This document shows positions 1 to 64,000 of a DNA stretch of 64,000 bases, in pieces; position 1 is the stretch's first letter; every line of letters starts with the position of its first letter. A program made the translations under genes and the position numbers. The stretch comes from Thermotoga petrophila RKU-1 (lineage in GTDB: Bacteria > Thermotogota > Thermotogae > Thermotogales > Thermotogaceae), in assembly GCF_000016785.1 (NCBI RefSeq), contig NC_009486.1:868001-932000 (forward strand). The letters are read 5' to 3'. The notes under the pieces are model-generated. The model searched no databases, was not told where the DNA came from, and worked only from the letters and a program-made list of their open reading frames with translations.

Positions 1-888
1 GAAAATGGCGTTGTAAAGAAGAGATCCAATACCGGGATAGGAGAACACGATCTCTGTGATCAAAGCACCTCCAAAGATCTGTCCCAGAGAGAGAGCAAGA
101 CCCGTTATCTGTGGTAACATAGCGTTTCTTATGACATATCTTCGAACGATTCTTCTTTCTTCTATTCCTCCCATCTTTGCGTATTTCACGTAGTCTTCTG
201 TTTTCACACTTTGAACCACAAGCTTCATGGCTTGAAACCAGGAAAACACACCTATTAGAACTAAAGAAAGAGCTGGAAGGAAAGCGTGTTTTAGGAGTAT
301 CAGCAGGTTTTCCCAGCTGAAGGTGAACTGCATTCCTATTGCAAAACCTCCGCCGATTGGAAAGATGGGAAGTATATACGCAAGGAGGATCAAAAGTCCG
401 AGTGCGAGGATGTAGTACGGCATCGGTCTTATCACCATCGCAATACCATCGAGAATCTTCACCCATTTTCTGTCAGAGAAGTATCCTGCGAGTCCTCCAA
501 GAATGTTTCCTATGATCCAGGAAATGACAGTCGTTACAAACAAGAGCCAGGCAGTCCAGGGCAATGATTGTCTTATTAATTTCATCACAGGAGTTGGAAA
601 CTGAAAGTATGAAGGACCAAAATCGCCTTTTAAAAGTCTTTTCCAGAAGTTGACGTACTGATCCCACAGGCTTCCCTGCAAACCATAAAGTTCCTTGATC
701 GTTTCCACAAGTTTGTCGAAGTACTCTGGATTCAAATTTCCTCCCTGTGTTATGAGTCGATCGATGTAAGCCTGTATAGGATCACTCGGAAGGAATCTCG
801 GCAAGAAAAACACAATCGTTAAACCCACAAAAACCACGAGAAAGTAAGTTATCAATCTTGGAAGCAGGTATCTCCTTACAAAGCTCAA
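1..888 (-). CDS. ABC sugar importer permease (partial, 3' end off window)
   Basis: Inner-membrane permease of the DppB/OppB type, 296 codons visible, running off the left edge. The protein begins LSFVRRYLLPRLITYFLVVF, a short basic end followed by the first membrane helix. Further hydrophobic segments follow, plus an EAA-type loop for contact with the ATPase and the family-typical SLGQIFGGALITEIVFSYPG near the cut. The start is a TTG at 888, with GGAGG nine bases upstream. It lies directly after the binding-protein gene at 962-2839 and should carry its ligand, probably xylo-oligosaccharides. Family assignment is firm; substrate is inferred from the neighbour. Confidence 0.9.
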   Translation of the reverse strand, partial: MSFVRRYLLPRLITYFLVVFVGLTIVFFLPRFLPSDPIQAYIDRLITQGGNLNPEYFDKLVETIKELYGLQGSLWDQYVNFWKRLLKGDFGPSYFQFPTPVMKLIRQSLPWTAWLLFVTTVISWIIGNILGGLAGYFSDRKWVKILDGIAMVIRPMPYYILALGLLILLAYILPIFPIGGGFAIGMQFTFSWENLLILLKHAFLPALSLVLIGVFSWFQAMKLVVQSVKTEDYVKYAKMGGIEERRIVRRYVIRNAMLPQITGLALSLGQIFGGALITEIVFSYPGIGSLLYNAIF

Positions 889-918
889 GGTATCTGCCCT
901 CCTCTTCTCTTTAAAGGA

Positions 919-937
919 CCGGGGGTTGTCCCCCCGG
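919..937 (-). terminator. GC hairpin between binding-protein and permease genes
   Basis: Perfect 7-bp stem, CCGGGGG at 919-925 paired with CCCCCGG at 931-937, five-base loop. On the minus strand it follows the binding-protein gene and precedes the permease. It lacks a proper T-run, so it more likely protects the upstream mRNA or attenuates the permease than stops all transcription. Confidence 0.6.
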
Positions 938-961
938 CCCCCTGTTTGAAAGTATTTTACA

Positions 962-2839
962 TCATTTTCTACCGGTTGGTTTCAGCTTCGGGAGCATGTA
1001 CTTGAAGTTCGGCCAGTGCTGGTAGGGCTGCGAGTATGGATTTTCTGCTCCAGGATAATTCGTCCAGTAGTATTCATCCCATGCGATAACACCAGGATAG
1101 TTGAATGTCGGAACACTTGGAAGTCCTTCAACGATTATCTTAAGAGCTTCGGTACCGAGTTCTATGAGTTTTTGAGTGTTACCCCATGGTGTATTCTTGA
1201 GTTCTTCGATTATTTTGTCAAGCCTTGGGTCGGACCACCTGCAGTAATTACCCCATGTTGCATTTTCACCTATTGGAACAACGTACTCAGAATGGAATGG
1301 ATAGAGTGTCCTGTAAAGGTCTGGATGACCACCCCAAGGTTCTGCGGCTGGCCATGCGGTGTGAACATCGAAGTTACCCTCCGAACCAAACGAGTTTGCA
1401 TTTTCGGAAGTCTGAACGACCGCATCTATTCCGAATTTCTTCCACGCCTGGGAGAGAGCAAATGCGTTTCTGTAAGCAGGATCAGATGGATTGGTGGGGG
1501 CAATTATTGTTATCTGCCACAGATCTCCATTCGGCAGATGCCATTTTCCATTCTTATCTCTGTAGAATCCGTTCTTTTCCAGAAGTTTTGCTGCAACATC
1601 GGGGGCATACTTCCACCAACCAGGTCCGAAAGTTCTCTTAATTATTTCAGGATTATCAGGTACAGAATAGCCTCTCTTCTTTGCATATTCTGCTAACCTA
1701 AGGCCTGCTTCTGGATCGTATGGCTTGAATTTCTCTCCGTTTCCAAGATCGATTTCGTAATTTTTGAGCCAGTCTTCAAGCCTTGCGAAATACCAGTTGT
1801 AGTATGCGGTTGAAAGTGGTATGTGGATAGGCGAAAGCGTTACGGCACCATCGAAAGCGTTGGCAGCGTATTCAACAATATCAATTGCGAGTGTGAGTGC
1901 CCATCTAACTTCGATGTTGTTGAATGGCTCTTTCGCTGTGTTGAAGACAAATCCTGTCACACATGGATCGTTGTTTACAGTCCACGGGAAGTTTTTCCTC
2001 CAGGCTCTGGCTGTTTTGACTCTGTTGAGAACCGCTTTGAGCGCTTCTATCGTGAGGATTGCTTCGTCAAGCTGATGCTGTGCCATGGCAAGGACCTGTT
2101 TTTCCGGGGAACCGTAATCTATGAAGAGTACGTACTTGGGTTGTGGCATTCCAAAGAGCATACCAGTCGGTGTTCTGTCCCAGTCTTCTCTTCTCTGCCA
2201 GAGTGTCCAGTATCCTCCTGGATCGACAGAATGGAGCACGTATGGGCCGGTTCCAACGGGTGGATTGAATTCAAAGTTAACAGGATCTTCAACCTTTTCA
2301 AAAACGTGTTTTGGCATAGGTCTTATTCCGCCCCATCTGTCGAGGAAATAAGTGTGGAACCTGGCGTTTGGTCTCTTGAGTTTTATTTTCACGGTGTAGT
2401 CGTCCAATTTCTCGACGTTTTCAACCTCGTTGACCAGTTCCTGATGGTATCCAAACGCTGGAGTGCTCATGATTGTTTCGATTGTGAACACAACGTCATC
2501 CGCTGTGAATGGTTCTCCATCGCTCCAATATACACCTTTTCTGAGTTTGATGGTGAGTTCTGTGAAGTCAGAATTGTAGGTCGGGAGAGATTCGGCAAGT
2601 GCGTTTATGATCTCTCCAGTTGCGAAATCCACGTACCAGAGCGGTTCCAGAAGCAAGTTCTGAACACCCCTGTCCTGCCAAACCCATCCTGTCCACACGT
2701 TGAAGTTGGTGGGGTTGGCTGCTCTTCCGGTCAAAACCTGCGCAATGAAAGTCTCATTCCTCGGAATATTGGGTGGAAGCTGTGCAAAGAACAGACTGAA
2801 CATGGAAACGACGAACAAAACTACAAGAAACTTCTTCAT
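962..2839 (-). CDS. xloE: Family-5 solute-binding protein, probable xylo-oligosaccharide binder
   Basis: Extracytoplasmic binding protein of an ABC importer, 625 aa. A Sec signal peptide (MKKFLVVLFVVSMFSLFFAQ) is followed by a family-5 (DppA/OppA-like) body, including the early LRKGVYWSDGEPFTADDVVF motif near residue 100. Annotators usually call this family oligopeptide-binding. From memory, the T. maritima homologue TM0071 was shown to bind xylobiose and xylotriose and named XloE, and the divergent xylanase xynB supports a sugar ligand. It is first in its operon and is followed by a GC hairpin and the permease. The ATG at 2839 has a GGGAGG site. Ligand is recollection plus context, not read from the sequence. 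Confidence 0.88.
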   Translation of the reverse strand: MKKFLVVLFVVSMFSLFFAQLPPNIPRNETFIAQVLTGRAANPTNFNVWTGWVWQDRGVQNLLLEPLWYVDFATGEIINALAESLPTYNSDFTELTIKLRKGVYWSDGEPFTADDVVFTIETIMSTPAFGYHQELVNEVENVEKLDDYTVKIKLKRPNARFHTYFLDRWGGIRPMPKHVFEKVEDPVNFEFNPPVGTGPYVLHSVDPGGYWTLWQRREDWDRTPTGMLFGMPQPKYVLFIDYGSPEKQVLAMAQHQLDEAILTIEALKAVLNRVKTARAWRKNFPWTVNNDPCVTGFVFNTAKEPFNNIEVRWALTLAIDIVEYAANAFDGAVTLSPIHIPLSTAYYNWYFARLEDWLKNYEIDLGNGEKFKPYDPEAGLRLAEYAKKRGYSVPDNPEIIKRTFGPGWWKYAPDVAAKLLEKNGFYRDKNGKWHLPNGDLWQITIIAPTNPSDPAYRNAFALSQAWKKFGIDAVVQTSENANSFGSEGNFDVHTAWPAAEPWGGHPDLYRTLYPFHSEYVVPIGENATWGNYCRWSDPRLDKIIEELKNTPWGNTQKLIELGTEALKIIVEGLPSVPTFNYPGVIAWDEYYWTNYPGAENPYSQPYQHWPNFKYMLPKLKPTGRK

Positions 2840-2890
2840 GAAAACTCACCTCCCTTGATTGTATGTTATATTTTTTTCCTTTCGGGAAAT

Positions 2891-2919
2891 ATTTTAATGT
2901 AAATCTCCGAGAAAATCAA
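2891..2919 (-). promoter_or_regulatory. Predicted promoter for the xloE operon
   Basis: On the minus strand, TTGATT (2919-2914) is separated by exactly 17 bases from TAAAAT (2896-2891), about 50 bases before the ATG at 2839. It lies in the 220-base gap shared with divergent xynB. I see no equally good promoter facing xynB; a weak TATCAT-like box near 3019 is possible. Confidence 0.6.
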
Positions 2920-3059
2920 GGTGCGTTTTTCTAGAATAATGGAGGTTATCTGCGTTTGTAAAAGATTATTTCAAAATATTGTCGTTTTTCTTCTTTTTTC
3001 TCTTTTTTCCTTTCTGGTATCATATTTTCGTTAAATCATAGGGAAGGAGGTTTCATGTT

Positions 3060-4103
3060 ATGAAAATATTACCTTCTGTGCTGATCCTTTTGTTGGGATG
3101 TGTTCCGGTTTTCAGCTCTCAAAATGTATCTCTGAGAGAGCTCGCAGAAAAGCTGAACATCTATATTGGTTTTGCTGCAATCAACAACTTTTGGTCTCTT
3201 TCCGACGAAGAAAAGTACATGGAAGTTGCAAGAAGAGAATTCAACATCCTGACTCCCGAGAACCAGATGAAGTGGGATACGATCCATCCAGAAAGAGACA
3301 GATACAATTTCACTCCCGCTGAAAAACACGTTGAGTTTGCAGAAGAAAACAACATGATCGTGCATGGGCACACTCTTGTCTGGCACAACCAGCTTCCTGG
3401 ATGGATCACTGGTAGAGAATGGACAAAGGAAGAACTTTTGAACGTTCTTGAAGACCACATAAAAACGGTGGTGTCTCATTTCAAAGGTAGAGTGAAGATC
3501 TGGGATGTGGTGAACGAAGCGGTGAGCGATTCTGGAACCTACAGGGAAAGCGTGTGGTACAAGACGATCGGTCCTGAATACATTGAAAAAGCGTTCAGAT
3601 GGACAAAAGAAGCCGATCCAGATGCGATTCTCATCTACAACGACTACAGCATAGAAGAAATCAACGCAAAATCGAACTTCGTCTACAACATGATAAAAGA
3701 GCTGAAAGAAAAGGGAGTACCTGTAGATGGAATAGGATTTCAGATGCACATAGACTACAGAGGGCTCAATTATGACAGTTTCAGAAGGAATTTGGAGAGA
3801 TTTGCGAAACTCGGTCTTCAAATATACATCACAGAGATGGATGTGAGAATTCCTCTCAGTGGTTCGGAAGATTATTACTTGAAAAAACAGGCCGAAATTT
3901 GTGCGAAGATCTTCGATATATGCTTGGACAACCCTGCGGTTAAAGCGATCCAGTTCTGGGGATTCACAGACAAATACTCCTGGGTTCCCGGCTTTTTCAA
4001 AGGGTACGGAAAAGCGTTGCTATTCGACGAGAATTACAATCCCAAGCCTTGTTATTACGCGATAAAAGAGGTGCTGGAGAAAAAGATAGAAGAAAGAAAA
4101 TGA
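3060..4103 (+). CDS. xynB: Endo-1,4-beta-xylanase, GH10
   Basis: Cuts internal beta-1,4 bonds of xylan and xylo-oligosaccharides, probably outside the cytoplasm. The 347-aa protein has an N-terminal signal-like peptide (MKILPSVLILLLGCVPVFSS) and one GH10 barrel. The acid/base glutamate is E153 in WDVVNEA and the nucleophile is E259 in ITEMD; the conserved HGHTLVWH loop is at residues 102-109. It has no carbohydrate-binding modules, unlike XynA. The ATG at 3060 has GGAGG nine bases upstream. It is transcribed alone, divergent from xloE and convergent with uxuA. It corresponds to TM0070 XynB. Confidence 0.97.
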   Translation: MKILPSVLILLLGCVPVFSSQNVSLRELAEKLNIYIGFAAINNFWSLSDEEKYMEVARREFNILTPENQMKWDTIHPERDRYNFTPAEKHVEFAEENNMIVHGHTLVWHNQLPGWITGREWTKEELLNVLEDHIKTVVSHFKGRVKIWDVVNEAVSDSGTYRESVWYKTIGPEYIEKAFRWTKEADPDAILIYNDYSIEEINAKSNFVYNMIKELKEKGVPVDGIGFQMHIDYRGLNYDSFRRNLERFAKLGLQIYITEMDVRIPLSGSEDYYLKKQAEICAKIFDICLDNPAVKAIQFWGFTDKYSWVPGFFKGYGKALLFDENYNPKPCYYAIKEVLEKKIEERK

Positions 4104-4125
4104 GGGGGCGATGCCCCCTTATTTT
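4104..4125. terminator. Bidirectional terminator between xynB and uxuA
   Basis: GGGGGC (4104-4109) pairs with GCCCCC (4113-4118) around a GAT loop and is followed by TTATTTT on the plus strand. It starts right at the xynB stop and lies just past the uxuA stop, so it can end both convergent transcripts. Confidence 0.8.
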
Positions 4126-5207
4126 CAGCAGTATCTCTTTTTCATTTTGTCGATAGCTTCCCAGAGACCGAGAATGTAGGTTGCTCCGAGTGCCCTGTCG
4201 TAGAGTCCATAGCCGGGACGTGCCTTTTCACCCCAGATCAGTCTTCCATGATCAGGACGTATGTACCCTTCGTAGCCTATGTCATGAAACGCTTTCATCA
4301 CTTCAAAGAGATCGTGAGAACCGCAGAAGGAAGGATGTGCAGTTTCGTAGAAACTCTTCTCACCGGTGAACTTCAGGTTTCTCACGTGTGCAAAGTGGAT
4401 CCTGCCCATCTTTCCGAAGTATCTTATCATCTCAGGTATGTTGTTCTCAGGATTTGCTCCGAGTGATCCCATGCAGAACGTTATTCCGTTGTAGGGGCTG
4501 TCAACAGCTTTCAACATTCTCTCTATGTTTTCCTTGTTTGTTATAATCCTTGGCAGGCCAAAAATACTCCATGGTGGATCATCCGGGTGTATTGCGAGTT
4601 TCACATCGCATTCTTCACAAACGGGGATAACTCTTTCGAGAAAATAAACCAGGTTTTCGAAGAGTTTTTCTTCATCTACGTTCTTGTAGAGTTCGAAGGT
4701 TTCTCTCAGTTTCTCCAGTCTGTCCCATTCCCATCCTGGGAGGACGAAACCCTGAGAGCCCTCTTTCACTCGTTTTATGAGTTCGTCTGGTGTTACCCCT
4801 TCGATGAGACGGTGATCGTACTCCATCGTTTCAGAACCATCCGGGAGTTTTTTGTGTAGATCCGTTCTCATCCAGTCGAATACGGGCATGAAGTTGTAGC
4901 AGACTACCTTCACACCGGCCTTTGCCAGGTTTCTGATCGTTTCCTTGTAGTTCTCTATATACCTGTCCCTTGTGGGAAGACCCAGTTTTATGTCTTCGTG
5001 GACGTTCACACTCTCGATAACTTCGAGTTTCAATCCCGCTTTTTCAACGGTTTCTTTCAGCTTCATTATTTCCTCAAGTGGCCAGACTTCTCCCACAGGT
5101 ATGTCAAACAGAGCTCCTACGACTCCTTCTACTCCTGGGATCTGACGTATTTGTTCCAGTGTCACGGTATCGTGTTTTTCACCATACCATCTGAAGACAA
5201 GCTTCAT
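4125..5207 (-). CDS. uxuA: Mannonate dehydratase
   Basis: Converts D-mannonate to 2-keto-3-deoxygluconate in the cytoplasm, the last step before the KDG pool in glucuronate breakdown. The 360-aa length is normal. The xylose-isomerase-like TIM barrel carries the expected metal-site segments: LAIHPDDPP in the middle, then FCMGSLG, HFAHVRN and RPDHGR toward the C-terminus. The start overlaps the uxuB stop by 4 nt (ATGA), so translation is coupled. It is the last gene of the kdgR-eda-kdgK-uxuB-uxuA run. Confidence 0.96.
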   Translation of the reverse strand: MKLVFRWYGEKHDTVTLEQIRQIPGVEGVVGALFDIPVGEVWPLEEIMKLKETVEKAGLKLEVIESVNVHEDIKLGLPTRDRYIENYKETIRNLAKAGVKVVCYNFMPVFDWMRTDLHKKLPDGSETMEYDHRLIEGVTPDELIKRVKEGSQGFVLPGWEWDRLEKLRETFELYKNVDEEKLFENLVYFLERVIPVCEECDVKLAIHPDDPPWSIFGLPRIITNKENIERMLKAVDSPYNGITFCMGSLGANPENNIPEMIRYFGKMGRIHFAHVRNLKFTGEKSFYETAHPSFCGSHDLFEVMKAFHDIGYEGYIRPDHGRLIWGEKARPGYGLYDRALGATYILGLWEAIDKMKKRYC

Positions 5208-6823
5208 TCATTTTCCCTCCCAACGACTTCTTCGAGTGTTTTCCTCACAGCTCCCGGCCCTGTGATCATTTTCTTGAACAGTTCTTCTATTTTTTCTCCA
5301 AGTCCTACTTCGTACAGGTTCACTCTGAAAAGCTGCTGGCTGGAAAGGATCGGTTTCAGATGATCATCCGTGGATTCGGGATCGCCGAATTTTATCTTTG
5401 AAACGTAAGACCTCAGGTTCTCAAGAAGGGGATCTGGACTGAGCTGCATTTCTTTTCCTTCATCGTCTATTCCCATGAGGTATCTGCACCATCCCGCTAT
5501 CACAAGTGGTATGTATTTCAGATTCCTTGGATCCAGATCTGGTCTTTCGTGGTATGCCTTTATAGTTTCGCCGAACCTGATAGGCATCTTTTGAGAGGTA
5601 TCCGTTGCTATTCTCTGCGGTGTGTCTGGCAGATACGGATTGGGAAGTCTGATGTTTATCACTTCGTTCAAGAATTCTCTTGGATTTATGATACCAGGAT
5701 CTACCGCAACTTTTATTCCCTCTTCTCCCACACCTTCTACAAGTTTTTTCAGGAGGGGGTCTTTCATTTCGTCTGCGATCTTTTTGTATCCCAGAAGGCA
5801 ACCGAAGATGGCCAGCGCTGTGTGAAGAGGATTGAGACAGGTTGTCACCTTCATTCTTTCTGCCTTCTCAACAGTTTCTCTGTCTGTCAGAAAAACGTTC
5901 CTATCTGCTCCTTCGAGTTTTGGCCGGCCGTTCGGAAAGCTGTCTTCTATCACCAGATACTGAGCCCATTCCATGTTTACGAAAGGAGCGATGTGGGTCC
6001 TCTTGGATGTCACAAAGATTTCCATTCCCCCTATTCCAAGTTTTTCTAAGTGCTCTTTTATGAATTCTGAAGGACCCGGTACAATCTTGTCTATCATACT
6101 CCATGGGAAAGCAACGTCTTTTTCCAGATAATCAATGAAATCTTTTTCCACCAGACCGTTTTTAACCCACTCCTCGGAAATTCTTTTCACAGAGCTGTAG
6201 AGTTTTTCGCCATTTCTTGAGAAATTATCGAGGCTGAGAAGAGCGATAGGAAGTCTTCCTGCTTTGAATCTTTCGTAAAGAAGTGCAGCCACTTTTCCCA
6301 TCGATGTTTGGGGTGAGACAGGACCGTTTTTCATGTCCTCCATCACCTGAGGAAAGAGGTTCCCGGCCTGATCTTCTATGTTGTAGCCTTTTTCTGTGAT
6401 GGTGAGAGAAGCGAGCTGAAGAGAAGGATTTCTGAAGATTTCTTTTGCTCTTTCCCAGTCTGGATGCGAAGGATCTCCCTTGAGAGCTTCCATCACGCTC
6501 GCTATGATTCTCTTTTCAAAATCTCCGTCGGGTTTTATTGTGACCGCTATCGATAAATTGTCGTACGGTTTGTAAACTTTGTCTATGACTTCGTAGTCGA
6601 AGAGTTCTATCACATTGATTCCGGTGTCTTCCTTTCCCTCTTCGAGGAGATTCTGAAGCACTGCCGCAACGAATCCCCTGAATATGTTTCCACCACCGAA
6701 ATGAACCCATTTCGGTTGTTCTTTTGTATTTTTCTCTACTTCGTCGAGATCGAAATACGGAGGCCTGACACCTATCTTTTCCCAAGCTGCTCTATCTTTT
6801 ATCGTTTCCCTGTTGAGACGCAC
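5204..6823 (-). CDS. uxuB: D-fructuronate (mannonate) oxidoreductase
   Basis: Mannitol dehydrogenase family, 539 aa. It reduces D-fructuronate to D-mannonate with NAD(P)H. The nucleotide-binding start VHFGGGNIFRGF lies near residue 40, and the C-terminal catalytic domain has the TCLNPLHTALAIFGCLLGYKK segment typical of the family. Position between kdgK and uxuA in the uronate operon settles fructuronate over mannitol or tagaturonate as the likely substrate. The ATG follows an AGGAGGTG site. Confidence 0.92.
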   Translation of the reverse strand: MRLNRETIKDRAAWEKIGVRPPYFDLDEVEKNTKEQPKWVHFGGGNIFRGFVAAVLQNLLEEGKEDTGINVIELFDYEVIDKVYKPYDNLSIAVTIKPDGDFEKRIIASVMEALKGDPSHPDWERAKEIFRNPSLQLASLTITEKGYNIEDQAGNLFPQVMEDMKNGPVSPQTSMGKVAALLYERFKAGRLPIALLSLDNFSRNGEKLYSSVKRISEEWVKNGLVEKDFIDYLEKDVAFPWSMIDKIVPGPSEFIKEHLEKLGIGGMEIFVTSKRTHIAPFVNMEWAQYLVIEDSFPNGRPKLEGADRNVFLTDRETVEKAERMKVTTCLNPLHTALAIFGCLLGYKKIADEMKDPLLKKLVEGVGEEGIKVAVDPGIINPREFLNEVINIRLPNPYLPDTPQRIATDTSQKMPIRFGETIKAYHERPDLDPRNLKYIPLVIAGWCRYLMGIDDEGKEMQLSPDPLLENLRSYVSKIKFGDPESTDDHLKPILSSQQLFRVNLYEVGLGEKIEELFKKMITGPGAVRKTLEEVVGRENE

Positions 6824-6835
6824 GTTTTCACCTCC

Positions 6836-8523
<1,688 letters not shown>

Positions 8524-8532
8524 CTACGGATT

Positions 8533-9273
8533 TCAATATCCAAGTTTTCTGGATATTTCTTCTGCCTTTTCTTTGAGTACATCGGAGTATTCTTCTATTT
8601 TTTCCTCTGTGAACTTTCGTGCAACCCCGGAAATACTCACTCCAGCCACCGGATATCCGTTGTGATCAAATATAGGAACTCCCACACACATGATACCTAT
8701 TTCGTTTTCTTCGTTGTCTACGGCGTATCCTCGCTTTCTAATTTTTTCAAGCTCTCTCTTCAGTACTCTGGGATTCGTGATGGTGTTTGGGGTTTTTGGT
8801 TTTAGTTCCACAATTTTCAGGTATTCCTTCAATTCTTTTTCGGGAACGAAGGCGAGAATGGATTTACCAGAGGCTGTGGAGTAAAGGTCGACTTTCATAC
8901 CAAGTCTTGAGACCATAGGAATGCTCTGCTCACCCTCCACCTTGTCTATGTAAACTCCCTCGAAGCCATCTTTCAAAATCAGGTGTACTGTTTCCCCCGT
9001 TCTTTTCATGATATCCACGAGATGGTCGTGAGCTATATCCCTAATGTTGAAGCGCCTCAGAACGAATGAACCGTACTCTATCAATTTGTACCCCGGTACG
9101 TATCTCTTGTCTTTTTTTCTGAGAACAAACCCTTTCTCTTCGAGAACGATCATGTATTTGTATGCGTTTGAAACGCTCATATTGAACTTTTCGGCTATTT
9201 CAGAAACACTTACATCGCCAGGATTCTTTACGATGAAATCCAGTATTTCAAAGGCTTTTTTGAGGGTATTCAA
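8533..9273 (-). CDS. kdgR: IclR-family transcriptional regulator of uronate genes
   Basis: Cytoplasmic DNA-binding regulator, 246 aa. The N-terminal winged helix includes VSVSEIAEKFNMSVSNAYKY at residues 21-40. The C-terminal IclR effector domain (about 75-246) contains MVSRLGMKVDLYSTASGKSILAF. Start is TTG at 9273 with GGGAGG eight bases upstream. It heads the eda-kdgK-uxuBA run and is divergent from uxaC, so it probably senses a uronate intermediate and controls both sides. From memory this is TM0065, whose structure is known; the name KdgR is from regulon reconstruction and less certain. Confidence 0.88.
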   Translation of the reverse strand: MNTLKKAFEILDFIVKNPGDVSVSEIAEKFNMSVSNAYKYMIVLEEKGFVLRKKDKRYVPGYKLIEYGSFVLRRFNIRDIAHDHLVDIMKRTGETVHLILKDGFEGVYIDKVEGEQSIPMVSRLGMKVDLYSTASGKSILAFVPEKELKEYLKIVELKPKTPNTITNPRVLKRELEKIRKRGYAVDNEENEIGIMCVGVPIFDHNGYPVAGVSISGVARKFTEEKIEEYSDVLKEKAEEISRKLGY

Positions 9274-9374
9274 ATTATCTGCCTCCCTGATTTTCTTCTT
9301 TGTCTACAATCAATTATAATAATACCATGAAGATTTTCTTTTTGAGAAAACCATTTTCAAATGGAGGTGGATGT
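9274..9374. promoter_or_regulatory. Divergent kdgR/uxaC control region
   Basis: A 101-base gap. A plus-strand TATAAT at 9315-9320 is a good -10 for uxaC, but its -35 is weak (TTTCTT about 17 bases upstream). A perfect inverted repeat, CCATTT-TC-AAATGG at 9351-9364, overlaps the uxaC ribosome site and could be an operator or a hairpin that hides the site. A second palindrome, TTTCGAAA at 8498-8505, lies between kdgR and eda. Confidence 0.5.
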
Positions 9375-10730
9375 ATGTTTCTTGGAGAGGATTACCTTCT
9401 GACAAACAGAGCAGCTGTGCGATTGTTCAATGAGGTCAAGGATCTTCCCATTGTGGATCCACACAACCATCTGGATGCGAAAGACATCGTTGAGAACAAA
9501 CCCTGGAGCGATATCTGGGAGGTAGAGGGTGCAACAGATCATTATGTGTGGGAACTCATGAGACGCTGTGGTATTTCAGAAGAGTACATAACCGGGTCGA
9601 GAAGTAACAAAGAGAAGTGGCTTGCACTCGCAAAGGTGTTTCCAAGATTTGTGGGGAATCCAACCTATGAGTGGATACACCTTGATCTCTGGAGAAGGTT
9701 CAACATAAAGAAGGTAATTTCAGAAGAGACGGCAGAAGAGATATGGGAAGAAACGAAAAAGAAGCTTCCTGAGATGACACCTCAGAAACTTCTCAGAGAC
9801 ATGAAGGTGGAGATCCTTTGCACGACAGATGATCCTGTTTCCACTCTGGAACATCACAGGAAGGCAAAAGAAGTGGTGGAAGGTGTTACCATCCTTCCCA
9901 CCTGGAGGCCGGACAGAGCAATGAACGTGGACAAAGAGGGATGGAAAGAGTACGTGGAGAAGATGGGGGAGCGTTACGGTGAAGATACCTCCACGCTGGA
10001 GGGTTTCCTGAGTGCGCTCTGGAAATCCCACGAACATTTCAAAGAGCATGGTTGTGTGGCGAGTGACCATGCCCTCCTGGAGCCATCGATATACTATGTA
10101 GACGAAAACAGAGCGAGGGCAATTCATGAAAAAGCCTTCAGTGGAGAGAAACTCACTCAGGATGAAATAAACGATTACAAGGCCTTCATGATGATGCAGT
10201 TTGGAAGAATGAACCAGGAGACGAACTGGGTGACCCAGCTCCACATAGGCGCCCTGAGGGACTACAGGGACAGTCTTTTCAAAACACTCGGACCAGATTC
10301 GGGAGGAGATATTTCAACGAACTTTCTGAGAATCGCAGAAGGACTGAGGTACTTTCTGAACGAGTTCGACGGAAAACTCAAGATCGTTCTTTATGTACTC
10401 GACCCCACACACCTGCCAACGGTCGCAACCATTGCGCGCGCCTTCCCGAATGTTTATGTTGGTGCTCCCTGGTGGTTCAACGACAGCCCGTTCGGCATGG
10501 AGATGCATCTGAAATACCTGGCCTCGGTCGATCTGCTGTACAACCTCGCTGGAATGGTTACTGATTCCAGAAAACTCCTCTCGTTCGGCTCCAGAACGGA
10601 GATGTTCAGGAGGGTTCTTTCGAGTGTAGTGGGAGAGATGGTTGAAAGGGGACAGATTCCTATCAAGGAAGCAAGAGAACTCGTGAAGCACGTTAGTTAC
10701 GATGGTCCGAAGGCTCTCTTCTTTGGATGA
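9375..10730 (+). CDS. uxaC: Uronate isomerase
   Basis: Isomerises D-glucuronate to D-fructuronate (and galacturonate to tagaturonate), feeding uxuB. The 451-aa amidohydrolase-fold protein has an N-terminal metal-binding DPHNHLDAKD motif and FRPTRDR-region equivalents such as TWRPDRAMNVD in the middle. The frame is open upstream to 9300, but ATG 9375 has GGAGG seven bases upstream and gives the usual N-terminus. It is divergent from the regulator and followed by a small membrane-protein gene starting 11 bases on. Confidence 0.95.
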   Translation: MFLGEDYLLTNRAAVRLFNEVKDLPIVDPHNHLDAKDIVENKPWSDIWEVEGATDHYVWELMRRCGISEEYITGSRSNKEKWLALAKVFPRFVGNPTYEWIHLDLWRRFNIKKVISEETAEEIWEETKKKLPEMTPQKLLRDMKVEILCTTDDPVSTLEHHRKAKEVVEGVTILPTWRPDRAMNVDKEGWKEYVEKMGERYGEDTSTLEGFLSALWKSHEHFKEHGCVASDHALLEPSIYYVDENRARAIHEKAFSGEKLTQDEINDYKAFMMMQFGRMNQETNWVTQLHIGALRDYRDSLFKTLGPDSGGDISTNFLRIAEGLRYFLNEFDGKLKIVLYVLDPTHLPTVATIARAFPNVYVGAPWWFNDSPFGMEMHLKYLASVDLLYNLAGMVTDSRKLLSFGSRTEMFRRVLSSVVGEMVERGQIPIKEARELVKHVSYDGPKALFFG

Positions 10731-10741
10731 GGAGGGAAATT

Positions 10742-11188
10742 ATGAAAAAATTTTTCAATTACGTTTTGGCCTATCTCTTCCTTGTGGTGACGAGTGTTCT
10801 TGGATTCTACGTAATCTTCTTTGAGGGAAGAAGGTTCTTCTTCACAGTTCTTGGACTCACGAACGCTCGAGTTCAGACCATAAATGCTGTGGACAAATTC
10901 GTTGTGATAGTTTTGGGCATCGCGTTCCTTGGATTTTTCATATTCAGTGAGAGTTACTTCAGGAAAAAAGTGGAAAGTAGTATGAAGGATCTTCTAAGGG
11001 CGGTTCTCACAGTTTCAGGAATCCTCATGTTTGTTTGGGCAGGGTTTCAGGCTCCATTTTTCTTCTCGGTCGGTTATAAGTTGGGATTACCGGAAATCAT
11101 CATCTACCTCCTGAAGCTCATCGGTGGATCTCTTCTTATTTTCGTTTCCTCCAGATATTTGAAAAATGAGTATCTACACAGTGTATGA
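10742..11188 (+). CDS. Small hypothetical membrane protein
   Basis: 148 aa, not recognised. It has four hydrophobic segments: about residues 4-25 (NYVLAYLFLVVTSVLGFYVI), 54-72, 88-108 and 118-138. Start is ATG 10742, with GGAGGG six bases upstream. A longer in-frame ATG at 10727 would put the ribosome site inside the gene. It is cotranscribed after uxaC and ends at a strong terminator. Being downstream of uxaC, a role in uronate uptake is possible but nothing in the sequence shows it. Confidence 0.75.
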   Translation: MKKFFNYVLAYLFLVVTSVLGFYVIFFEGRRFFFTVLGLTNARVQTINAVDKFVVIVLGIAFLGFFIFSESYFRKKVESSMKDLLRAVLTVSGILMFVWAGFQAPFFFSVGYKLGLPEIIIYLLKLIGGSLLIFVSSRYLKNEYLHSV

Positions 11189-11193
11189 AGAAT

Positions 11194-11219
11194 AAACCCC
11201 CGCACGAGCGGGGGTTTTA
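11194..11219. terminator. Bidirectional rho-independent terminator
   Basis: AACCCCCGC (11195-11203) pairs perfectly with GCGGGGGTT (11208-11216) around an ACGA loop, with TTTT on the plus side and an A-rich stretch before it that gives T on the minus side. It separates the uxaC unit from the convergent xynA unit. Confidence 0.9.
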
Positions 11220-11237
11220 ATTTCACAGGATTCCGGC

Positions 11238-11771
11238 TCACTGGGCAGGGTCATACACAACAGAAATGGTGGCGCCGTTACCCAACCAGCCCTGTTCTGT
11301 ACCGTCTTCGAAATCAGTTTTCAAAACAACTTTGCCACTCTCATCCTTGATCACAAAGTCGTCGAAGTAGAAGACAATACCGGAGGTCTGAGGTTCGATG
11401 TAGATGTCCGAGGGATTTCCATTAGAGGAGTTCAACGTGTAGGTTGCTTCAATCGTCACCCATGTTGCGGGTGGAACTTCACTTCCATAGAATATGGATT
11501 CGTATTGATCTTTTGTTGTCTTCAACGTGAGATTGAACTTCACAGATGTGGCTTCTTCGTGGTAGATCCTGACGCTGTAGGTGTAGGTTGCATCTGCGTT
11601 GATGTAGTTCTCAATATCGTAGAACCACGCCGTTTTCCAGCCTTGATCACCCGTTTCTACCTTTAGAACCTTGTTCAATGCTCCTTCCGTACCAGGTGCA
11701 GAGACACATCCTGAAAGGATGATCAGAAAAGCGAAGACTCCCAGCACACTCAACAAAAACCACTTTTTCAT
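11238..11771 (-). CDS. Lipoprotein with CBM22-like module, apparently truncated
   Basis: 177-aa exported lipoprotein. The signal peptide ends in lipobox LSGC (Cys22). Residues about 50-150 resemble the CBM22-type jelly rolls in XynA: TYTYSVRIYHEEATSVKF, then an aromatic-flanked FYFDDFVIKD strand. The last 25 residues (KTDFEDGTEQGWLGNGA) look like the beginning of another CBM22 (compare [17 protein letters not shown] in XynA) but stop at once. It probably binds xylan at the cell surface. It lies 53 bases after xynA and is likely cotranscribed. No catalytic domain is visible. Confidence 0.8.
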   Translation of the reverse strand: MKKWFLLSVLGVFAFLIILSGCVSAPGTEGALNKVLKVETGDQGWKTAWFYDIENYINADATYTYSVRIYHEEATSVKFNLTLKTTKDQYESIFYGSEVPPATWVTIEATYTLNSSNGNPSDIYIEPQTSGIVFYFDDFVIKDESGKVVLKTDFEDGTEQGWLGNGATISVVYDPAQ

Positions 11772-11824
11772 GATCTATCTACCCCCCTTCGAGATGATGA
11801 TCAAAAAGGAGGGGGAGCACCCCC

Positions 11825-14800
11825 TCACTTGATGAGTCTGAGGTTACCGAACTTTGAAGGATCTTGCCAGCTGTTGTTTGTGGGATCGCTCCAGGAGATG
11901 ATACCGACCCTCTGCCCTTTCTCGTTCGCATCGTTCACCTGGATGTTGAATCCTATCACTGTGTTCGGTGTTGGCTTGATCGTCTTCCACTTGATCGCTG
12001 CCTCAACTATGTATCCTCCTTCGATCAGCTTCACCGCTGTCTTGAACCTCGCTGGACTTCCTCCCGTTCCAAAGGTCTGCTCGTTCATGTAGTTCACCCT
12101 GAACTGCGCGTCGTCGTCTTCGTAGTATCCTGTCTTGTGGTTGTTCTCATCCACGAAGATCTCCACGGAATCCTGCTCCCACGGGTTGCTGTTGTCTTTG
12201 TTCAGAACGGGATCTTTCACGATCGCAAGTACGTACAGGTAGTTCTCGTCCCACAGCACCCTCACTTTCGCTGTCGCATTCTTGTCAAGCGATCCCATAG
12301 CCACCGCTTTCGTCTCTATCTCCTCTGTCGTGTTCCAGATCTCATCGATCTCTCCATCGATGACCGGTGTTCCGTATTTTGCTGTCGCTACCATTATTCC
12401 TTCGAGCTTCAGCGTTCCGTAGTTCATCGTGTTCGTCTTCTGGCTGTTCGTCGTGTCGCTCCAGCTGTACCACTTCCCGTCGTCTATCACCGCAACGTCA
12501 AATCCTATGTAGCTGTCTTTCTTGAACTCCACACCCGGTATCGTGATCGACATCTCGAAGCTGTATCTTCTAAAGCCAGGCCCAACGAATTTCTTCACCT
12601 GTACGTCTTCTCTGTTGACCTCCGTCTTCCAGTTCGTCCACAGCACAACGTAGGTATCATCAGGCTGCAGATAGGGTGTTCTTTCGTTGTTCGGGTTGAT
12701 GAATATGGCCACTCCGTCTTCTGCTGGTTTCTTTGTCTTGTCCTGTACCTCTCCGTAGATGTAGATCGTGCTGTCTTTCCACACTGCCCTGATCGTTGCC
12801 TTCACGTTCCCTTCTTCGTCAAGGATCTCTATCGGCTTCGACATCAGGTACGAGTCGTCCATCATCCCCACTACCACTGCTTCGCCTTCGGAGATCCTGC
12901 TTTCTTTTGGAAGTGGTGGAAGGACCTCAGGTGCCACTATCGCCCAGTAAGCGAGTTTCGCCTGGTGATCTTTGTCGAAGATGAGCGGCCAGTCGTTTCT
13001 TCTTGTTGCTCTCCAGGAGTAATCGTCCTTGAGACCCCAGAATGTGACGTTCGTGATCACGTTGCTGTACTTCTTGAAGATCTCAAAGAGCTGCATCATT
13101 TTGTGAGCCTGTTCGATGAGTGCCGTCCTCGGTGCCTCTGGGTAGTTGGAACTGGAATCTCTGTAGACACTCATATCGAGTTCTGTGATGTGAATTTCTA
13201 TACCGGGTATGGTGCTGAACTTTTTGATGGCCTCTTCGATCTGTTTGATGTCTGTTGCAAGACTGATGTGACACTGCATCCCTATCCCATCGATGAGTCC
13301 CTTCTCTTTGAGATCTTTCACGAGGTTGTAGATGATGTCTCTCTTTCTGGGCTCGAATGTGTTGTAGTCGTTGTAGAAGAGTTTTGCATCTGGATCTGCT
13401 TCTCTTGCGAACTTGAAGGCGAGTTCTATGTAGTCAGGCCCCATGATCTGGTACCAGGTGGATCTTCTCAGTCCATCCGGCTGGTTCGGATCAACTGCTT
13501 CGTTCACCACGTCCCATGCGTAGACTTTTCCTTTGAAGTGTCCGACAACGGTGTAGATGTACTCTTTGAGTCTTTCCGTCATCGCTTCTTTGGAGAGGAG
13601 GTTCCCGTTTTCATCTTTGAAGAACCAGTCGGGTGTCTGGCTGTGCCACACAAGAGTGTGACCTCTTATGACCATGCCGTTTTCTTCAACGAACTGAACG
13701 TATTTGTCTGCCGTTTCAAACCTGAACTTCAACTTACCGTTTTCGATGCCTGCGAGCAGGCTCTCTGGTTTCATCTCGTTTTCTGCGGTGATGCTGTTGA
13801 AGTGTTTCGTGATGAGTTCTATGTCCTTCGGGTTGAGGAAGACCTTGGACGGCAGTGCAACTCCGACTCTGAAGTAATCTTTCAGTACTTCTTTCAGAGC
13901 GGGTATCTCTTTTTCAGGTTCCATTTCAATCTTTATCTCTGCGGAAGTTGTATCCACTATCTTCACGTCATCCACGTAGAACTCAAGGGTTGGATTTTGA
14001 GATTCGAAGTAAAGCGTGAGATCTTCCACGGTAACTCCGGCCGGGATCGTGTACGTTCCAGAGAGCTGTACCCACTGACCAGATGGTACAGTAGCTGATT
14101 TTATCCACTCATACTGTGTGTTCGCGTCGGATGAGTACTTTCTCTGCATCGTCATGATGATCGTTTGATCTTGACCGGAGTTCTGATAGACCCAGGCTTC
14201 AAAGGCGTAAGTTTTTCCTGTTTTCAGAATTCCTTTCAGGTTGATCTGGGCACCCTGCCAGCCCTTCTGTCTGTTGGAGATAAAGAGTGAACTCTTACCT
14301 GAATGTGCTACTTCAGATGAGACTTCGATGTTCACGTCTCCTCTGGGTTGCCAGTCTCCAACACCGCTTTCAAAGGATGTTTCATAGATGGCCTTTGGGC
14401 CCGATTCTTTTGGAACGAGTACCTGAACCTTGTCAAGGTAGAAATTGAAATTCGTGTTTTTAGACGCTACGATGATGAGAGAGTATTTTGCGGGTGTGCC
14501 TTCGAACGTGGGTGAGAACGGTACTAAGATCTCTTTCCAGTGATCTGATACGACAACCTTGTCGAGTATGACGTCGTACCTCTCTCCCTTCTCATCTTCT
14601 GTTCTCGCGACTACGTTGAACAATTGTGGAGCACCGGAAGACTGATAGACCTGGAAGGAAAGAAGGTAATCTGCTCCGGATTTCACCTTTCCGGTCAGGT
14701 CGATTTCTACCCCATCCCATGGGGAGGTTCTGTTCTCGACCTTTAGAGAGTACGCGCCATCTGCTGCTACATCCTTCGAAGCTGTGAGAACAACGCCTTT

Positions 14801-15004
14801 TCCAAATGGGACCACACCTTCTGTTGTTTCTTCAAAACTCAAAGCAAGAACTGTTTCGAGAGAAGAATCTCCCTTAGAAGAGGTTTCTTTCCCGAAACTC
14901 AGAACACCCGATGCTGCCAGTACGACACCGAGAAAACCCGCTAAAATCCCCACCAGTACGGCGGTTGAAACATCCAGAAGACCCCGTCTCTTCCTGACTC
15001 GCAT
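11825..15004 (-). CDS. xynA: Toga-anchored modular endo-xylanase, CBM22-CBM22-GH10-CBM9-CBM9
   Basis: 1059-aa extracellular endo-1,4-beta-xylanase. Order: basic plus hydrophobic N-terminal anchor (residues about 8-36, [20 protein letters not shown]), two CBM22 modules (about 50-195 and 205-350), GH10 domain (about 365-695), two CBM9 modules (about 705-1059). Catalytic acid/base is E502 in WDVVNEA and the nucleophile is E608 in HITELD. The anchor has no clear cleavage site, in line with reports that XynA stays bound to the toga. ATG 15004 gives the known length; GGAGG is 11 bases upstream and a GTG at 15016 abuts it. Confidence 0.97.
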
Positions 15005-15052
15005 AGATCCACACACCTCCCTGCATAAAATTAACCAACCTTCTTTTGGGAA

Positions 15053-15083
15053 ATTATATCATCCTAAAGTTATTTTTTGTAAA
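15053..15083 (-). promoter_or_regulatory. Candidate xynA promoter
   Basis: Minus-strand TATAAT (15058-15053) with TTTACA (15083-15078) upstream; the 19-base spacer is longer than ideal. It lies about 50 bases before the xynA start. Confidence 0.45.
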
Positions 15084-15090
15084 GAAAAAA

Positions 15091-15118
15091 TTGACCTTCT
15101 TCGATAAGAAATTATACT
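15091..15118 (+). promoter_or_regulatory. Promoter of the second xylan importer operon
   Basis: TTGACC (15091-15096), 16-base spacer, TATACT (15113-15118): a near-consensus sigma-A promoter pointing right. It implies a leader of about 200 bases before the first gene at 15324. Confidence 0.65.
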
Positions 15119-15323
15119 ATATATTGTGAAAGGAACTTTCAAATTAGAAAAACGAAAATATTCTGCAATAATTTCTGCTATTCGCAGTTAATGTGGTGTA
15201 ATCACCGTTAATGGCACTTGATTTCTTTTGATGTGATAGTGTAGAATTCATTCCAAGAAGAAACGATGCAACTTGTTATTGTAACTTCTGATTTTGAAAA
15301 CAATTTTCGAGGAGGTGTACTGT
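15119..15323 (+). promoter_or_regulatory. Long leader with repeat motifs, possible regulator site
   Basis: No gene is visible here. A repeat block at about 15185-15215 contains GTTAATG twice, 19 bases apart, flanking GGTG-TAAT-CACC. This could be an operator for a xylan regulator encoded elsewhere, or an RNA hairpin. I could not match it to a named riboswitch. Confidence 0.35.
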
Positions 15324-16310
15324 GTGCTCGCTTATATAGCAAAACGAGTTCTCTACGCCATTCCTTTGTTGTTCGTTATCTCTATTGTCTCTTTCATCAT
15401 CATCGAACTTCCTCCAGGAGACTATCTCACCACATATGTTATGACGCTCAGGCAGAGTGGAGAGACCATCGATCAGGCGGCTCTGGAAGTTCTGAAGAAA
15501 AGGTATGGTCTGGACAAACCAGTGATAGTCCGATACTTTTACTGGATCGGCAACATCATTACGAAAGGTGACTTCGGATACTCTTTCATGTGGGAAAAAC
15601 CTGTCAGTGATTTGTTGAATCAGAGGGTCTGGTGGACAATACTGATATCCGTTCTTTCAACGGCTTTCGCGTGGGTTTTCGGATTTTTAATAGGTGTTTA
15701 TTCTGGAACGCATCAGTATTCTATCGGTGATTATGTTTTTACCGTGCTTGGTTATATAGGACTCGCTACACCTAACTTCCTCCTCGCTCTGATTCTTTTG
15801 TGGTTCATGTTTGTAACGACCGGTGTTAGTTTAGGTGGACTATTTTCTCCGGAATATGCCGGTGCTCCCTGGTCGTGGGCCAAATTTGTTGATCTCTTGA
15901 AGCACATCTGGATTCCAGTAGTTGTCCTGGGAACGGGAAGCATGGCCGGTCTCATAAGGGTTTTGAGAGCGAATCTCCTCGATGAAATAAACAAGCCTTA
16001 TGTGGTTGCAGCGAGAGCAAGAGGAGTACCTGAGAGAGAACTCGTCTGGAAGTACCCGTTGAGAGTTGCCGTCATTCCTTTTGCTTCCACTGCTGGGTGG
16101 GCACTTCCTCAGATAGTCTCAGGTGCAGTTGTGACGGGTATCGTTTTGAACCTTCCCACGGTTGGTACGCTTCTTCTTGACGCACTCACTTCCCAGGATA
16201 TGTACCTTGCAGGGAGTCTCGTTTTGATACTGAGTGTCTTCACGATCATAGGAACTCTCATATCCGACATCTTACTTGCCTGGCTCGATCCCAGAATAAG
16301 ATTCGAATGA
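15324..16310 (+). CDS. ABC importer permease, DppB type
   Basis: 328-aa inner-membrane permease. The N-terminus MLAYIAKRVLYAIPLLFVIS has the usual short basic end and first helix; five further helices follow. The cytoplasmic loop ARARGVPERELVWKYPLR is the EAA-type ATPase contact. GTG 15324 is the start, eight bases after GGAGG. It is the first gene of a five-gene importer operon ending at 21436, itself linked to aguA, so the cargo is probably (methyl)glucuronic-acid-substituted xylo-oligosaccharides. This cluster was called xtp in T. maritima literature as I recall. Confidence 0.9.
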   Translation: MLAYIAKRVLYAIPLLFVISIVSFIIIELPPGDYLTTYVMTLRQSGETIDQAALEVLKKRYGLDKPVIVRYFYWIGNIITKGDFGYSFMWEKPVSDLLNQRVWWTILISVLSTAFAWVFGFLIGVYSGTHQYSIGDYVFTVLGYIGLATPNFLLALILLWFMFVTTGVSLGGLFSPEYAGAPWSWAKFVDLLKHIWIPVVVLGTGSMAGLIRVLRANLLDEINKPYVVAARARGVPERELVWKYPLRVAVIPFASTAGWALPQIVSGAVVTGIVLNLPTVGTLLLDALTSQDMYLAGSLVLILSVFTIIGTLISDILLAWLDPRIRFE

Positions 16311-16320
16311 GGTGATAGGT

Positions 16321-17427
16321 GTGTGGAAGAGGAAGAAGATGGACAAAACAGAAGAACTGTATCTTGCTTCAGAATGGAAGTTGATGTGGTGGAGGTTCAA
16401 GAAAAACAAACTCGCAGTTGTTGGAATGGTGATCCTCGGAATACTCTACGTTCTTGGTATTTTCTGCGAATTTTTCTCACCGTACGATCCAAACAGGATC
16501 TTTGCAAGGTACGTATACGCTCCTCCACAGAAGATTCACTTCTTCCACGAAGGAAAATTCATAGGTCCCTTTGTTTATGGATACAAGATGGAAAGAGATC
16601 CGGAGACGTTCAGAAGAATCTATAAGGAAGATAAGACGAAGATATATAAAATAAAGCTCTTTGTTCACGGTGACAAATACAAACTCTGGAACACATGGGA
16701 ATCCGACGTTCATTTTTTTGGAGTAGAAGAAGGTACTATCTTCCTTTTTGGAACTGACAGACTCGGAAGGGATGTCTTTTCCAGAATCCTTTACGGTGCC
16801 AGGATCTCCACCACAATAGGACTGGTAGGTGTTTTTCTCAGCATGGTTCTTGGGATCATCATAGGGGGCATATCTGGATACTACGGAGGAAAGATCGATA
16901 ACTTCATCCAGAGAACTATAGAGTTTCTGATCAGTATTCCAACCATTCCTCTCTGGATGGCACTGTCTGCGGCGCTTCCAAGGTACTGGTCACAGATAAA
17001 GGTGTACTTTGCCATCACCGTGATCCTCTCATTGATAGGCTGGACAGGGCTTGCGAGAGTCGTGAGAAGTAAATTTCTCTCGCTCAAAGACGAAGACTTC
17101 GTTGTAGCTGCAAGGCTTGCTGGAGCTTCGGAATGGAGGATCATTTTCAAACACATGCTTCCATCTCTGACGAGTCATCTCATAGCGTCCGCTACACTTG
17201 CTATTCCCGGGATGATACTCGGTGAGACTGGCCTCAGCTTTCTGGGACTGGGACTCAGACCACCTGCGATCAGCTGGGGTGTTCTTCTACAGGAAGCACA
17301 GAACATAAGAACTGTCGCTCTCTATCCATGGCTTCTGATACCTGGTCTCTTTGTGATCGTCACTGTCCTCTGCTTCAACTTCGTCGGTGATGGTCTGAGA
17401 GACGCCGCTGACCCATACAAGACATGA
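16321..17427 (+). CDS. ABC importer permease, DppC type
   Basis: 368-aa second permease of the importer. Its periplasmic insert after the first helix (residues about 50-140, rich in Lys/Tyr) is much longer than in ordinary DppC. The LFGTDRLGRDVFSRILYGAR motif and the EAA loop AARLAGASEWRIIFKHMLPS are clear. Start chosen at GTG 16321, after GAGGTGA; GTG 16312 and ATG 16339 are alternatives. The gap to the previous gene is only 10 bases. Confidence 0.9.
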   Translation: MWKRKKMDKTEELYLASEWKLMWWRFKKNKLAVVGMVILGILYVLGIFCEFFSPYDPNRIFARYVYAPPQKIHFFHEGKFIGPFVYGYKMERDPETFRRIYKEDKTKIYKIKLFVHGDKYKLWNTWESDVHFFGVEEGTIFLFGTDRLGRDVFSRILYGARISTTIGLVGVFLSMVLGIIIGGISGYYGGKIDNFIQRTIEFLISIPTIPLWMALSAALPRYWSQIKVYFAITVILSLIGWTGLARVVRSKFLSLKDEDFVVAARLAGASEWRIIFKHMLPSLTSHLIASATLAIPGMILGETGLSFLGLGLRPPAISWGVLLQEAQNIRTVALYPWLLIPGLFVIVTVLCFNFVGDGLRDAADPYKT

Positions 17428-17440
17428 AGGGAGGAGAGTC

Positions 17441-18436
17441 ATGGAAAAGGTTCTTGAAATAAGAGATTTAAGAGTTTATTTCGATCTCACTGAAGGAACA
17501 GTAAAAGCGGTTGATGGTGTTTCGTTTGATATTCGAAGGGGAGAAATACTGGGTCTTGTCGGTGAAAGTGGTTGTGGTAAGAGTGTAACGGCACAGTCTA
17601 TCCTGAGAATTCTTCCAGGAAGTGCCCGTATAGTTAGCGGGGAGATCGTGTTTTACAGGAACGGAAAGACTTTGGATCTCGCAAAACTCGATCCCGAAGG
17701 TGAAGAAATGAGAGATATAAGAGGGAAGGATATATCGATGATTTTTCAGGAACCGATGGCCTCTTTTTCTCCTGTGTACACAGTTGGTGCGCAGATGATA
17801 GAAGCGATATTACTTCACGAGAAAGTTTCCAAGGAAGAAGCACGGAAGCGTGTTGTAGAGATGCTCAAAAAGGTGAAGATTCCGAACGCCGAGAAGGTAG
17901 TGGATATGTATCCTTTTGAACTCTCCGGTGGAATGCTTCAAAGATGTATGATCGCAATGGCTATGTCTCTGAATCCCACGTTGCTTTTAGCGGATGAACC
18001 CACGACTGCTCTGGATGTGACTATACAGGCACAAATTCTTTATCTAATGAAGGAACTTCAAAAGGAGTACCATTCTTCGATCCTTCTGATCACGCACGAT
18101 ATGGGGGTTGTGGCCCAGATGGCAGACAGAGTGGCTGTGATGTACCTCGGAAACATTGTGGAGACAGCGGAGGTCTTTGAACTTTTCAAGAATCCACTCC
18201 ATCCTTACACACAGGCTTTGCTCAGGTCCATACCGAAGATTGGAATAAGGAAGACAAGACTCGATACCATAAAGGGCATGGTTCCAGATCCGTACAATCT
18301 TCCAAAGGGTTGCAGGTTCCACAACAGATGTGAGAAGTTCATGAAAGGATTGTGTGATGTGAAAGAACCTCCCGAGATTGAGGTAACACCCAGTCACAAA
18401 GTAAAGTGTTTCCTTTATGGAGGGGAAAAGAAATGA
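17441..18436 (+). CDS. ABC importer ATPase, OppD type
   Basis: 331-aa cytoplasmic ATPase driving the importer. Walker A is [10 protein letters not shown] near residue 42, the signature is LSGGMLQR, and Walker B is LLLADEPTT. The C-terminal extension found in Opp/Dpp ATPases is present, with a cysteine cluster in [17 protein letters not shown] that in relatives binds an iron-sulfur cluster. The ATG follows GGGAGGAG. The stop overlaps the next start by 4 nt. Confidence 0.92.
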
Positions 18437-19449
18437 AATTATTAGAAGTGAAAGGACTGAAGAAGTACTTCCCGCTGACAAAGGGTTTTTTCAAGAAAGT
18501 GGTAGGTTACGTCAGAGCAGTGGACGATGTCAGTTTCGATATAAAACAGGGTGAAACTCTTGCACTGGTGGGAGAGAGTGGCTGTGGAAAAACAACCACC
18601 GCCAAAAGCATACTCAGAGCGATAGATCCCACAGATGGAGATGTTATTCTTCATCTGGATGGAAAAGACGTGAACATAGCGAAGCTCCCCAGAGATGAGC
18701 TGAAACCCTACAGAAGGTATATGCAGATGATCTTTCAGAATCCTTATACCTCTCTCAATCCAAGAATGAAGGTCAAGGAGATCGTTGGTGAACCGCTTTT
18801 GGTGAATGGTATAGCGAAAGGAAAAGAACTGGAAGATCGAGTGGCAGAGCTTTTGAAGGCGGTTGGATTGAGACCGGAGTATATGATAAGGTATCCGCAC
18901 GCTTTCTCTGGCGGACAGAGACAGAGAATCGTTATAGCAAGAGCAATCGCTCTGAGGCCAAAACTGGTGGTGTGTGATGAACCGACATCTGCGCTGGATG
19001 TTTCTATAAGGGCACAGATACTGAACCTTCTGATGGATCTTCAGGAAGAGTTTTCTCTCACCTATCTCTTTATCACACACGACCTGAGCGTTGTGGAACA
19101 CATATCTGATAGAGTTGCGGTGATGTACTTAGGAAAGATCGTGGAGCTTGCCAGCACCGAAGAGATATTCGAAAATCCAAAGCATCCATACACGGAGACG
19201 CTTTTGAGGTCCGTTCCAAAGCCTGATCCGGATTTGAGGGAAGAACTCGTTCCAATAGAAGGGGAGGTTCCAAATCCGGCGAATCCTCCATCAGGATGTT
19301 ACTTCCATCCAAGATGCCCTTATACAAAAAGTATCTGTAAGGAAGAGTATCCCGAGTTCAGAAATCTTGGAACGGAAGACAAACCACATTACGTGGCCTG
19401 TCATTTCGCCGAAAGTTTGAAATTGAGAGGCGTGAAAATCACTTTGTGA
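18433..19449 (+). CDS. ABC importer ATPase, OppF type
   Basis: 338-aa partner ATPase. Walker A is [10 protein letters not shown], the signature is FSGGQRQR, Walker B is LVVCDEPTS, with the C-terminal oligopeptide-type extension and its cysteine motif ([15 protein letters not shown]). The frame extends back to 18406, but ATG 18433 overlaps the preceding stop as ATGA and has a GGAGGGG site upstream. Confidence 0.92.
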
Positions 19450-19462
19450 GGGGGTGTTAGTT

Positions 19463-21436
19463 GTGAGAAGGTTGTTTGTCTTGTTGTCGCTTGTGCTCTT
19501 GGTTGTTTTTGCTCTTGCTGCCAACGACACATGGGTCTTTTACGCAACACCGGAGGAGTACTACAAGGTTACAGGAAAAAAGATTACTGAGTACCACGAA
19601 TCACCGATGCTTGCCAAACTCGTCAAAGAAGGAAAACTTCCACCCGTTGAGCAGAGGCTCCCGGAGGAACCGCTCGTGGTTCAGCCTGTTGAAAAAGTTG
19701 GACAGTTCGGTGGTACCTGGAGAAGGGTCTGGAAAGGGCCTTCTGACAGGTGGGGCATTTCCAAGCTCATCGAAGTGAAACTCGCGTTCTGGGACAAAGA
19801 GGGTGGAGAGCTCGTTCCGGGGCTCGCAAAGAGCTGGGAAGTTCTGGAAAACGGAAGGATTTATATCTTCCATTTGAGAAAGGGTGTGAAGTGGTCTGAT
19901 GGAGCACCGTACACGGCCCACGATATTGTGTTCTGGGTTAACGACATCGTAGGAAACGACGATATCACACCTTCGAAACCCGACTGGTACAACATTGGCG
20001 TGAAAGTCGAGGCGCTCGACGACTACACGGTGAAGTTTGAATTCAGCAAGCCTTACGGATTGTTCCTTCTGAAAGTTCCATACGGTGGATTTACCGGAGC
20101 ACCAGCACACTATCTGAAACAGTTCCATCCAAAGTACACACCGATGGAAGAAATAGAGAAGAAGATGGTAAAGGGCGTGCACAACACCTGGGTGGACCTC
20201 TTCAACGATAAAAACGACTTCCTTGAAAACACCGAGCTTCCAACACTCTCACCGTGGAAGCCTATCACCGATCCAACGGAGCAGTTCTACATACTCGAGA
20301 GGAACCCGTACTTCTGGGCGGTTGATATCGAAGGTAACCAGCTTCCGTACATCGATTATGTGCGGCACGAATACGTCAAGAACGACGAAGTCATACTCCT
20401 GAAGGCGATCTCCGGTGAAATCGATATGCAATGGAGACACATCGGGGGACTGGGAGCGGGAGCAGGAAACTTCACACTGCTCATGGAGAACGCCCAGAGT
20501 GGAGGATACAGGGTGCTGAAATGGATCGCTGCGAACGGTTCTGCCAGCAGAATCTCACTGAACTACGCTCACTCCGACGAGGTGATGAGGAAAGTCTTCA
20601 ACGATGTGAGGTTCAGACAGGCTCTTTCACTTGCTATCAACAGGGAAGAAATCAACGAGATCCTCTTCAACGGTCTCGCTGAGCCGAGGCAGGCATCTCT
20701 CGTGAGTGGATCCCCGTACTTCGATTCCGAATGGGAAAAAGCGTACGCAGAGTACAATCCAGACAGGGCGAACAAACTTCTCGATGAGATGGGATTGAAG
20801 TGGGATAACAAGCACGAGTACAGACTCTTACCGGATGGTAGACCGCTCCGATTCACAATCACCGTGACCGGACAGTTCCATGTTGACGTCTGGACGATGG
20901 TAAAAGAATACTGGAAGCAAATAGGTGTCTGGGTAGAAATCGAGAACGTTGAAAGGTCTCTCTTCTACGAAAGAGCCGATGCTGGTGACTTCGATGCGAT
21001 GGTGTGGAACATGGACAGGGCTGCTCAACCACTCTCTTCACCGATGGTTATCTTCCCGGGTTCCGAGGACATAGCAGACTTCTGGTACATAGGATGGAGT
21101 GACTGGATCTCATACTATATCGACAAGAACATAAGAGGCGTGGAACCCGAAGAAGTACCCGAAGGATCTGAACCACCAGAAGTAGTCTACAGACTTGTCG
21201 ATCTGTACTACCAGATAGCCTCCACGCCGAATCCCGATAAAATCAAAGAGCTCATGGCAGAAGCGACGAAGATCCATAGAGAAAATCTCTGGATGATAGG
21301 AACCGTCGGAGAGGACCTTTCGCCTGCCATAGCGAAGAACAACTTCAGAAACGTACCGGAATTCCTCGTAACGGACGATGTGTTGAGAACGCCTCTGAAT
21401 GCCATGCCGATGCAGTTCTTCATCGAACAGAAATGA
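19463..21436 (+). CDS. Family-5 solute-binding protein of the second xylan importer
   Basis: 657-aa exported binding protein. The start is GTG 19463, after GGGGGTG, giving a clean signal peptide ([20 protein letters not shown]). The family-5 fold is marked by [20 protein letters not shown]. Placed between its own permease/ATPase genes and aguA, it probably delivers glucuronate-bearing xylo-oligosaccharides. It corresponds to TM0056 by order. As I recall, ligand tests of that protein were inconclusive, so the substrate is an inference. Confidence 0.88.
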
Positions 21437-21443
21437 ATCAGAG

Positions 21444-21463
21444 CCCCCGGCAAACGCCGGGGG
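21444..21463 (+). terminator. GC hairpin between binding-protein gene and aguA
   Basis: CCCCCGGC (21444-21451) pairs perfectly with GCCGGGGG (21456-21463), AAAC loop, followed by only TTTC. It sits seven bases after the binding-protein stop and 28 bases before aguA. Partial termination or mRNA protection is more likely than a full stop. Confidence 0.65.
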
Positions 21464-21491
21464 TTTCAAAACTTTCAAGGAGGGAGATGCT

Positions 21492-23516
21492 GTGGACTAC
21501 AGGATGTGCTGGCTGGAGTACAGAGGTCTACCAGCTGACGTTGCCAAAAAACTCAAAGACTGGTTTTCAAGTGTTTCCATTCTGGAACCCGGTTCCTCAG
21601 TTTTGAAAGATGAGATCAGAAGGTTTTCTGAAAGATCGATTGGTATCACTCCCGGATTTTATTCCAGACCTCTGAAGAAAGAAAAATACATCATGGTGGG
21701 GCGTTTGGAATCCCTTCCCATCAAGTTCGATGAGAATCTTGGTGAGGAAGGTTTCATGCTGAGAACGCTCGAGTGGAACGGTTCGAAAATCCTGCTTGTA
21801 ACTGGCGAAACAAAGAAGGCGCTTGTTTACGGGATTTTTGATTTGATGAAGATAATAAGACTTGGTGAAGATATCGAGAAGATGAACGTCCTGGAGAAGC
21901 CGAAAGCGAAATTTCGTATGCTTAACCACTGTGACAACCTCGATGGAACGATCGAGAGAGGATACGCAGGGAACTCCATTTTTTTCAAAGACAACAGAAT
22001 TATCATAAATCAGAGAACGAAAGACTACGCCAGACTCTTAGCCTCAATAGGTATAAACGGTGTTGTTATAAACAACGTGAACGTCAAAAAGCGAGAAGTT
22101 TACTTGATAGACTCTATCTACCTTAAAAGATTGAAAAAGTTGGCTGATATCTTCAGAGAGTATGGAATTAAGATCTATCTAAGTATAAACTTCGCTTCCC
22201 CTGTTTATCTGAGAGGGCTGGATACGGCCGATCCCCTCGACGAAAGAGTGGCGCACTGGTGGAGAGAAAAAGCAAGGGAAATATACGATCATATTCCAGA
22301 TTTTGGAGGGTTTCTTGTCAAAGCCGATTCTGAGTTCAATCCTGGACCGCACATGTTTGGCAGAACACACGCAGAAGGCGCAAACATGCTTGCAAGGGCG
22401 CTGGCACCGTTCGGTGGGGTAGTAATATGGAGGGCTTTCGTTTACAACTGCCTCCAGGACTGGAGAGATTACAAAACGGACAGAGCAAAGGCGGCTTATG
22501 ACAATTTCAAGCCTCTTGATGGGCAGTTCGACGACAACGTGATCATTCAAATAAAGTATGGTCCTATGGATTTTCAGGTGAGAGAACCCGTCAATCCGCT
22601 TTTCGGAGGAATGGAGAGGACAAATCAAATTCTTGAGCTTCAAATCACGCAGGAATACACGGGTCAGCAGATTCATCTGTGTTTTTTAGGAAACCTCTGG
22701 AAGGAGATACTGGAATTCGATACATTTGCGAAGGGTGAGGGTTCTTACGTGAAGAGAATCGTGGATGGAACTCTCTTTGATCGCAAAAACAATGGTTTTG
22801 CCGGAGTATCAAACGTTGGTGACAGTGTGAACTGGACGGGCCACGATCTCGCTCAGGCGAATTTATACGCGTTCGGAAGACTTGCGTGGAATCCCGATGA
22901 AGAAATCGAAAGGATAGTTGAAGAATGGATAAAACTCACTTTCGGCGATGACGAGAAGGTTCTGGAAAATGTTTCATACATGTTGATGAAATCCCACAGG
23001 ACGTATGAGAAATACACCACTCCGTTCGGGTTGGGATGGATGGTGAATCCTGGTCACCACTACGGTCCAAATCCGGAGGGATACGAATATTCGAAATGGG
23101 GCACTTACCATAGAGCCAACTGGGAAGCGATCGGTGTCGATAGAACTTCCAGAGGCACTGGTTACACCCTTCAATACCATTCACCGTGGAAAGAGATATA
23201 CGATGATATCAACACGTGTCCCGAGGATCTTCTTCTTTTCTTCCACAGGGTACGATACGATCATCGTTTGAAATCCGGAAAGACACTCCTCCAGACGATA
23301 TACGATCTCCACTTTGAAGGGGTGGAGGAAGTAGAAGAATTCATAAAGAAATGGGAGGAACTGAAAGACAGGGTACCACCAGACATTTTTGAGAGAGTGA
23401 AAGAGCGTCTTCATATGCAACTCGAACACGCGAAGGAGTGGCGTGATGTAATCAACACATACTTTTACAGGAGAACGGGTATCCCTGATGAGAAGGGAAG
23501 AAAGATATATCCGTGA
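21492..23516 (+). CDS. aguA: Alpha-glucuronidase, GH67
   Basis: 674-aa cytoplasmic enzyme, no signal peptide, removing (4-O-methyl)glucuronic acid from the non-reducing end of xylo-oligosaccharides. The released uronate can enter the uxaC/uxuB/uxuA route in this same window. GH67 landmarks are [20 protein letters not shown] in the barrel and the later [20 protein letters not shown] and REPVNP segments that hold the catalytic acids. The frame is open well upstream, but GTG 21492 is eight bases after AAGGAGG and gives the family length. Confidence 0.95.
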
Positions 23517-24107
23517 TCAGATTGCTCCTCCTTCTTCTTGATATATGACCTCCCATTCGAAATTGTCTATGTAGAAGTCGAGTGTGGCGGGTTCCGAAGC
23601 ACAAACACCGAGTAGATATCTTTCGACATTGTCAAGATCAGGGACGGTCGTGGTACCTTCCACGGTCGTCCATTCGTTTTTCTCCAAAAGAGCCGTGGCT
23701 ATCTTTGTGAGTGAGGTGCTGCCGCCGGTTTCTTCATAGATGTTCATAGTGACAGTCGCCTGGTCTTCTCTGGTTTGAAGTATGTCGATATAAAACTTAA
23801 CGATGTCTCCTTTGAAAGCTTTTCCTTCAAGGAGCTTCTTTAGATCGAACCACACGCTGATGAAACCGGTGACATCTGTTGAAGAAGGAGAAACGTAGAG
23901 AACCGTTCCGTGTTGATCGGATTCGGGCAAACTGTTGTCCACAACAGTAGTAATTGTTGATTCTGGAGATTCTTCTTCGACAACGTTCTCAAACAATGTC
24001 TCCTCTGAAAACTCTCCAGTACCTGGTGGGGTTTGGAAAGTCGTGGTCAACATGCATCCCGCGAGAATAAAACTGAACAGAATAGCAGAAATCAAAAGAA
24101 CTTTCAT
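23517..24107 (-). CDS. Exported lipoprotein with beta-sandwich domain
   Basis: 196 aa. The lipobox LAGC puts the lipidated cysteine at residue 17. A Thr/Ser/Glu-rich linker (to about residue 60) leads to a jelly-roll-like domain ending in LDFYIDNFEWEVI, a strand typical of CBM4/9/22-type folds. Function unknown; carbohydrate or surface binding is possible. The frame extends upstream, but ATG 24107 has a GGGGGG site and overlaps the esterase stop by 4 nt. It is the last gene of the feoAB operon, so its synthesis may respond to iron. Confidence 0.75.
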   Translation of the reverse strand: MKVLLISAILFSFILAGCMLTTTFQTPPGTGEFSEETLFENVVEEESPESTITTVVDNSLPESDQHGTVLYVSPSSTDVTGFISVWFDLKKLLEGKAFKGDIVKFYIDILQTREDQATVTMNIYEETGGSTSLTKIATALLEKNEWTTVEGTTTVPDLDNVERYLLGVCASEPATLDFYIDNFEWEVIYQEEGGAI

Positions 24108-25198
24108 TGCGATCCCCCCTTCTTTAAAATCACCTCGTTTTCCAGTATTCTGAAAAGAATATATGAAAGCCCTTCGAGAATTATATCTCTTCTTTTGTAA
24201 AGATCTTCGTGATCGGCGTCGAAAACGAGCACATTTCCTCCGTATGAGGCACTTTTGCATGGTACCATTCCATCCGTTTCTTCAAAATCGTCTTTCATTG
24301 TGGAAACACTGCTTACAAGAAGTTTCAAACCAATTAATCCCAGGGTGTCCCACGCAGATGTTGTCATGATGTTCAGCAGAATTCCTGGAATACTTTCTAC
24401 ACTATCGAGGGAAATAGTTCCGACCAAGTTCACAAACGGAACATTTGAAAAATCCAGTGGTTTTCTTTGCCAGAGAAGATATCTGTATCCTGGAGCGTAC
24501 GTTGCGCTGAAACCCGCGTAGGATATCAGAAGAGCCGCTCTGAGATTTTCTGCGGTCTTTTTGTCTATGAGAAACTCCTCTTCGTATCGATCTGGATCGG
24601 TGAACAGAACGTTGGCAAGTGGACTTCCTAAGTGAGGCGTTCCCGCGAAGATTATCCCTTTCACGTTTCCAGGGTGCTTAGCAGCGATATGCTCTGCTAT
24701 TATTCCTCCCATGCTGTGTGCGAATATGATGATGTTCTCCATATCTTTTGTGAGATCGATGAATCTTTCGGCTGACTTTTCCGGATCTGCAAGAAGAGTT
24801 GGGTAGATAAACAGATAGACGTTTATTCTCAGTCTTTCTCCTATTTCCTCGAACACCTTCTCAATCTCTTTCTTGTACTCGGTCATCTCGCCTGTGTATT
24901 CCCTCGGATCCATTCCGTGTATCACTACGAGATTGAGAGAAGAACCTTCTTTGTGTATTTCAGCGAGTTTTTCCTCTGGTTTTTGCCATTTTATCACTTT
25001 TCCAATGACGGTGGCGTTGGTTTCAAGGAGAGGAGGATTGTACGGATCAACGGTTCCATCGTACACCATCCTGAATATACACCAGTCCCCAGCGTAGTAC
25101 TCCACCACATCGTAGAGTGTGGGTGTAGATTCCAGAATGATGTTGAAGCCAAACATTGATACACCAAGAAGGACGATCGCAACCAGAAAGAACCTCAT
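24104..25198 (-). CDS. Exported alpha/beta-hydrolase (esterase/lipase-like)
   Basis: 364 aa with an N-terminal signal or anchor (MRFFLVAIVLLGVSMFGF). The nucleophile elbow is AHSMGG with S162, an oxyanion-type VVIHGMDP lies at about 91-98, and a late DADHEDL (about 328-334) supplies the probable histidine. It fits triacylglycerol-lipase-like esterases (TM0053 by order). Both ends overlap neighbours by 4 nt, so it is translationally coupled into the feo operon, unusual company for an esterase. Substrate unknown. Confidence 0.85.
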   Translation of the reverse strand: MRFFLVAIVLLGVSMFGFNIILESTPTLYDVVEYYAGDWCIFRMVYDGTVDPYNPPLLETNATVIGKVIKWQKPEEKLAEIHKEGSSLNLVVIHGMDPREYTGEMTEYKKEIEKVFEEIGERLRINVYLFIYPTLLADPEKSAERFIDLTKDMENIIIFAHSMGGIIAEHIAAKHPGNVKGIIFAGTPHLGSPLANVLFTDPDRYEEEFLIDKKTAENLRAALLISYAGFSATYAPGYRYLLWQRKPLDFSNVPFVNLVGTISLDSVESIPGILLNIMTTSAWDTLGLIGLKLLVSSVSTMKDDFEETDGMVPCKSASYGGNVLVFDADHEDLYKRRDIILEGLSYILFRILENEVILKKGGSQ

Positions 25199-25527
25199 TC
25201 TGATCTCATCCTTTTCTTGAATATCATGAAAAGTGCCACCAATCCCGTTAGAAAGAGGGTGTAGTGTCCCGCTGACAGGGTGATTCTTTCTTCTCCAAGA
25301 ATGGGTCTCAAAAACCCTGTCAGGTACTCAAGAAGACTCATTCCAGCGAAAAACAAAACAATGATACTTCCAACGAACATGTGTGCATGGTACTTTTCTT
25401 TAGAGATCTCGAATTGTCCAGCAAGAAAAACAAGCGAGACGACTCCCAGGAAGATGCCGAACAGAAGATCGATCTTCATGTAAAGGATACCAGAAATCAG
25501 GGTTAATATGAACATCAAAATGTTCAT
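25195..25527 (-). CDS. Small hypothetical membrane protein
   Basis: 110 aa, not recognised. Helices at about residues 2-20 (ILMFILTLISGILYMKI), 22-38, 50-68 and 80-100, with a basic tail. ATG 25527 overlaps the feoB stop by 4 nt, and its own stop overlaps the esterase start by 4 nt. It is not a FeoC-like winged helix. A helper for FeoB or the esterase is a guess from position only. Confidence 0.72.
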   Translation of the reverse strand: MNILMFILTLISGILYMKIDLLFGIFLGVVSLVFLAGQFEISKEKYHAHMFVGSIIVLFFAGMSLLEYLTGFLRPILGEERITLSAGHYTLFLTGLVALFMIFKKRMRSE

Positions 25528-27533
25528 ATTAGCATCACCACCAGTTTTCCAACATAGAATACGATCAGGGATAGCACATACGCAATTGAAAGGGAATATC
25601 CAATTGAGAAAAGGGTCCACTTCAAACTTCCCGTTTCAGAATATATGGTTGCGATAGTTGCGAAACACGGTATGTACGCCATGACGAAAATGAGAAACGC
25701 TATGGCAGACACAGGGTCCATTTCCGCAGACAGAGCTTCCTTTGCTCCCAGGAATGTTTCTTCCTCGAATCCATAGAGCATCGACATAGTCGAGACAACA
25801 ACTTCCTTCGCTACGGCCCCGTAGAAGAGCGATGTCACTATCTTCCAGGAGTATCCAAAAGGCTTGAAGATCCACTCCAAGGATTTTCCTATCATCGCGG
25901 AGAAGCTGTTCTCAATGTCCCCGGCTGCTGGGAAATAACTCAAAACCCAGATAAGAATGGCAGAAACGAATATGATCGTTCCGGCTTTTTTCAGAAAGTG
26001 CTTTCCTCTGTTCCAGGTGTAGATGTACAGATTCTTGAGTGTGGGCATTCTGTACCTCGGCAGTTCCAGAATGAGTGGTGAAGTCCTTCCCCTGTAGAAC
26101 AGCCAGTTTATGACAACCGATGAAAGGAGGGTTATCAGAATACTCAGAGAGTAGATTATAAAGAGCATGGCAGCGGAGGACTCAGGGAAGAAGATTCTCA
26201 GAATGAGAAGGTACACTGGAAGTCTTGCGCTGCAGCTGATAAAGGGAGTGATGAGGATGGTCACGAGCCTTTCTCTTGGATCATCTATGGCACGGGTGGC
26301 CATGATAGAAGGTACATTACATCCGAATCCGAGTATGAGGGACATGAACGCTCTACCGCTCAGTTTGAATTTTTCCATGATTCTGTCCATCACGAACGCG
26401 GCTCTGGGGAGATAACCGCTTTCTTCCAGAAAACCGAGTGCGAGGAACATGGCGAAGATGTTTGGTGTGAACACCAGAACACTTCCCACTCCACCAATGA
26501 TTCCATCGGATATCAGCGATGTGAAAGCGTTCTCTCCGAAAGTGTTGACAACAGCGGATCCCAACTGGGAAAAGAGCAGATCCAGCAAGTCCGAAAAGAC
26601 CTGCGCGATGTCGAATGTGAACTTGAAAACGAGATACATGAGGGCAAAGAACAGCGGAAACGAAAGAAACTTGTGGGTCAGGACATGATCTATGGCTTCG
26701 GATAGAGAGAGAGATTTCGACCCTGCATCTGCAAAGGCTTCTTTAACAACGTTTTCAACGTATTCTCTCTTTCTTTTCGCTATGAGAAGGCGATAACCGA
26801 TCCTTTCTTCTTCGCTCAGCTCTGGAAGACCAAGCTTCACGCCCTCTGAGTAAAATTCCGGGTCCCCCGAGAGGTATTTCAAAGCGAAATACCGCGGGTT
26901 GATTCTCAACTTTTTATCTCTGAGAAAATTTTCTACCTTCTTTATCTCAGATTCTACTTTTTCTCCGTAATCCAGAATCATTCTGTGAAGAATCGTGTTT
27001 TTTTGTGCGTACTCCACAATCTTTTCTTTGAGTTCCTCCAGACCCTCTCCAGTAACAGAAGAGGTGAAAACCACGGGGATTCCCAGATGTTTCTGAAGTT
27101 CATAACGATCGATTTTCATTCCCGTCTTTTTCGCTTCGTCTATGGCTGTCATGGCAAGGATAACTTTTTTTTCCATTTCTAGTATTTCAAGAAGTAGATA
27201 CAGACTCTGCTCTGGATTGACAGAGTCCGCGACGAGTATCACAAGATCAGCGTCACCTTTCAGTAAATAGTCACGGGCTATCTTTTCGTCTATCGAGGAA
27301 TATCCGAGCGAGTAAGTTCCAGGAAGGTCTATCAGATTGATGGTGTACCCTTTGTATGTGAAGACACCTTCCTTTTTCTCAACCGTCACGCCGGGCCAGT
27401 TGGCGACGTACTGTTTCGTGCCGGTCAGGGCATTGAAAAGACTGGTCTTTCCAACGTTTGGGCATCCCGCAAGAGCGACTTTCACGATTTTTTGAGAAAT
27501 CTCACTTCTGCGGGTGAGACTCTTCACCGGCAT
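25524..27533 (-). CDS. feoB: Ferrous iron transporter FeoB
   Basis: 669-aa inner-membrane Fe(II) importer. The N-terminal G domain has G1 GCPNVGKTS, G3 DLPGTYSLG and a G4-position TAIDEA where canonical NxxD is altered. A helical spacer follows, then two Gate domains with conserved cysteines (GFGCNVPSIMATR and later YIPCFATIATI). ATG 27533 has GAGGAGGG eight bases upstream and overlaps the feoA 3' end by 32 nt. The operon is led by a Fur-type box. Confidence 0.97.
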   Translation of the reverse strand: MPVKSLTRRSEISQKIVKVALAGCPNVGKTSLFNALTGTKQYVANWPGVTVEKKEGVFTYKGYTINLIDLPGTYSLGYSSIDEKIARDYLLKGDADLVILVADSVNPEQSLYLLLEILEMEKKVILAMTAIDEAKKTGMKIDRYELQKHLGIPVVFTSSVTGEGLEELKEKIVEYAQKNTILHRMILDYGEKVESEIKKVENFLRDKKLRINPRYFALKYLSGDPEFYSEGVKLGLPELSEEERIGYRLLIAKRKREYVENVVKEAFADAGSKSLSLSEAIDHVLTHKFLSFPLFFALMYLVFKFTFDIAQVFSDLLDLLFSQLGSAVVNTFGENAFTSLISDGIIGGVGSVLVFTPNIFAMFLALGFLEESGYLPRAAFVMDRIMEKFKLSGRAFMSLILGFGCNVPSIMATRAIDDPRERLVTILITPFISCSARLPVYLLILRIFFPESSAAMLFIIYSLSILITLLSSVVINWLFYRGRTSPLILELPRYRMPTLKNLYIYTWNRGKHFLKKAGTIIFVSAILIWVLSYFPAAGDIENSFSAMIGKSLEWIFKPFGYSWKIVTSLFYGAVAKEVVVSTMSMLYGFEEETFLGAKEALSAEMDPVSAIAFLIFVMAYIPCFATIATIYSETGSLKWTLFSIGYSLSIAYVLSLIVFYVGKLVVMLI

Positions 27534-27966
27534 CGCTGACCCTCCTCACCCATATCTTGGTTGCTTCGCCGTATCCTAAATCTATTTCCCTTCCTTCTAT
27601 GTAGTATCTCCTTCCTGAAACCTGTATTTTCTTACCTGATTCGATTCCAAGGTTCTTCATTCTAAAAAGAAATCTCCTTCCACCATTTAGTTTGGTTATC
27701 TCGTAAGTTCCATCGTCTGCAAGGATCAAAGGCAATTCTCCTCCCACGACTTCCACTTCTATGAGATCCGCTTCTCTTTTTCTCAATGTGATGTTCCTAT
27801 TCCCAATCTTGCAAACGATGGGATCTCCCAGGGGAGCGACTTGAACGATTTCTATTTCTTCACCTGGAACGAATCCCATTCCCACGAGTTTTTCATGCAG
27901 TTCTCCGGAAACTTCGAGTCTTTTTATTCTTGCGGGAACTCCTGGTACGAGTCTTGAAAGTTTCAC
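27502..27966 (-). CDS. feoA: Tandem two-domain FeoA-like protein
   Basis: 154 aa, about twice the usual FeoA length. Two SH3-like FeoA domains are visible. The first (about 1-74) has LVPGVPARIKRLEV, the KLVGMGFVPGEEIEIVQVAPLGDP core and IGNRNITLRKREADLI. The second (about 80-147) has a shorter ITKLNGG start, RMKNLGIESGKKIQVSGR and an EIDLGYGEATKIWV end. It probably regulates FeoB. Start is GTG 27966 with a GGGGGC-rich site. It is the first gene after the Fur-type palindrome. Confidence 0.9.
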   Translation of the reverse strand: MKLSRLVPGVPARIKRLEVSGELHEKLVGMGFVPGEEIEIVQVAPLGDPIVCKIGNRNITLRKREADLIEVEVVGGELPLILADDGTYEITKLNGGRRFLFRMKNLGIESGKKIQVSGRRYYIEGREIDLGYGEATKIWVRRVSDAGEESHPQK

Positions 27967-27979
27967 GGCTCTGCCCCCT

Positions 27980-28004
27980 TTTTTTGAGAATGATTCTCAA
28001 AAAA
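27980..28004 (-). promoter_or_regulatory. Fur-type operator upstream of feoAB
   Basis: Perfect 12-1-12 palindrome centred at 27992: TTTTTTGAGAAT (27980-27991) and ATTCTCAAAAAA (27993-28004). Its core TGAGAAT-N-ATTCTCA closely resembles the 7-1-7 Fur box of Gram-positive bacteria (TGATAAT-N-ATTATCA). It lies just past the predicted start of transcription, 14 bases before the feoA GTG, where a bound repressor would block it. Confidence 0.85.
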
Positions 28005-28013
28005 TTCAGATTA

Positions 28014-28043
28014 ATTGTATCATCATCACATGGATGCTTTCAA
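28014..28043 (-). promoter_or_regulatory. feo operon promoter
   Basis: Minus-strand TTGAAA (28043-28038), 18-base spacer, TACAAT (28019-28014). Transcription would start about where the Fur-type palindrome begins. Confidence 0.65.
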
Positions 28044-28066
28044 TATATACATTTCTAATATATTGT

Positions 28067-28849
28067 CTATACGAGTCTTCTGACAAGCTTTATGGCATCC
28101 TGAGGGCAGACTTCATGGCAGACGTAGCATCTTATGCACTTCTGGTAGTCGATTCTCTGAGAGGAGATATCTATGGCCGAGGCGGGGCATCGTTCCTCGC
28201 AGAGCCGACACTTCACGCACTTTCTGGTGTCGATCTTTGGATACTTCACAAAGAACCTTGAAAAGGTTCTGGATAGTCTATCGAGGGTGGAGACGGTGGA
28301 AGGAAGTTGTATAGAAGCGTGGAACGTTCCCACAATTTCATAATCAGGAACTACTCTTCTTTTTCGAGCATGCTGAACCGTGTAAACAACATGATCTATT
28401 CCTAAAGCTTTGCAGACAGCGTCGTCGAGAGCAAAAGCATTTTTCGAAACAGCCACAAGGCCAAAATGTTTCTTTTTACCGTTTGTGGGTCCGTTTCCTT
28501 CCATACCCTCCACACCGTCGAGAATCGTGAGAACTGGAGACACGATTCGATGAATGTCTATCAACAGATTCGCGAAATCGTCGTAATTCTTTGCCCTCAT
28601 GTGCCAGGAAGATTTTTCGAGACCCACCACACATCCGAAGGTGTTTTTCACTCCGAGTGTCATAACCATTTGGGAGTGGGTCTTCAATTTTGGAAGATTA
28701 ACCACCTTGTCTGCTTCAAGAACCTTCCTGGAAATTTTTATCTTCTGAAACACTTCTCCGCTGACTTCCACAGGATCATCCAAAGGAACACATGGAACGC
28801 CCAGTCTTTCACAAACATCCTCAACACCTGTGACAGAAAAACAGCCTCG
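28067..28849 (-). pseudogene. DUF362 iron-sulfur protein, 3' portion of a disrupted gene
   Basis: About 260 codons. They cover the later part of a DUF362 protein (PKLKTHSQMVMTLGVKNTFG, then a ligand-binding-like region) and a C-terminal double [4Fe-4S] ferredoxin domain with CVKCRLCEERCP and CIRCYVCHEVCP. The usual N-terminus, ending in a KVLLKPN-like motif, is missing. It is found beyond the insertion sequence, at 30404-30499. Roughly 60 family residues between the two parts are absent, so the gene looks dead unless the remnant is translated from a TTG at 28852. The intact homologue at 39970-41043 gives a comparison. Confidence 0.8.
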
Positions 28850-28853
28850 CAAG

Positions 28854-28876
28854 CCCTTCCGCTTCAGGGGAACGGG
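28854..28876 (+). repeat. Left-end hairpin of the insertion sequence
   Basis: CCCTTCC (28854-28860) pairs with GGAA (28869-28872), bulged C (28873) and GGG (28874-28876). The loop and 3' arm CTTCAGGGGA match the right-end hairpin. Such bulged hairpins are what TnpA recognises. Confidence 0.6.
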
Positions 28877-28898
28877 TAAGAGGCTTGCTTGTTGGTCA

Positions 28899-29156
28899 TG
28901 TTCGTGTTATGATTGGGTGTTGTCGCTATCGATCCAACCGGATCATGTGCATCTTTTTGTTTCTGCGCCTCCTCGGTTAGCTCCGGCACAAATAGTCAAC
29001 CTGTTCAAAGGGGTGTCTTCAAAAAAGCTTCTCGAAAAATTCCCGCACCTGAGAACAAGAGAAGGATTGTGGAGCAGAACATACTATGTGGGCTCAGTGG
29101 GCACCGTTTCAGAAGAAACCATCAGGAGGTACATTGAAGAGTGTCAAGATATGTGA
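28899..29156 (+). pseudogene. tnpA: Y1 transposase TnpA, N-terminally truncated
   Basis: Remnant of the HUH single-strand transposase. The HUH pair is kept in QPDHVHLFVSAPP, the SSKKLLEKFPHL region follows, and a late YIEEC tyrosine is the probable nucleophile. Conserved sequence begins only at YDWVLSL (28908), about 30 bases after the left-end hairpin, so roughly 40 N-terminal residues are gone and no proper start is left. The 3' end overlaps the tnpB start by 16 nt. Probably inactive; movement would need a TnpA in trans. Confidence 0.82.
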
Positions 29157-30358
29157 TCAGAACCTACAAAGTCCCTGTGCCGGTGGAATTGTATCCTTTG
29201 TGTTCCGAGCTGAACAGGATCGCCGCTCGGATCTACAACAAAACCATGTCGCTGGTCAAAAAGATCAAAAACAAGAAAGGTTTTTGGCTCTCACCGAACA
29301 CAGCGCAAAAATACATCCTTCGCTGGTCGAGCGCTATCGATATCCACACTCACTCCAAACAAGCCATGGTCCAGCTGTACTTTCAGGCACTCAATAGCTA
29401 CTTTGTTGCAGTCAAAACAAATCCACATGCAAAACCGCCATACAAGAGGAAAAATTTTCTGCCGTTCATTTGGAAAAATCAAGCCATCAAGCTTTTGCCA
29501 GATGGGAAGGTCAAGCTCTCGATGGGACGCAATCGAGAGCCATTTGTAATCCCCACAACGTTGCCAGCCGGTACAACAATCAGGCAAGCCAAGTTGGTTT
29601 ACGAAGCCGGCCGGTATTATCTTCACCTTGCGATAGAGGTGAAGAGTGAGCACAAGAGAGGCCAAAGCCAGAAAGTTATGTCCGTAGACGTCGGAATACT
29701 CCGCCCGATAACCTGTTTCGATGGTTCTGAGGTGATTTCATATCACGGTGGTGTTCTCAACAGCATACTCAGATACCGAAACAAAAGACTAGCAGATATT
29801 CAGCGGGCTTTGAGTCGATGCCAAAAGGGCTCACGAAGGTATAAAAAACTGTCGAGAGCCAAAAGAAGGGTGCTGTACAAGACGAGAAACCAAATCAACG
29901 ACGTGCTCCACAAAATCACGAGCTACTTCATCGGTTTATGCGTGCAAAAGAACATAGGCACCATTGTCGTCGGAGACATTACGAACATAAGAGAACGCAC
30001 AAACGGCAACGATAATTTCAATCAAAAACTGCACCAATGGGCCTTCAGAAAGCTCATGAGCCAGATAGAATACAAAGCGCAAATATTCGGCATCGAGGTT
30101 GTGCGCATTTCTGAAGCGCATACAAGCAAAACGTGTCCTGTATGCGGCACTCAAAACAGGCCGTCTGGACGAAATTACAAGTGCGCCGGCTGCGGTTTTG
30201 AGTATCACAGGGACGGAGTGGGAGCAATCAACATTTGGAAAAGGTATCTTGGGACGAAGTCCCAAGTAGTAGCGGGCTTGGCACCCGCCAGAGGTGTGAG
30301 GTTTAACCCGCACCTCTGTGGCCATGGAGCGATTAGCGCTCCATGGAAGGCAGCCTAA
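29141..30358 (+). CDS. tnpB: TnpB RNA-guided nuclease (IS605 OrfB)
   Basis: 405 aa. The N-terminal part is helical with the usual TnpB wedge-like region. The RuvC-I aspartate is D183 in SVDVGI. The zinc ribbon uses C332/C335 (CPVCG) and C348/C351 (CAGCG). RuvC-III is D358 in HRDGVGAINIW. The RuvC-II position reads VVGDI (G278-D279) instead of the usual V-E-D-L, while a glutamate stands at E325 in SEAHTSKTC, like the rearranged-site TnpBs. Start is GTG 29141, 11 bases after GGAGG. Full length suggests it still works as a guided nuclease. Confidence 0.93.
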   Translation: MSRYVIRTYKVPVPVELYPLCSELNRIAARIYNKTMSLVKKIKNKKGFWLSPNTAQKYILRWSSAIDIHTHSKQAMVQLYFQALNSYFVAVKTNPHAKPPYKRKNFLPFIWKNQAIKLLPDGKVKLSMGRNREPFVIPTTLPAGTTIRQAKLVYEAGRYYLHLAIEVKSEHKRGQSQKVMSVDVGILRPITCFDGSEVISYHGGVLNSILRYRNKRLADIQRALSRCQKGSRRYKKLSRAKRRVLYKTRNQINDVLHKITSYFIGLCVQKNIGTIVVGDITNIRERTNGNDNFNQKLHQWAFRKLMSQIEYKAQIFGIEVVRISEAHTSKTCPVCGTQNRPSGRNYKCAGCGFEYHRDGVGAINIWKRYLGTKSQVVAGLAPARGVRFNPHLCGHGAISAPWKAA

Positions 30359-30400
30359 GAGCTGCCAAGAATCCCATCCCCTTCAGGGGATTGGGAGTGT
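30248..30400 (+). ncRNA. Predicted omega (right-end) RNA guiding TnpB
   Basis: Five stems lie in a row over the tnpB 3' end and right end. 30248-30266 (CTTGGGAC/GTCCCAAG); 30290-30317 (AGAGGTG/CACCTCT); 30322-30346 (CCATGGAGCG/CGCTCCATGG, perfect); 30349-30366 (GGCAGC/GCTGCC); 30373-30395 (right-end hairpin, ATCCCC/GGGGAT plus CCC/GGG with a bulged T). This dense folding at the tnpB 3' end is the hallmark of omega RNA. The guide would be the host bases just after the element, from about 30400. Confidence 0.7.
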
Positions 30401-30403
30401 CAA

Positions 30404-30499
30404 AAGAACCTTATCGGATGGTGAAAACAGGTGAGAAAAGTACTTGTCAAGGAGTTCTCTGAGCCTTGTGCTGGCTTCCTCGTAGTTGGAGACGTTCAG
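30404..30499 (-). pseudogene. DUF362 iron-sulfur protein, 5' fragment
   Basis: On the minus strand from 30499 the frame reads LNVSNYEEASTRLRELLDKY and continues to SPSDKVLL, the standard N-terminal part of DUF362 proteins before their KPN motif; it then runs into the insertion sequence and stops. The first codon appears to be CTG, overlapping the preceding stop as CTGA just where other genes here have ATGA. This is the missing front of the fragment at 28067-28849. Confidence 0.75.
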
Positions 30500-30714
30500 G
30501 AACCAGACCTTTTCCAGATGACATCCCTCCCGTCTTTTATGGTCTCGATACCGGATGGGATATTGAGCTTTCCTTCTTTGAGTATTTCGATTATGAGATC
30601 TTTTGGGAGAGCCGTTTCGATCCATATTTCGGAGATATCGACGATTTTTAACTCACGGACCGCTATTTTCTGAAGTGCTTTTTCTATTCCTTTCACGTAT
30701 TTTTCCTTGTCCAT
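30496..30714 (-). CDS. Small hypothetical protein upstream of the broken DUF362 gene
   Basis: 72 aa, not recognised. Charged alpha/beta pattern with no signal or membrane segment: MDKEKYVKGIEKALQKIAV, a short strand, then KDLIIEILKEGKLNIPSGIE. Start is ATG 30714, six bases after GAGGTG; the upstream ATG 30720 would overlap the site. It lies just after a terminator, so it needs readthrough or its own promoter. It was probably translationally coupled to the DUF362 gene. Confidence 0.6.
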   Translation of the reverse strand: MDKEKYVKGIEKALQKIAVRELKIVDISEIWIETALPKDLIIEILKEGKLNIPSGIETIKDGRDVIWKRSGS

Positions 30715-30734
30715 CCACATCACCTCAAAACAAA

Positions 30735-30754
30735 AAGGGGGCATATGCCCCCTT
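30735..30754 (-). terminator. Rho-independent terminator after the outer-membrane-like gene
   Basis: Perfect 20-base palindrome AAGGGGGCATATGCCCCCTT, followed on the minus strand by a T-rich tail (TTTTTGTTTT). It ends the transcript from 31320. The next gene's ribosome site begins right after it. Confidence 0.88.
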
Positions 30755-30771
30755 CGTTTCTATGGATTTCA

Positions 30772-31320
30772 TCAGAAGTTGATCTCAAAGTTTCCTCCAA
30801 CGGGGATTGCGATCACGTTGTTTTTCTCGTAGATTCTCATTTCAACACCTGCACCGAGTCCAACTACGAGTCCTTCAAAGTCTCTTGTGTAGCTGGCACC
30901 AACACCAAAGACCCAACCGAATTTACCAAAATCGAACTTGGCCATAGGCCAGCTGGGTCCACCGAATCCCCTTATGACAACTCTGGATTCTCTGTCGAGT
31001 TCAATGGAGTATTTGAAAACAGCAAACAGATCGAGTGCGTTCTGACTCGGAGTAGCATCAACAGAGAAAAGAGGAGTAGCATCAGTACCAAGAAGATAAG
31101 CAAAACCAAGCCCAAGACCCAGCTCCATATTTTCTGCTACCGGATATGTGAGATCGAGACCAAAATCCAAGTAATTAGCTGCCGTAGCATCGGAAGTTGT
31201 AGATGTCGCAGAAACAACAAAATTATAATTCCCAAAAACGCTGACCTTCAGATCCTCCAGCGAGAAAGCGAAAGCTCCCACTGCCACTACCGCGAGAAGA
31301 ATCACAAGAAACTTTTTCAT
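30772..31320 (-). CDS. Predicted outer-membrane beta-barrel protein
   Basis: 182 aa. A Sec signal peptide (MKKFLVILLAVVAVGAFAF) is followed by alternating amphipathic strands (VSVFGNYNFVVSAT, LDFGLDLTYPVAE, MELGLGLGFAYLLG, FGVGASYTRDF, LVVGLGAGVEMRIYE) and a C-terminal phenylalanine (GGNFEINF), the usual mark for outer-membrane assembly. An 8-strand barrel in the toga is plausible. It is not Ompalpha/Ompbeta. It stands alone with a good promoter and terminator, which suggests strong expression. Function unknown. Confidence 0.72.
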   Translation of the reverse strand: MKKFLVILLAVVAVGAFAFSLEDLKVSVFGNYNFVVSATSTTSDATAANYLDFGLDLTYPVAENMELGLGLGFAYLLGTDATPLFSVDATPSQNALDLFAVFKYSIELDRESRVVIRGFGGPSWPMAKFDFGKFGWVFGVGASYTRDFEGLVVGLGAGVEMRIYEKNNVIAIPVGGNFEINF

Positions 31321-31357
31321 GAAAACTCCCTCCCTGTAATGAAATTTTCCGTGTTCA

Positions 31358-31388
31358 ATTATAACACACAGAAGTGGTAAAATATCAA
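31358..31388 (-). promoter_or_regulatory. Promoter of the outer-membrane-like gene
   Basis: Minus-strand extended -10, TGTTATAAT (31366-31358), with TTGATA (31388-31383) upstream at a long 19-base spacing. The extended -10 can make up for the spacing. Confidence 0.6.
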
Positions 31389-31404
31389 GGCAGAGGTGGT
31401 GATT

Positions 31405-33144
31405 TTGAGTCCGGAGAAGTTTCTGCTAAGGTACGCTAAAAAATACTGGTATCTTTTTCTTGCAGGAACTGTGCTATCTCTGATTCTCACAGTGCTGGAA
31501 GTCCTCCCACCCCGTTTGATGAAAACGGCGATAGATAAGTTTCTTGTGGAAAGTACTTTATCTTCGTTTGAGCGTTTGAACGGCATTGTAATAACGGCCT
31601 TTATAATTTTAGGAATTCGCGTCCTTTCCTTTCTGGTGGGGTTTGCGAGTTCTTATGTAACAGGGTATGCAGGCTCAAAGATAGTCCTTCTGATGAGAAA
31701 AGACGTGTTTTCCCATGTCATTTCACTTCCGTATTCTTTTTTCACAGGAATACCTTCCGGAGTAGTTACCACCAGGATCGTTAACGACACACAGAATATC
31801 CAGGAGTTCTTCTCTTCTGTTGTGACCAGTGTGATTATGGATGTTCTCCTTTTGGGAGCGGTCGTTGTTTCTCTCATTCAGCTCAGTCGAGAGCTTTTTG
31901 GCCACGTCTATTACCTTTTGCCTTTGATCGTCATTTCGATCCTCCTGTTCAGATACTTCGACAGGAGGGCTTATCGCAAGGTCAGAACCAACCTCGCCCG
32001 CCTCAACGCCTTCCTGGCAGAGCACATAGCAGGTATCAACGTGATAAAAATCTTGAATCTGGAAAAACACAAAGAAAAGGAGTTTTCCACAGTGGCCACA
32101 GAGTATTACAGATCTCTGATGGAACAACTCTACGTTTTCGGAGTCTTTCGTCCTCTCATGGATTTTCTTTACTTTCTGGGAGTGAGTCTTGTTTTGTGGT
32201 ACGGTGCCAGGTATATCGCGAATAAAACCCTTGGATTCGGTTCTCTGTACGCTTTTGTATCTTACCTCGATATGTTCTTCAGGCCTCTCAGAGACCTTTC
32301 TGAGAAGTACGATATAATCCAGAACTCCATGGCATCCTCCGAGAAAATTTTGAACCTCTTAAAAGAAGAACCAGAGGTCATAGGAAATCCAAATGGACCG
32401 AATAAGATTTCAAAAGGTCGTGTTCGTTTTGAGAACGTGTGGTTTTCGTACGACGGAAAGAACTGGGTGCTGAAGGACATAAACTTGGATTTTCAACCAG
32501 GGAAACTGTACGCGATAGTGGGAGAAACAGGTGGTGGGAAATCCACTCTCATGAGCCTGATAAACGGTCTTTATATACCGCAGAAGGGAAATATATTCAT
32601 CGATGAGATTCCGCTTCTGGAGTACAATTTAAAACTCGTGAGAAAACAGATAGCAGCTGTCCCGCAGGATGTTCTGTTGTTCAGCGGAACGATCCTCGAT
32701 AACATCAGGCTTTTCGATGAGAGCATACCAGAAGAACGAGTTCTCGAAGCACTGAAAAGAGTCCATGCTCTGGATATAATAGAGAGGTTACCCGGAGGTG
32801 TTTACTACGAAATAGTCGAAAGAGGAACCACTCTCTCAGCAGGCGAAAGGCAACTCATAGCGCTCGCAAGAGCCGTTTTGTTTGACGCGAAGATCTTCAT
32901 TCTTGATGAAGCGACGAGCAACGTGGATGTTATAACAGAGACGAAGATTCAGGAGGCTTTAGAAGAGCTTTCAAAAGACAGGACAGTGATAATGATCGCA
33001 CACAGACTCTCTACTGTGAAAGACGTCGATGAGATAGTGGTAGTCCACAATGGTAGGATTGTAGAGAAAGGCAATCACTATGAACTGTTAGAGAAGAGAG
33101 GATTTTACTACAACCTTTACAAGATACAGTTCGAAAATGCGTAG
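31405..33144 (+). CDS. ABC exporter, half-transporter with fused ATPase
   Basis: About 580 aa. Six membrane helices occupy residues 1-320 (first: YWYLFLAGTVLSLILTVLEV) and are followed by an ATPase domain. Walker A is VGETGGGKST, the signature LSAGERQ, Walker B IFILDEA, and the switch histidine lies in MIAHRLST. This is the MsbA/LmrA-like exporter family; such proteins work as dimers and may move lipids, drugs or peptides. Start is best taken as TTG 31405 after AGGTGGTGA; GTG 31396 overlaps that site. Substrate unknown. It is followed 12 bases on by an aminopeptidase gene. Confidence 0.9.
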   Translation: MSPEKFLLRYAKKYWYLFLAGTVLSLILTVLEVLPPRLMKTAIDKFLVESTLSSFERLNGIVITAFIILGIRVLSFLVGFASSYVTGYAGSKIVLLMRKDVFSHVISLPYSFFTGIPSGVVTTRIVNDTQNIQEFFSSVVTSVIMDVLLLGAVVVSLIQLSRELFGHVYYLLPLIVISILLFRYFDRRAYRKVRTNLARLNAFLAEHIAGINVIKILNLEKHKEKEFSTVATEYYRSLMEQLYVFGVFRPLMDFLYFLGVSLVLWYGARYIANKTLGFGSLYAFVSYLDMFFRPLRDLSEKYDIIQNSMASSEKILNLLKEEPEVIGNPNGPNKISKGRVRFENVWFSYDGKNWVLKDINLDFQPGKLYAIVGETGGGKSTLMSLINGLYIPQKGNIFIDEIPLLEYNLKLVRKQIAAVPQDVLLFSGTILDNIRLFDESIPEERVLEALKRVHALDIIERLPGGVYYEIVERGTTLSAGERQLIALARAVLFDAKIFILDEATSNVDVITETKIQEALEELSKDRTVIMIAHRLSTVKDVDEIVVVHNGRIVEKGNHYELLEKRGFYYNLYKIQFENA

Positions 33145-33156
33145 GGAGGGAAAACA

Positions 33157-34236
33157 ATGGACAGATCAGAAAGATTGATTCAACTCATCTCCGAAAAAGA
33201 AGCAGACGCTTTTCTGATAATGAACATAGAAAACTCTGCCAGGGCATCTTCAGTTTACTTTTCCGGATTCACCGGATCTTTTTCTATCATTCTCATCTCC
33301 GAAAACACAAGGCTTCTCATAACCGACTCCAGATACACAGTTCAAGCCAAGCAGGAAACGGATTTCGAGGTGAGGGAAGTAAAAGGTGGGGATTTCATTG
33401 ATGTTCTCAAAAAAACGGTGAATGATCTGAAAATAAAAACGATTGCTTTGGAAGAAGAAAGGGTTTCTCTTTCACTTTTCCGGAGGATTTCGAGTGCCTT
33501 TGGAGATAGAAAGTTCATAGGAATAGATGATGAAGTCAAGCAGATGAGGATGGTGAAAGACGAAGGAGAAATCGAGAAGATAAAACAGGCAATAGAGATC
33601 TCTGAAAGAGCCTTCCTCGAAACGGTACAGCAGATCAGAGCTGGAATGACAGAAAAAGAGATCGCCGCCCTTCTCGAATACACGATGAGAAAAGAAGGAG
33701 CGGAGGGTGTAGCTTTTGACACCATAGTGGCTTCAGGCTGTAGATCCGCACTTCCACACGGTAAAGCCTCAGACAAAGTAGTTGAGAGAGGGGACGTAAT
33801 TGTGATAGACTTCGGGGCCACATATGAGAATTACTGTGCTGATATCACCCGTGTTGTTTCCATAGGAGAACCATCCGACGAAGTAAAGGAAGTTCACAGT
33901 ATAGTTCTCGAAGCACAGGAAAGGGCTCTCAAAATTGCAAAGGCAGGTGTGACGGGAAAACTACTCGATTCGGTTGCCAGGGATTTTATACAGGAGAAAG
34001 GTTACGGTGAGTTCTTCGGACACAGTTTGGGACACGGGATAGGCCTCGAAGTACACGAAGGACCAGCCATCAGCTTCAGAAACGATTCTCCACTTCCAGA
34101 AAACGTTGTTTTCACCGTAGAACCCGGAATTTATCTGGAGGGAAAGTTCGGTATAAGGATAGAAGAAGACGTGGTCTTGAAAGAGCAAGGCTGTGAAATA
34201 CTCACTACTCTGCCGAGATCTATCTTCGTCGTCTGA
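33157..34236 (+). CDS. pepP: Xaa-Pro aminopeptidase (M24)
   Basis: 359-aa cytoplasmic metallopeptidase removing N-terminal residues that precede proline. The N-terminal creatinase-like domain covers about 1-125. In the pita-bread domain the metal ligands are D in VIVIDFGATYENYCADITR, H in GHSLGHGIGLEVHE, E in FTVEPGIYLEG and E in GIRIEEDVVL. ATG 33157 follows GGGAGGG. Its last 17 bases overlap the convergent folK gene. It shares an operon with the ABC exporter. Confidence 0.94.
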   Translation: MDRSERLIQLISEKEADAFLIMNIENSARASSVYFSGFTGSFSIILISENTRLLITDSRYTVQAKQETDFEVREVKGGDFIDVLKKTVNDLKIKTIALEEERVSLSLFRRISSAFGDRKFIGIDDEVKQMRMVKDEGEIEKIKQAIEISERAFLETVQQIRAGMTEKEIAALLEYTMRKEGAEGVAFDTIVASGCRSALPHGKASDKVVERGDVIVIDFGATYENYCADITRVVSIGEPSDEVKEVHSIVLEAQERALKIAKAGVTGKLLDSVARDFIQEKGYGEFFGHSLGHGIGLEVHEGPAISFRNDSPLPENVVFTVEPGIYLEGKFGIRIEEDVVLKEQGCEILTTLPRSIFVV

Positions 34237-34684
34237 GATCTTCCAGTAGTTCTCTCACTGTCTTTCCCATCACAGGATGGATTAAATCTGGAGCTATCTC
34301 GCACAGTGGTTCCAGGACAAACGTTCTGTTGTGCGCATCGGGATGGGGTATTATGAGGTCTTCTTCGCTGAGAACAAGATCTTCATAGAATACGATGTCG
34401 AGATCGATGATCCTGGGTCCCCACCGTATCGTTCTCACTCTTCCCATGTTTCTCTCTATTTGAAGAAGTGTATTCAGCAGTTCGTGAGGAGAAAGCGGTG
34501 TTTGTGCGATACAAACCGCGTTCAGGAACCTCGGTTGATCTTCGTAGCCGTATGGTTCTGTTTCTATTACGGAGGAGACTTTTTCCACCTTTATATTTCT
34601 CTTGTTCATTTCCTCAAGGGCTTTTTCTATGTTTCTCTGCCTGTCACCGAGGTTGCTTCCAAGCGCTATTACAACCTTTGCCAG
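34220..34684 (-). CDS. folK: Hydroxymethyldihydropterin pyrophosphokinase, CTG start
   Basis: Transfers pyrophosphate from ATP to 6-hydroxymethyl-dihydropterin in folate synthesis. An ATG at 34609 would miss the essential N-terminus. The frame upstream encodes VVIALGSNLGDRQRNIEKAL, the HPPK hallmark, and has no ATG, GTG or TTG. A CTG at 34684 stands exactly seven bases after GGAGG and is the best start, giving 154 aa. Later landmarks are ETEPYGYEDQPRFLNAV and RWGPRIIDLDI, both canonical. The start overlaps the folP end by 16 nt; the 3' end overlaps pepP. Confidence 0.88.
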   Translation of the reverse strand: MAKVVIALGSNLGDRQRNIEKALEEMNKRNIKVEKVSSVIETEPYGYEDQPRFLNAVCIAQTPLSPHELLNTLLQIERNMGRVRTIRWGPRIIDLDIVFYEDLVLSEEDLIIPHPDAHNRTFVLEPLCEIAPDLIHPVMGKTVRELLEDLRRRR

Positions 34685-35505
34685 AGTATCGCCTCCATCA
34701 TTCTTATCACCCTCTTGTTAGGGAGGACATCGTGTACCCGAATTATATCTACTCCTTTCATCGTGCAGTACGCGGTGACCGCAAGAGTACCTTCAAGTCT
34801 TTCTTCGGGGGGCACGTTTCCCAAGGTGATTCCTATGAAAGATTTTCTTGAAGCACCTATGAGGATGGGCAGTTTGAACTCTTTGAACTCGTCGATCCTT
34901 CGAAGAATTTCGAGGTTGTCTTCGTATCTTTTTCCAAACCCGATACCCGGGTCCAGAACGATCTGGTTCACACCTTTTTCTTTTAAATGCTCTATTTTTT
35001 CTGAGAAGTACTCTTTTATCTCCTTCACCACATCCTCGTAATGAGGATTTTCCTGCATCGTCTTCGGTGTTCCCTTTATGTGCATGAGAACGTAAGGGGA
35101 GTTGTTTTCAGAAACTACTTTGACGATATCCGGTTCGAATTGATACCCGCTGATATCGTTTACAACGTCCGCTCCGGCTTCGAGAGCTTTCAAAGCCACT
35201 CTCCACCTGTACGTATCTACGGAAATCGGAACGTCGGTTATCGATCTGATCGCTCTTATCACGGGAATCACTCTGTTCAATTCTTCTTCCTCGTCGACGG
35301 GATCTGATCCGGGGCGGGTGGACATTCCCCCCACGTCTATTATGTCAACACCTTCTTCTATCATCTTCTTTGCGGTTTCCACCGCTTCGAGTACGCTCTG
35401 TTTTCTGGAATCAGCGAAGAAGGAGTCCGGTGTGACGTTTATTATTCCCATAACCATCGTTCTTCCAAACTCGATCTTTCTGTTCCATGGAGTTGTGTAA
35501 ACCAC
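34669..35505 (-). CDS. folP: Dihydropteroate synthase
   Basis: 278 aa, joining hydroxymethyl-dihydropterin pyrophosphate and p-aminobenzoate. Landmarks are MGIINVTPDSFFADSRK near residue 19, DVGGMSTRPGSDPV, NDISGYQFEP, LDPGIGFGKRYEDN and the GASRKSFIG loop, all typical. Start is GTG 35505 with GGAGG eight bases upstream, only three bases after the folE2 stop. It is the penultimate gene of the long leftward operon. Confidence 0.96.
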   Translation of the reverse strand: MVYTTPWNRKIEFGRTMVMGIINVTPDSFFADSRKQSVLEAVETAKKMIEEGVDIIDVGGMSTRPGSDPVDEEEELNRVIPVIRAIRSITDVPISVDTYRWRVALKALEAGADVVNDISGYQFEPDIVKVVSENNSPYVLMHIKGTPKTMQENPHYEDVVKEIKEYFSEKIEHLKEKGVNQIVLDPGIGFGKRYEDNLEILRRIDEFKEFKLPILIGASRKSFIGITLGNVPPEERLEGTLAVTAYCTMKGVDIIRVHDVLPNKRVIRMMEAILWQRL

Positions 35506-35508
35506 GTT

Positions 35509-36288
35509 TCATCCCTCCAGAACGAAATCTCCTTTTTCTACACAGGCGAACGCGTTGTGGTTGTGTATGCTTTCCATACTTTCCACGTAGACTCTGTACC
35601 AGGTGATCCTTGGATCTTTCTCCAGTTTCAGTGCCACGTCTCTTGCCACATCCTCTACGAATCGGGGATTCTCATAAGCCTTTTCCGTGACGAACTTTTC
35701 GTCCGGCCTCTTCAGCAGGGTGTAAAGAGGAGAGCTTGCGTTTTTCTCCGCTATTTCTACCAGATCTTCGAACCAGATGAACTTTCTGGTTTTCACCGTT
35801 ATTTCAACGAAAGCCCTCTGGTTGTGAGCACCGTAATCGCTGATCTCTTTTGAACACGGGCAGAGTGTGTGGACAGGTGTTCTGACCCCAATTTTGAAAG
35901 AAAAATTCTTCTCCTTTTCTGCTTCAACGAAGCAGTCCACTTTCAACGGCGATTTCTTTCTGGAAACAGGAGACTCTTTCCATGTGAAGTAAGGAAAGTG
36001 GATCTCCAGGTGTGCCCTCTTTGCTTCCATGATTTCTATGAGATCATCCAGAATCTCTTCGAAGATTTGAGGAGTTATCACTTCCAGTTTGTTTAGAACT
36101 TCTATGAATCTGCTCATGTGTATTCCTCTTTTTTCACGGTGAAGATCCACTGAACAGCTAATCTGAGCAACGGTGGACTGGTATCCATCTTCCTTGAGAA
36201 TCACCTTGAGAGGCCAGTGCAGATCTTTTATTCCCACCTTTTTTAGAGGGACCATCCTTGGGTCTTTTTCGTTCTGAACATCCTTCAA
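35509..36288 (-). CDS. folE2: GTP cyclohydrolase IB
   Basis: 259 aa, the FolE2 (COG1469) enzyme making dihydroneopterin triphosphate from GTP, the first step of folate and 7-deazaguanine pathways. The active-site motif LCPCSKEISDYGAHNQRAF lies at about 142-160, with conserved HMSRFIEVLN at 57-66 and a late HNHNAFA. The start overlaps the PTPS-family gene by 4 nt. Classical FolE is not seen in the window. Confidence 0.95.
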   Translation of the reverse strand: MKDVQNEKDPRMVPLKKVGIKDLHWPLKVILKEDGYQSTVAQISCSVDLHREKRGIHMSRFIEVLNKLEVITPQIFEEILDDLIEIMEAKRAHLEIHFPYFTWKESPVSRKKSPLKVDCFVEAEKEKNFSFKIGVRTPVHTLCPCSKEISDYGAHNQRAFVEITVKTRKFIWFEDLVEIAEKNASSPLYTLLKRPDEKFVTEKAYENPRFVEDVARDVALKLEKDPRITWYRVYVESMESIHNHNAFACVEKGDFVLEG

Positions 36289-36647
36289 ACCTTCTCACCC
36301 CTGTACACAACACCGCTCGTTTCTGTCTCCCACAGTTCTATCTCGTGGAGCCTGACACCGCGTTTTTCCATCTCTTTTGAGAGCTGATCCCATATCCATA
36401 TCGCTACTCTTTCCGTGGTGGGCTGGTCGAACATGTCGTTGAGATACGAGTGATCGAGTTTAGAAATAACCAGCTCTTCGACGATTTTTTTCAGCTCGGC
36501 AAAATCCATGACCATCTCTTCTTCGTTCAGAGGACCTTCTATCTTAACAACGAGTCTGTAGGTGTGACCGTGGAGCTTTTCACATTTTCCGTGGTATTTA
36601 GTCAGGTTGTGTGCGGCCTCGAAAGAAAATTTCTTCACCAGGATCAT
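36285..36647 (-). CDS. 6-pyruvoyl/6-carboxy-tetrahydropterin synthase family protein
   Basis: 120 aa, COG0720 fold. Zinc histidines are H12 (FEAAHNL) and H28/H30 in CEKLHGHTY. The catalytic region carries both a Cys (four before the first HGH histidine) and a Glu next to it; from memory this pairing marks enzymes that can act in queuosine synthesis (QueD) and as PTPS-III, which replaces FolB. Being placed between HD-GYP and folE2-folP-folK with no folB, the folate role is favoured. ATG 36647 follows GAGGTGAG; a longer frame is open upstream. Confidence 0.88.
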   Translation of the reverse strand: MILVKKFSFEAAHNLTKYHGKCEKLHGHTYRLVVKIEGPLNEEEMVMDFAELKKIVEELVISKLDHSYLNDMFDQPTTERVAIWIWDQLSKEMEKRGVRLHEIELWETETSGVVYRGEKV

Positions 36648-36657
36648 ATTCTCACCT

Positions 36658-37908
36658 CTAAAGAACATAGTTTCCGAATTTTTCGACCACTCTCTCCACA
36701 AACGCTCTGATTTCTTTTCTAATCTCTCTTCCCACCTCGATGCTGCTGAGATCAAGATCTTTCAGAGATGATTCAAGTAGCTCGAAGGCTTCTTGAGATA
36801 ACTTTTTTTTCTTCACTTCTTCGTATACCATGTCCAAAGCTTTTTTCACGGGGGTCGCGGGTCTGTAGGGCCTTTCTTCTAAAAGTGCGCTGAACACATC
36901 GGCAACCTGGATTATTTTGTCTTCAAGGGTCATTTCTTCCTCTTTCAGTTTAAAGGGATAGCCGGAACCGTCGAGTCTTTCATGGTGTCTCACCGCAGGG
37001 AAAAACCAGCCCTCGTCTTTTTTGGGAAGAAGAATAAGATATGAGAAATAGACATGTTTTTTCATAATAGCGTATTCTTCATCGCTGAGTTTTGCTGGTT
37101 TTTCGAGAATTTTGTAACTCACACTGATCTTTCCAATGTCGTGGTACAGTCCAGCGATAAAGAGATCTTCGCTGTTTTTACCAGCCTTTTCTGCCATTTT
37201 CTCTGAAAAAACAGCGACTCTCCAGGTGTGGCTGGTAGTGAATTCACTTTTGGTATCGACGATGAACGACACGACTTTTCCAGCTTGAATCAAGTCTTTT
37301 TTACCACAGTCTGGACAGTTTCTTATGTAATCTTGTAGCAGATCTGTAGCACTGGACCCCTCAAGAATGTTCTCAAGCTGCCACTGGACGAATTCCGTGG
37401 TCAAGACCTCTTTGCAAGCTTCAAATATCTCCGGGAAGAAAAAGCTTTTCATATCTTCGAGAGCGATAATAATGTCTCTGGGTGAAGCATCCAAATTTAC
37501 CATTGTGTATCTTGAAACCTGGTCCGAGATGAAGACGATGTTGGAGATCAGATTCTCTTCTGTTTTGTCCAGGTACGAGGCGGGGAAATGATGTTTCAAA
37601 ACGATGGGGGATATGGGCTTCAGTTTCTCGACGTAATCGGTGATGAAGCTTCCAAGAATGCTGTGGAGATGAAGAGGTTTGCTCGGGGTGTCCCGTACAA
37701 TAACGAAGGTGTCGTCTATTTCATCCAAGAGCGTTTTTCCTTCATAGGGCAGGATCAATCCCAGATCGTGGATCAATCCAGCCAGAAATGCGTAGGAGGA
37801 ATCAAGATTCATTTTTTCGGCGATCTGAGCTGAGAGAAAAGCAACCTGAAAAGAGTGTCTTCCCAACGAAGGTATCGTACCCAATAAATTAATCAGCACC
37901 TGTATCAT
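36658..37908 (-). CDS. Tandem HD-domain protein with HD-GYP motif
   Basis: 416-aa cytoplasmic protein. A first HD/HDOD-like half (about 1-180) has RHSFQVAFLSAQIAEK and LAGLIHDLGLILPYEG. A second half (about 215-390) is an HD-GYP domain with TSHTWRVAVFSEKMAEK, LYHDIGKISV and HHERLDGSGYP, consistent with cyclic-di-GMP phosphodiesterase activity. No receiver domain is seen. ATG 37908 is six bases after GAGGTG; a GTG at 37917 overlaps that site. It overlaps the THEP1 gene by 20 nt. The link with folate genes is unexplained. Confidence 0.88.
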   Translation of the reverse strand: MIQVLINLLGTIPSLGRHSFQVAFLSAQIAEKMNLDSSYAFLAGLIHDLGLILPYEGKTLLDEIDDTFVIVRDTPSKPLHLHSILGSFITDYVEKLKPISPIVLKHHFPASYLDKTEENLISNIVFISDQVSRYTMVNLDASPRDIIIALEDMKSFFFPEIFEACKEVLTTEFVQWQLENILEGSSATDLLQDYIRNCPDCGKKDLIQAGKVVSFIVDTKSEFTTSHTWRVAVFSEKMAEKAGKNSEDLFIAGLYHDIGKISVSYKILEKPAKLSDEEYAIMKKHVYFSYLILLPKKDEGWFFPAVRHHERLDGSGYPFKLKEEEMTLEDKIIQVADVFSALLEERPYRPATPVKKALDMVYEEVKKKKLSQEAFELLESSLKDLDLSSIEVGREIRKEIRAFVERVVEKFGNYVL

Positions 37909-38428
37909 TGTTTTCACCTCGATTGAATTTTAAAACATACAGGATCTCTTTCAACAAGGAATCACGGTTTTTCTCGTTCAGTTCAAAGACAACAACACCA
38001 TCTCTGCTTTTAATTCTTTCTACAAACGGGTCACTGGATTTTTTAATCGTGGCGATCACATCTTTCTCGCTATCGAAGATTTTTTCGACTACCTCCCGGA
38101 ATTTACTGGATAGGAGTTCCATCTTTCCTATCTCGTCTACGATGATCAGGTTTTTCTCCCGAAGGGCTCCTTCGAGCGATCTTACACCGATCTCTTCCAG
38201 GTCTTTTAGATTCACGTAGTATTTACCGACTCTGTATGGAAAAGGAAGATCTGTTCTTGCCAAGATTCCCTCCTCACCATCCAGGGTGACGATCTTGAAA
38301 CCTATTCTTTTTCCGCTCTCTCTTATCTCTTCAGTGTAAAAGCCCCCTGCGTTCTGCAGGAGGCATGATAGTTTCTTGATTAAAGTGGTTTTCCCAACAC
38401 CCGGCCTTCCGGTGATCAGGATTTTCAT
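37889..38428 (-). CDS. THEP1-type nucleoside-triphosphatase
   Basis: 179-aa P-loop protein of the THEP1/UPF0095 family. Walker A is GRPGVGKTTL at residues 7-16, Walker B is LIIVDEIGKMEL near 95, and GGFYTEEIRESGKRIGF near 28-44 is family-typical. Relatives in Aquifex and Thermotoga hydrolyse several NTPs slowly; cellular role unknown. The start overlaps the preceding gene by 4 nt, so it is part of the long leftward operon. Confidence 0.9.
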   Translation of the reverse strand: MKILITGRPGVGKTTLIKKLSCLLQNAGGFYTEEIRESGKRIGFKIVTLDGEEGILARTDLPFPYRVGKYYVNLKDLEEIGVRSLEGALREKNLIIVDEIGKMELLSSKFREVVEKIFDSEKDVIATIKKSSDPFVERIKSRDGVVVFELNEKNRDSLLKEILYVLKFNRGENNDTGAD

Positions 38429-39924
38429 TTTAACTCAACGCTGTTTAAAATCTTTTCAAACAGACCTTCCAGTCTCTTGAAGTCTTCTTCTGGAGCGTAG
38501 AAGCTCATGTAGAGGTACTGACCATTTTTCTCTGGAAATTGAAAGACCCAGTAAGTGAAATTCTGTCCAGTCTGATAATCCGGCATGGATGTTTCTACGA
38601 AGTTAACCTCATAGTTCGAAGTTCTGTAAACCTCACCGTTGAGTGGTTCTGTTTCGTAATGTGCTTCTGCGAAGATCAAATCAGCGATATCAAAAATGAA
38701 GTAGTGGATTCCTTCAGAAAGCTGATAATATGTGTAAGCAGGAACGTTCAATTTGAAGGTTTCTGTCTCGATGGTTTTCATTTTGGGTTCTCGAACCAGT
38801 GTAAAGGAGCTTTCATCCAGTTTCTTTCCGTCCGCGTAAACCACTACTTTCCAGTCACCGAACGCATCTTCTCTGAATCTGTCGGTTGTCATCCAGCCCC
38901 ACACGCTGTCGTAATAATCGTAACCTGTTTCTATCGTTGTGGCAACGATGTAATAGACGTTTTCTCTAAGATTTCCATCTGGATCGTACCATTCCCATTT
39001 GAATATATGGGAGTTTTCAAATGGCTTTGTCGTGCTCCACATGACGATTCGTTCGTCAAAAAGTGTGAACGCGGTGTCTGTGGCGAAAGGCGCGTTTTCG
39101 TAGACACTTCTGCAAAGAAGAGATTCTGTGACGAAAACTTCTTCTGCTGCGGAACTTTCGAATTTTCCAGAAACGTTTTCAAAGGTCACAGTGGTTCCTT
39201 CCAGTGAGTGAAACGGATCTTCCAAGTTGGAGAACAGCAGTTGCAGTTTCCCTTCTACGAACTTTCCGTTGAAGGCACCATCCCAGAACTGAGATGGTCC
39301 CATGTTTCCGGTTGAGTCTGATTTTTTCCACCATCCAAAAATACTGTTTTCGATCACTATTCCTTCCAAGGTTTTCTCTCCAAAAGTTCCTTCGATGTGG
39401 TTACCGTTCTGGTATATCTCCAGTGTTCCATCCTGCGAGCTCCATCTGCTGAATCTGAATCGATCGTTCAAGTCGATGCTTGAGAGAATCTTCTCCAGAG
39501 TTTTTAAATCCTCGTCTGCGGGTTCTCCAACTACAAAACTCCAGAAAGCGAGATCTCTCATTCCGAGTGGAAAGGTCTGAACATTGAAAGAAAGGTCGTT
39601 TCCCTCAAACTTGTAGTATCTTCCCTTGAATCCTTTCCACTCTGTCTCACCCTGATCGACGAGAGAGGCATCTTGGGATAGTCCATAAACGAGTGCTACT
39701 TCGACACCTGTGTCGTAGATGAAGAACACACCAACTCCCTGATTGAGCGTCTGGCCATCACCCATTCCCTTGAAAACTCCGGTCGAATTGAAAGCCAGTG
39801 GAGGTGTTTCCTGCCAGTCCGACGGTTGCTGCCAGCTGATGGGACCGAAGGATCGTGAAACCCATTCCTGGGGCATTCCAAGGACCGCTAAAAGAACCAA
39901 ACTGATCAAAGCAAGTTTTCTCAC
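38425..39924 (-). CDS. Exported hypothetical protein
   Basis: 499 aa, not recognised. A signal peptide (MRKLALISLVLLAVLG) is followed by an all-beta-looking, aromatic-rich sequence without membrane segments. Segments such as WSSQDGTLEIYQNGNHIEGT recall lipocalin-like or extracellular beta-barrel repeats, and two similar stretches (GVGVFFIYDTGVEVALVYGL near 60-80 and a related FYAPEEDFKRLEGLFEKIL end) suggest internal duplication of a small stress-like domain. The ATG follows GAGGTC. It lies in the operon between DUF362 and THEP1. Confidence 0.7.
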   Translation of the reverse strand: MRKLALISLVLLAVLGMPQEWVSRSFGPISWQQPSDWQETPPLAFNSTGVFKGMGDGQTLNQGVGVFFIYDTGVEVALVYGLSQDASLVDQGETEWKGFKGRYYKFEGNDLSFNVQTFPLGMRDLAFWSFVVGEPADEDLKTLEKILSSIDLNDRFRFSRWSSQDGTLEIYQNGNHIEGTFGEKTLEGIVIENSIFGWWKKSDSTGNMGPSQFWDGAFNGKFVEGKLQLLFSNLEDPFHSLEGTTVTFENVSGKFESSAAEEVFVTESLLCRSVYENAPFATDTAFTLFDERIVMWSTTKPFENSHIFKWEWYDPDGNLRENVYYIVATTIETGYDYYDSVWGWMTTDRFREDAFGDWKVVVYADGKKLDESSFTLVREPKMKTIETETFKLNVPAYTYYQLSEGIHYFIFDIADLIFAEAHYETEPLNGEVYRTSNYEVNFVETSMPDYQTGQNFTYWVFQFPEKNGQYLYMSFYAPEEDFKRLEGLFEKILNSVELK

Positions 39925-39969
39925 AATAAGACCTCCTCATAAAGTTTTCCACCTCTATTAAATCACTTT

Positions 39970-41043
39970 TCATTTCAAATCACAAGCCACCTTCACAAGT
40001 TCGTATTTTCTCGTTCCAAGACCGATCTCTTCAGCGTATTCGAGCTGTGTCTTCCAGGTTACATCTGGATGAACCTCAAGGAATGGGTCTTTACCCGTTT
40101 TTTGAAGGACAAGATCGATACAGGCCTGATCCAGGGCGACCGGATCTGTACTGACTGCGATTCCTATGTCGGGAGCCACGGGAGGTTTGTTCATGTTCCA
40201 GCAATCGCAGTCCGGAGAGATGTTCATGATGAATGAGATGAAGACCGCTTTCTTGCCCTTGAGAACCGCTTTTGCGTATTCGGCCATTTTTTTGCTCAGA
40301 GAGTCAGTCGAACTGTCCCATTTTGGGGACATGGCACCGTAGGAACACATGGCGATACACTGTCCGCAGCCGATACACTTTTCGTAATCGATTTTTGCCA
40401 CTTTTGTGACAGTAATCGCACCGACCGGACAGAACTTTGCACACGTACCGCAGGCGACACACTTTTCTTCAACCACGTACGGTTTGGATTCGGAGTGCTG
40501 TTCCATTTTTCCCGCTCTGGATGCGCTTCCCATTCCAACGTTCTTTATTGTTCCTCCAAAACCTGTCGCTTCGTGTCCTTTGAAGTGAGTCACAGCGACT
40601 ATCGCATCTGCCAGGGCTATGGCAGCACCTATTTTCGCTTCTTTTACGTAGTTTCCATCTATTTTCACCTTTATCTCATCGGAACCTCTGAGACCGTCTG
40701 CAATGATCACAGGGGCTCCCGTCACTTCGTAAGTAAAACCGTTCAGGTAAGCATTTACCAGGTGATCAACGGCGTTCGATCTGTGACCTGTGTAGAGCGT
40801 GTTCGCGTCGGTGAGGAAAGGTTTTCCACCCAGTTTCTTGATCTGATCTACAATGATTTTCACGTACTGAGGTCTTATGAACGCAAGGTTCCCGTATTCA
40901 CCGAAATGGAGTTTTACAGCCACGAACTTGTCTTTTTCGATGATCTTCTCCAGCTCCACTTTTTTCAAAAGAAGTTCTAACTTTTGAAGCATGTTCATGT
41001 TCGGGTTGGTCGTCATGTCCGTGAAATAAACCTTCGCTGGCAT
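39970..41043 (-). CDS. DUF362 protein with double [4Fe-4S] ferredoxin domain
   Basis: 357 aa. The DUF362 part (about 1-190) contains VAVKLHFGEYGN, KPFLTDANTLYTGHRSNAVDH and AVTHFKGHEATGFGGTIKNVG. The ferredoxin part has CVACGTCAKFCP and CIGCGQCIAMC. A final segment returns to DUF362-type sequence (DIGIAVSTDPVALDQACID), so the ferredoxin is inserted. Probably redox-active or involved in cluster transfer; exact role unknown. It heads the operon that runs to folK, 45 bases before the next gene. It is the intact counterpart of the broken gene at 28067. Confidence 0.88.
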   Translation of the reverse strand: MPAKVYFTDMTTNPNMNMLQKLELLLKKVELEKIIEKDKFVAVKLHFGEYGNLAFIRPQYVKIIVDQIKKLGGKPFLTDANTLYTGHRSNAVDHLVNAYLNGFTYEVTGAPVIIADGLRGSDEIKVKIDGNYVKEAKIGAAIALADAIVAVTHFKGHEATGFGGTIKNVGMGSASRAGKMEQHSESKPYVVEEKCVACGTCAKFCPVGAITVTKVAKIDYEKCIGCGQCIAMCSYGAMSPKWDSSTDSLSKKMAEYAKAVLKGKKAVFISFIMNISPDCDCWNMNKPPVAPDIGIAVSTDPVALDQACIDLVLQKTGKDPFLEVHPDVTWKTQLEYAEEIGLGTRKYELVKVACDLK

Positions 41044-41070
41044 GCGAAACCCTCCTTTTTGAGAATTAAA

Positions 41071-41094
41071 AAGAGAGCCCAGCTGGGCTCTCTT
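41071..41094 (-). terminator. Rho-independent terminator after estA
   Basis: Perfect 24-base palindrome with arms AAGAGAGCCCAG and CTGGGCTCTCTT, followed by TTTTAATT on the minus strand. It closes the estA transcript 36 bases after its stop and insulates the DUF362 operon, which starts only 28 bases further on. Confidence 0.9.
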
Positions 41095-41129
41095 GAGGTG
41101 TATGATTTTTCAATTAAATTCTACCACAA

Positions 41130-42332
41130 CTATCTACTTTGTTCAAACAGCCACTCTATGACTTCCTGACTTTCGTAAGCAGGTATCCATGATCCATGTG
41201 GATCCCAGCCGTGTTTCTCCATGAATCCTTTTTCGTATTCAGTGTATCTGACTTTTCCTCCAATCTCCGCCAATTTTTTCACAAGAACGCGCGAGTTCTC
41301 CACCGGGACAACGGGGTCGTCTTCTGCGTGGAAGACCCAGATGGGTATGTCCTTTATCCTCTCGACTTTGCTGACATCTCCTCCACCGCATATCGGTATT
41401 GCGGCTGCGAAGAGTTCAGGAAAGTTCATGATGGCACTCCAGGTGCCGTAGCCTCCCATCGAAAGCCCAGTGATATAAACACGCTTTTCATCTATGTTGT
41501 ATTCGTCAAGAAGTTTCCTAATGATCTTTATCACCGCAAGAAGGGGCTTTTCTGGATTGAAAGGATTTTCCCTATCTGTGAAGAGAGTGGACCAACTGCT
41601 GTTTGGTGGGCACTGCGGTGCGAGAACGAAACACGGATGAACCACCTGGTATCTCGGCTGAGCCCAGACAACCGCTCCACGGTTTCCGGCGACCTGTAGA
41701 TAGTTGTCTGTTCCCCTTTCTCCCGCTCCGTGCAGGAAGACAACTAACGGGTATTTTCTGTCAGGATTCACATCTTTCGGGACGAACAATCTGTAGGGTA
41801 TCTCAACACCTGTTTCCGGATCTTTGAAAGTGAATGCAAGGAAATCATCGATGATGAGATGTTTCTCATCTGTCTGCTTCGATGTAAAGGGTTCTACTTT
41901 GTTTCCGTTCACATCAAAAATGGGAACGAGCTGTGAGACGATGTAGTCCAGCTCCATACGGGTGTTGAGAAAGCTGGGGCCGAAGACAATAGTATTTGAG
42001 TGGAAATCTTCGGGGGAGAGTTCCAGAACAACATACTTCCCACGGTTGTTGAAAATGCTGAAAGAGGGATCTCCATTGTCGTTTGCGTAAACCTTTGTAA
42101 TCGTTCTTGAAGAGTAGGTATCGCTAGTTTTCACTTTCACCGAGAACTGATCCGGTGAGAGTTTCTGACCATCGATCTCAACGGGATATTCGATGACGAC
42201 CGCACAGGCTTTTTCACCTTCCGGAAAGACTTTTGTAATAAGAGTTACACCGTTCACAGTAACATCCTCCTGCGCAAAGAGTATAGAAAGAATTCCCATG
42301 AAAATAAAAAACAGCGCTCCTCTTCTCGTGAT
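41130..42332 (-). CDS. estA: Exported esterase with N-terminal Ig-like domain
   Basis: About 400 aa. A signal peptide with TRR and a hydrophobic run (LFFIFMGILSILFAQ) is followed by an immunoglobulin-like domain (about 25-150) and an alpha/beta-hydrolase. The nucleophile is in GLSMGGYG, an early FLHGAGERG forms the oxyanion region, and WVFHAEDDPVVP and the late EKHGW hold the Asp and His. The start is unclear: ATG 42299 would cut the basic part of the signal peptide. The AGGGGGTG site points to about 42332, where the codon is ATC. It corresponds to the studied TM0033 EstA. Confidence 0.88.
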   Translation of the reverse strand: MTRRGALFFIFMGILSILFAQEDVTVNGVTLITKVFPEGEKACAVVIEYPVEIDGQKLSPDQFSVKVKTSDTYSSRTITKVYANDNGDPSFSIFNNRGKYVVLELSPEDFHSNTIVFGPSFLNTRMELDYIVSQLVPIFDVNGNKVEPFTSKQTDEKHLIIDDFLAFTFKDPETGVEIPYRLFVPKDVNPDRKYPLVVFLHGAGERGTDNYLQVAGNRGAVVWAQPRYQVVHPCFVLAPQCPPNSSWSTLFTDRENPFNPEKPLLAVIKIIRKLLDEYNIDEKRVYITGLSMGGYGTWSAIMNFPELFAAAIPICGGGDVSKVERIKDIPIWVFHAEDDPVVPVENSRVLVKKLAEIGGKVRYTEYEKGFMEKHGWDPHGSWIPAYESQEVIEWLFEQSR

Positions 42333-42533
42333 TACACCCCCTTTGATGCAGAATTCACTTCGAGTATGTTGTAATTTTAACATAAAAAATAACGGCAACC
42401 GATCATTACATGGAGTCAATAACTTATGGTTTCGACGGAGCTTTTACTACGTACATTTTTGAGAATGATGCCCTTGAACTCTTTAGAAAGAGCATCGGGA
42501 GTAAAATCAGTTGTAACTCAAAGAAAATATTAG

Positions 42534-42568
42534 AATTTGAACTATAATTTGAAATAATTCCCATTATT
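42534..42568. promoter_or_regulatory. Candidate BglR operator region
   Basis: In the estA/bglR divergent gap (42333-42674), AATTTGAA occurs twice (42534-42541 and 42546-42553) and is followed by the inverted repeat AATAAT-TCCC-ATTATT (42553-42568). Either could bind the ROK regulator. A minus-strand extended -10 (TGTTAAAAT near 42376) may serve estA. Confidence 0.45.
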
Positions 42569-42603
42569 CACTCATAATCATGAAAAATGGGTATTACTTG
42601 TGT

Positions 42604-42632
42604 TTGTACTTTTTGATTCATATCGTTATAAT
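42604..42632 (+). promoter_or_regulatory. bglR promoter
   Basis: TTGTAC (42604-42609), 17-base spacer, consensus TATAAT (42627-42632), about 42 bases before the bglR start. Confidence 0.68.
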
Positions 42633-42674
42633 TTCTTTCTGAGGAAGATAGATAAAAAGCAGGAGGAATATGAA

Positions 42675-43820
42675 GTGCATAAAAAGCTGAATCCAAAATC
42701 CATGAAAACGGAAAACAAAAAGATGGTTCTGAGATATCTGATAGAGAGTGGACCGCACAGCAGGGTGGAAATCGCCAGAAAAACAGGACTCGCTCAGAGC
42801 GCAATATGGAGGATCATTGAAGAACTGGTGAATGAGGGATTGGTAGAGGAAAAGGGAACAGCGACTGGTCGTCGAAGAAAAGCTGTAACTTACGGCCCAA
42901 CAAGATCCTTCATCACATCCATAATATATAACGTGGAAGTACTTGAAACACTGGTTGCAGTTGGTTTTCTGGATGGTGCATGGAGAATAATTGAGAGGTT
43001 CTCTACTCCAAAGGATTTCGATGAGTTCAAACAAAGAGTTGCTTCTTCTTATGAAAACATTCTCAAAAACCACGTTCTGAACGAAAACATATCGAAAGTG
43101 GTGTTCTCTCTTCCGGGTATTGTGAACACAGAAAATAAGTTTTTGATCCACGCGCCAAACCTCGGATGGAGAGATGTTGATTTTCATAAAGAGTTTGGAA
43201 ATCTGGATTTGGAGGTTCTAGTGGAGAACGATTCCAATCTTTCACTGTTAGCTGAAGAATTCTTTTCTCAGGATGTGAAGGAAAGCGATGTTGCCTTCTT
43301 TCTCTATTTTGGTGAGGGAATCGGTGGAGCGATTTCGGTAAATGGAAAAATCGTTAGAGGAGAAAATTTCGCTGCCGGAGAAATAGGTCATGTTGTCCTT
43401 GATGTGAAGAGCGGAAAAGAAGTGGAGGAGTTTCTCTCTATATCACGACTCATAGAAAAGATAGAAAAATTTGTAGAACTTCAGGGAGAATCACTGAACG
43501 AGAAGTTCCGATACGTCAAAAGATTATGGTTCTCAGGAGAAAAGAACGTAAAAGAAACAATGGAAGAATTTCTTCAACATGTGGCAGTTGTTTTGAAGAA
43601 CATCGTCTACTTTCTGAATCCTGGCGTGATAGTACTTGGTGGTGTTGTTAACGATCTCTGGGACACATTCGGATCTTTTATAAAAAGAGAACTTGAGAAG
43701 ATAACAGACAAAGAAATTTCCGCCGTTCTCATAAGAGATACCATTTTCAAAGAAATTTCACCGTCTCTTGTTGGAGGAAATGTTCTGGCAATAGAGGAAT
43801 TTTTGGGGCAAATAATTTAA
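42675..43820 (+). CDS. bglR: ROK-family repressor of the beta-glucan genes
   Basis: 381-aa regulator. The N-terminal winged helix has SRVEIARKTGLAQSAIWRII at about 31-50. The ROK sugar-kinase-like domain has VENDSNLSLLAEE, FLYFGEGIGGAISVNG and AAGEIGHVVLD; after GH the usual zinc cysteine cluster is absent, so it may lack zinc. Start is GTG 42675, eight bases after AGGAGG. It lies at the head of the bgl genes and divergent to estA. The name BglR follows regulon studies as I recall them; a beta-glucoside effector is inferred. Confidence 0.88.
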   Translation: MHKKLNPKSMKTENKKMVLRYLIESGPHSRVEIARKTGLAQSAIWRIIEELVNEGLVEEKGTATGRRRKAVTYGPTRSFITSIIYNVEVLETLVAVGFLDGAWRIIERFSTPKDFDEFKQRVASSYENILKNHVLNENISKVVFSLPGIVNTENKFLIHAPNLGWRDVDFHKEFGNLDLEVLVENDSNLSLLAEEFFSQDVKESDVAFFLYFGEGIGGAISVNGKIVRGENFAAGEIGHVVLDVKSGKEVEEFLSISRLIEKIEKFVELQGESLNEKFRYVKRLWFSGEKNVKETMEEFLQHVAVVLKNIVYFLNPGVIVLGGVVNDLWDTFGSFIKRELEKITDKEISAVLIRDTIFKEISPSLVGGNVLAIEEFLGQII

Positions 43821-43850
43821 CCTGTATTCATATATGAAGGAGGTGTGGGT

Positions 43851-45665
43851 ATGAGAAAGTCACTTGTACTGTTATTGGCTCTTCTGGTTCTTTCCAGTTT
43901 GATGGCACAGGTGTCTCTGCCACGTGAAGACACAGTCTACATCGGAGGGGCTCTCTGGGGTCCTGCAACCACCTGGAACCTCTATGCACCGCAGTCCACA
44001 TGGGGCACCGATCAGTTCATGTACCTTCCGGCGTTTCAGTACGACCTCGGAAGAGACGCCTGGATTCCTGTTATCGCGGAAAGATACGAGTTCGTGGATG
44101 ACAAAACTCTGAGGATCTACATTAGGCCTGAAGCGAGATGGAGTGATGGTGTGCCTATCACCGCGGAGGATTTTGTCTACGCTCTCGAGCTCACCAAAGA
44201 ACTCGGAATAGGTCCTGGGGGTGGATGGGATACCTACATCGAGTCCGTGAAAGCTGTTGATACGAAAGTGGTCGAGTTCAAGGCGAAGGAAGAGAATCTT
44301 AACTACTTCCAATTCCTTTCCTACTCTCTCGGTGCCCAGCCGATGCCCAAGCACGTCTACGAAAGGATCAGGGCACAGATGAACATAAAAGACTGGATCA
44401 ACGACAAACCCGAAGAGCAAGTTGTCTCCGGGCCTTACAAACTCTACTATTACGACCCGAACATCGTTGTGTACCAGAGAGTTGACGACTGGTGGGGCAA
44501 GGACATCTTTGGACTTCCAAGGCCCAAGTACCTGGCTCATGTCATTTACAAAGACAATCCGAGCGCCAGTCTCGCGTTCGAAAGAGGCGACATCGACTGG
44601 AATGGACTCTTCATCCCGAGTGTCTGGGAACTGTGGGAGAAGAAAGGCCTTCCAGTTGGAACATGGTACAAAAAGGAACCTTACTTCATTCCCGACGGTG
44701 TGGGATTCGTGTACGCAAACAACACCAAACCTGGTTTGAGCGACCCAGCTGTGAGAAAAGCGATCGCTTACGCTATTCCGTACAACGAAATGCTCAAAAA
44801 GGCTTACTTCGGTTATGGAAGCCAGGCTCACCCGTCCATGGTGATCGATCTCTTCGAGCCGTACAAACAGTACATCGATTACGACCTTGCAAAGAAAACC
44901 TTTGGAACTGAAGATGGAAGAATCCCGTTCGATCTCGATATGGCAAACAAGATCTTGGACGAGGCAGGGTACAAAAAAGGACCTGATGGTGTAAGGGTTG
45001 GCCCCGATGGCACGAAACTTGGTCCGTACACGATATCTGTTCCGTACGGCTGGACTGACTGGATGATGATGTGTGAGATGATCGCAAAGAATCTGAGAAG
45101 CATAGGTATCGATGTAAGAACTGAATTTCCAGATTACTCTGTATGGGCAGACAGAATGACGAAAGGAACGTTCGACCTCATCATATCCTGGAGTGTTGGT
45201 CCGAGCTTCGATCATCCGTTCAACATATACAGGTTTGTGCTCGATAAGAGGCTGTCTGCTCCTGTAGGTGAAGTCACGTGGGCCGGAGACTGGGAAAGGT
45301 ACGATAATGATGAAGTAGTCGAACTCCTCGACAAAGCAGTTTCTACACTCGATCCTGAGGTGAGAAAACAGGCGTACTTCAGAATCCAGCAGATCATCTA
45401 CAGAGATATACCGAGCATACCCGCGTTTTACACGGCTCACTGGTACGAATACTCGACGAAGTACTGGATCAACTGGCCGAGCGAGGACAATCCAGCCTGG
45501 TTCAGACCTTCTCCATGGCACGCGGACACCTGGCCGACTCTCTTCATCATCTCCAAGAAGAGCGATCCACAGCCCGTACCGTCCTGGCTTGGAACGGTTG
45601 ATGAAGGAGGAATCGAGATACCCACCGCGAAGATCTTCGAAGATCTCCAGAAAGCGGCCATGTGA
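43851..45665 (+). CDS. bglE: Family-5 solute-binding protein for beta-glucosides
   Basis: 604-aa exported binding protein. The signal peptide is MRKSLVLLLALLVLSSLMAQ and the family-5 motif RIYIRPEARWSDGVPITAED lies near residue 90. From memory, the T. maritima homologue TM0031 binds cellobiose and laminaribiose. Surrounding genes (laminarinase, BglB, ROK regulator) agree. ATG 43851 is seven bases after GGAGG; a GTG at 43845 is less well placed. A 9-bp GC hairpin separates it from the permease gene. Confidence 0.92.
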   Translation: MRKSLVLLLALLVLSSLMAQVSLPREDTVYIGGALWGPATTWNLYAPQSTWGTDQFMYLPAFQYDLGRDAWIPVIAERYEFVDDKTLRIYIRPEARWSDGVPITAEDFVYALELTKELGIGPGGGWDTYIESVKAVDTKVVEFKAKEENLNYFQFLSYSLGAQPMPKHVYERIRAQMNIKDWINDKPEEQVVSGPYKLYYYDPNIVVYQRVDDWWGKDIFGLPRPKYLAHVIYKDNPSASLAFERGDIDWNGLFIPSVWELWEKKGLPVGTWYKKEPYFIPDGVGFVYANNTKPGLSDPAVRKAIAYAIPYNEMLKKAYFGYGSQAHPSMVIDLFEPYKQYIDYDLAKKTFGTEDGRIPFDLDMANKILDEAGYKKGPDGVRVGPDGTKLGPYTISVPYGWTDWMMMCEMIAKNLRSIGIDVRTEFPDYSVWADRMTKGTFDLIISWSVGPSFDHPFNIYRFVLDKRLSAPVGEVTWAGDWERYDNDEVVELLDKAVSTLDPEVRKQAYFRIQQIIYRDIPSIPAFYTAHWYEYSTKYWINWPSEDNPAWFRPSPWHADTWPTLFIISKKSDPQPVPSWLGTVDEGGIEIPTAKIFEDLQKAAM

Positions 45666-45671
45666 TCTTTC

Positions 45672-45694
45672 CCCGGCCCCACTTCGGGGCCGGG
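45672..45694 (+). terminator. GC hairpin between bglE and permease gene
   Basis: CCCGGCCCC (45672-45680) pairs perfectly with GGGGCCGGG (45686-45694), ACTTC loop, followed by only TTTC. Placed seven bases after the bglE stop, as after the other binding-protein genes. Confidence 0.65.
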
Positions 45695-45727
45695 TTTCAC
45701 AAAAACAGAGTGGGGAGTGAGAATTGA

Positions 45728-46744
45728 ATGGGATCGAAATCGATGTTCAAGTATCTTTTGAGACGTTTCATCTTCCTGCTTGTTACCTACATAGTGGCAA
45801 CCACTATTGTGTTTATACTTCCAAGAGCGATTCCTGGGAATCCTTTATCTCAAATCCTTTCCAACCTTTCAAGGGTGGCCCAAGCTAATCCAGAAGCCAT
45901 AAGAGCTGCAGAAAGAACTTTGATGGAAGAATTTGGTCTCGGGAAACCCTGGTACGTTCAGTATTTCGAATTCATCACCAAGGCACTTCGAGGAGATCTT
46001 GGAACATCCATTACTTTCTACCCCAGGAAAGTCATTGACCTGATCATTCCAGTCATTCCGTGGACACTGGCACTCCTTCTTCCAGCGACGATAGTCGCCT
46101 GGATCTTGGGTAACAGCCTCGGTGCTTTGGCAGCTTACAAAAGAAACACATGGATTGACAAGGGAGTTCTTACAACTTCCCTGATAGTTTCTCAGATTCC
46201 ATATTACTGGCTTGGAATGATATTCATCTTCTTTTTTGGAGTTAAACTCGGCTGGCTTCCTGTTCAGGGAGCTTATTCTCAGGGGACGATACCGAATCTG
46301 AGCTGGTCGTTCTTCGTTGATGTTTTGAAGCACTACATAATGCCCTTTGCATCCATTGTCGTTTCTGCAATGGGTGGATGGGCGATAGGAATGAGGCTCA
46401 TGGTGATATACGAGCTTGGAAGCGATTATGCGATGTTTTCTGAATACCTTGGTATGAAAGACAAGAGAATTTTCAAGTATGTCTTCAGAAACTCCCTCCT
46501 CCCACAGATTACGGGACTCGCTTTGAGCTTAGGAGGGGTTTTAGGAGGAGCCCTCATCACTGAGATCGTGTTCAATTACCCTGGAACGGGATATCTACTC
46601 TTCAGGGCTTTGACTACACTCGATTATCCATTGATTCAGGGGATCTTTGTGATTCTTATTGCCTCTATCTATCTCGCTAACTTCATTGTGGATTTCCTTT
46701 ACGCTTTGATAGATCCAAGAATAAGACTGGGACAGGAGGCATAA
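45728..46744 (+). CDS. bglF: Beta-glucoside ABC importer permease, DppB type
   Basis: 338-aa inner-membrane permease. The first helix is FIFLLVTYIVATTIVFILP and the periplasmic stretch is moderate. The EAA-type loop (SEYLGMKDKRIFKYVFRNS) is followed by LLPQITGLALSLGGVLGGAL, nearly the same as in the cut permease at the left edge. The ATG is preceded by GGGGAGTGAG. Only three bases separate it from the next gene. The letter F follows my memory of the bgl naming. Confidence 0.9.
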   Translation: MGSKSMFKYLLRRFIFLLVTYIVATTIVFILPRAIPGNPLSQILSNLSRVAQANPEAIRAAERTLMEEFGLGKPWYVQYFEFITKALRGDLGTSITFYPRKVIDLIIPVIPWTLALLLPATIVAWILGNSLGALAAYKRNTWIDKGVLTTSLIVSQIPYYWLGMIFIFFFGVKLGWLPVQGAYSQGTIPNLSWSFFVDVLKHYIMPFASIVVSAMGGWAIGMRLMVIYELGSDYAMFSEYLGMKDKRIFKYVFRNSLLPQITGLALSLGGVLGGALITEIVFNYPGTGYLLFRALTTLDYPLIQGIFVILIASIYLANFIVDFLYALIDPRIRLGQEA

Positions 46745-46747
46745 AAT

Positions 46748-47590
46748 ATGTTTCGAACGATGATAAGACCACTTTTCAAGAACAAAAAGTTCATAATAGG
46801 TTTTTCGATTTTTCTCTTCTTTCTCTTCCTGGGAATTTTTGGGCCAGTGTTCTACAAAGTGGATCCTATGGAAATGACCTGGGATTACGAGCAACCTCCT
46901 TCCAGCGCGCATCCTCTCGGAACGGACACGTACGGTAGAGACGTCCTTGCACAACTGCTTCATGGAATTCGTTCTTCGCTTTACATCGGTTTTCTGGCTG
47001 CAATCATCTCGCTTGTGATAGGTACGATCATAGGAAGTTTCTCCGCCGTGAAAAGGGGTATTGTGGATGATGTATTGATGGGAATAACAAACATCGTCCT
47101 TACTACTCCTTCGATACTCATAGCAATTTTGATAGCGAGTTATTTGAAGGTACGAAGTGTTGAAATGGTTGCGGTCATCTTGGGCTTATTCCAGTGGCCT
47201 TGGTTTGCGCGAGCGATAAGAGCACAACTCATGAGTGTGATGTCGAGGGAGTACGTGTACCTTTCTGTTATGGCCGGCTATTCCGATCTCAGACTGGTGA
47301 TAGAAGACCTCATCCCAACGATTGCGACTTACGCCTTCATGTCCTTTGTTCTTTTCATAAACGGAGGAATCATGGGAGAAGCAGGTCTGAGCTTGATAGG
47401 GCTCGGTCCCACCCAGGGAATCTCCCTTGGAATCATGCTTCAGTGGGCAGTTCTCATGGAGGCAGTGAGAAGAGGTCTGTGGTGGTGGTTCGTGCCACCA
47501 GGACTCGCCATTGTGGCTGTCACTGCTTCTTTGCTGGTCATCAGTACTGCAATGGATGAAGTCTTCAATCCACGCTTGAGGGAGGAGTGA
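46748..47590 (+). CDS. bglG: Beta-glucoside ABC importer permease, DppC type
   Basis: 280-aa second permease. LGTDTYGRDVLAQLLHGIR and the EAA loop VMAGYSDLRLVIEDLIPT are clear, with about six membrane helices. It lacks the long periplasmic insert of the counterpart at 16321-17427. ATG 46748 follows GGAGG; the gap to the ATPase gene is three bases. Confidence 0.9.
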   Translation: MFRTMIRPLFKNKKFIIGFSIFLFFLFLGIFGPVFYKVDPMEMTWDYEQPPSSAHPLGTDTYGRDVLAQLLHGIRSSLYIGFLAAIISLVIGTIIGSFSAVKRGIVDDVLMGITNIVLTTPSILIAILIASYLKVRSVEMVAVILGLFQWPWFARAIRAQLMSVMSREYVYLSVMAGYSDLRLVIEDLIPTIATYAFMSFVLFINGGIMGEAGLSLIGLGPTQGISLGIMLQWAVLMEAVRRGLWWWFVPPGLAIVAVTASLLVISTAMDEVFNPRLREE

Positions 47591-47593
47591 AGA

Positions 47594-58025: not shown

Positions 58026-58792
58026 TCCTCGTATATCATCTTCACCGTCATACCACCATCGACGATGAAGTTCGTGCCTGTTATGAAACCTGCTTTTTCG
58101 TCGTCCGCGAGAAAGACGCAGAGATGGGCAATATCTAAGGGATTTCCAACTCTTCCAGCCGGGTGCTGTTCGTGATCGATGGGTCTCAGATCGGGTTTTT
58201 TTCTCAGGGACTTCTTCTTCCATTCCGATGTTTCTATCCAGCCGGGGCTTATGCTCACCACTCTTATGTGATATCTGGAAAGACTCACGGCCAAGGAGTG
58301 CGTGAGCGCTACGAGGCCTCCCTTTGAAGCCGAGTAGGGTTCTGTGTCCGGCTCTGACTGAAATGCCCTTGTGCTTGCTATGTTTATGATCACTCCGCCA
58401 CCGCGTTTTATCATTTCTTCCGCGCAGTATCGAGAACAGATGTAAGGCCCCGTGAGGTTCACCCTGATCACTCTCTCCCATTCTTCGAGAGGTCTTTCGA
58501 AGATGCTCTTCACGGACATGACGGCTGCGTTGTTCACCAGAACGTCTACCCCGCCGTATATTTCGACGGTTTTTCTCACCATGTTCTTCACGGAGTTTTC
58601 ATCTGCAACGTCCGTTTTTACGAATGTGACATCCAGCCCTCTTTCTCTCAACATCTCTTCTCTTTCAACGCCCGCTTCTTCGTCTATCTCTGCTATGACT
58701 ACCTTCATGCCGTTTTCCGCAAAAAGCTGCGTGATCGCGGCTCCGATTCCCTGACCTCCACCTGTAACGACTGCCACCTTGCCTTCGAGCAT
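58022..58792 (-). CDS. Short-chain dehydrogenase/reductase
   Basis: 256-aa NAD(P)-dependent oxidoreductase. The cofactor motif TGGGQGIG is at 11-18, NNAA at about 87, the catalytic serine in INIAST and the YSASK pair near 153-157. It resembles 3-oxoacyl-ACP reductase or glucose-1-dehydrogenase types; the acidic IDEEAGVE after beta-2 (IAEIDEE) argues for NAD. Substrate unknown. ATG 58792 follows GGGGTG, right after the por terminator, and it leads the crcB-DUF190 genes. Confidence 0.85.
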   Translation of the reverse strand: MLEGKVAVVTGGGQGIGAAITQLFAENGMKVVIAEIDEEAGVEREEMLRERGLDVTFVKTDVADENSVKNMVRKTVEIYGGVDVLVNNAAVMSVKSIFERPLEEWERVIRVNLTGPYICSRYCAEEMIKRGGGVIINIASTRAFQSEPDTEPYSASKGGLVALTHSLAVSLSRYHIRVVSISPGWIETSEWKKKSLRKKPDLRPIDHEQHPAGRVGNPLDIAHLCVFLADDEKAGFITGTNFIVDGGMTVKMIYEE

Positions 58793-58811
58793 GCTAACAC
58801 CCCACAGAAAA

Positions 58812-58829
58812 GGCGGGGTAACCCCCGCC
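58812..58829 (-). terminator. Terminator of the por operon
   Basis: GGCGGGG (58812-58818) pairs with CCCCGCC (58823-58829), followed on the minus strand by TTTTCT. It lies five bases past the porB stop. The SDR-crcB genes beyond it depend on readthrough or a weak promoter. Confidence 0.78.
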
Positions 58830-58833
58830 CGTT

Positions 58834-59808
58834 TTATCTAATCGGTTTGTCCTTTGTAACCTCTTCCAGTGTGAGTAGTCTTTCCCATCTTCTGTCGACG
58901 TATTCCTGGAGTTCGTCTACGATTTCTTTTGCATCCGGTCTTGAAAGAAGTTTTCTGAACCTTCCCTGAGCCTTCAGGAATTCCTCCACAGGTTTGAACT
59001 GTCTCGGTTTTCTGGTGACTCTGTAAACTCCTCTTTCCACTTCGTACAAAGGCCAGTACTTCGTTTCTACGGCGAGTTTTGATATTTCTACTGTTTTATC
59101 GTCGTTCACTCTCCAGAACCTGACGCAAGGAGAGAAGACCGCAAGGAAAGAAGGTCCATCGAAGTTCAGCGCCTTTTCCACCTTGGCAAAGAAGTCCATG
59201 GGTTCAGAGAGCGATGCGGTAGCTGCGTAGACGTTCTCGTGAGCCGCTACGATCTCGACGATGTTCTTTTTCAGCTGGACCTTTCCGGGGAGTTTCTTTC
59301 CAACAGGGGCTGTTGTGGTATCCGAACCCGGGGGTGTGGATCCGGATCTCTGGTTTCCTGTGTTCATGTATCCCTCGTTGTCGTAGAGCACGTAAAGCAC
59401 TTTATGACCTCTTTCGAGCATCCCGGACAGTGACTGAAGACCGATATCGTACGTTCCACCGTCTCCACCAAAAGCAATGAAGGCGTATTTTTTGTCTTCT
59501 GGGATCTTTCCTTTGTTTTTCAGTGCTTTGTAAGCCGTTTCCACACCGCTCATCGTTGCTGCCACGTTTTCAAAGGCGTTGTGAATGTAAGGTACGCTCC
59601 AAGCGGTGTACGGATAGATGGAGGTAGAAACCTCCAGACAACCTGTTGCGAGTCCAACAACGGGTTCGTATCCGAGGTGTCTTGCGATCATCATCACGAA
59701 CTTCACTGTGATGGGTGCTCCACAACCTGGACAGAGCCTGTGACCCTGTGTGATACCGATTTCTTTCTTATCGAACTCCTGTGCCAGCTGTTTTATGTTA
59801 ACGGGCAT
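58834..59808 (-). CDS. porB: Pyruvate:ferredoxin oxidoreductase, beta subunit
   Basis: 324 aa. It binds thiamine diphosphate through GDGGTYDIGLQSLSGMLERG and later NEGYMN. Cluster cysteines include CPGCGAP near residue 24 and C-terminal cysteine(s) in FSPCVRFW. With PorA, PorD and PorG it oxidises pyruvate to acetyl-CoA and CO2, giving reduced ferredoxin for hydrogen production. The gap to porA is 14 bases. Confidence 0.96.
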   Translation of the reverse strand: MPVNIKQLAQEFDKKEIGITQGHRLCPGCGAPITVKFVMMIARHLGYEPVVGLATGCLEVSTSIYPYTAWSVPYIHNAFENVAATMSGVETAYKALKNKGKIPEDKKYAFIAFGGDGGTYDIGLQSLSGMLERGHKVLYVLYDNEGYMNTGNQRSGSTPPGSDTTTAPVGKKLPGKVQLKKNIVEIVAAHENVYAATASLSEPMDFFAKVEKALNFDGPSFLAVFSPCVRFWRVNDDKTVEISKLAVETKYWPLYEVERGVYRVTRKPRQFKPVEEFLKAQGRFRKLLSRPDAKEIVDELQEYVDRRWERLLTLEEVTKDKPIR

Positions 59809-59822
59809 TCCTCACACCTCCT

Positions 59823-61001
59823 TCACTCTCTGAGACCAAGATATCTCTGTTCATCTGCTATGAGGTTTCCGTTTATGGCATCTTCGAACGCTTTTCTGAT
59901 GTGCTCTGGTTTGATGTCCCTTCCACCGAGACCGTAGACATAGGATCCAAGCATCGGCCTCGCTGCTACTTCGTAGAGCGCAGATTTCACTGCTTCGTAG
60001 AGAGGTGCTTCCGCTCCGAAGGAAACAGCTCTGTCGAGCACAACTACACTCTTTCTTCCGTTGAGGAGTTCCTGAAGCTGCTCCTTCGGGAACGGTCTGA
60101 ACATCCAGATTTTCAAAGATCCAACTTTGTAGCCTTCTTCTCTCAGTTCATCAACCACGTACTTTATCGTGCTGTTTGTGGAGCCCAGTGCTACCATCAC
60201 GTGCTCTGCATCTTCCATTCTGTACGGTTCGACAAACCAGTATTTCCTTCCAAACGTTTCTTCGAATTCTTTTGCGATTTCCGGGAACACCTTCTTTACG
60301 TTTTCCATGGCTTCAATCTGCTGTCTTTTGTGTTCGAAGTAGTAATCGTAAAGATCGAGAGGACCCCAGGTTACAGGGTGTTCAGTATCCAGAAGAGGAT
60401 ACATGGGTTTGAGCTCTCCAACGAACTTCTTCACGAGTTCATCGGGATAGAACTCAACGGGTTCCACTCCGTGAGAAAGGATGAACCCATCGAGGTTCAC
60501 CATGACGGGAAGTCTCACATCTTCGTGTTCTGCCAGTCTCACAGCGAGAATGGTGAAATCGTAAGCCTCCTGATTAGTTTCCGCAAAGAGCTGAATCCAT
60601 CCAGAATCCCTTTCTGCCATCGCGTCGCTGTGGTCACAGTGAATGTTTATAGGACCACTGAGCGCTCTGTTCACAACGGGCATCACAATGGGAAGTCTGT
60701 AGGAGGCAGCGATGTAAACTATTTCGTGCATCAGTGCGAGTCCATTTGCACTGGTTGCTGTCATCGCTCTTGCTCCCGCGGCAGCGGCTCCAACGACAGC
60801 GCTCATCGCACTGTGTTCACTTTCGACGGGAATCATTTCTGTCCTGACAACGCCGTCCGCGACGAACCTGGCGAAGTACTCCACAATAGGTGTCTGTGGA
60901 GTGATCGGGTACGCCGCAACGACATCGGGCTCTATCTGTCTCATCGCATTGGCAACGGCCTCAGCGCCGGTGACGGCCACTCTCTCGACGACCCTTTCCA
61001 T
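59823..61001 (-). CDS. porA: Pyruvate:ferredoxin oxidoreductase, alpha subunit
   Basis: 392 aa with the typical AAYPITPQTPIVEYFARF near 27-46 and SEHSAMSAVVGAAAAGAR. It forms the catalytic core with PorB. ATG 61007 abuts the GGAGG, while ATG 61001 lies seven bases after it and gives the known 392-aa MERVVERVAV start. porD ends at 61004, two bases upstream. Confidence 0.96.
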   Translation of the reverse strand: MERVVERVAVTGAEAVANAMRQIEPDVVAAYPITPQTPIVEYFARFVADGVVRTEMIPVESEHSAMSAVVGAAAAGARAMTATSANGLALMHEIVYIAASYRLPIVMPVVNRALSGPINIHCDHSDAMAERDSGWIQLFAETNQEAYDFTILAVRLAEHEDVRLPVMVNLDGFILSHGVEPVEFYPDELVKKFVGELKPMYPLLDTEHPVTWGPLDLYDYYFEHKRQQIEAMENVKKVFPEIAKEFEETFGRKYWFVEPYRMEDAEHVMVALGSTNSTIKYVVDELREEGYKVGSLKIWMFRPFPKEQLQELLNGRKSVVVLDRAVSFGAEAPLYEAVKSALYEVAARPMLGSYVYGLGGRDIKPEHIRKAFEDAINGNLIADEQRYLGLRE

Positions 61002-61003
61002 CC

Positions 61004-61303
61004 TCATCCCTCCTCGCTCAGAAACTCAGTCTCAGGTCTCATCTCTATGGCCTGCTTTGGACATACGTTCGCACAGAGTCCGCATCCTTTACAGTAGTCG
61101 TAGTTGAAACCTTTCATTATTCCGCCTTCTTGGATGATCGCTTGATCTGGACAGTAGAGCCAGCAGAACATACAGTCTATACATTTCTCTTTGTGAAGAA
61201 TAGGTCTCATCACACGCCAGGCACCTGTTTTGTATTCTCTTGCTGTTCCCGGTTTGTCGATGACTCCTCCAATGGGAATTTCCTTCCAGCTTTTAAGAGA
61301 CAT
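61004..61303 (-). CDS. porD: Pyruvate:ferredoxin oxidoreductase, delta (ferredoxin) subunit
   Basis: 99 aa with two [4Fe-4S] motifs, CIDCMFCWLYCP near 38-49 and CKGCGLCANVCP near 68-79, passing electrons to external ferredoxin. ATG 61303 is seven bases after GGAGG and gives MSLKSWKEIP; a GTG at 61309 overlaps the site. Confidence 0.96.
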   Translation of the reverse strand: MSLKSWKEIPIGGVIDKPGTAREYKTGAWRVMRPILHKEKCIDCMFCWLYCPDQAIIQEGGIMKGFNYDYCKGCGLCANVCPKQAIEMRPETEFLSEEG

Positions 61304-61315
61304 TCTCACACCTCC

Positions 61316-61894
61316 TCACTCTGAGCACTTTACTTCCTCATATCCACGTCTCAAAGCTCTCTTGTTCGCATCAATCACTTCCTGAGGGAATTTCTTTCCG
61401 AACATCTTCTCGATTCTCTTCTCTATCGCCTCGAGAGGCACAATACCTGTCACTCTGACCAGCGCTCCAAGCATCGGTGTGTTCGGTATTCCTCTCTTTA
61501 TCTCCTGGAGAGCGATGTCTGTAGCATCCACCACGCATATCTTTCCGTTGAATCCTGTCTTTTTTCTGACGAATTCGAAATCCTTAACGGTGTTCACAAG
61601 GAGGATACCATCTTCTGAAAGGCCTTCTACAATGGCGGGAGAAAGTAGTGTTTCATCGATCACCACAACGACGTCCGGGTTTTCCACTGCAGATCTCACT
61701 CTGATGTACTCATCACCAATCCTGTTGAAGGCCCTCATGGGAGCACCTGTTCTTTCTGCACCGTATTCTGGAAAAGCCTGAACGTATTTCCCGGCTTCCA
61801 GAGCGGCTTCTGCCAGCATCTGGGAAGCACTCTTCGCACCTTGCCCGGCTCTACCGTGCCATCGTATTTCAAAGTATTTCTTCGCAACGGGCAT
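61316..61894 (-). CDS. porG: Pyruvate:ferredoxin oxidoreductase, gamma subunit
   Basis: 192 aa. GRAGQGAKSASQMLAEAA near residue 16 and FPEYGAERTGAP are standard for the gamma subunit. A long frame runs upstream, but ATG 61894 is nine bases after GGAGG and gives the known length. It leads the porGDAB operon. Confidence 0.95.
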   Translation of the reverse strand: MPVAKKYFEIRWHGRAGQGAKSASQMLAEAALEAGKYVQAFPEYGAERTGAPMRAFNRIGDEYIRVRSAVENPDVVVVIDETLLSPAIVEGLSEDGILLVNTVKDFEFVRKKTGFNGKICVVDATDIALQEIKRGIPNTPMLGALVRVTGIVPLEAIEKRIEKMFGKKFPQEVIDANKRALRRGYEEVKCSE

Positions 61895-61984
61895 CCGATT
61901 GCACCTCCTCGACAACATGGATTTAACCCACGTTATTGTATCAGATACATAATGCATTTCATAATGGTATACTTAAACAATAAA
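61895..61984 (-). promoter_or_regulatory. por operon promoter region
   Basis: 90 bases between the chemoreceptor stop and porG. A minus-strand TACAAT stands about 45 bases before porG within the palindrome GTATC-T-GATAC, but no convincing -35 is seen. The promoter is likely here; exact boxes are unsure. Confidence 0.4.
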
Positions 61985-62821
61985 TTAAATCTTTAGATCC
62001 TTCAGTTTTCTCTGAGCGGTGATCACTGAGTTGATAACTCTGTTTATGGTCGTGAATCCTCCTGCAGTCTCTTCCAGAACCTTCGTTGCACTGTCGATTT
62101 CCGCACTCTTTTCTGAGAGTGACTCCTTCGAGGTATCGAGGGAGTTTCTGACCTCCTGAAGGAGCTTTACGTTGTTTTCCATAAAACGAACCATATTCTG
62201 GAGGGTTTTACCAACTGTTTCAAACAGATTCGCCATGAACTCGAGGTTTTCAAGGGATCTTTGTGAAGATTCGAGGATTTCTCTGGCCTTCTCGACGATC
62301 TGCTTTGTCACTTCATTTGTTTCGTTTGATAGATTCTGAACCTCGTTTGCTACGATCATGAAGCCTTTTCCCGCTTCTCCGGCCCTCGCAGCCTCTATGG
62401 TGGCGTTTAAGGCGAGGATGTTGGTTTCCCTGGCGATTCTCATAATGTTCTGAATCAACTTTTCGATCGATCTTATGTTTTCAAGGGTCTCTCCTATCTG
62501 GGATGAAGCTTCTTTCACCCTTTCGACGATCTGATCTACATTTGTTCCGGATTTTTTCAACTCCTCCATGATGTTTTCACTGATCTTTTCCATGTCTTGG
62601 ATGACAGAGACGAGCTGATCACTTTTCGCTTGAAAATCTCCCACCAGTTCCTGAAACAGTCTGTTGAGATTCACAAACCTTTCTTTAACTTCCTCTATTC
62701 TGCGCTGCATTCTTCTCAGCTTTCTGGTCAGTGCTTCGTCCAGCTGGCTTGTGAAGGATATGATCGTGTTCTCTGCAAAGAACGCAGAAGTGAGTTTATC
62801 CACGATTTCTCTTTCTCTCAT
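61985..62821 (-). CDS. Soluble chemoreceptor-like signalling protein
   Basis: 278 aa with no signal peptide or membrane helix: a cytoplasmic coiled-coil receptor. The hairpin tip [20 protein letters not shown] lies near 133-152, and heptad-like helices extend on both sides. There is no sensor domain of its own. By order this is TM0014 (Tm14), whose structure is known as I recall. It is nine bases after the diiron-protein gene, which is the probable sensor partner. Confidence 0.92.
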
Positions 62822-62830
62822 AGAATCACC

Positions 62831-63592
62831 TCACAAAGAATAGAGATTGTCTATCAGATCAACACCGCATTTGAGATTTCTGAACCACTCGAGGAATTTC
62901 TTCACAGACTCTCCTCTGAACACAGCGCCGTGCTGAGGTGCGATCATATCTATCTTTCTCTTTGAAACCATATCCACCCATTTCTTGCAGGCCGTATTGG
63001 AAGACATGTACCTTTTGTGGAAGGCCTCCATAAGCGGAAGATGTCTTTCGAAATCATCGACGTACCTGTACCTCTTTCCTTTTTCGAACACCGCGGCGCC
63101 TATATCTCCTGAGAAAAGGATCTTTGCCACCGGATCGTAGAGAACGAAATTCCCAGTAGAATGAAGGAAATGCGCCGGGAGTATCTCGAGCTCGTTACCA
63201 CTCAGGAGTTTTATCTTTGTTCCTTTGTCAGAGATCGGAACGATCCTTTTCTGATCGTAGATTCCAAAGTGTGGGAGAAACCTCACCCAGAGAGAGGATA
63301 TGTATATCTTCGCGTTCTCACATATCGAAAGCCAGAGCAAAATCCCGGATGTGACATCGGGATCCTGATGCGTGTAGAATATATGTCTTATGCTGGAAAG
63401 ATCAACCACTTCCGCTACGTTGGACATCACCCTGGGAAAGACGTGTGCTCCGCCCGGGTCCAGGAGAATCCCTTCGTTTCCATCGAGGATCAAATACTGG
63501 TTCGTCTGAACGATCTCTTCTTCTTTCTCTTCCCATCCCAGAAACATGAATTTGTGCTGACCGTTGTCGAAGAGGATTTCGTTTTCAAACAT
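62831..63592 (-). CDS. Diiron metallo-beta-lactamase-fold protein (ODP-like oxygen/iron sensor)
   Basis: 253 aa, the metallo-beta-lactamase half of a flavodiiron protein without its flavodoxin domain. Ligands seen are H75, D77 and D79 in THQDPDV, H144 in HFLHSTGN, D163 in FSGDIGA and H221 in APQHGAVF. The ligand pattern fits two irons. The histidine that normally follows D79 is a valine (V80), as in ODP proteins, which sense oxygen rather than reduce it. Start is ATG 63592 after GGAGGTGAC. It is cotranscribed with the soluble chemoreceptor. Confidence 0.88.
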   Translation of the reverse strand: MFENEILFDNGQHKFMFLGWEEKEEEIVQTNQYLILDGNEGILLDPGGAHVFPRVMSNVAEVVDLSSIRHIFYTHQDPDVTSGILLWLSICENAKIYISSLWVRFLPHFGIYDQKRIVPISDKGTKIKLLSGNELEILPAHFLHSTGNFVLYDPVAKILFSGDIGAAVFEKGKRYRYVDDFERHLPLMEAFHKRYMSSNTACKKWVDMVSKRKIDMIAPQHGAVFRGESVKKFLEWFRNLKCGVDLIDNLYSL

Positions 63593-63705
63593 ATTGTCAC
63601 CTCCAGATTTCAAACGATTTCAAGAATTAATCCCCATTTGATTCTATCACTACATGCAACACTTTGTGACTGTTTCTTTTCTTTTCATCATATGACAGTG
63701 AGAGG

Positions 63706-63714
63706 TGTTATAAT
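63706..63714 (+). promoter_or_regulatory. Extended -10 promoter for the NuoE/HndA-like gene
   Basis: TGTTATAAT at 63706-63714, an extended -10 box about 80 bases before the start at 63796. No good -35 is seen. The rest of 63593-63795 shows no gene. Confidence 0.5.
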
Positions 63715-63795
63715 CGACTATGGTGAATGTGAAAAAAATATCAGATAAAAATTGTGAAAAAATTCCCGATAAATTCTGATCAGGAGGTGGCGGTT

Positions 63796-64000
63796 TTGGT
63801 CAAGTCGAAGGAGGAACTCTTCAAAGAGCTGGAGAATTTCATAGAAGAAAATGGGTACGAGGGAAAGAAGGATGCACTCATACAGGTGCTTCACAAGGCC
63901 CAGGAACTCTTCGGATATCTTCCCGCGGATGTTCTCGAGTACATCTCAGACAAACTCGACGTTCCTCTCTCGAAGGTTTATGGAGTGGTCACCTTCTACA
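63796..64000 (+). CDS. NuoE/HndA-type 24-kDa thioredoxin-like [2Fe-2S] subunit (partial)
   Basis: First 68 codons of a subunit of an NADH-dependent hydrogenase or dehydrogenase complex. [19 protein letters not shown] followed by KVYGVVTFY is the standard N-terminal part of NuoE/HndA proteins; the cluster cysteines lie beyond the edge. The start is TTG 63796, eight bases after GGAGG. By order it is TM0012, leading a set that would continue with NuoF-like and hydrogenase-like genes. Confidence 0.9.

Follow-up and report, generated by a model that had tools for sequence, protein, structure and literature searches.

FeoC is the small third protein of the gammaproteobacterial feo operon (PMC10353542). 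The window analysed here is a stretch of 64,000 nucleotides from a genome that is complete, of the Thermotoga type and 1,823,511 bases long. The operon it carries resembles the Feo system (FeoA, FeoB and FeoC) in that the genes of a FeoA and a FeoB homolog lie side by side behind a Fur-type box. It differs in its third gene, which encodes a membrane protein with an invariant histidine, and in the esterase and lipoprotein genes that come after it. While FeoC is a small cytoplasmic winged helix protein, the third protein here has four hydrophobic segments, and no FeoC was among its Pfam matches. A second point of comparison is PF12669, the FeoB-associated Cys-rich membrane protein, which is short and encoded just after feoB. 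The small membrane protein of the window (SMP) is likewise short and encoded just after feoB, but it is longer than the PF12669 protein, contains no cysteine and gave no match to the PF12669 model at E values up to 1. The five genes of the operon are presumably the counterparts of T. maritima TM0050-TM0054, and no description of them was found in the literature on TM0053, on Thermotoga Fur and Feo, on FeoD or on a small Feo membrane protein. The reading that we favor, and consider reasonably probable, is a Fur-controlled ferrous iron uptake operon with an ancestral core of feoA, feoB and SMP, to which the esterase and lipoprotein genes were added later and with which they are co-transcribed, SMP being a likely partner of FeoB.

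All five genes are co-directional on the minus strand and stand behind one promoter and one palindrome. The first gene, feoA (27502..27966), encodes 154 amino acids with two FeoA stretches (Pfam FeoA, E 9.6e-28), and feoB (25524..27533) encodes a ferrous iron transporter of 669 amino acids that scored 627 bits with TIGR00437, above the cut-off. They are followed by the genes of SMP (25195..25527; 110 amino acids, a FeoB-linked family), of a signal-peptide esterase (EST, 24104..25198; 364 amino acids) and of a lipoprotein (LPP, 23517..24107; 196 amino acids). The first-pass annotation had described the chain as linked by 4-nt overlaps throughout. This was correct for feoB/SMP, SMP/EST and EST/LPP, each of which is an ATGA overlap, whereas feoA and feoB overlap by 32 nt and the ATG of feoB is preceded by the ribosome site GGAGGG. 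The feoB/SMP and SMP/EST overlaps of 4 nt were kept in 7 of 7 Thermotoga-type genomes, a count in which the EST gene of one genome (L043) is assumed to start with GTG. In another genome of the same genus (G004; 99% complete, 150 contigs), the block of feoB, SMP and EST was missing as a whole, through loss or an assembly gap.

Several features were also observed at the two borders of the operon. The stop codons of LPP and of a convergent alpha-glucuronidase gene abut at 23516/23517, and the coding sequence of LPP contains a strong terminator-like hairpin for the latter gene (23642-23671, plus strand). On the other side, an IS200/IS605-like pair borders on the 5' end of a DUF362/ferredoxin gene (28830-30358 on the plus strand and 28067-28852 on the minus strand, respectively); the pair consists of a 108-aa transposase-like ORF and a 405-aa TnpB-like ORF. 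The product of the DUF362/ferredoxin gene has 261 amino acids here and in a T. maritima-like genome, compared with 307-310 in three other Thermotoga, and the gene was probably truncated by the IS200/IS605-like insertion.

The start of feoA is at 27966, and the promoter (28014..28043, minus strand) reads TTGAAA, an 18-nt spacer and the extended -10 element TGaTACAAT, with 28043 as its -35 end. Immediately downstream of it, and a little beyond the point where transcription is expected to start, is the palindrome TTTTTTGAGAATCATTCTCAAAAAA (27980..28004, minus strand), the predicted Fur-type operator. The promoter and the perfect 12-1-12 palindrome ahead of feoA were thus both found as first annotated, and the palindrome was present in 0 of 100 shuffled sequences. 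Its 12-nt arms are inflated by outer T/A runs, which differ among the Thermotoga genomes and one sister genus. The part conserved between species is a core of 15-17 bp, TTGAGAATNATTCTCAA, whose exact sequence occurs only once in the genome, at feoA. A 7-1-7 Fur-type palindrome, TGAGAATCATTCTCA, is located at the promoter, and it is conserved in relatives. The extended -10 element was kept as TGATATAATT in other Thermotoga. Between the -10 element and the ribosome site, the operator was equally placed in five other operon-bearing Thermotoga genomes and in the sister genus, and it was perfect in all of these except G005, in which one arm base was changed. Most of the inspected genomes of the family holding Thermosipho (f3) have TGAGAATNATTTTCA ahead of feoA, and family f2 has TGAGAATNAATCTCA. 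The operator is conserved ahead of feoA in three families and recurs across the order; at several loci from other genera of the Thermotogaceae (L071, L080-L082, L084 and L085), no operator was found ahead of feoA. Since the site is conserved before feoA, a Fur operator for feo is well supported at the sequence level.

The genome encodes three Fur-family proteins, which were assigned from sequence and neighboring genes as a canonical Fur, a PerR-like protein and a paralog adjoining a znuA-type gene, the last being probably Zur. With a canonical Fur encoded in the genome and the site kept before feoA across the order, the earlier reading of the palindrome as a Fur-type operator holds up, and we infer that Fur would be the paralog that binds it. 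It is improbable that the PerR-like paralog reads the operator instead and that the operon answers mainly to peroxide: although there are three paralogs to choose from and looser sites of the same kind precede two peroxiredoxin genes, the site at feoA is by far the best one and is conserved together with feoA, and one of the paralogs is a canonical Fur by sequence. The looser Fur/PerR-like sites are at G000:C1:116500, 532314, 512731 and 579483 (L219, L003, L226 and L004). They adjoin the promoters of two peroxiredoxin-like genes, of a gene resembling ammonium transporters and of a very short ORF that precedes a radical-SAM-like gene.

The first-pass annotation had taken a separate promoter for the esterase gene inside feoB to count against its reading. 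A scan for -10/-35 pairs from 28000 to 23500 gave no well-matched internal promoter, and nothing comparable to the promoter of feoA. Since there are one promoter, one operator and no good internal promoter, the five genes are likely to be co-regulated as one polycistron. With plentiful iron, Fur-Fe2+ bound to the operator, which follows closely on the start site, would block transcription, and the operon transcript would be made when iron is low.

The five-gene order, whose conservation the first-pass annotation had suggested checking, is kept only in part. The feoB-SMP pair was found across much of the phylum, whereas, of the genomes searched, only those of Thermotoga and one sister genus had EST behind SMP. 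In f3, the relatives of EST are flanked by housekeeping genes at a distance from feo, and feoB there has no EST behind it. Two conserved EST neighborhoods were recognized in this family, with gene names read from the sequences: one is polA-xseA-chromate transporter-sirtuin-EST-lipoprotein-rnhB-thyX-folD-yajC-secDF, and the other is located after a phoU-like gene. EST is elsewhere again in other Thermotogaceae genera. Two f3 genomes have second esterase copies (L061 and L062), which are lipoprotein-like with an extra N-terminal domain. LPP itself has a signal peptide with a lipobox (FILAGC near the N-terminus, read from the sequence) and a weak CBM_4_9-like jelly-roll signal (E 0.0055, below the cut-off). 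The gap between EST and LPP measures 16-33 nt in three Thermotoga genomes, and the sister genus has a nagA-like gene between the two. A small lipoprotein-like gene follows EST in f3, with no detected similarity to LPP. LPP appears to be more loosely attached to feo than EST, and EST itself appears to be a passenger or genus-specific addition whose link to iron is recent and lineage-specific.

These arrangements also bear on whether EST and LPP are envelope housekeeping genes that were parked behind feo by chance, have no iron role and receive extra expression from an internal promoter or by read-through. Irrespective of its locus, EST is mostly a single-copy gene in both the Thermotogaceae and the family of Thermosipho, and the variable spacing of LPP, together with its separation from EST by an unrelated nagA-like gene, would agree with such hitch-hiking. 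However, the scan gave no good internal promoter, and the strict genus-wide overlap suggests that coupling is tolerated or favored, so we regard hitch-hiking as rather unlikely. In the preferred reading of an ancestral core with later additions, a pre-existing exported lipase-type EST gene would have come behind SMP in the ancestor of Thermotoga and the sister genus. The LPP gene would, more loosely, have come behind SMP as well, both now being co-transcribed with feo.

EST has a hydrophobic signal at the N-terminus and the motifs HGMD, AHSMGG, GTPHLGSP, DGMVP and DHEDL. The GxSxG, DGxVP and His motifs make up the Ser-Asp-His triad of an alpha/beta-hydrolase of the lipase/esterase type, and the triad residues S162, D309 and H330 were invariant in 33 of 33 EST relatives. 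The Pfam matches were Abhydrolase_1, PGAP1 and Hydrolase_4. A structural model built from five sequences (pLDDT 63 overall, with several stretches of low confidence, 266-320 among them) gave fold matches to lipases and esterases within the alpha/beta hydrolases (E 1e-6 to 1e-7); the model shows only the superfamily. EST has no close solved structure. It shares the AHSMGG nucleophile motif, GTPHxGSP, DGxVP and DHxDL with Proteus lipase and others in the PDB and with PGAP1/Abhydrolase_1 in Pfam, but its identity to the bacterial alpha/beta-hydrolase lipases is only 11-16%. In a scan of genome contigs with an esterase profile, those of the matches listed that came from outside Thermotogae were only weak and of the lipase type.

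Ester-type iron chelates and surface lipids had both been suggested as substrates of EST. The first suggestion, that EST cuts siderophores outside the cytoplasmic membrane and frees iron for FeoB, fared poorly. The strictly kept 4-nt overlap between the SMP and EST genes of Thermotoga, the shared operator and two Peripla_BP_2 binding proteins in the genome are compatible with it. However, the Pfam scan of EST gave no siderophore-esterase domain (PF00756-type, Fes/IroE), the sister-family homologs were not near iron genes in the neighborhoods read, and the siderophore synthetase IucA/IucC is absent from the genome. In addition, FeoB transports free Fe2+ and an anaerobe has less need of chelates. 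A siderophore esterase was therefore rejected as the leading reading, and since the iron link of EST appears recent and lineage-specific, chelate cutting is argued against and very improbable. EST most likely hydrolyzes acyl esters, either of envelope lipids or external ones, instead of iron chelates; surface or other acyl esters are possible substrates.

The component of the operon most tightly tied to feoB is SMP, which was overlooked in the first reading. A search profile built from 20 SMP-type sequences gave a match in 74 of 103 Thermotogota genomes. SMP directly followed feoB in 55 of 55 inspected loci (the 20 and 35 further ones, the latter including distant families and having both genes on one strand), usually at -4. 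Other Thermotogaceae, f2 and part of f3 are among the groups with this arrangement and spacing. His49 was invariant (55/55) and preceded by Ala or Ser, and Gly37 was kept in 54 of the 55. Positive residues are located in the loop between segments 2 and 3 and at the C-terminus, on one side, which fits a four-segment N-in/C-in topology. The protein is predicted to be N-in/C-in, with His49 where the third membrane segment meets the cytoplasm. SMP had no convincing Pfam or NCBIfam family match and no PDB relative by sequence. Its fold search (single-sequence model, pLDDT 80) gave unspecific helical matches only, and no fold is named here. Outside the phylum, SMP was effectively absent from the 214 genomes searched, although distant relatives may exist: a mixed set of 15 genomes had none, and the one match in 199 genomes from the phylum of Halanaerobacter was weak and chance-like (37 residues, internal stop).

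Since genera g8, g11 and g12 keep feoB while SMP is absent, SMP is not indispensable for Feo. A gcvH-like gene was found near feoB in some genera without SMP. The candidate role of SMP as an unnamed Feo subunit is drawn from gene order, and adjacency does not prove a complex; no experiment bearing on SMP as a Feo partner was found in the literature. Translation of SMP would probably be coupled directly to that of feoB, and the protein would most likely serve as a membrane subunit or an assembly or regulatory partner of the FeoB transporter. A more specific proposal, which we put forward tentatively as something less than probable, is that SMP is a third kind of Feo partner, a phylum-wide integral membrane subunit whose His49 handles or gates Fe2+ leaving FeoB. 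The SMP start codon lies in a perfect inverted repeat (25504-25531; 12 nt, with a loop of 4 nt), through which translation of SMP could become dependent on that of feoB. This hairpin was not retained as a control element: only T. petrophila and T. maritima have it in perfect form, other Thermotoga have weaker versions, and the repeat can arise from the codons for MN..MF.

Taken as read from the DNA, the operon and its iron control appear real in outline and ordinary in kind. EST matters less; it would show an unrelated envelope gene drawn under Fur control in one lineage. The part deserving study is SMP, a candidate Feo partner through most of Thermotogota. With its position behind feoB over much of the phylum and its one invariant histidine, it is a concrete and testable candidate, and its thermostable source suits structural work.
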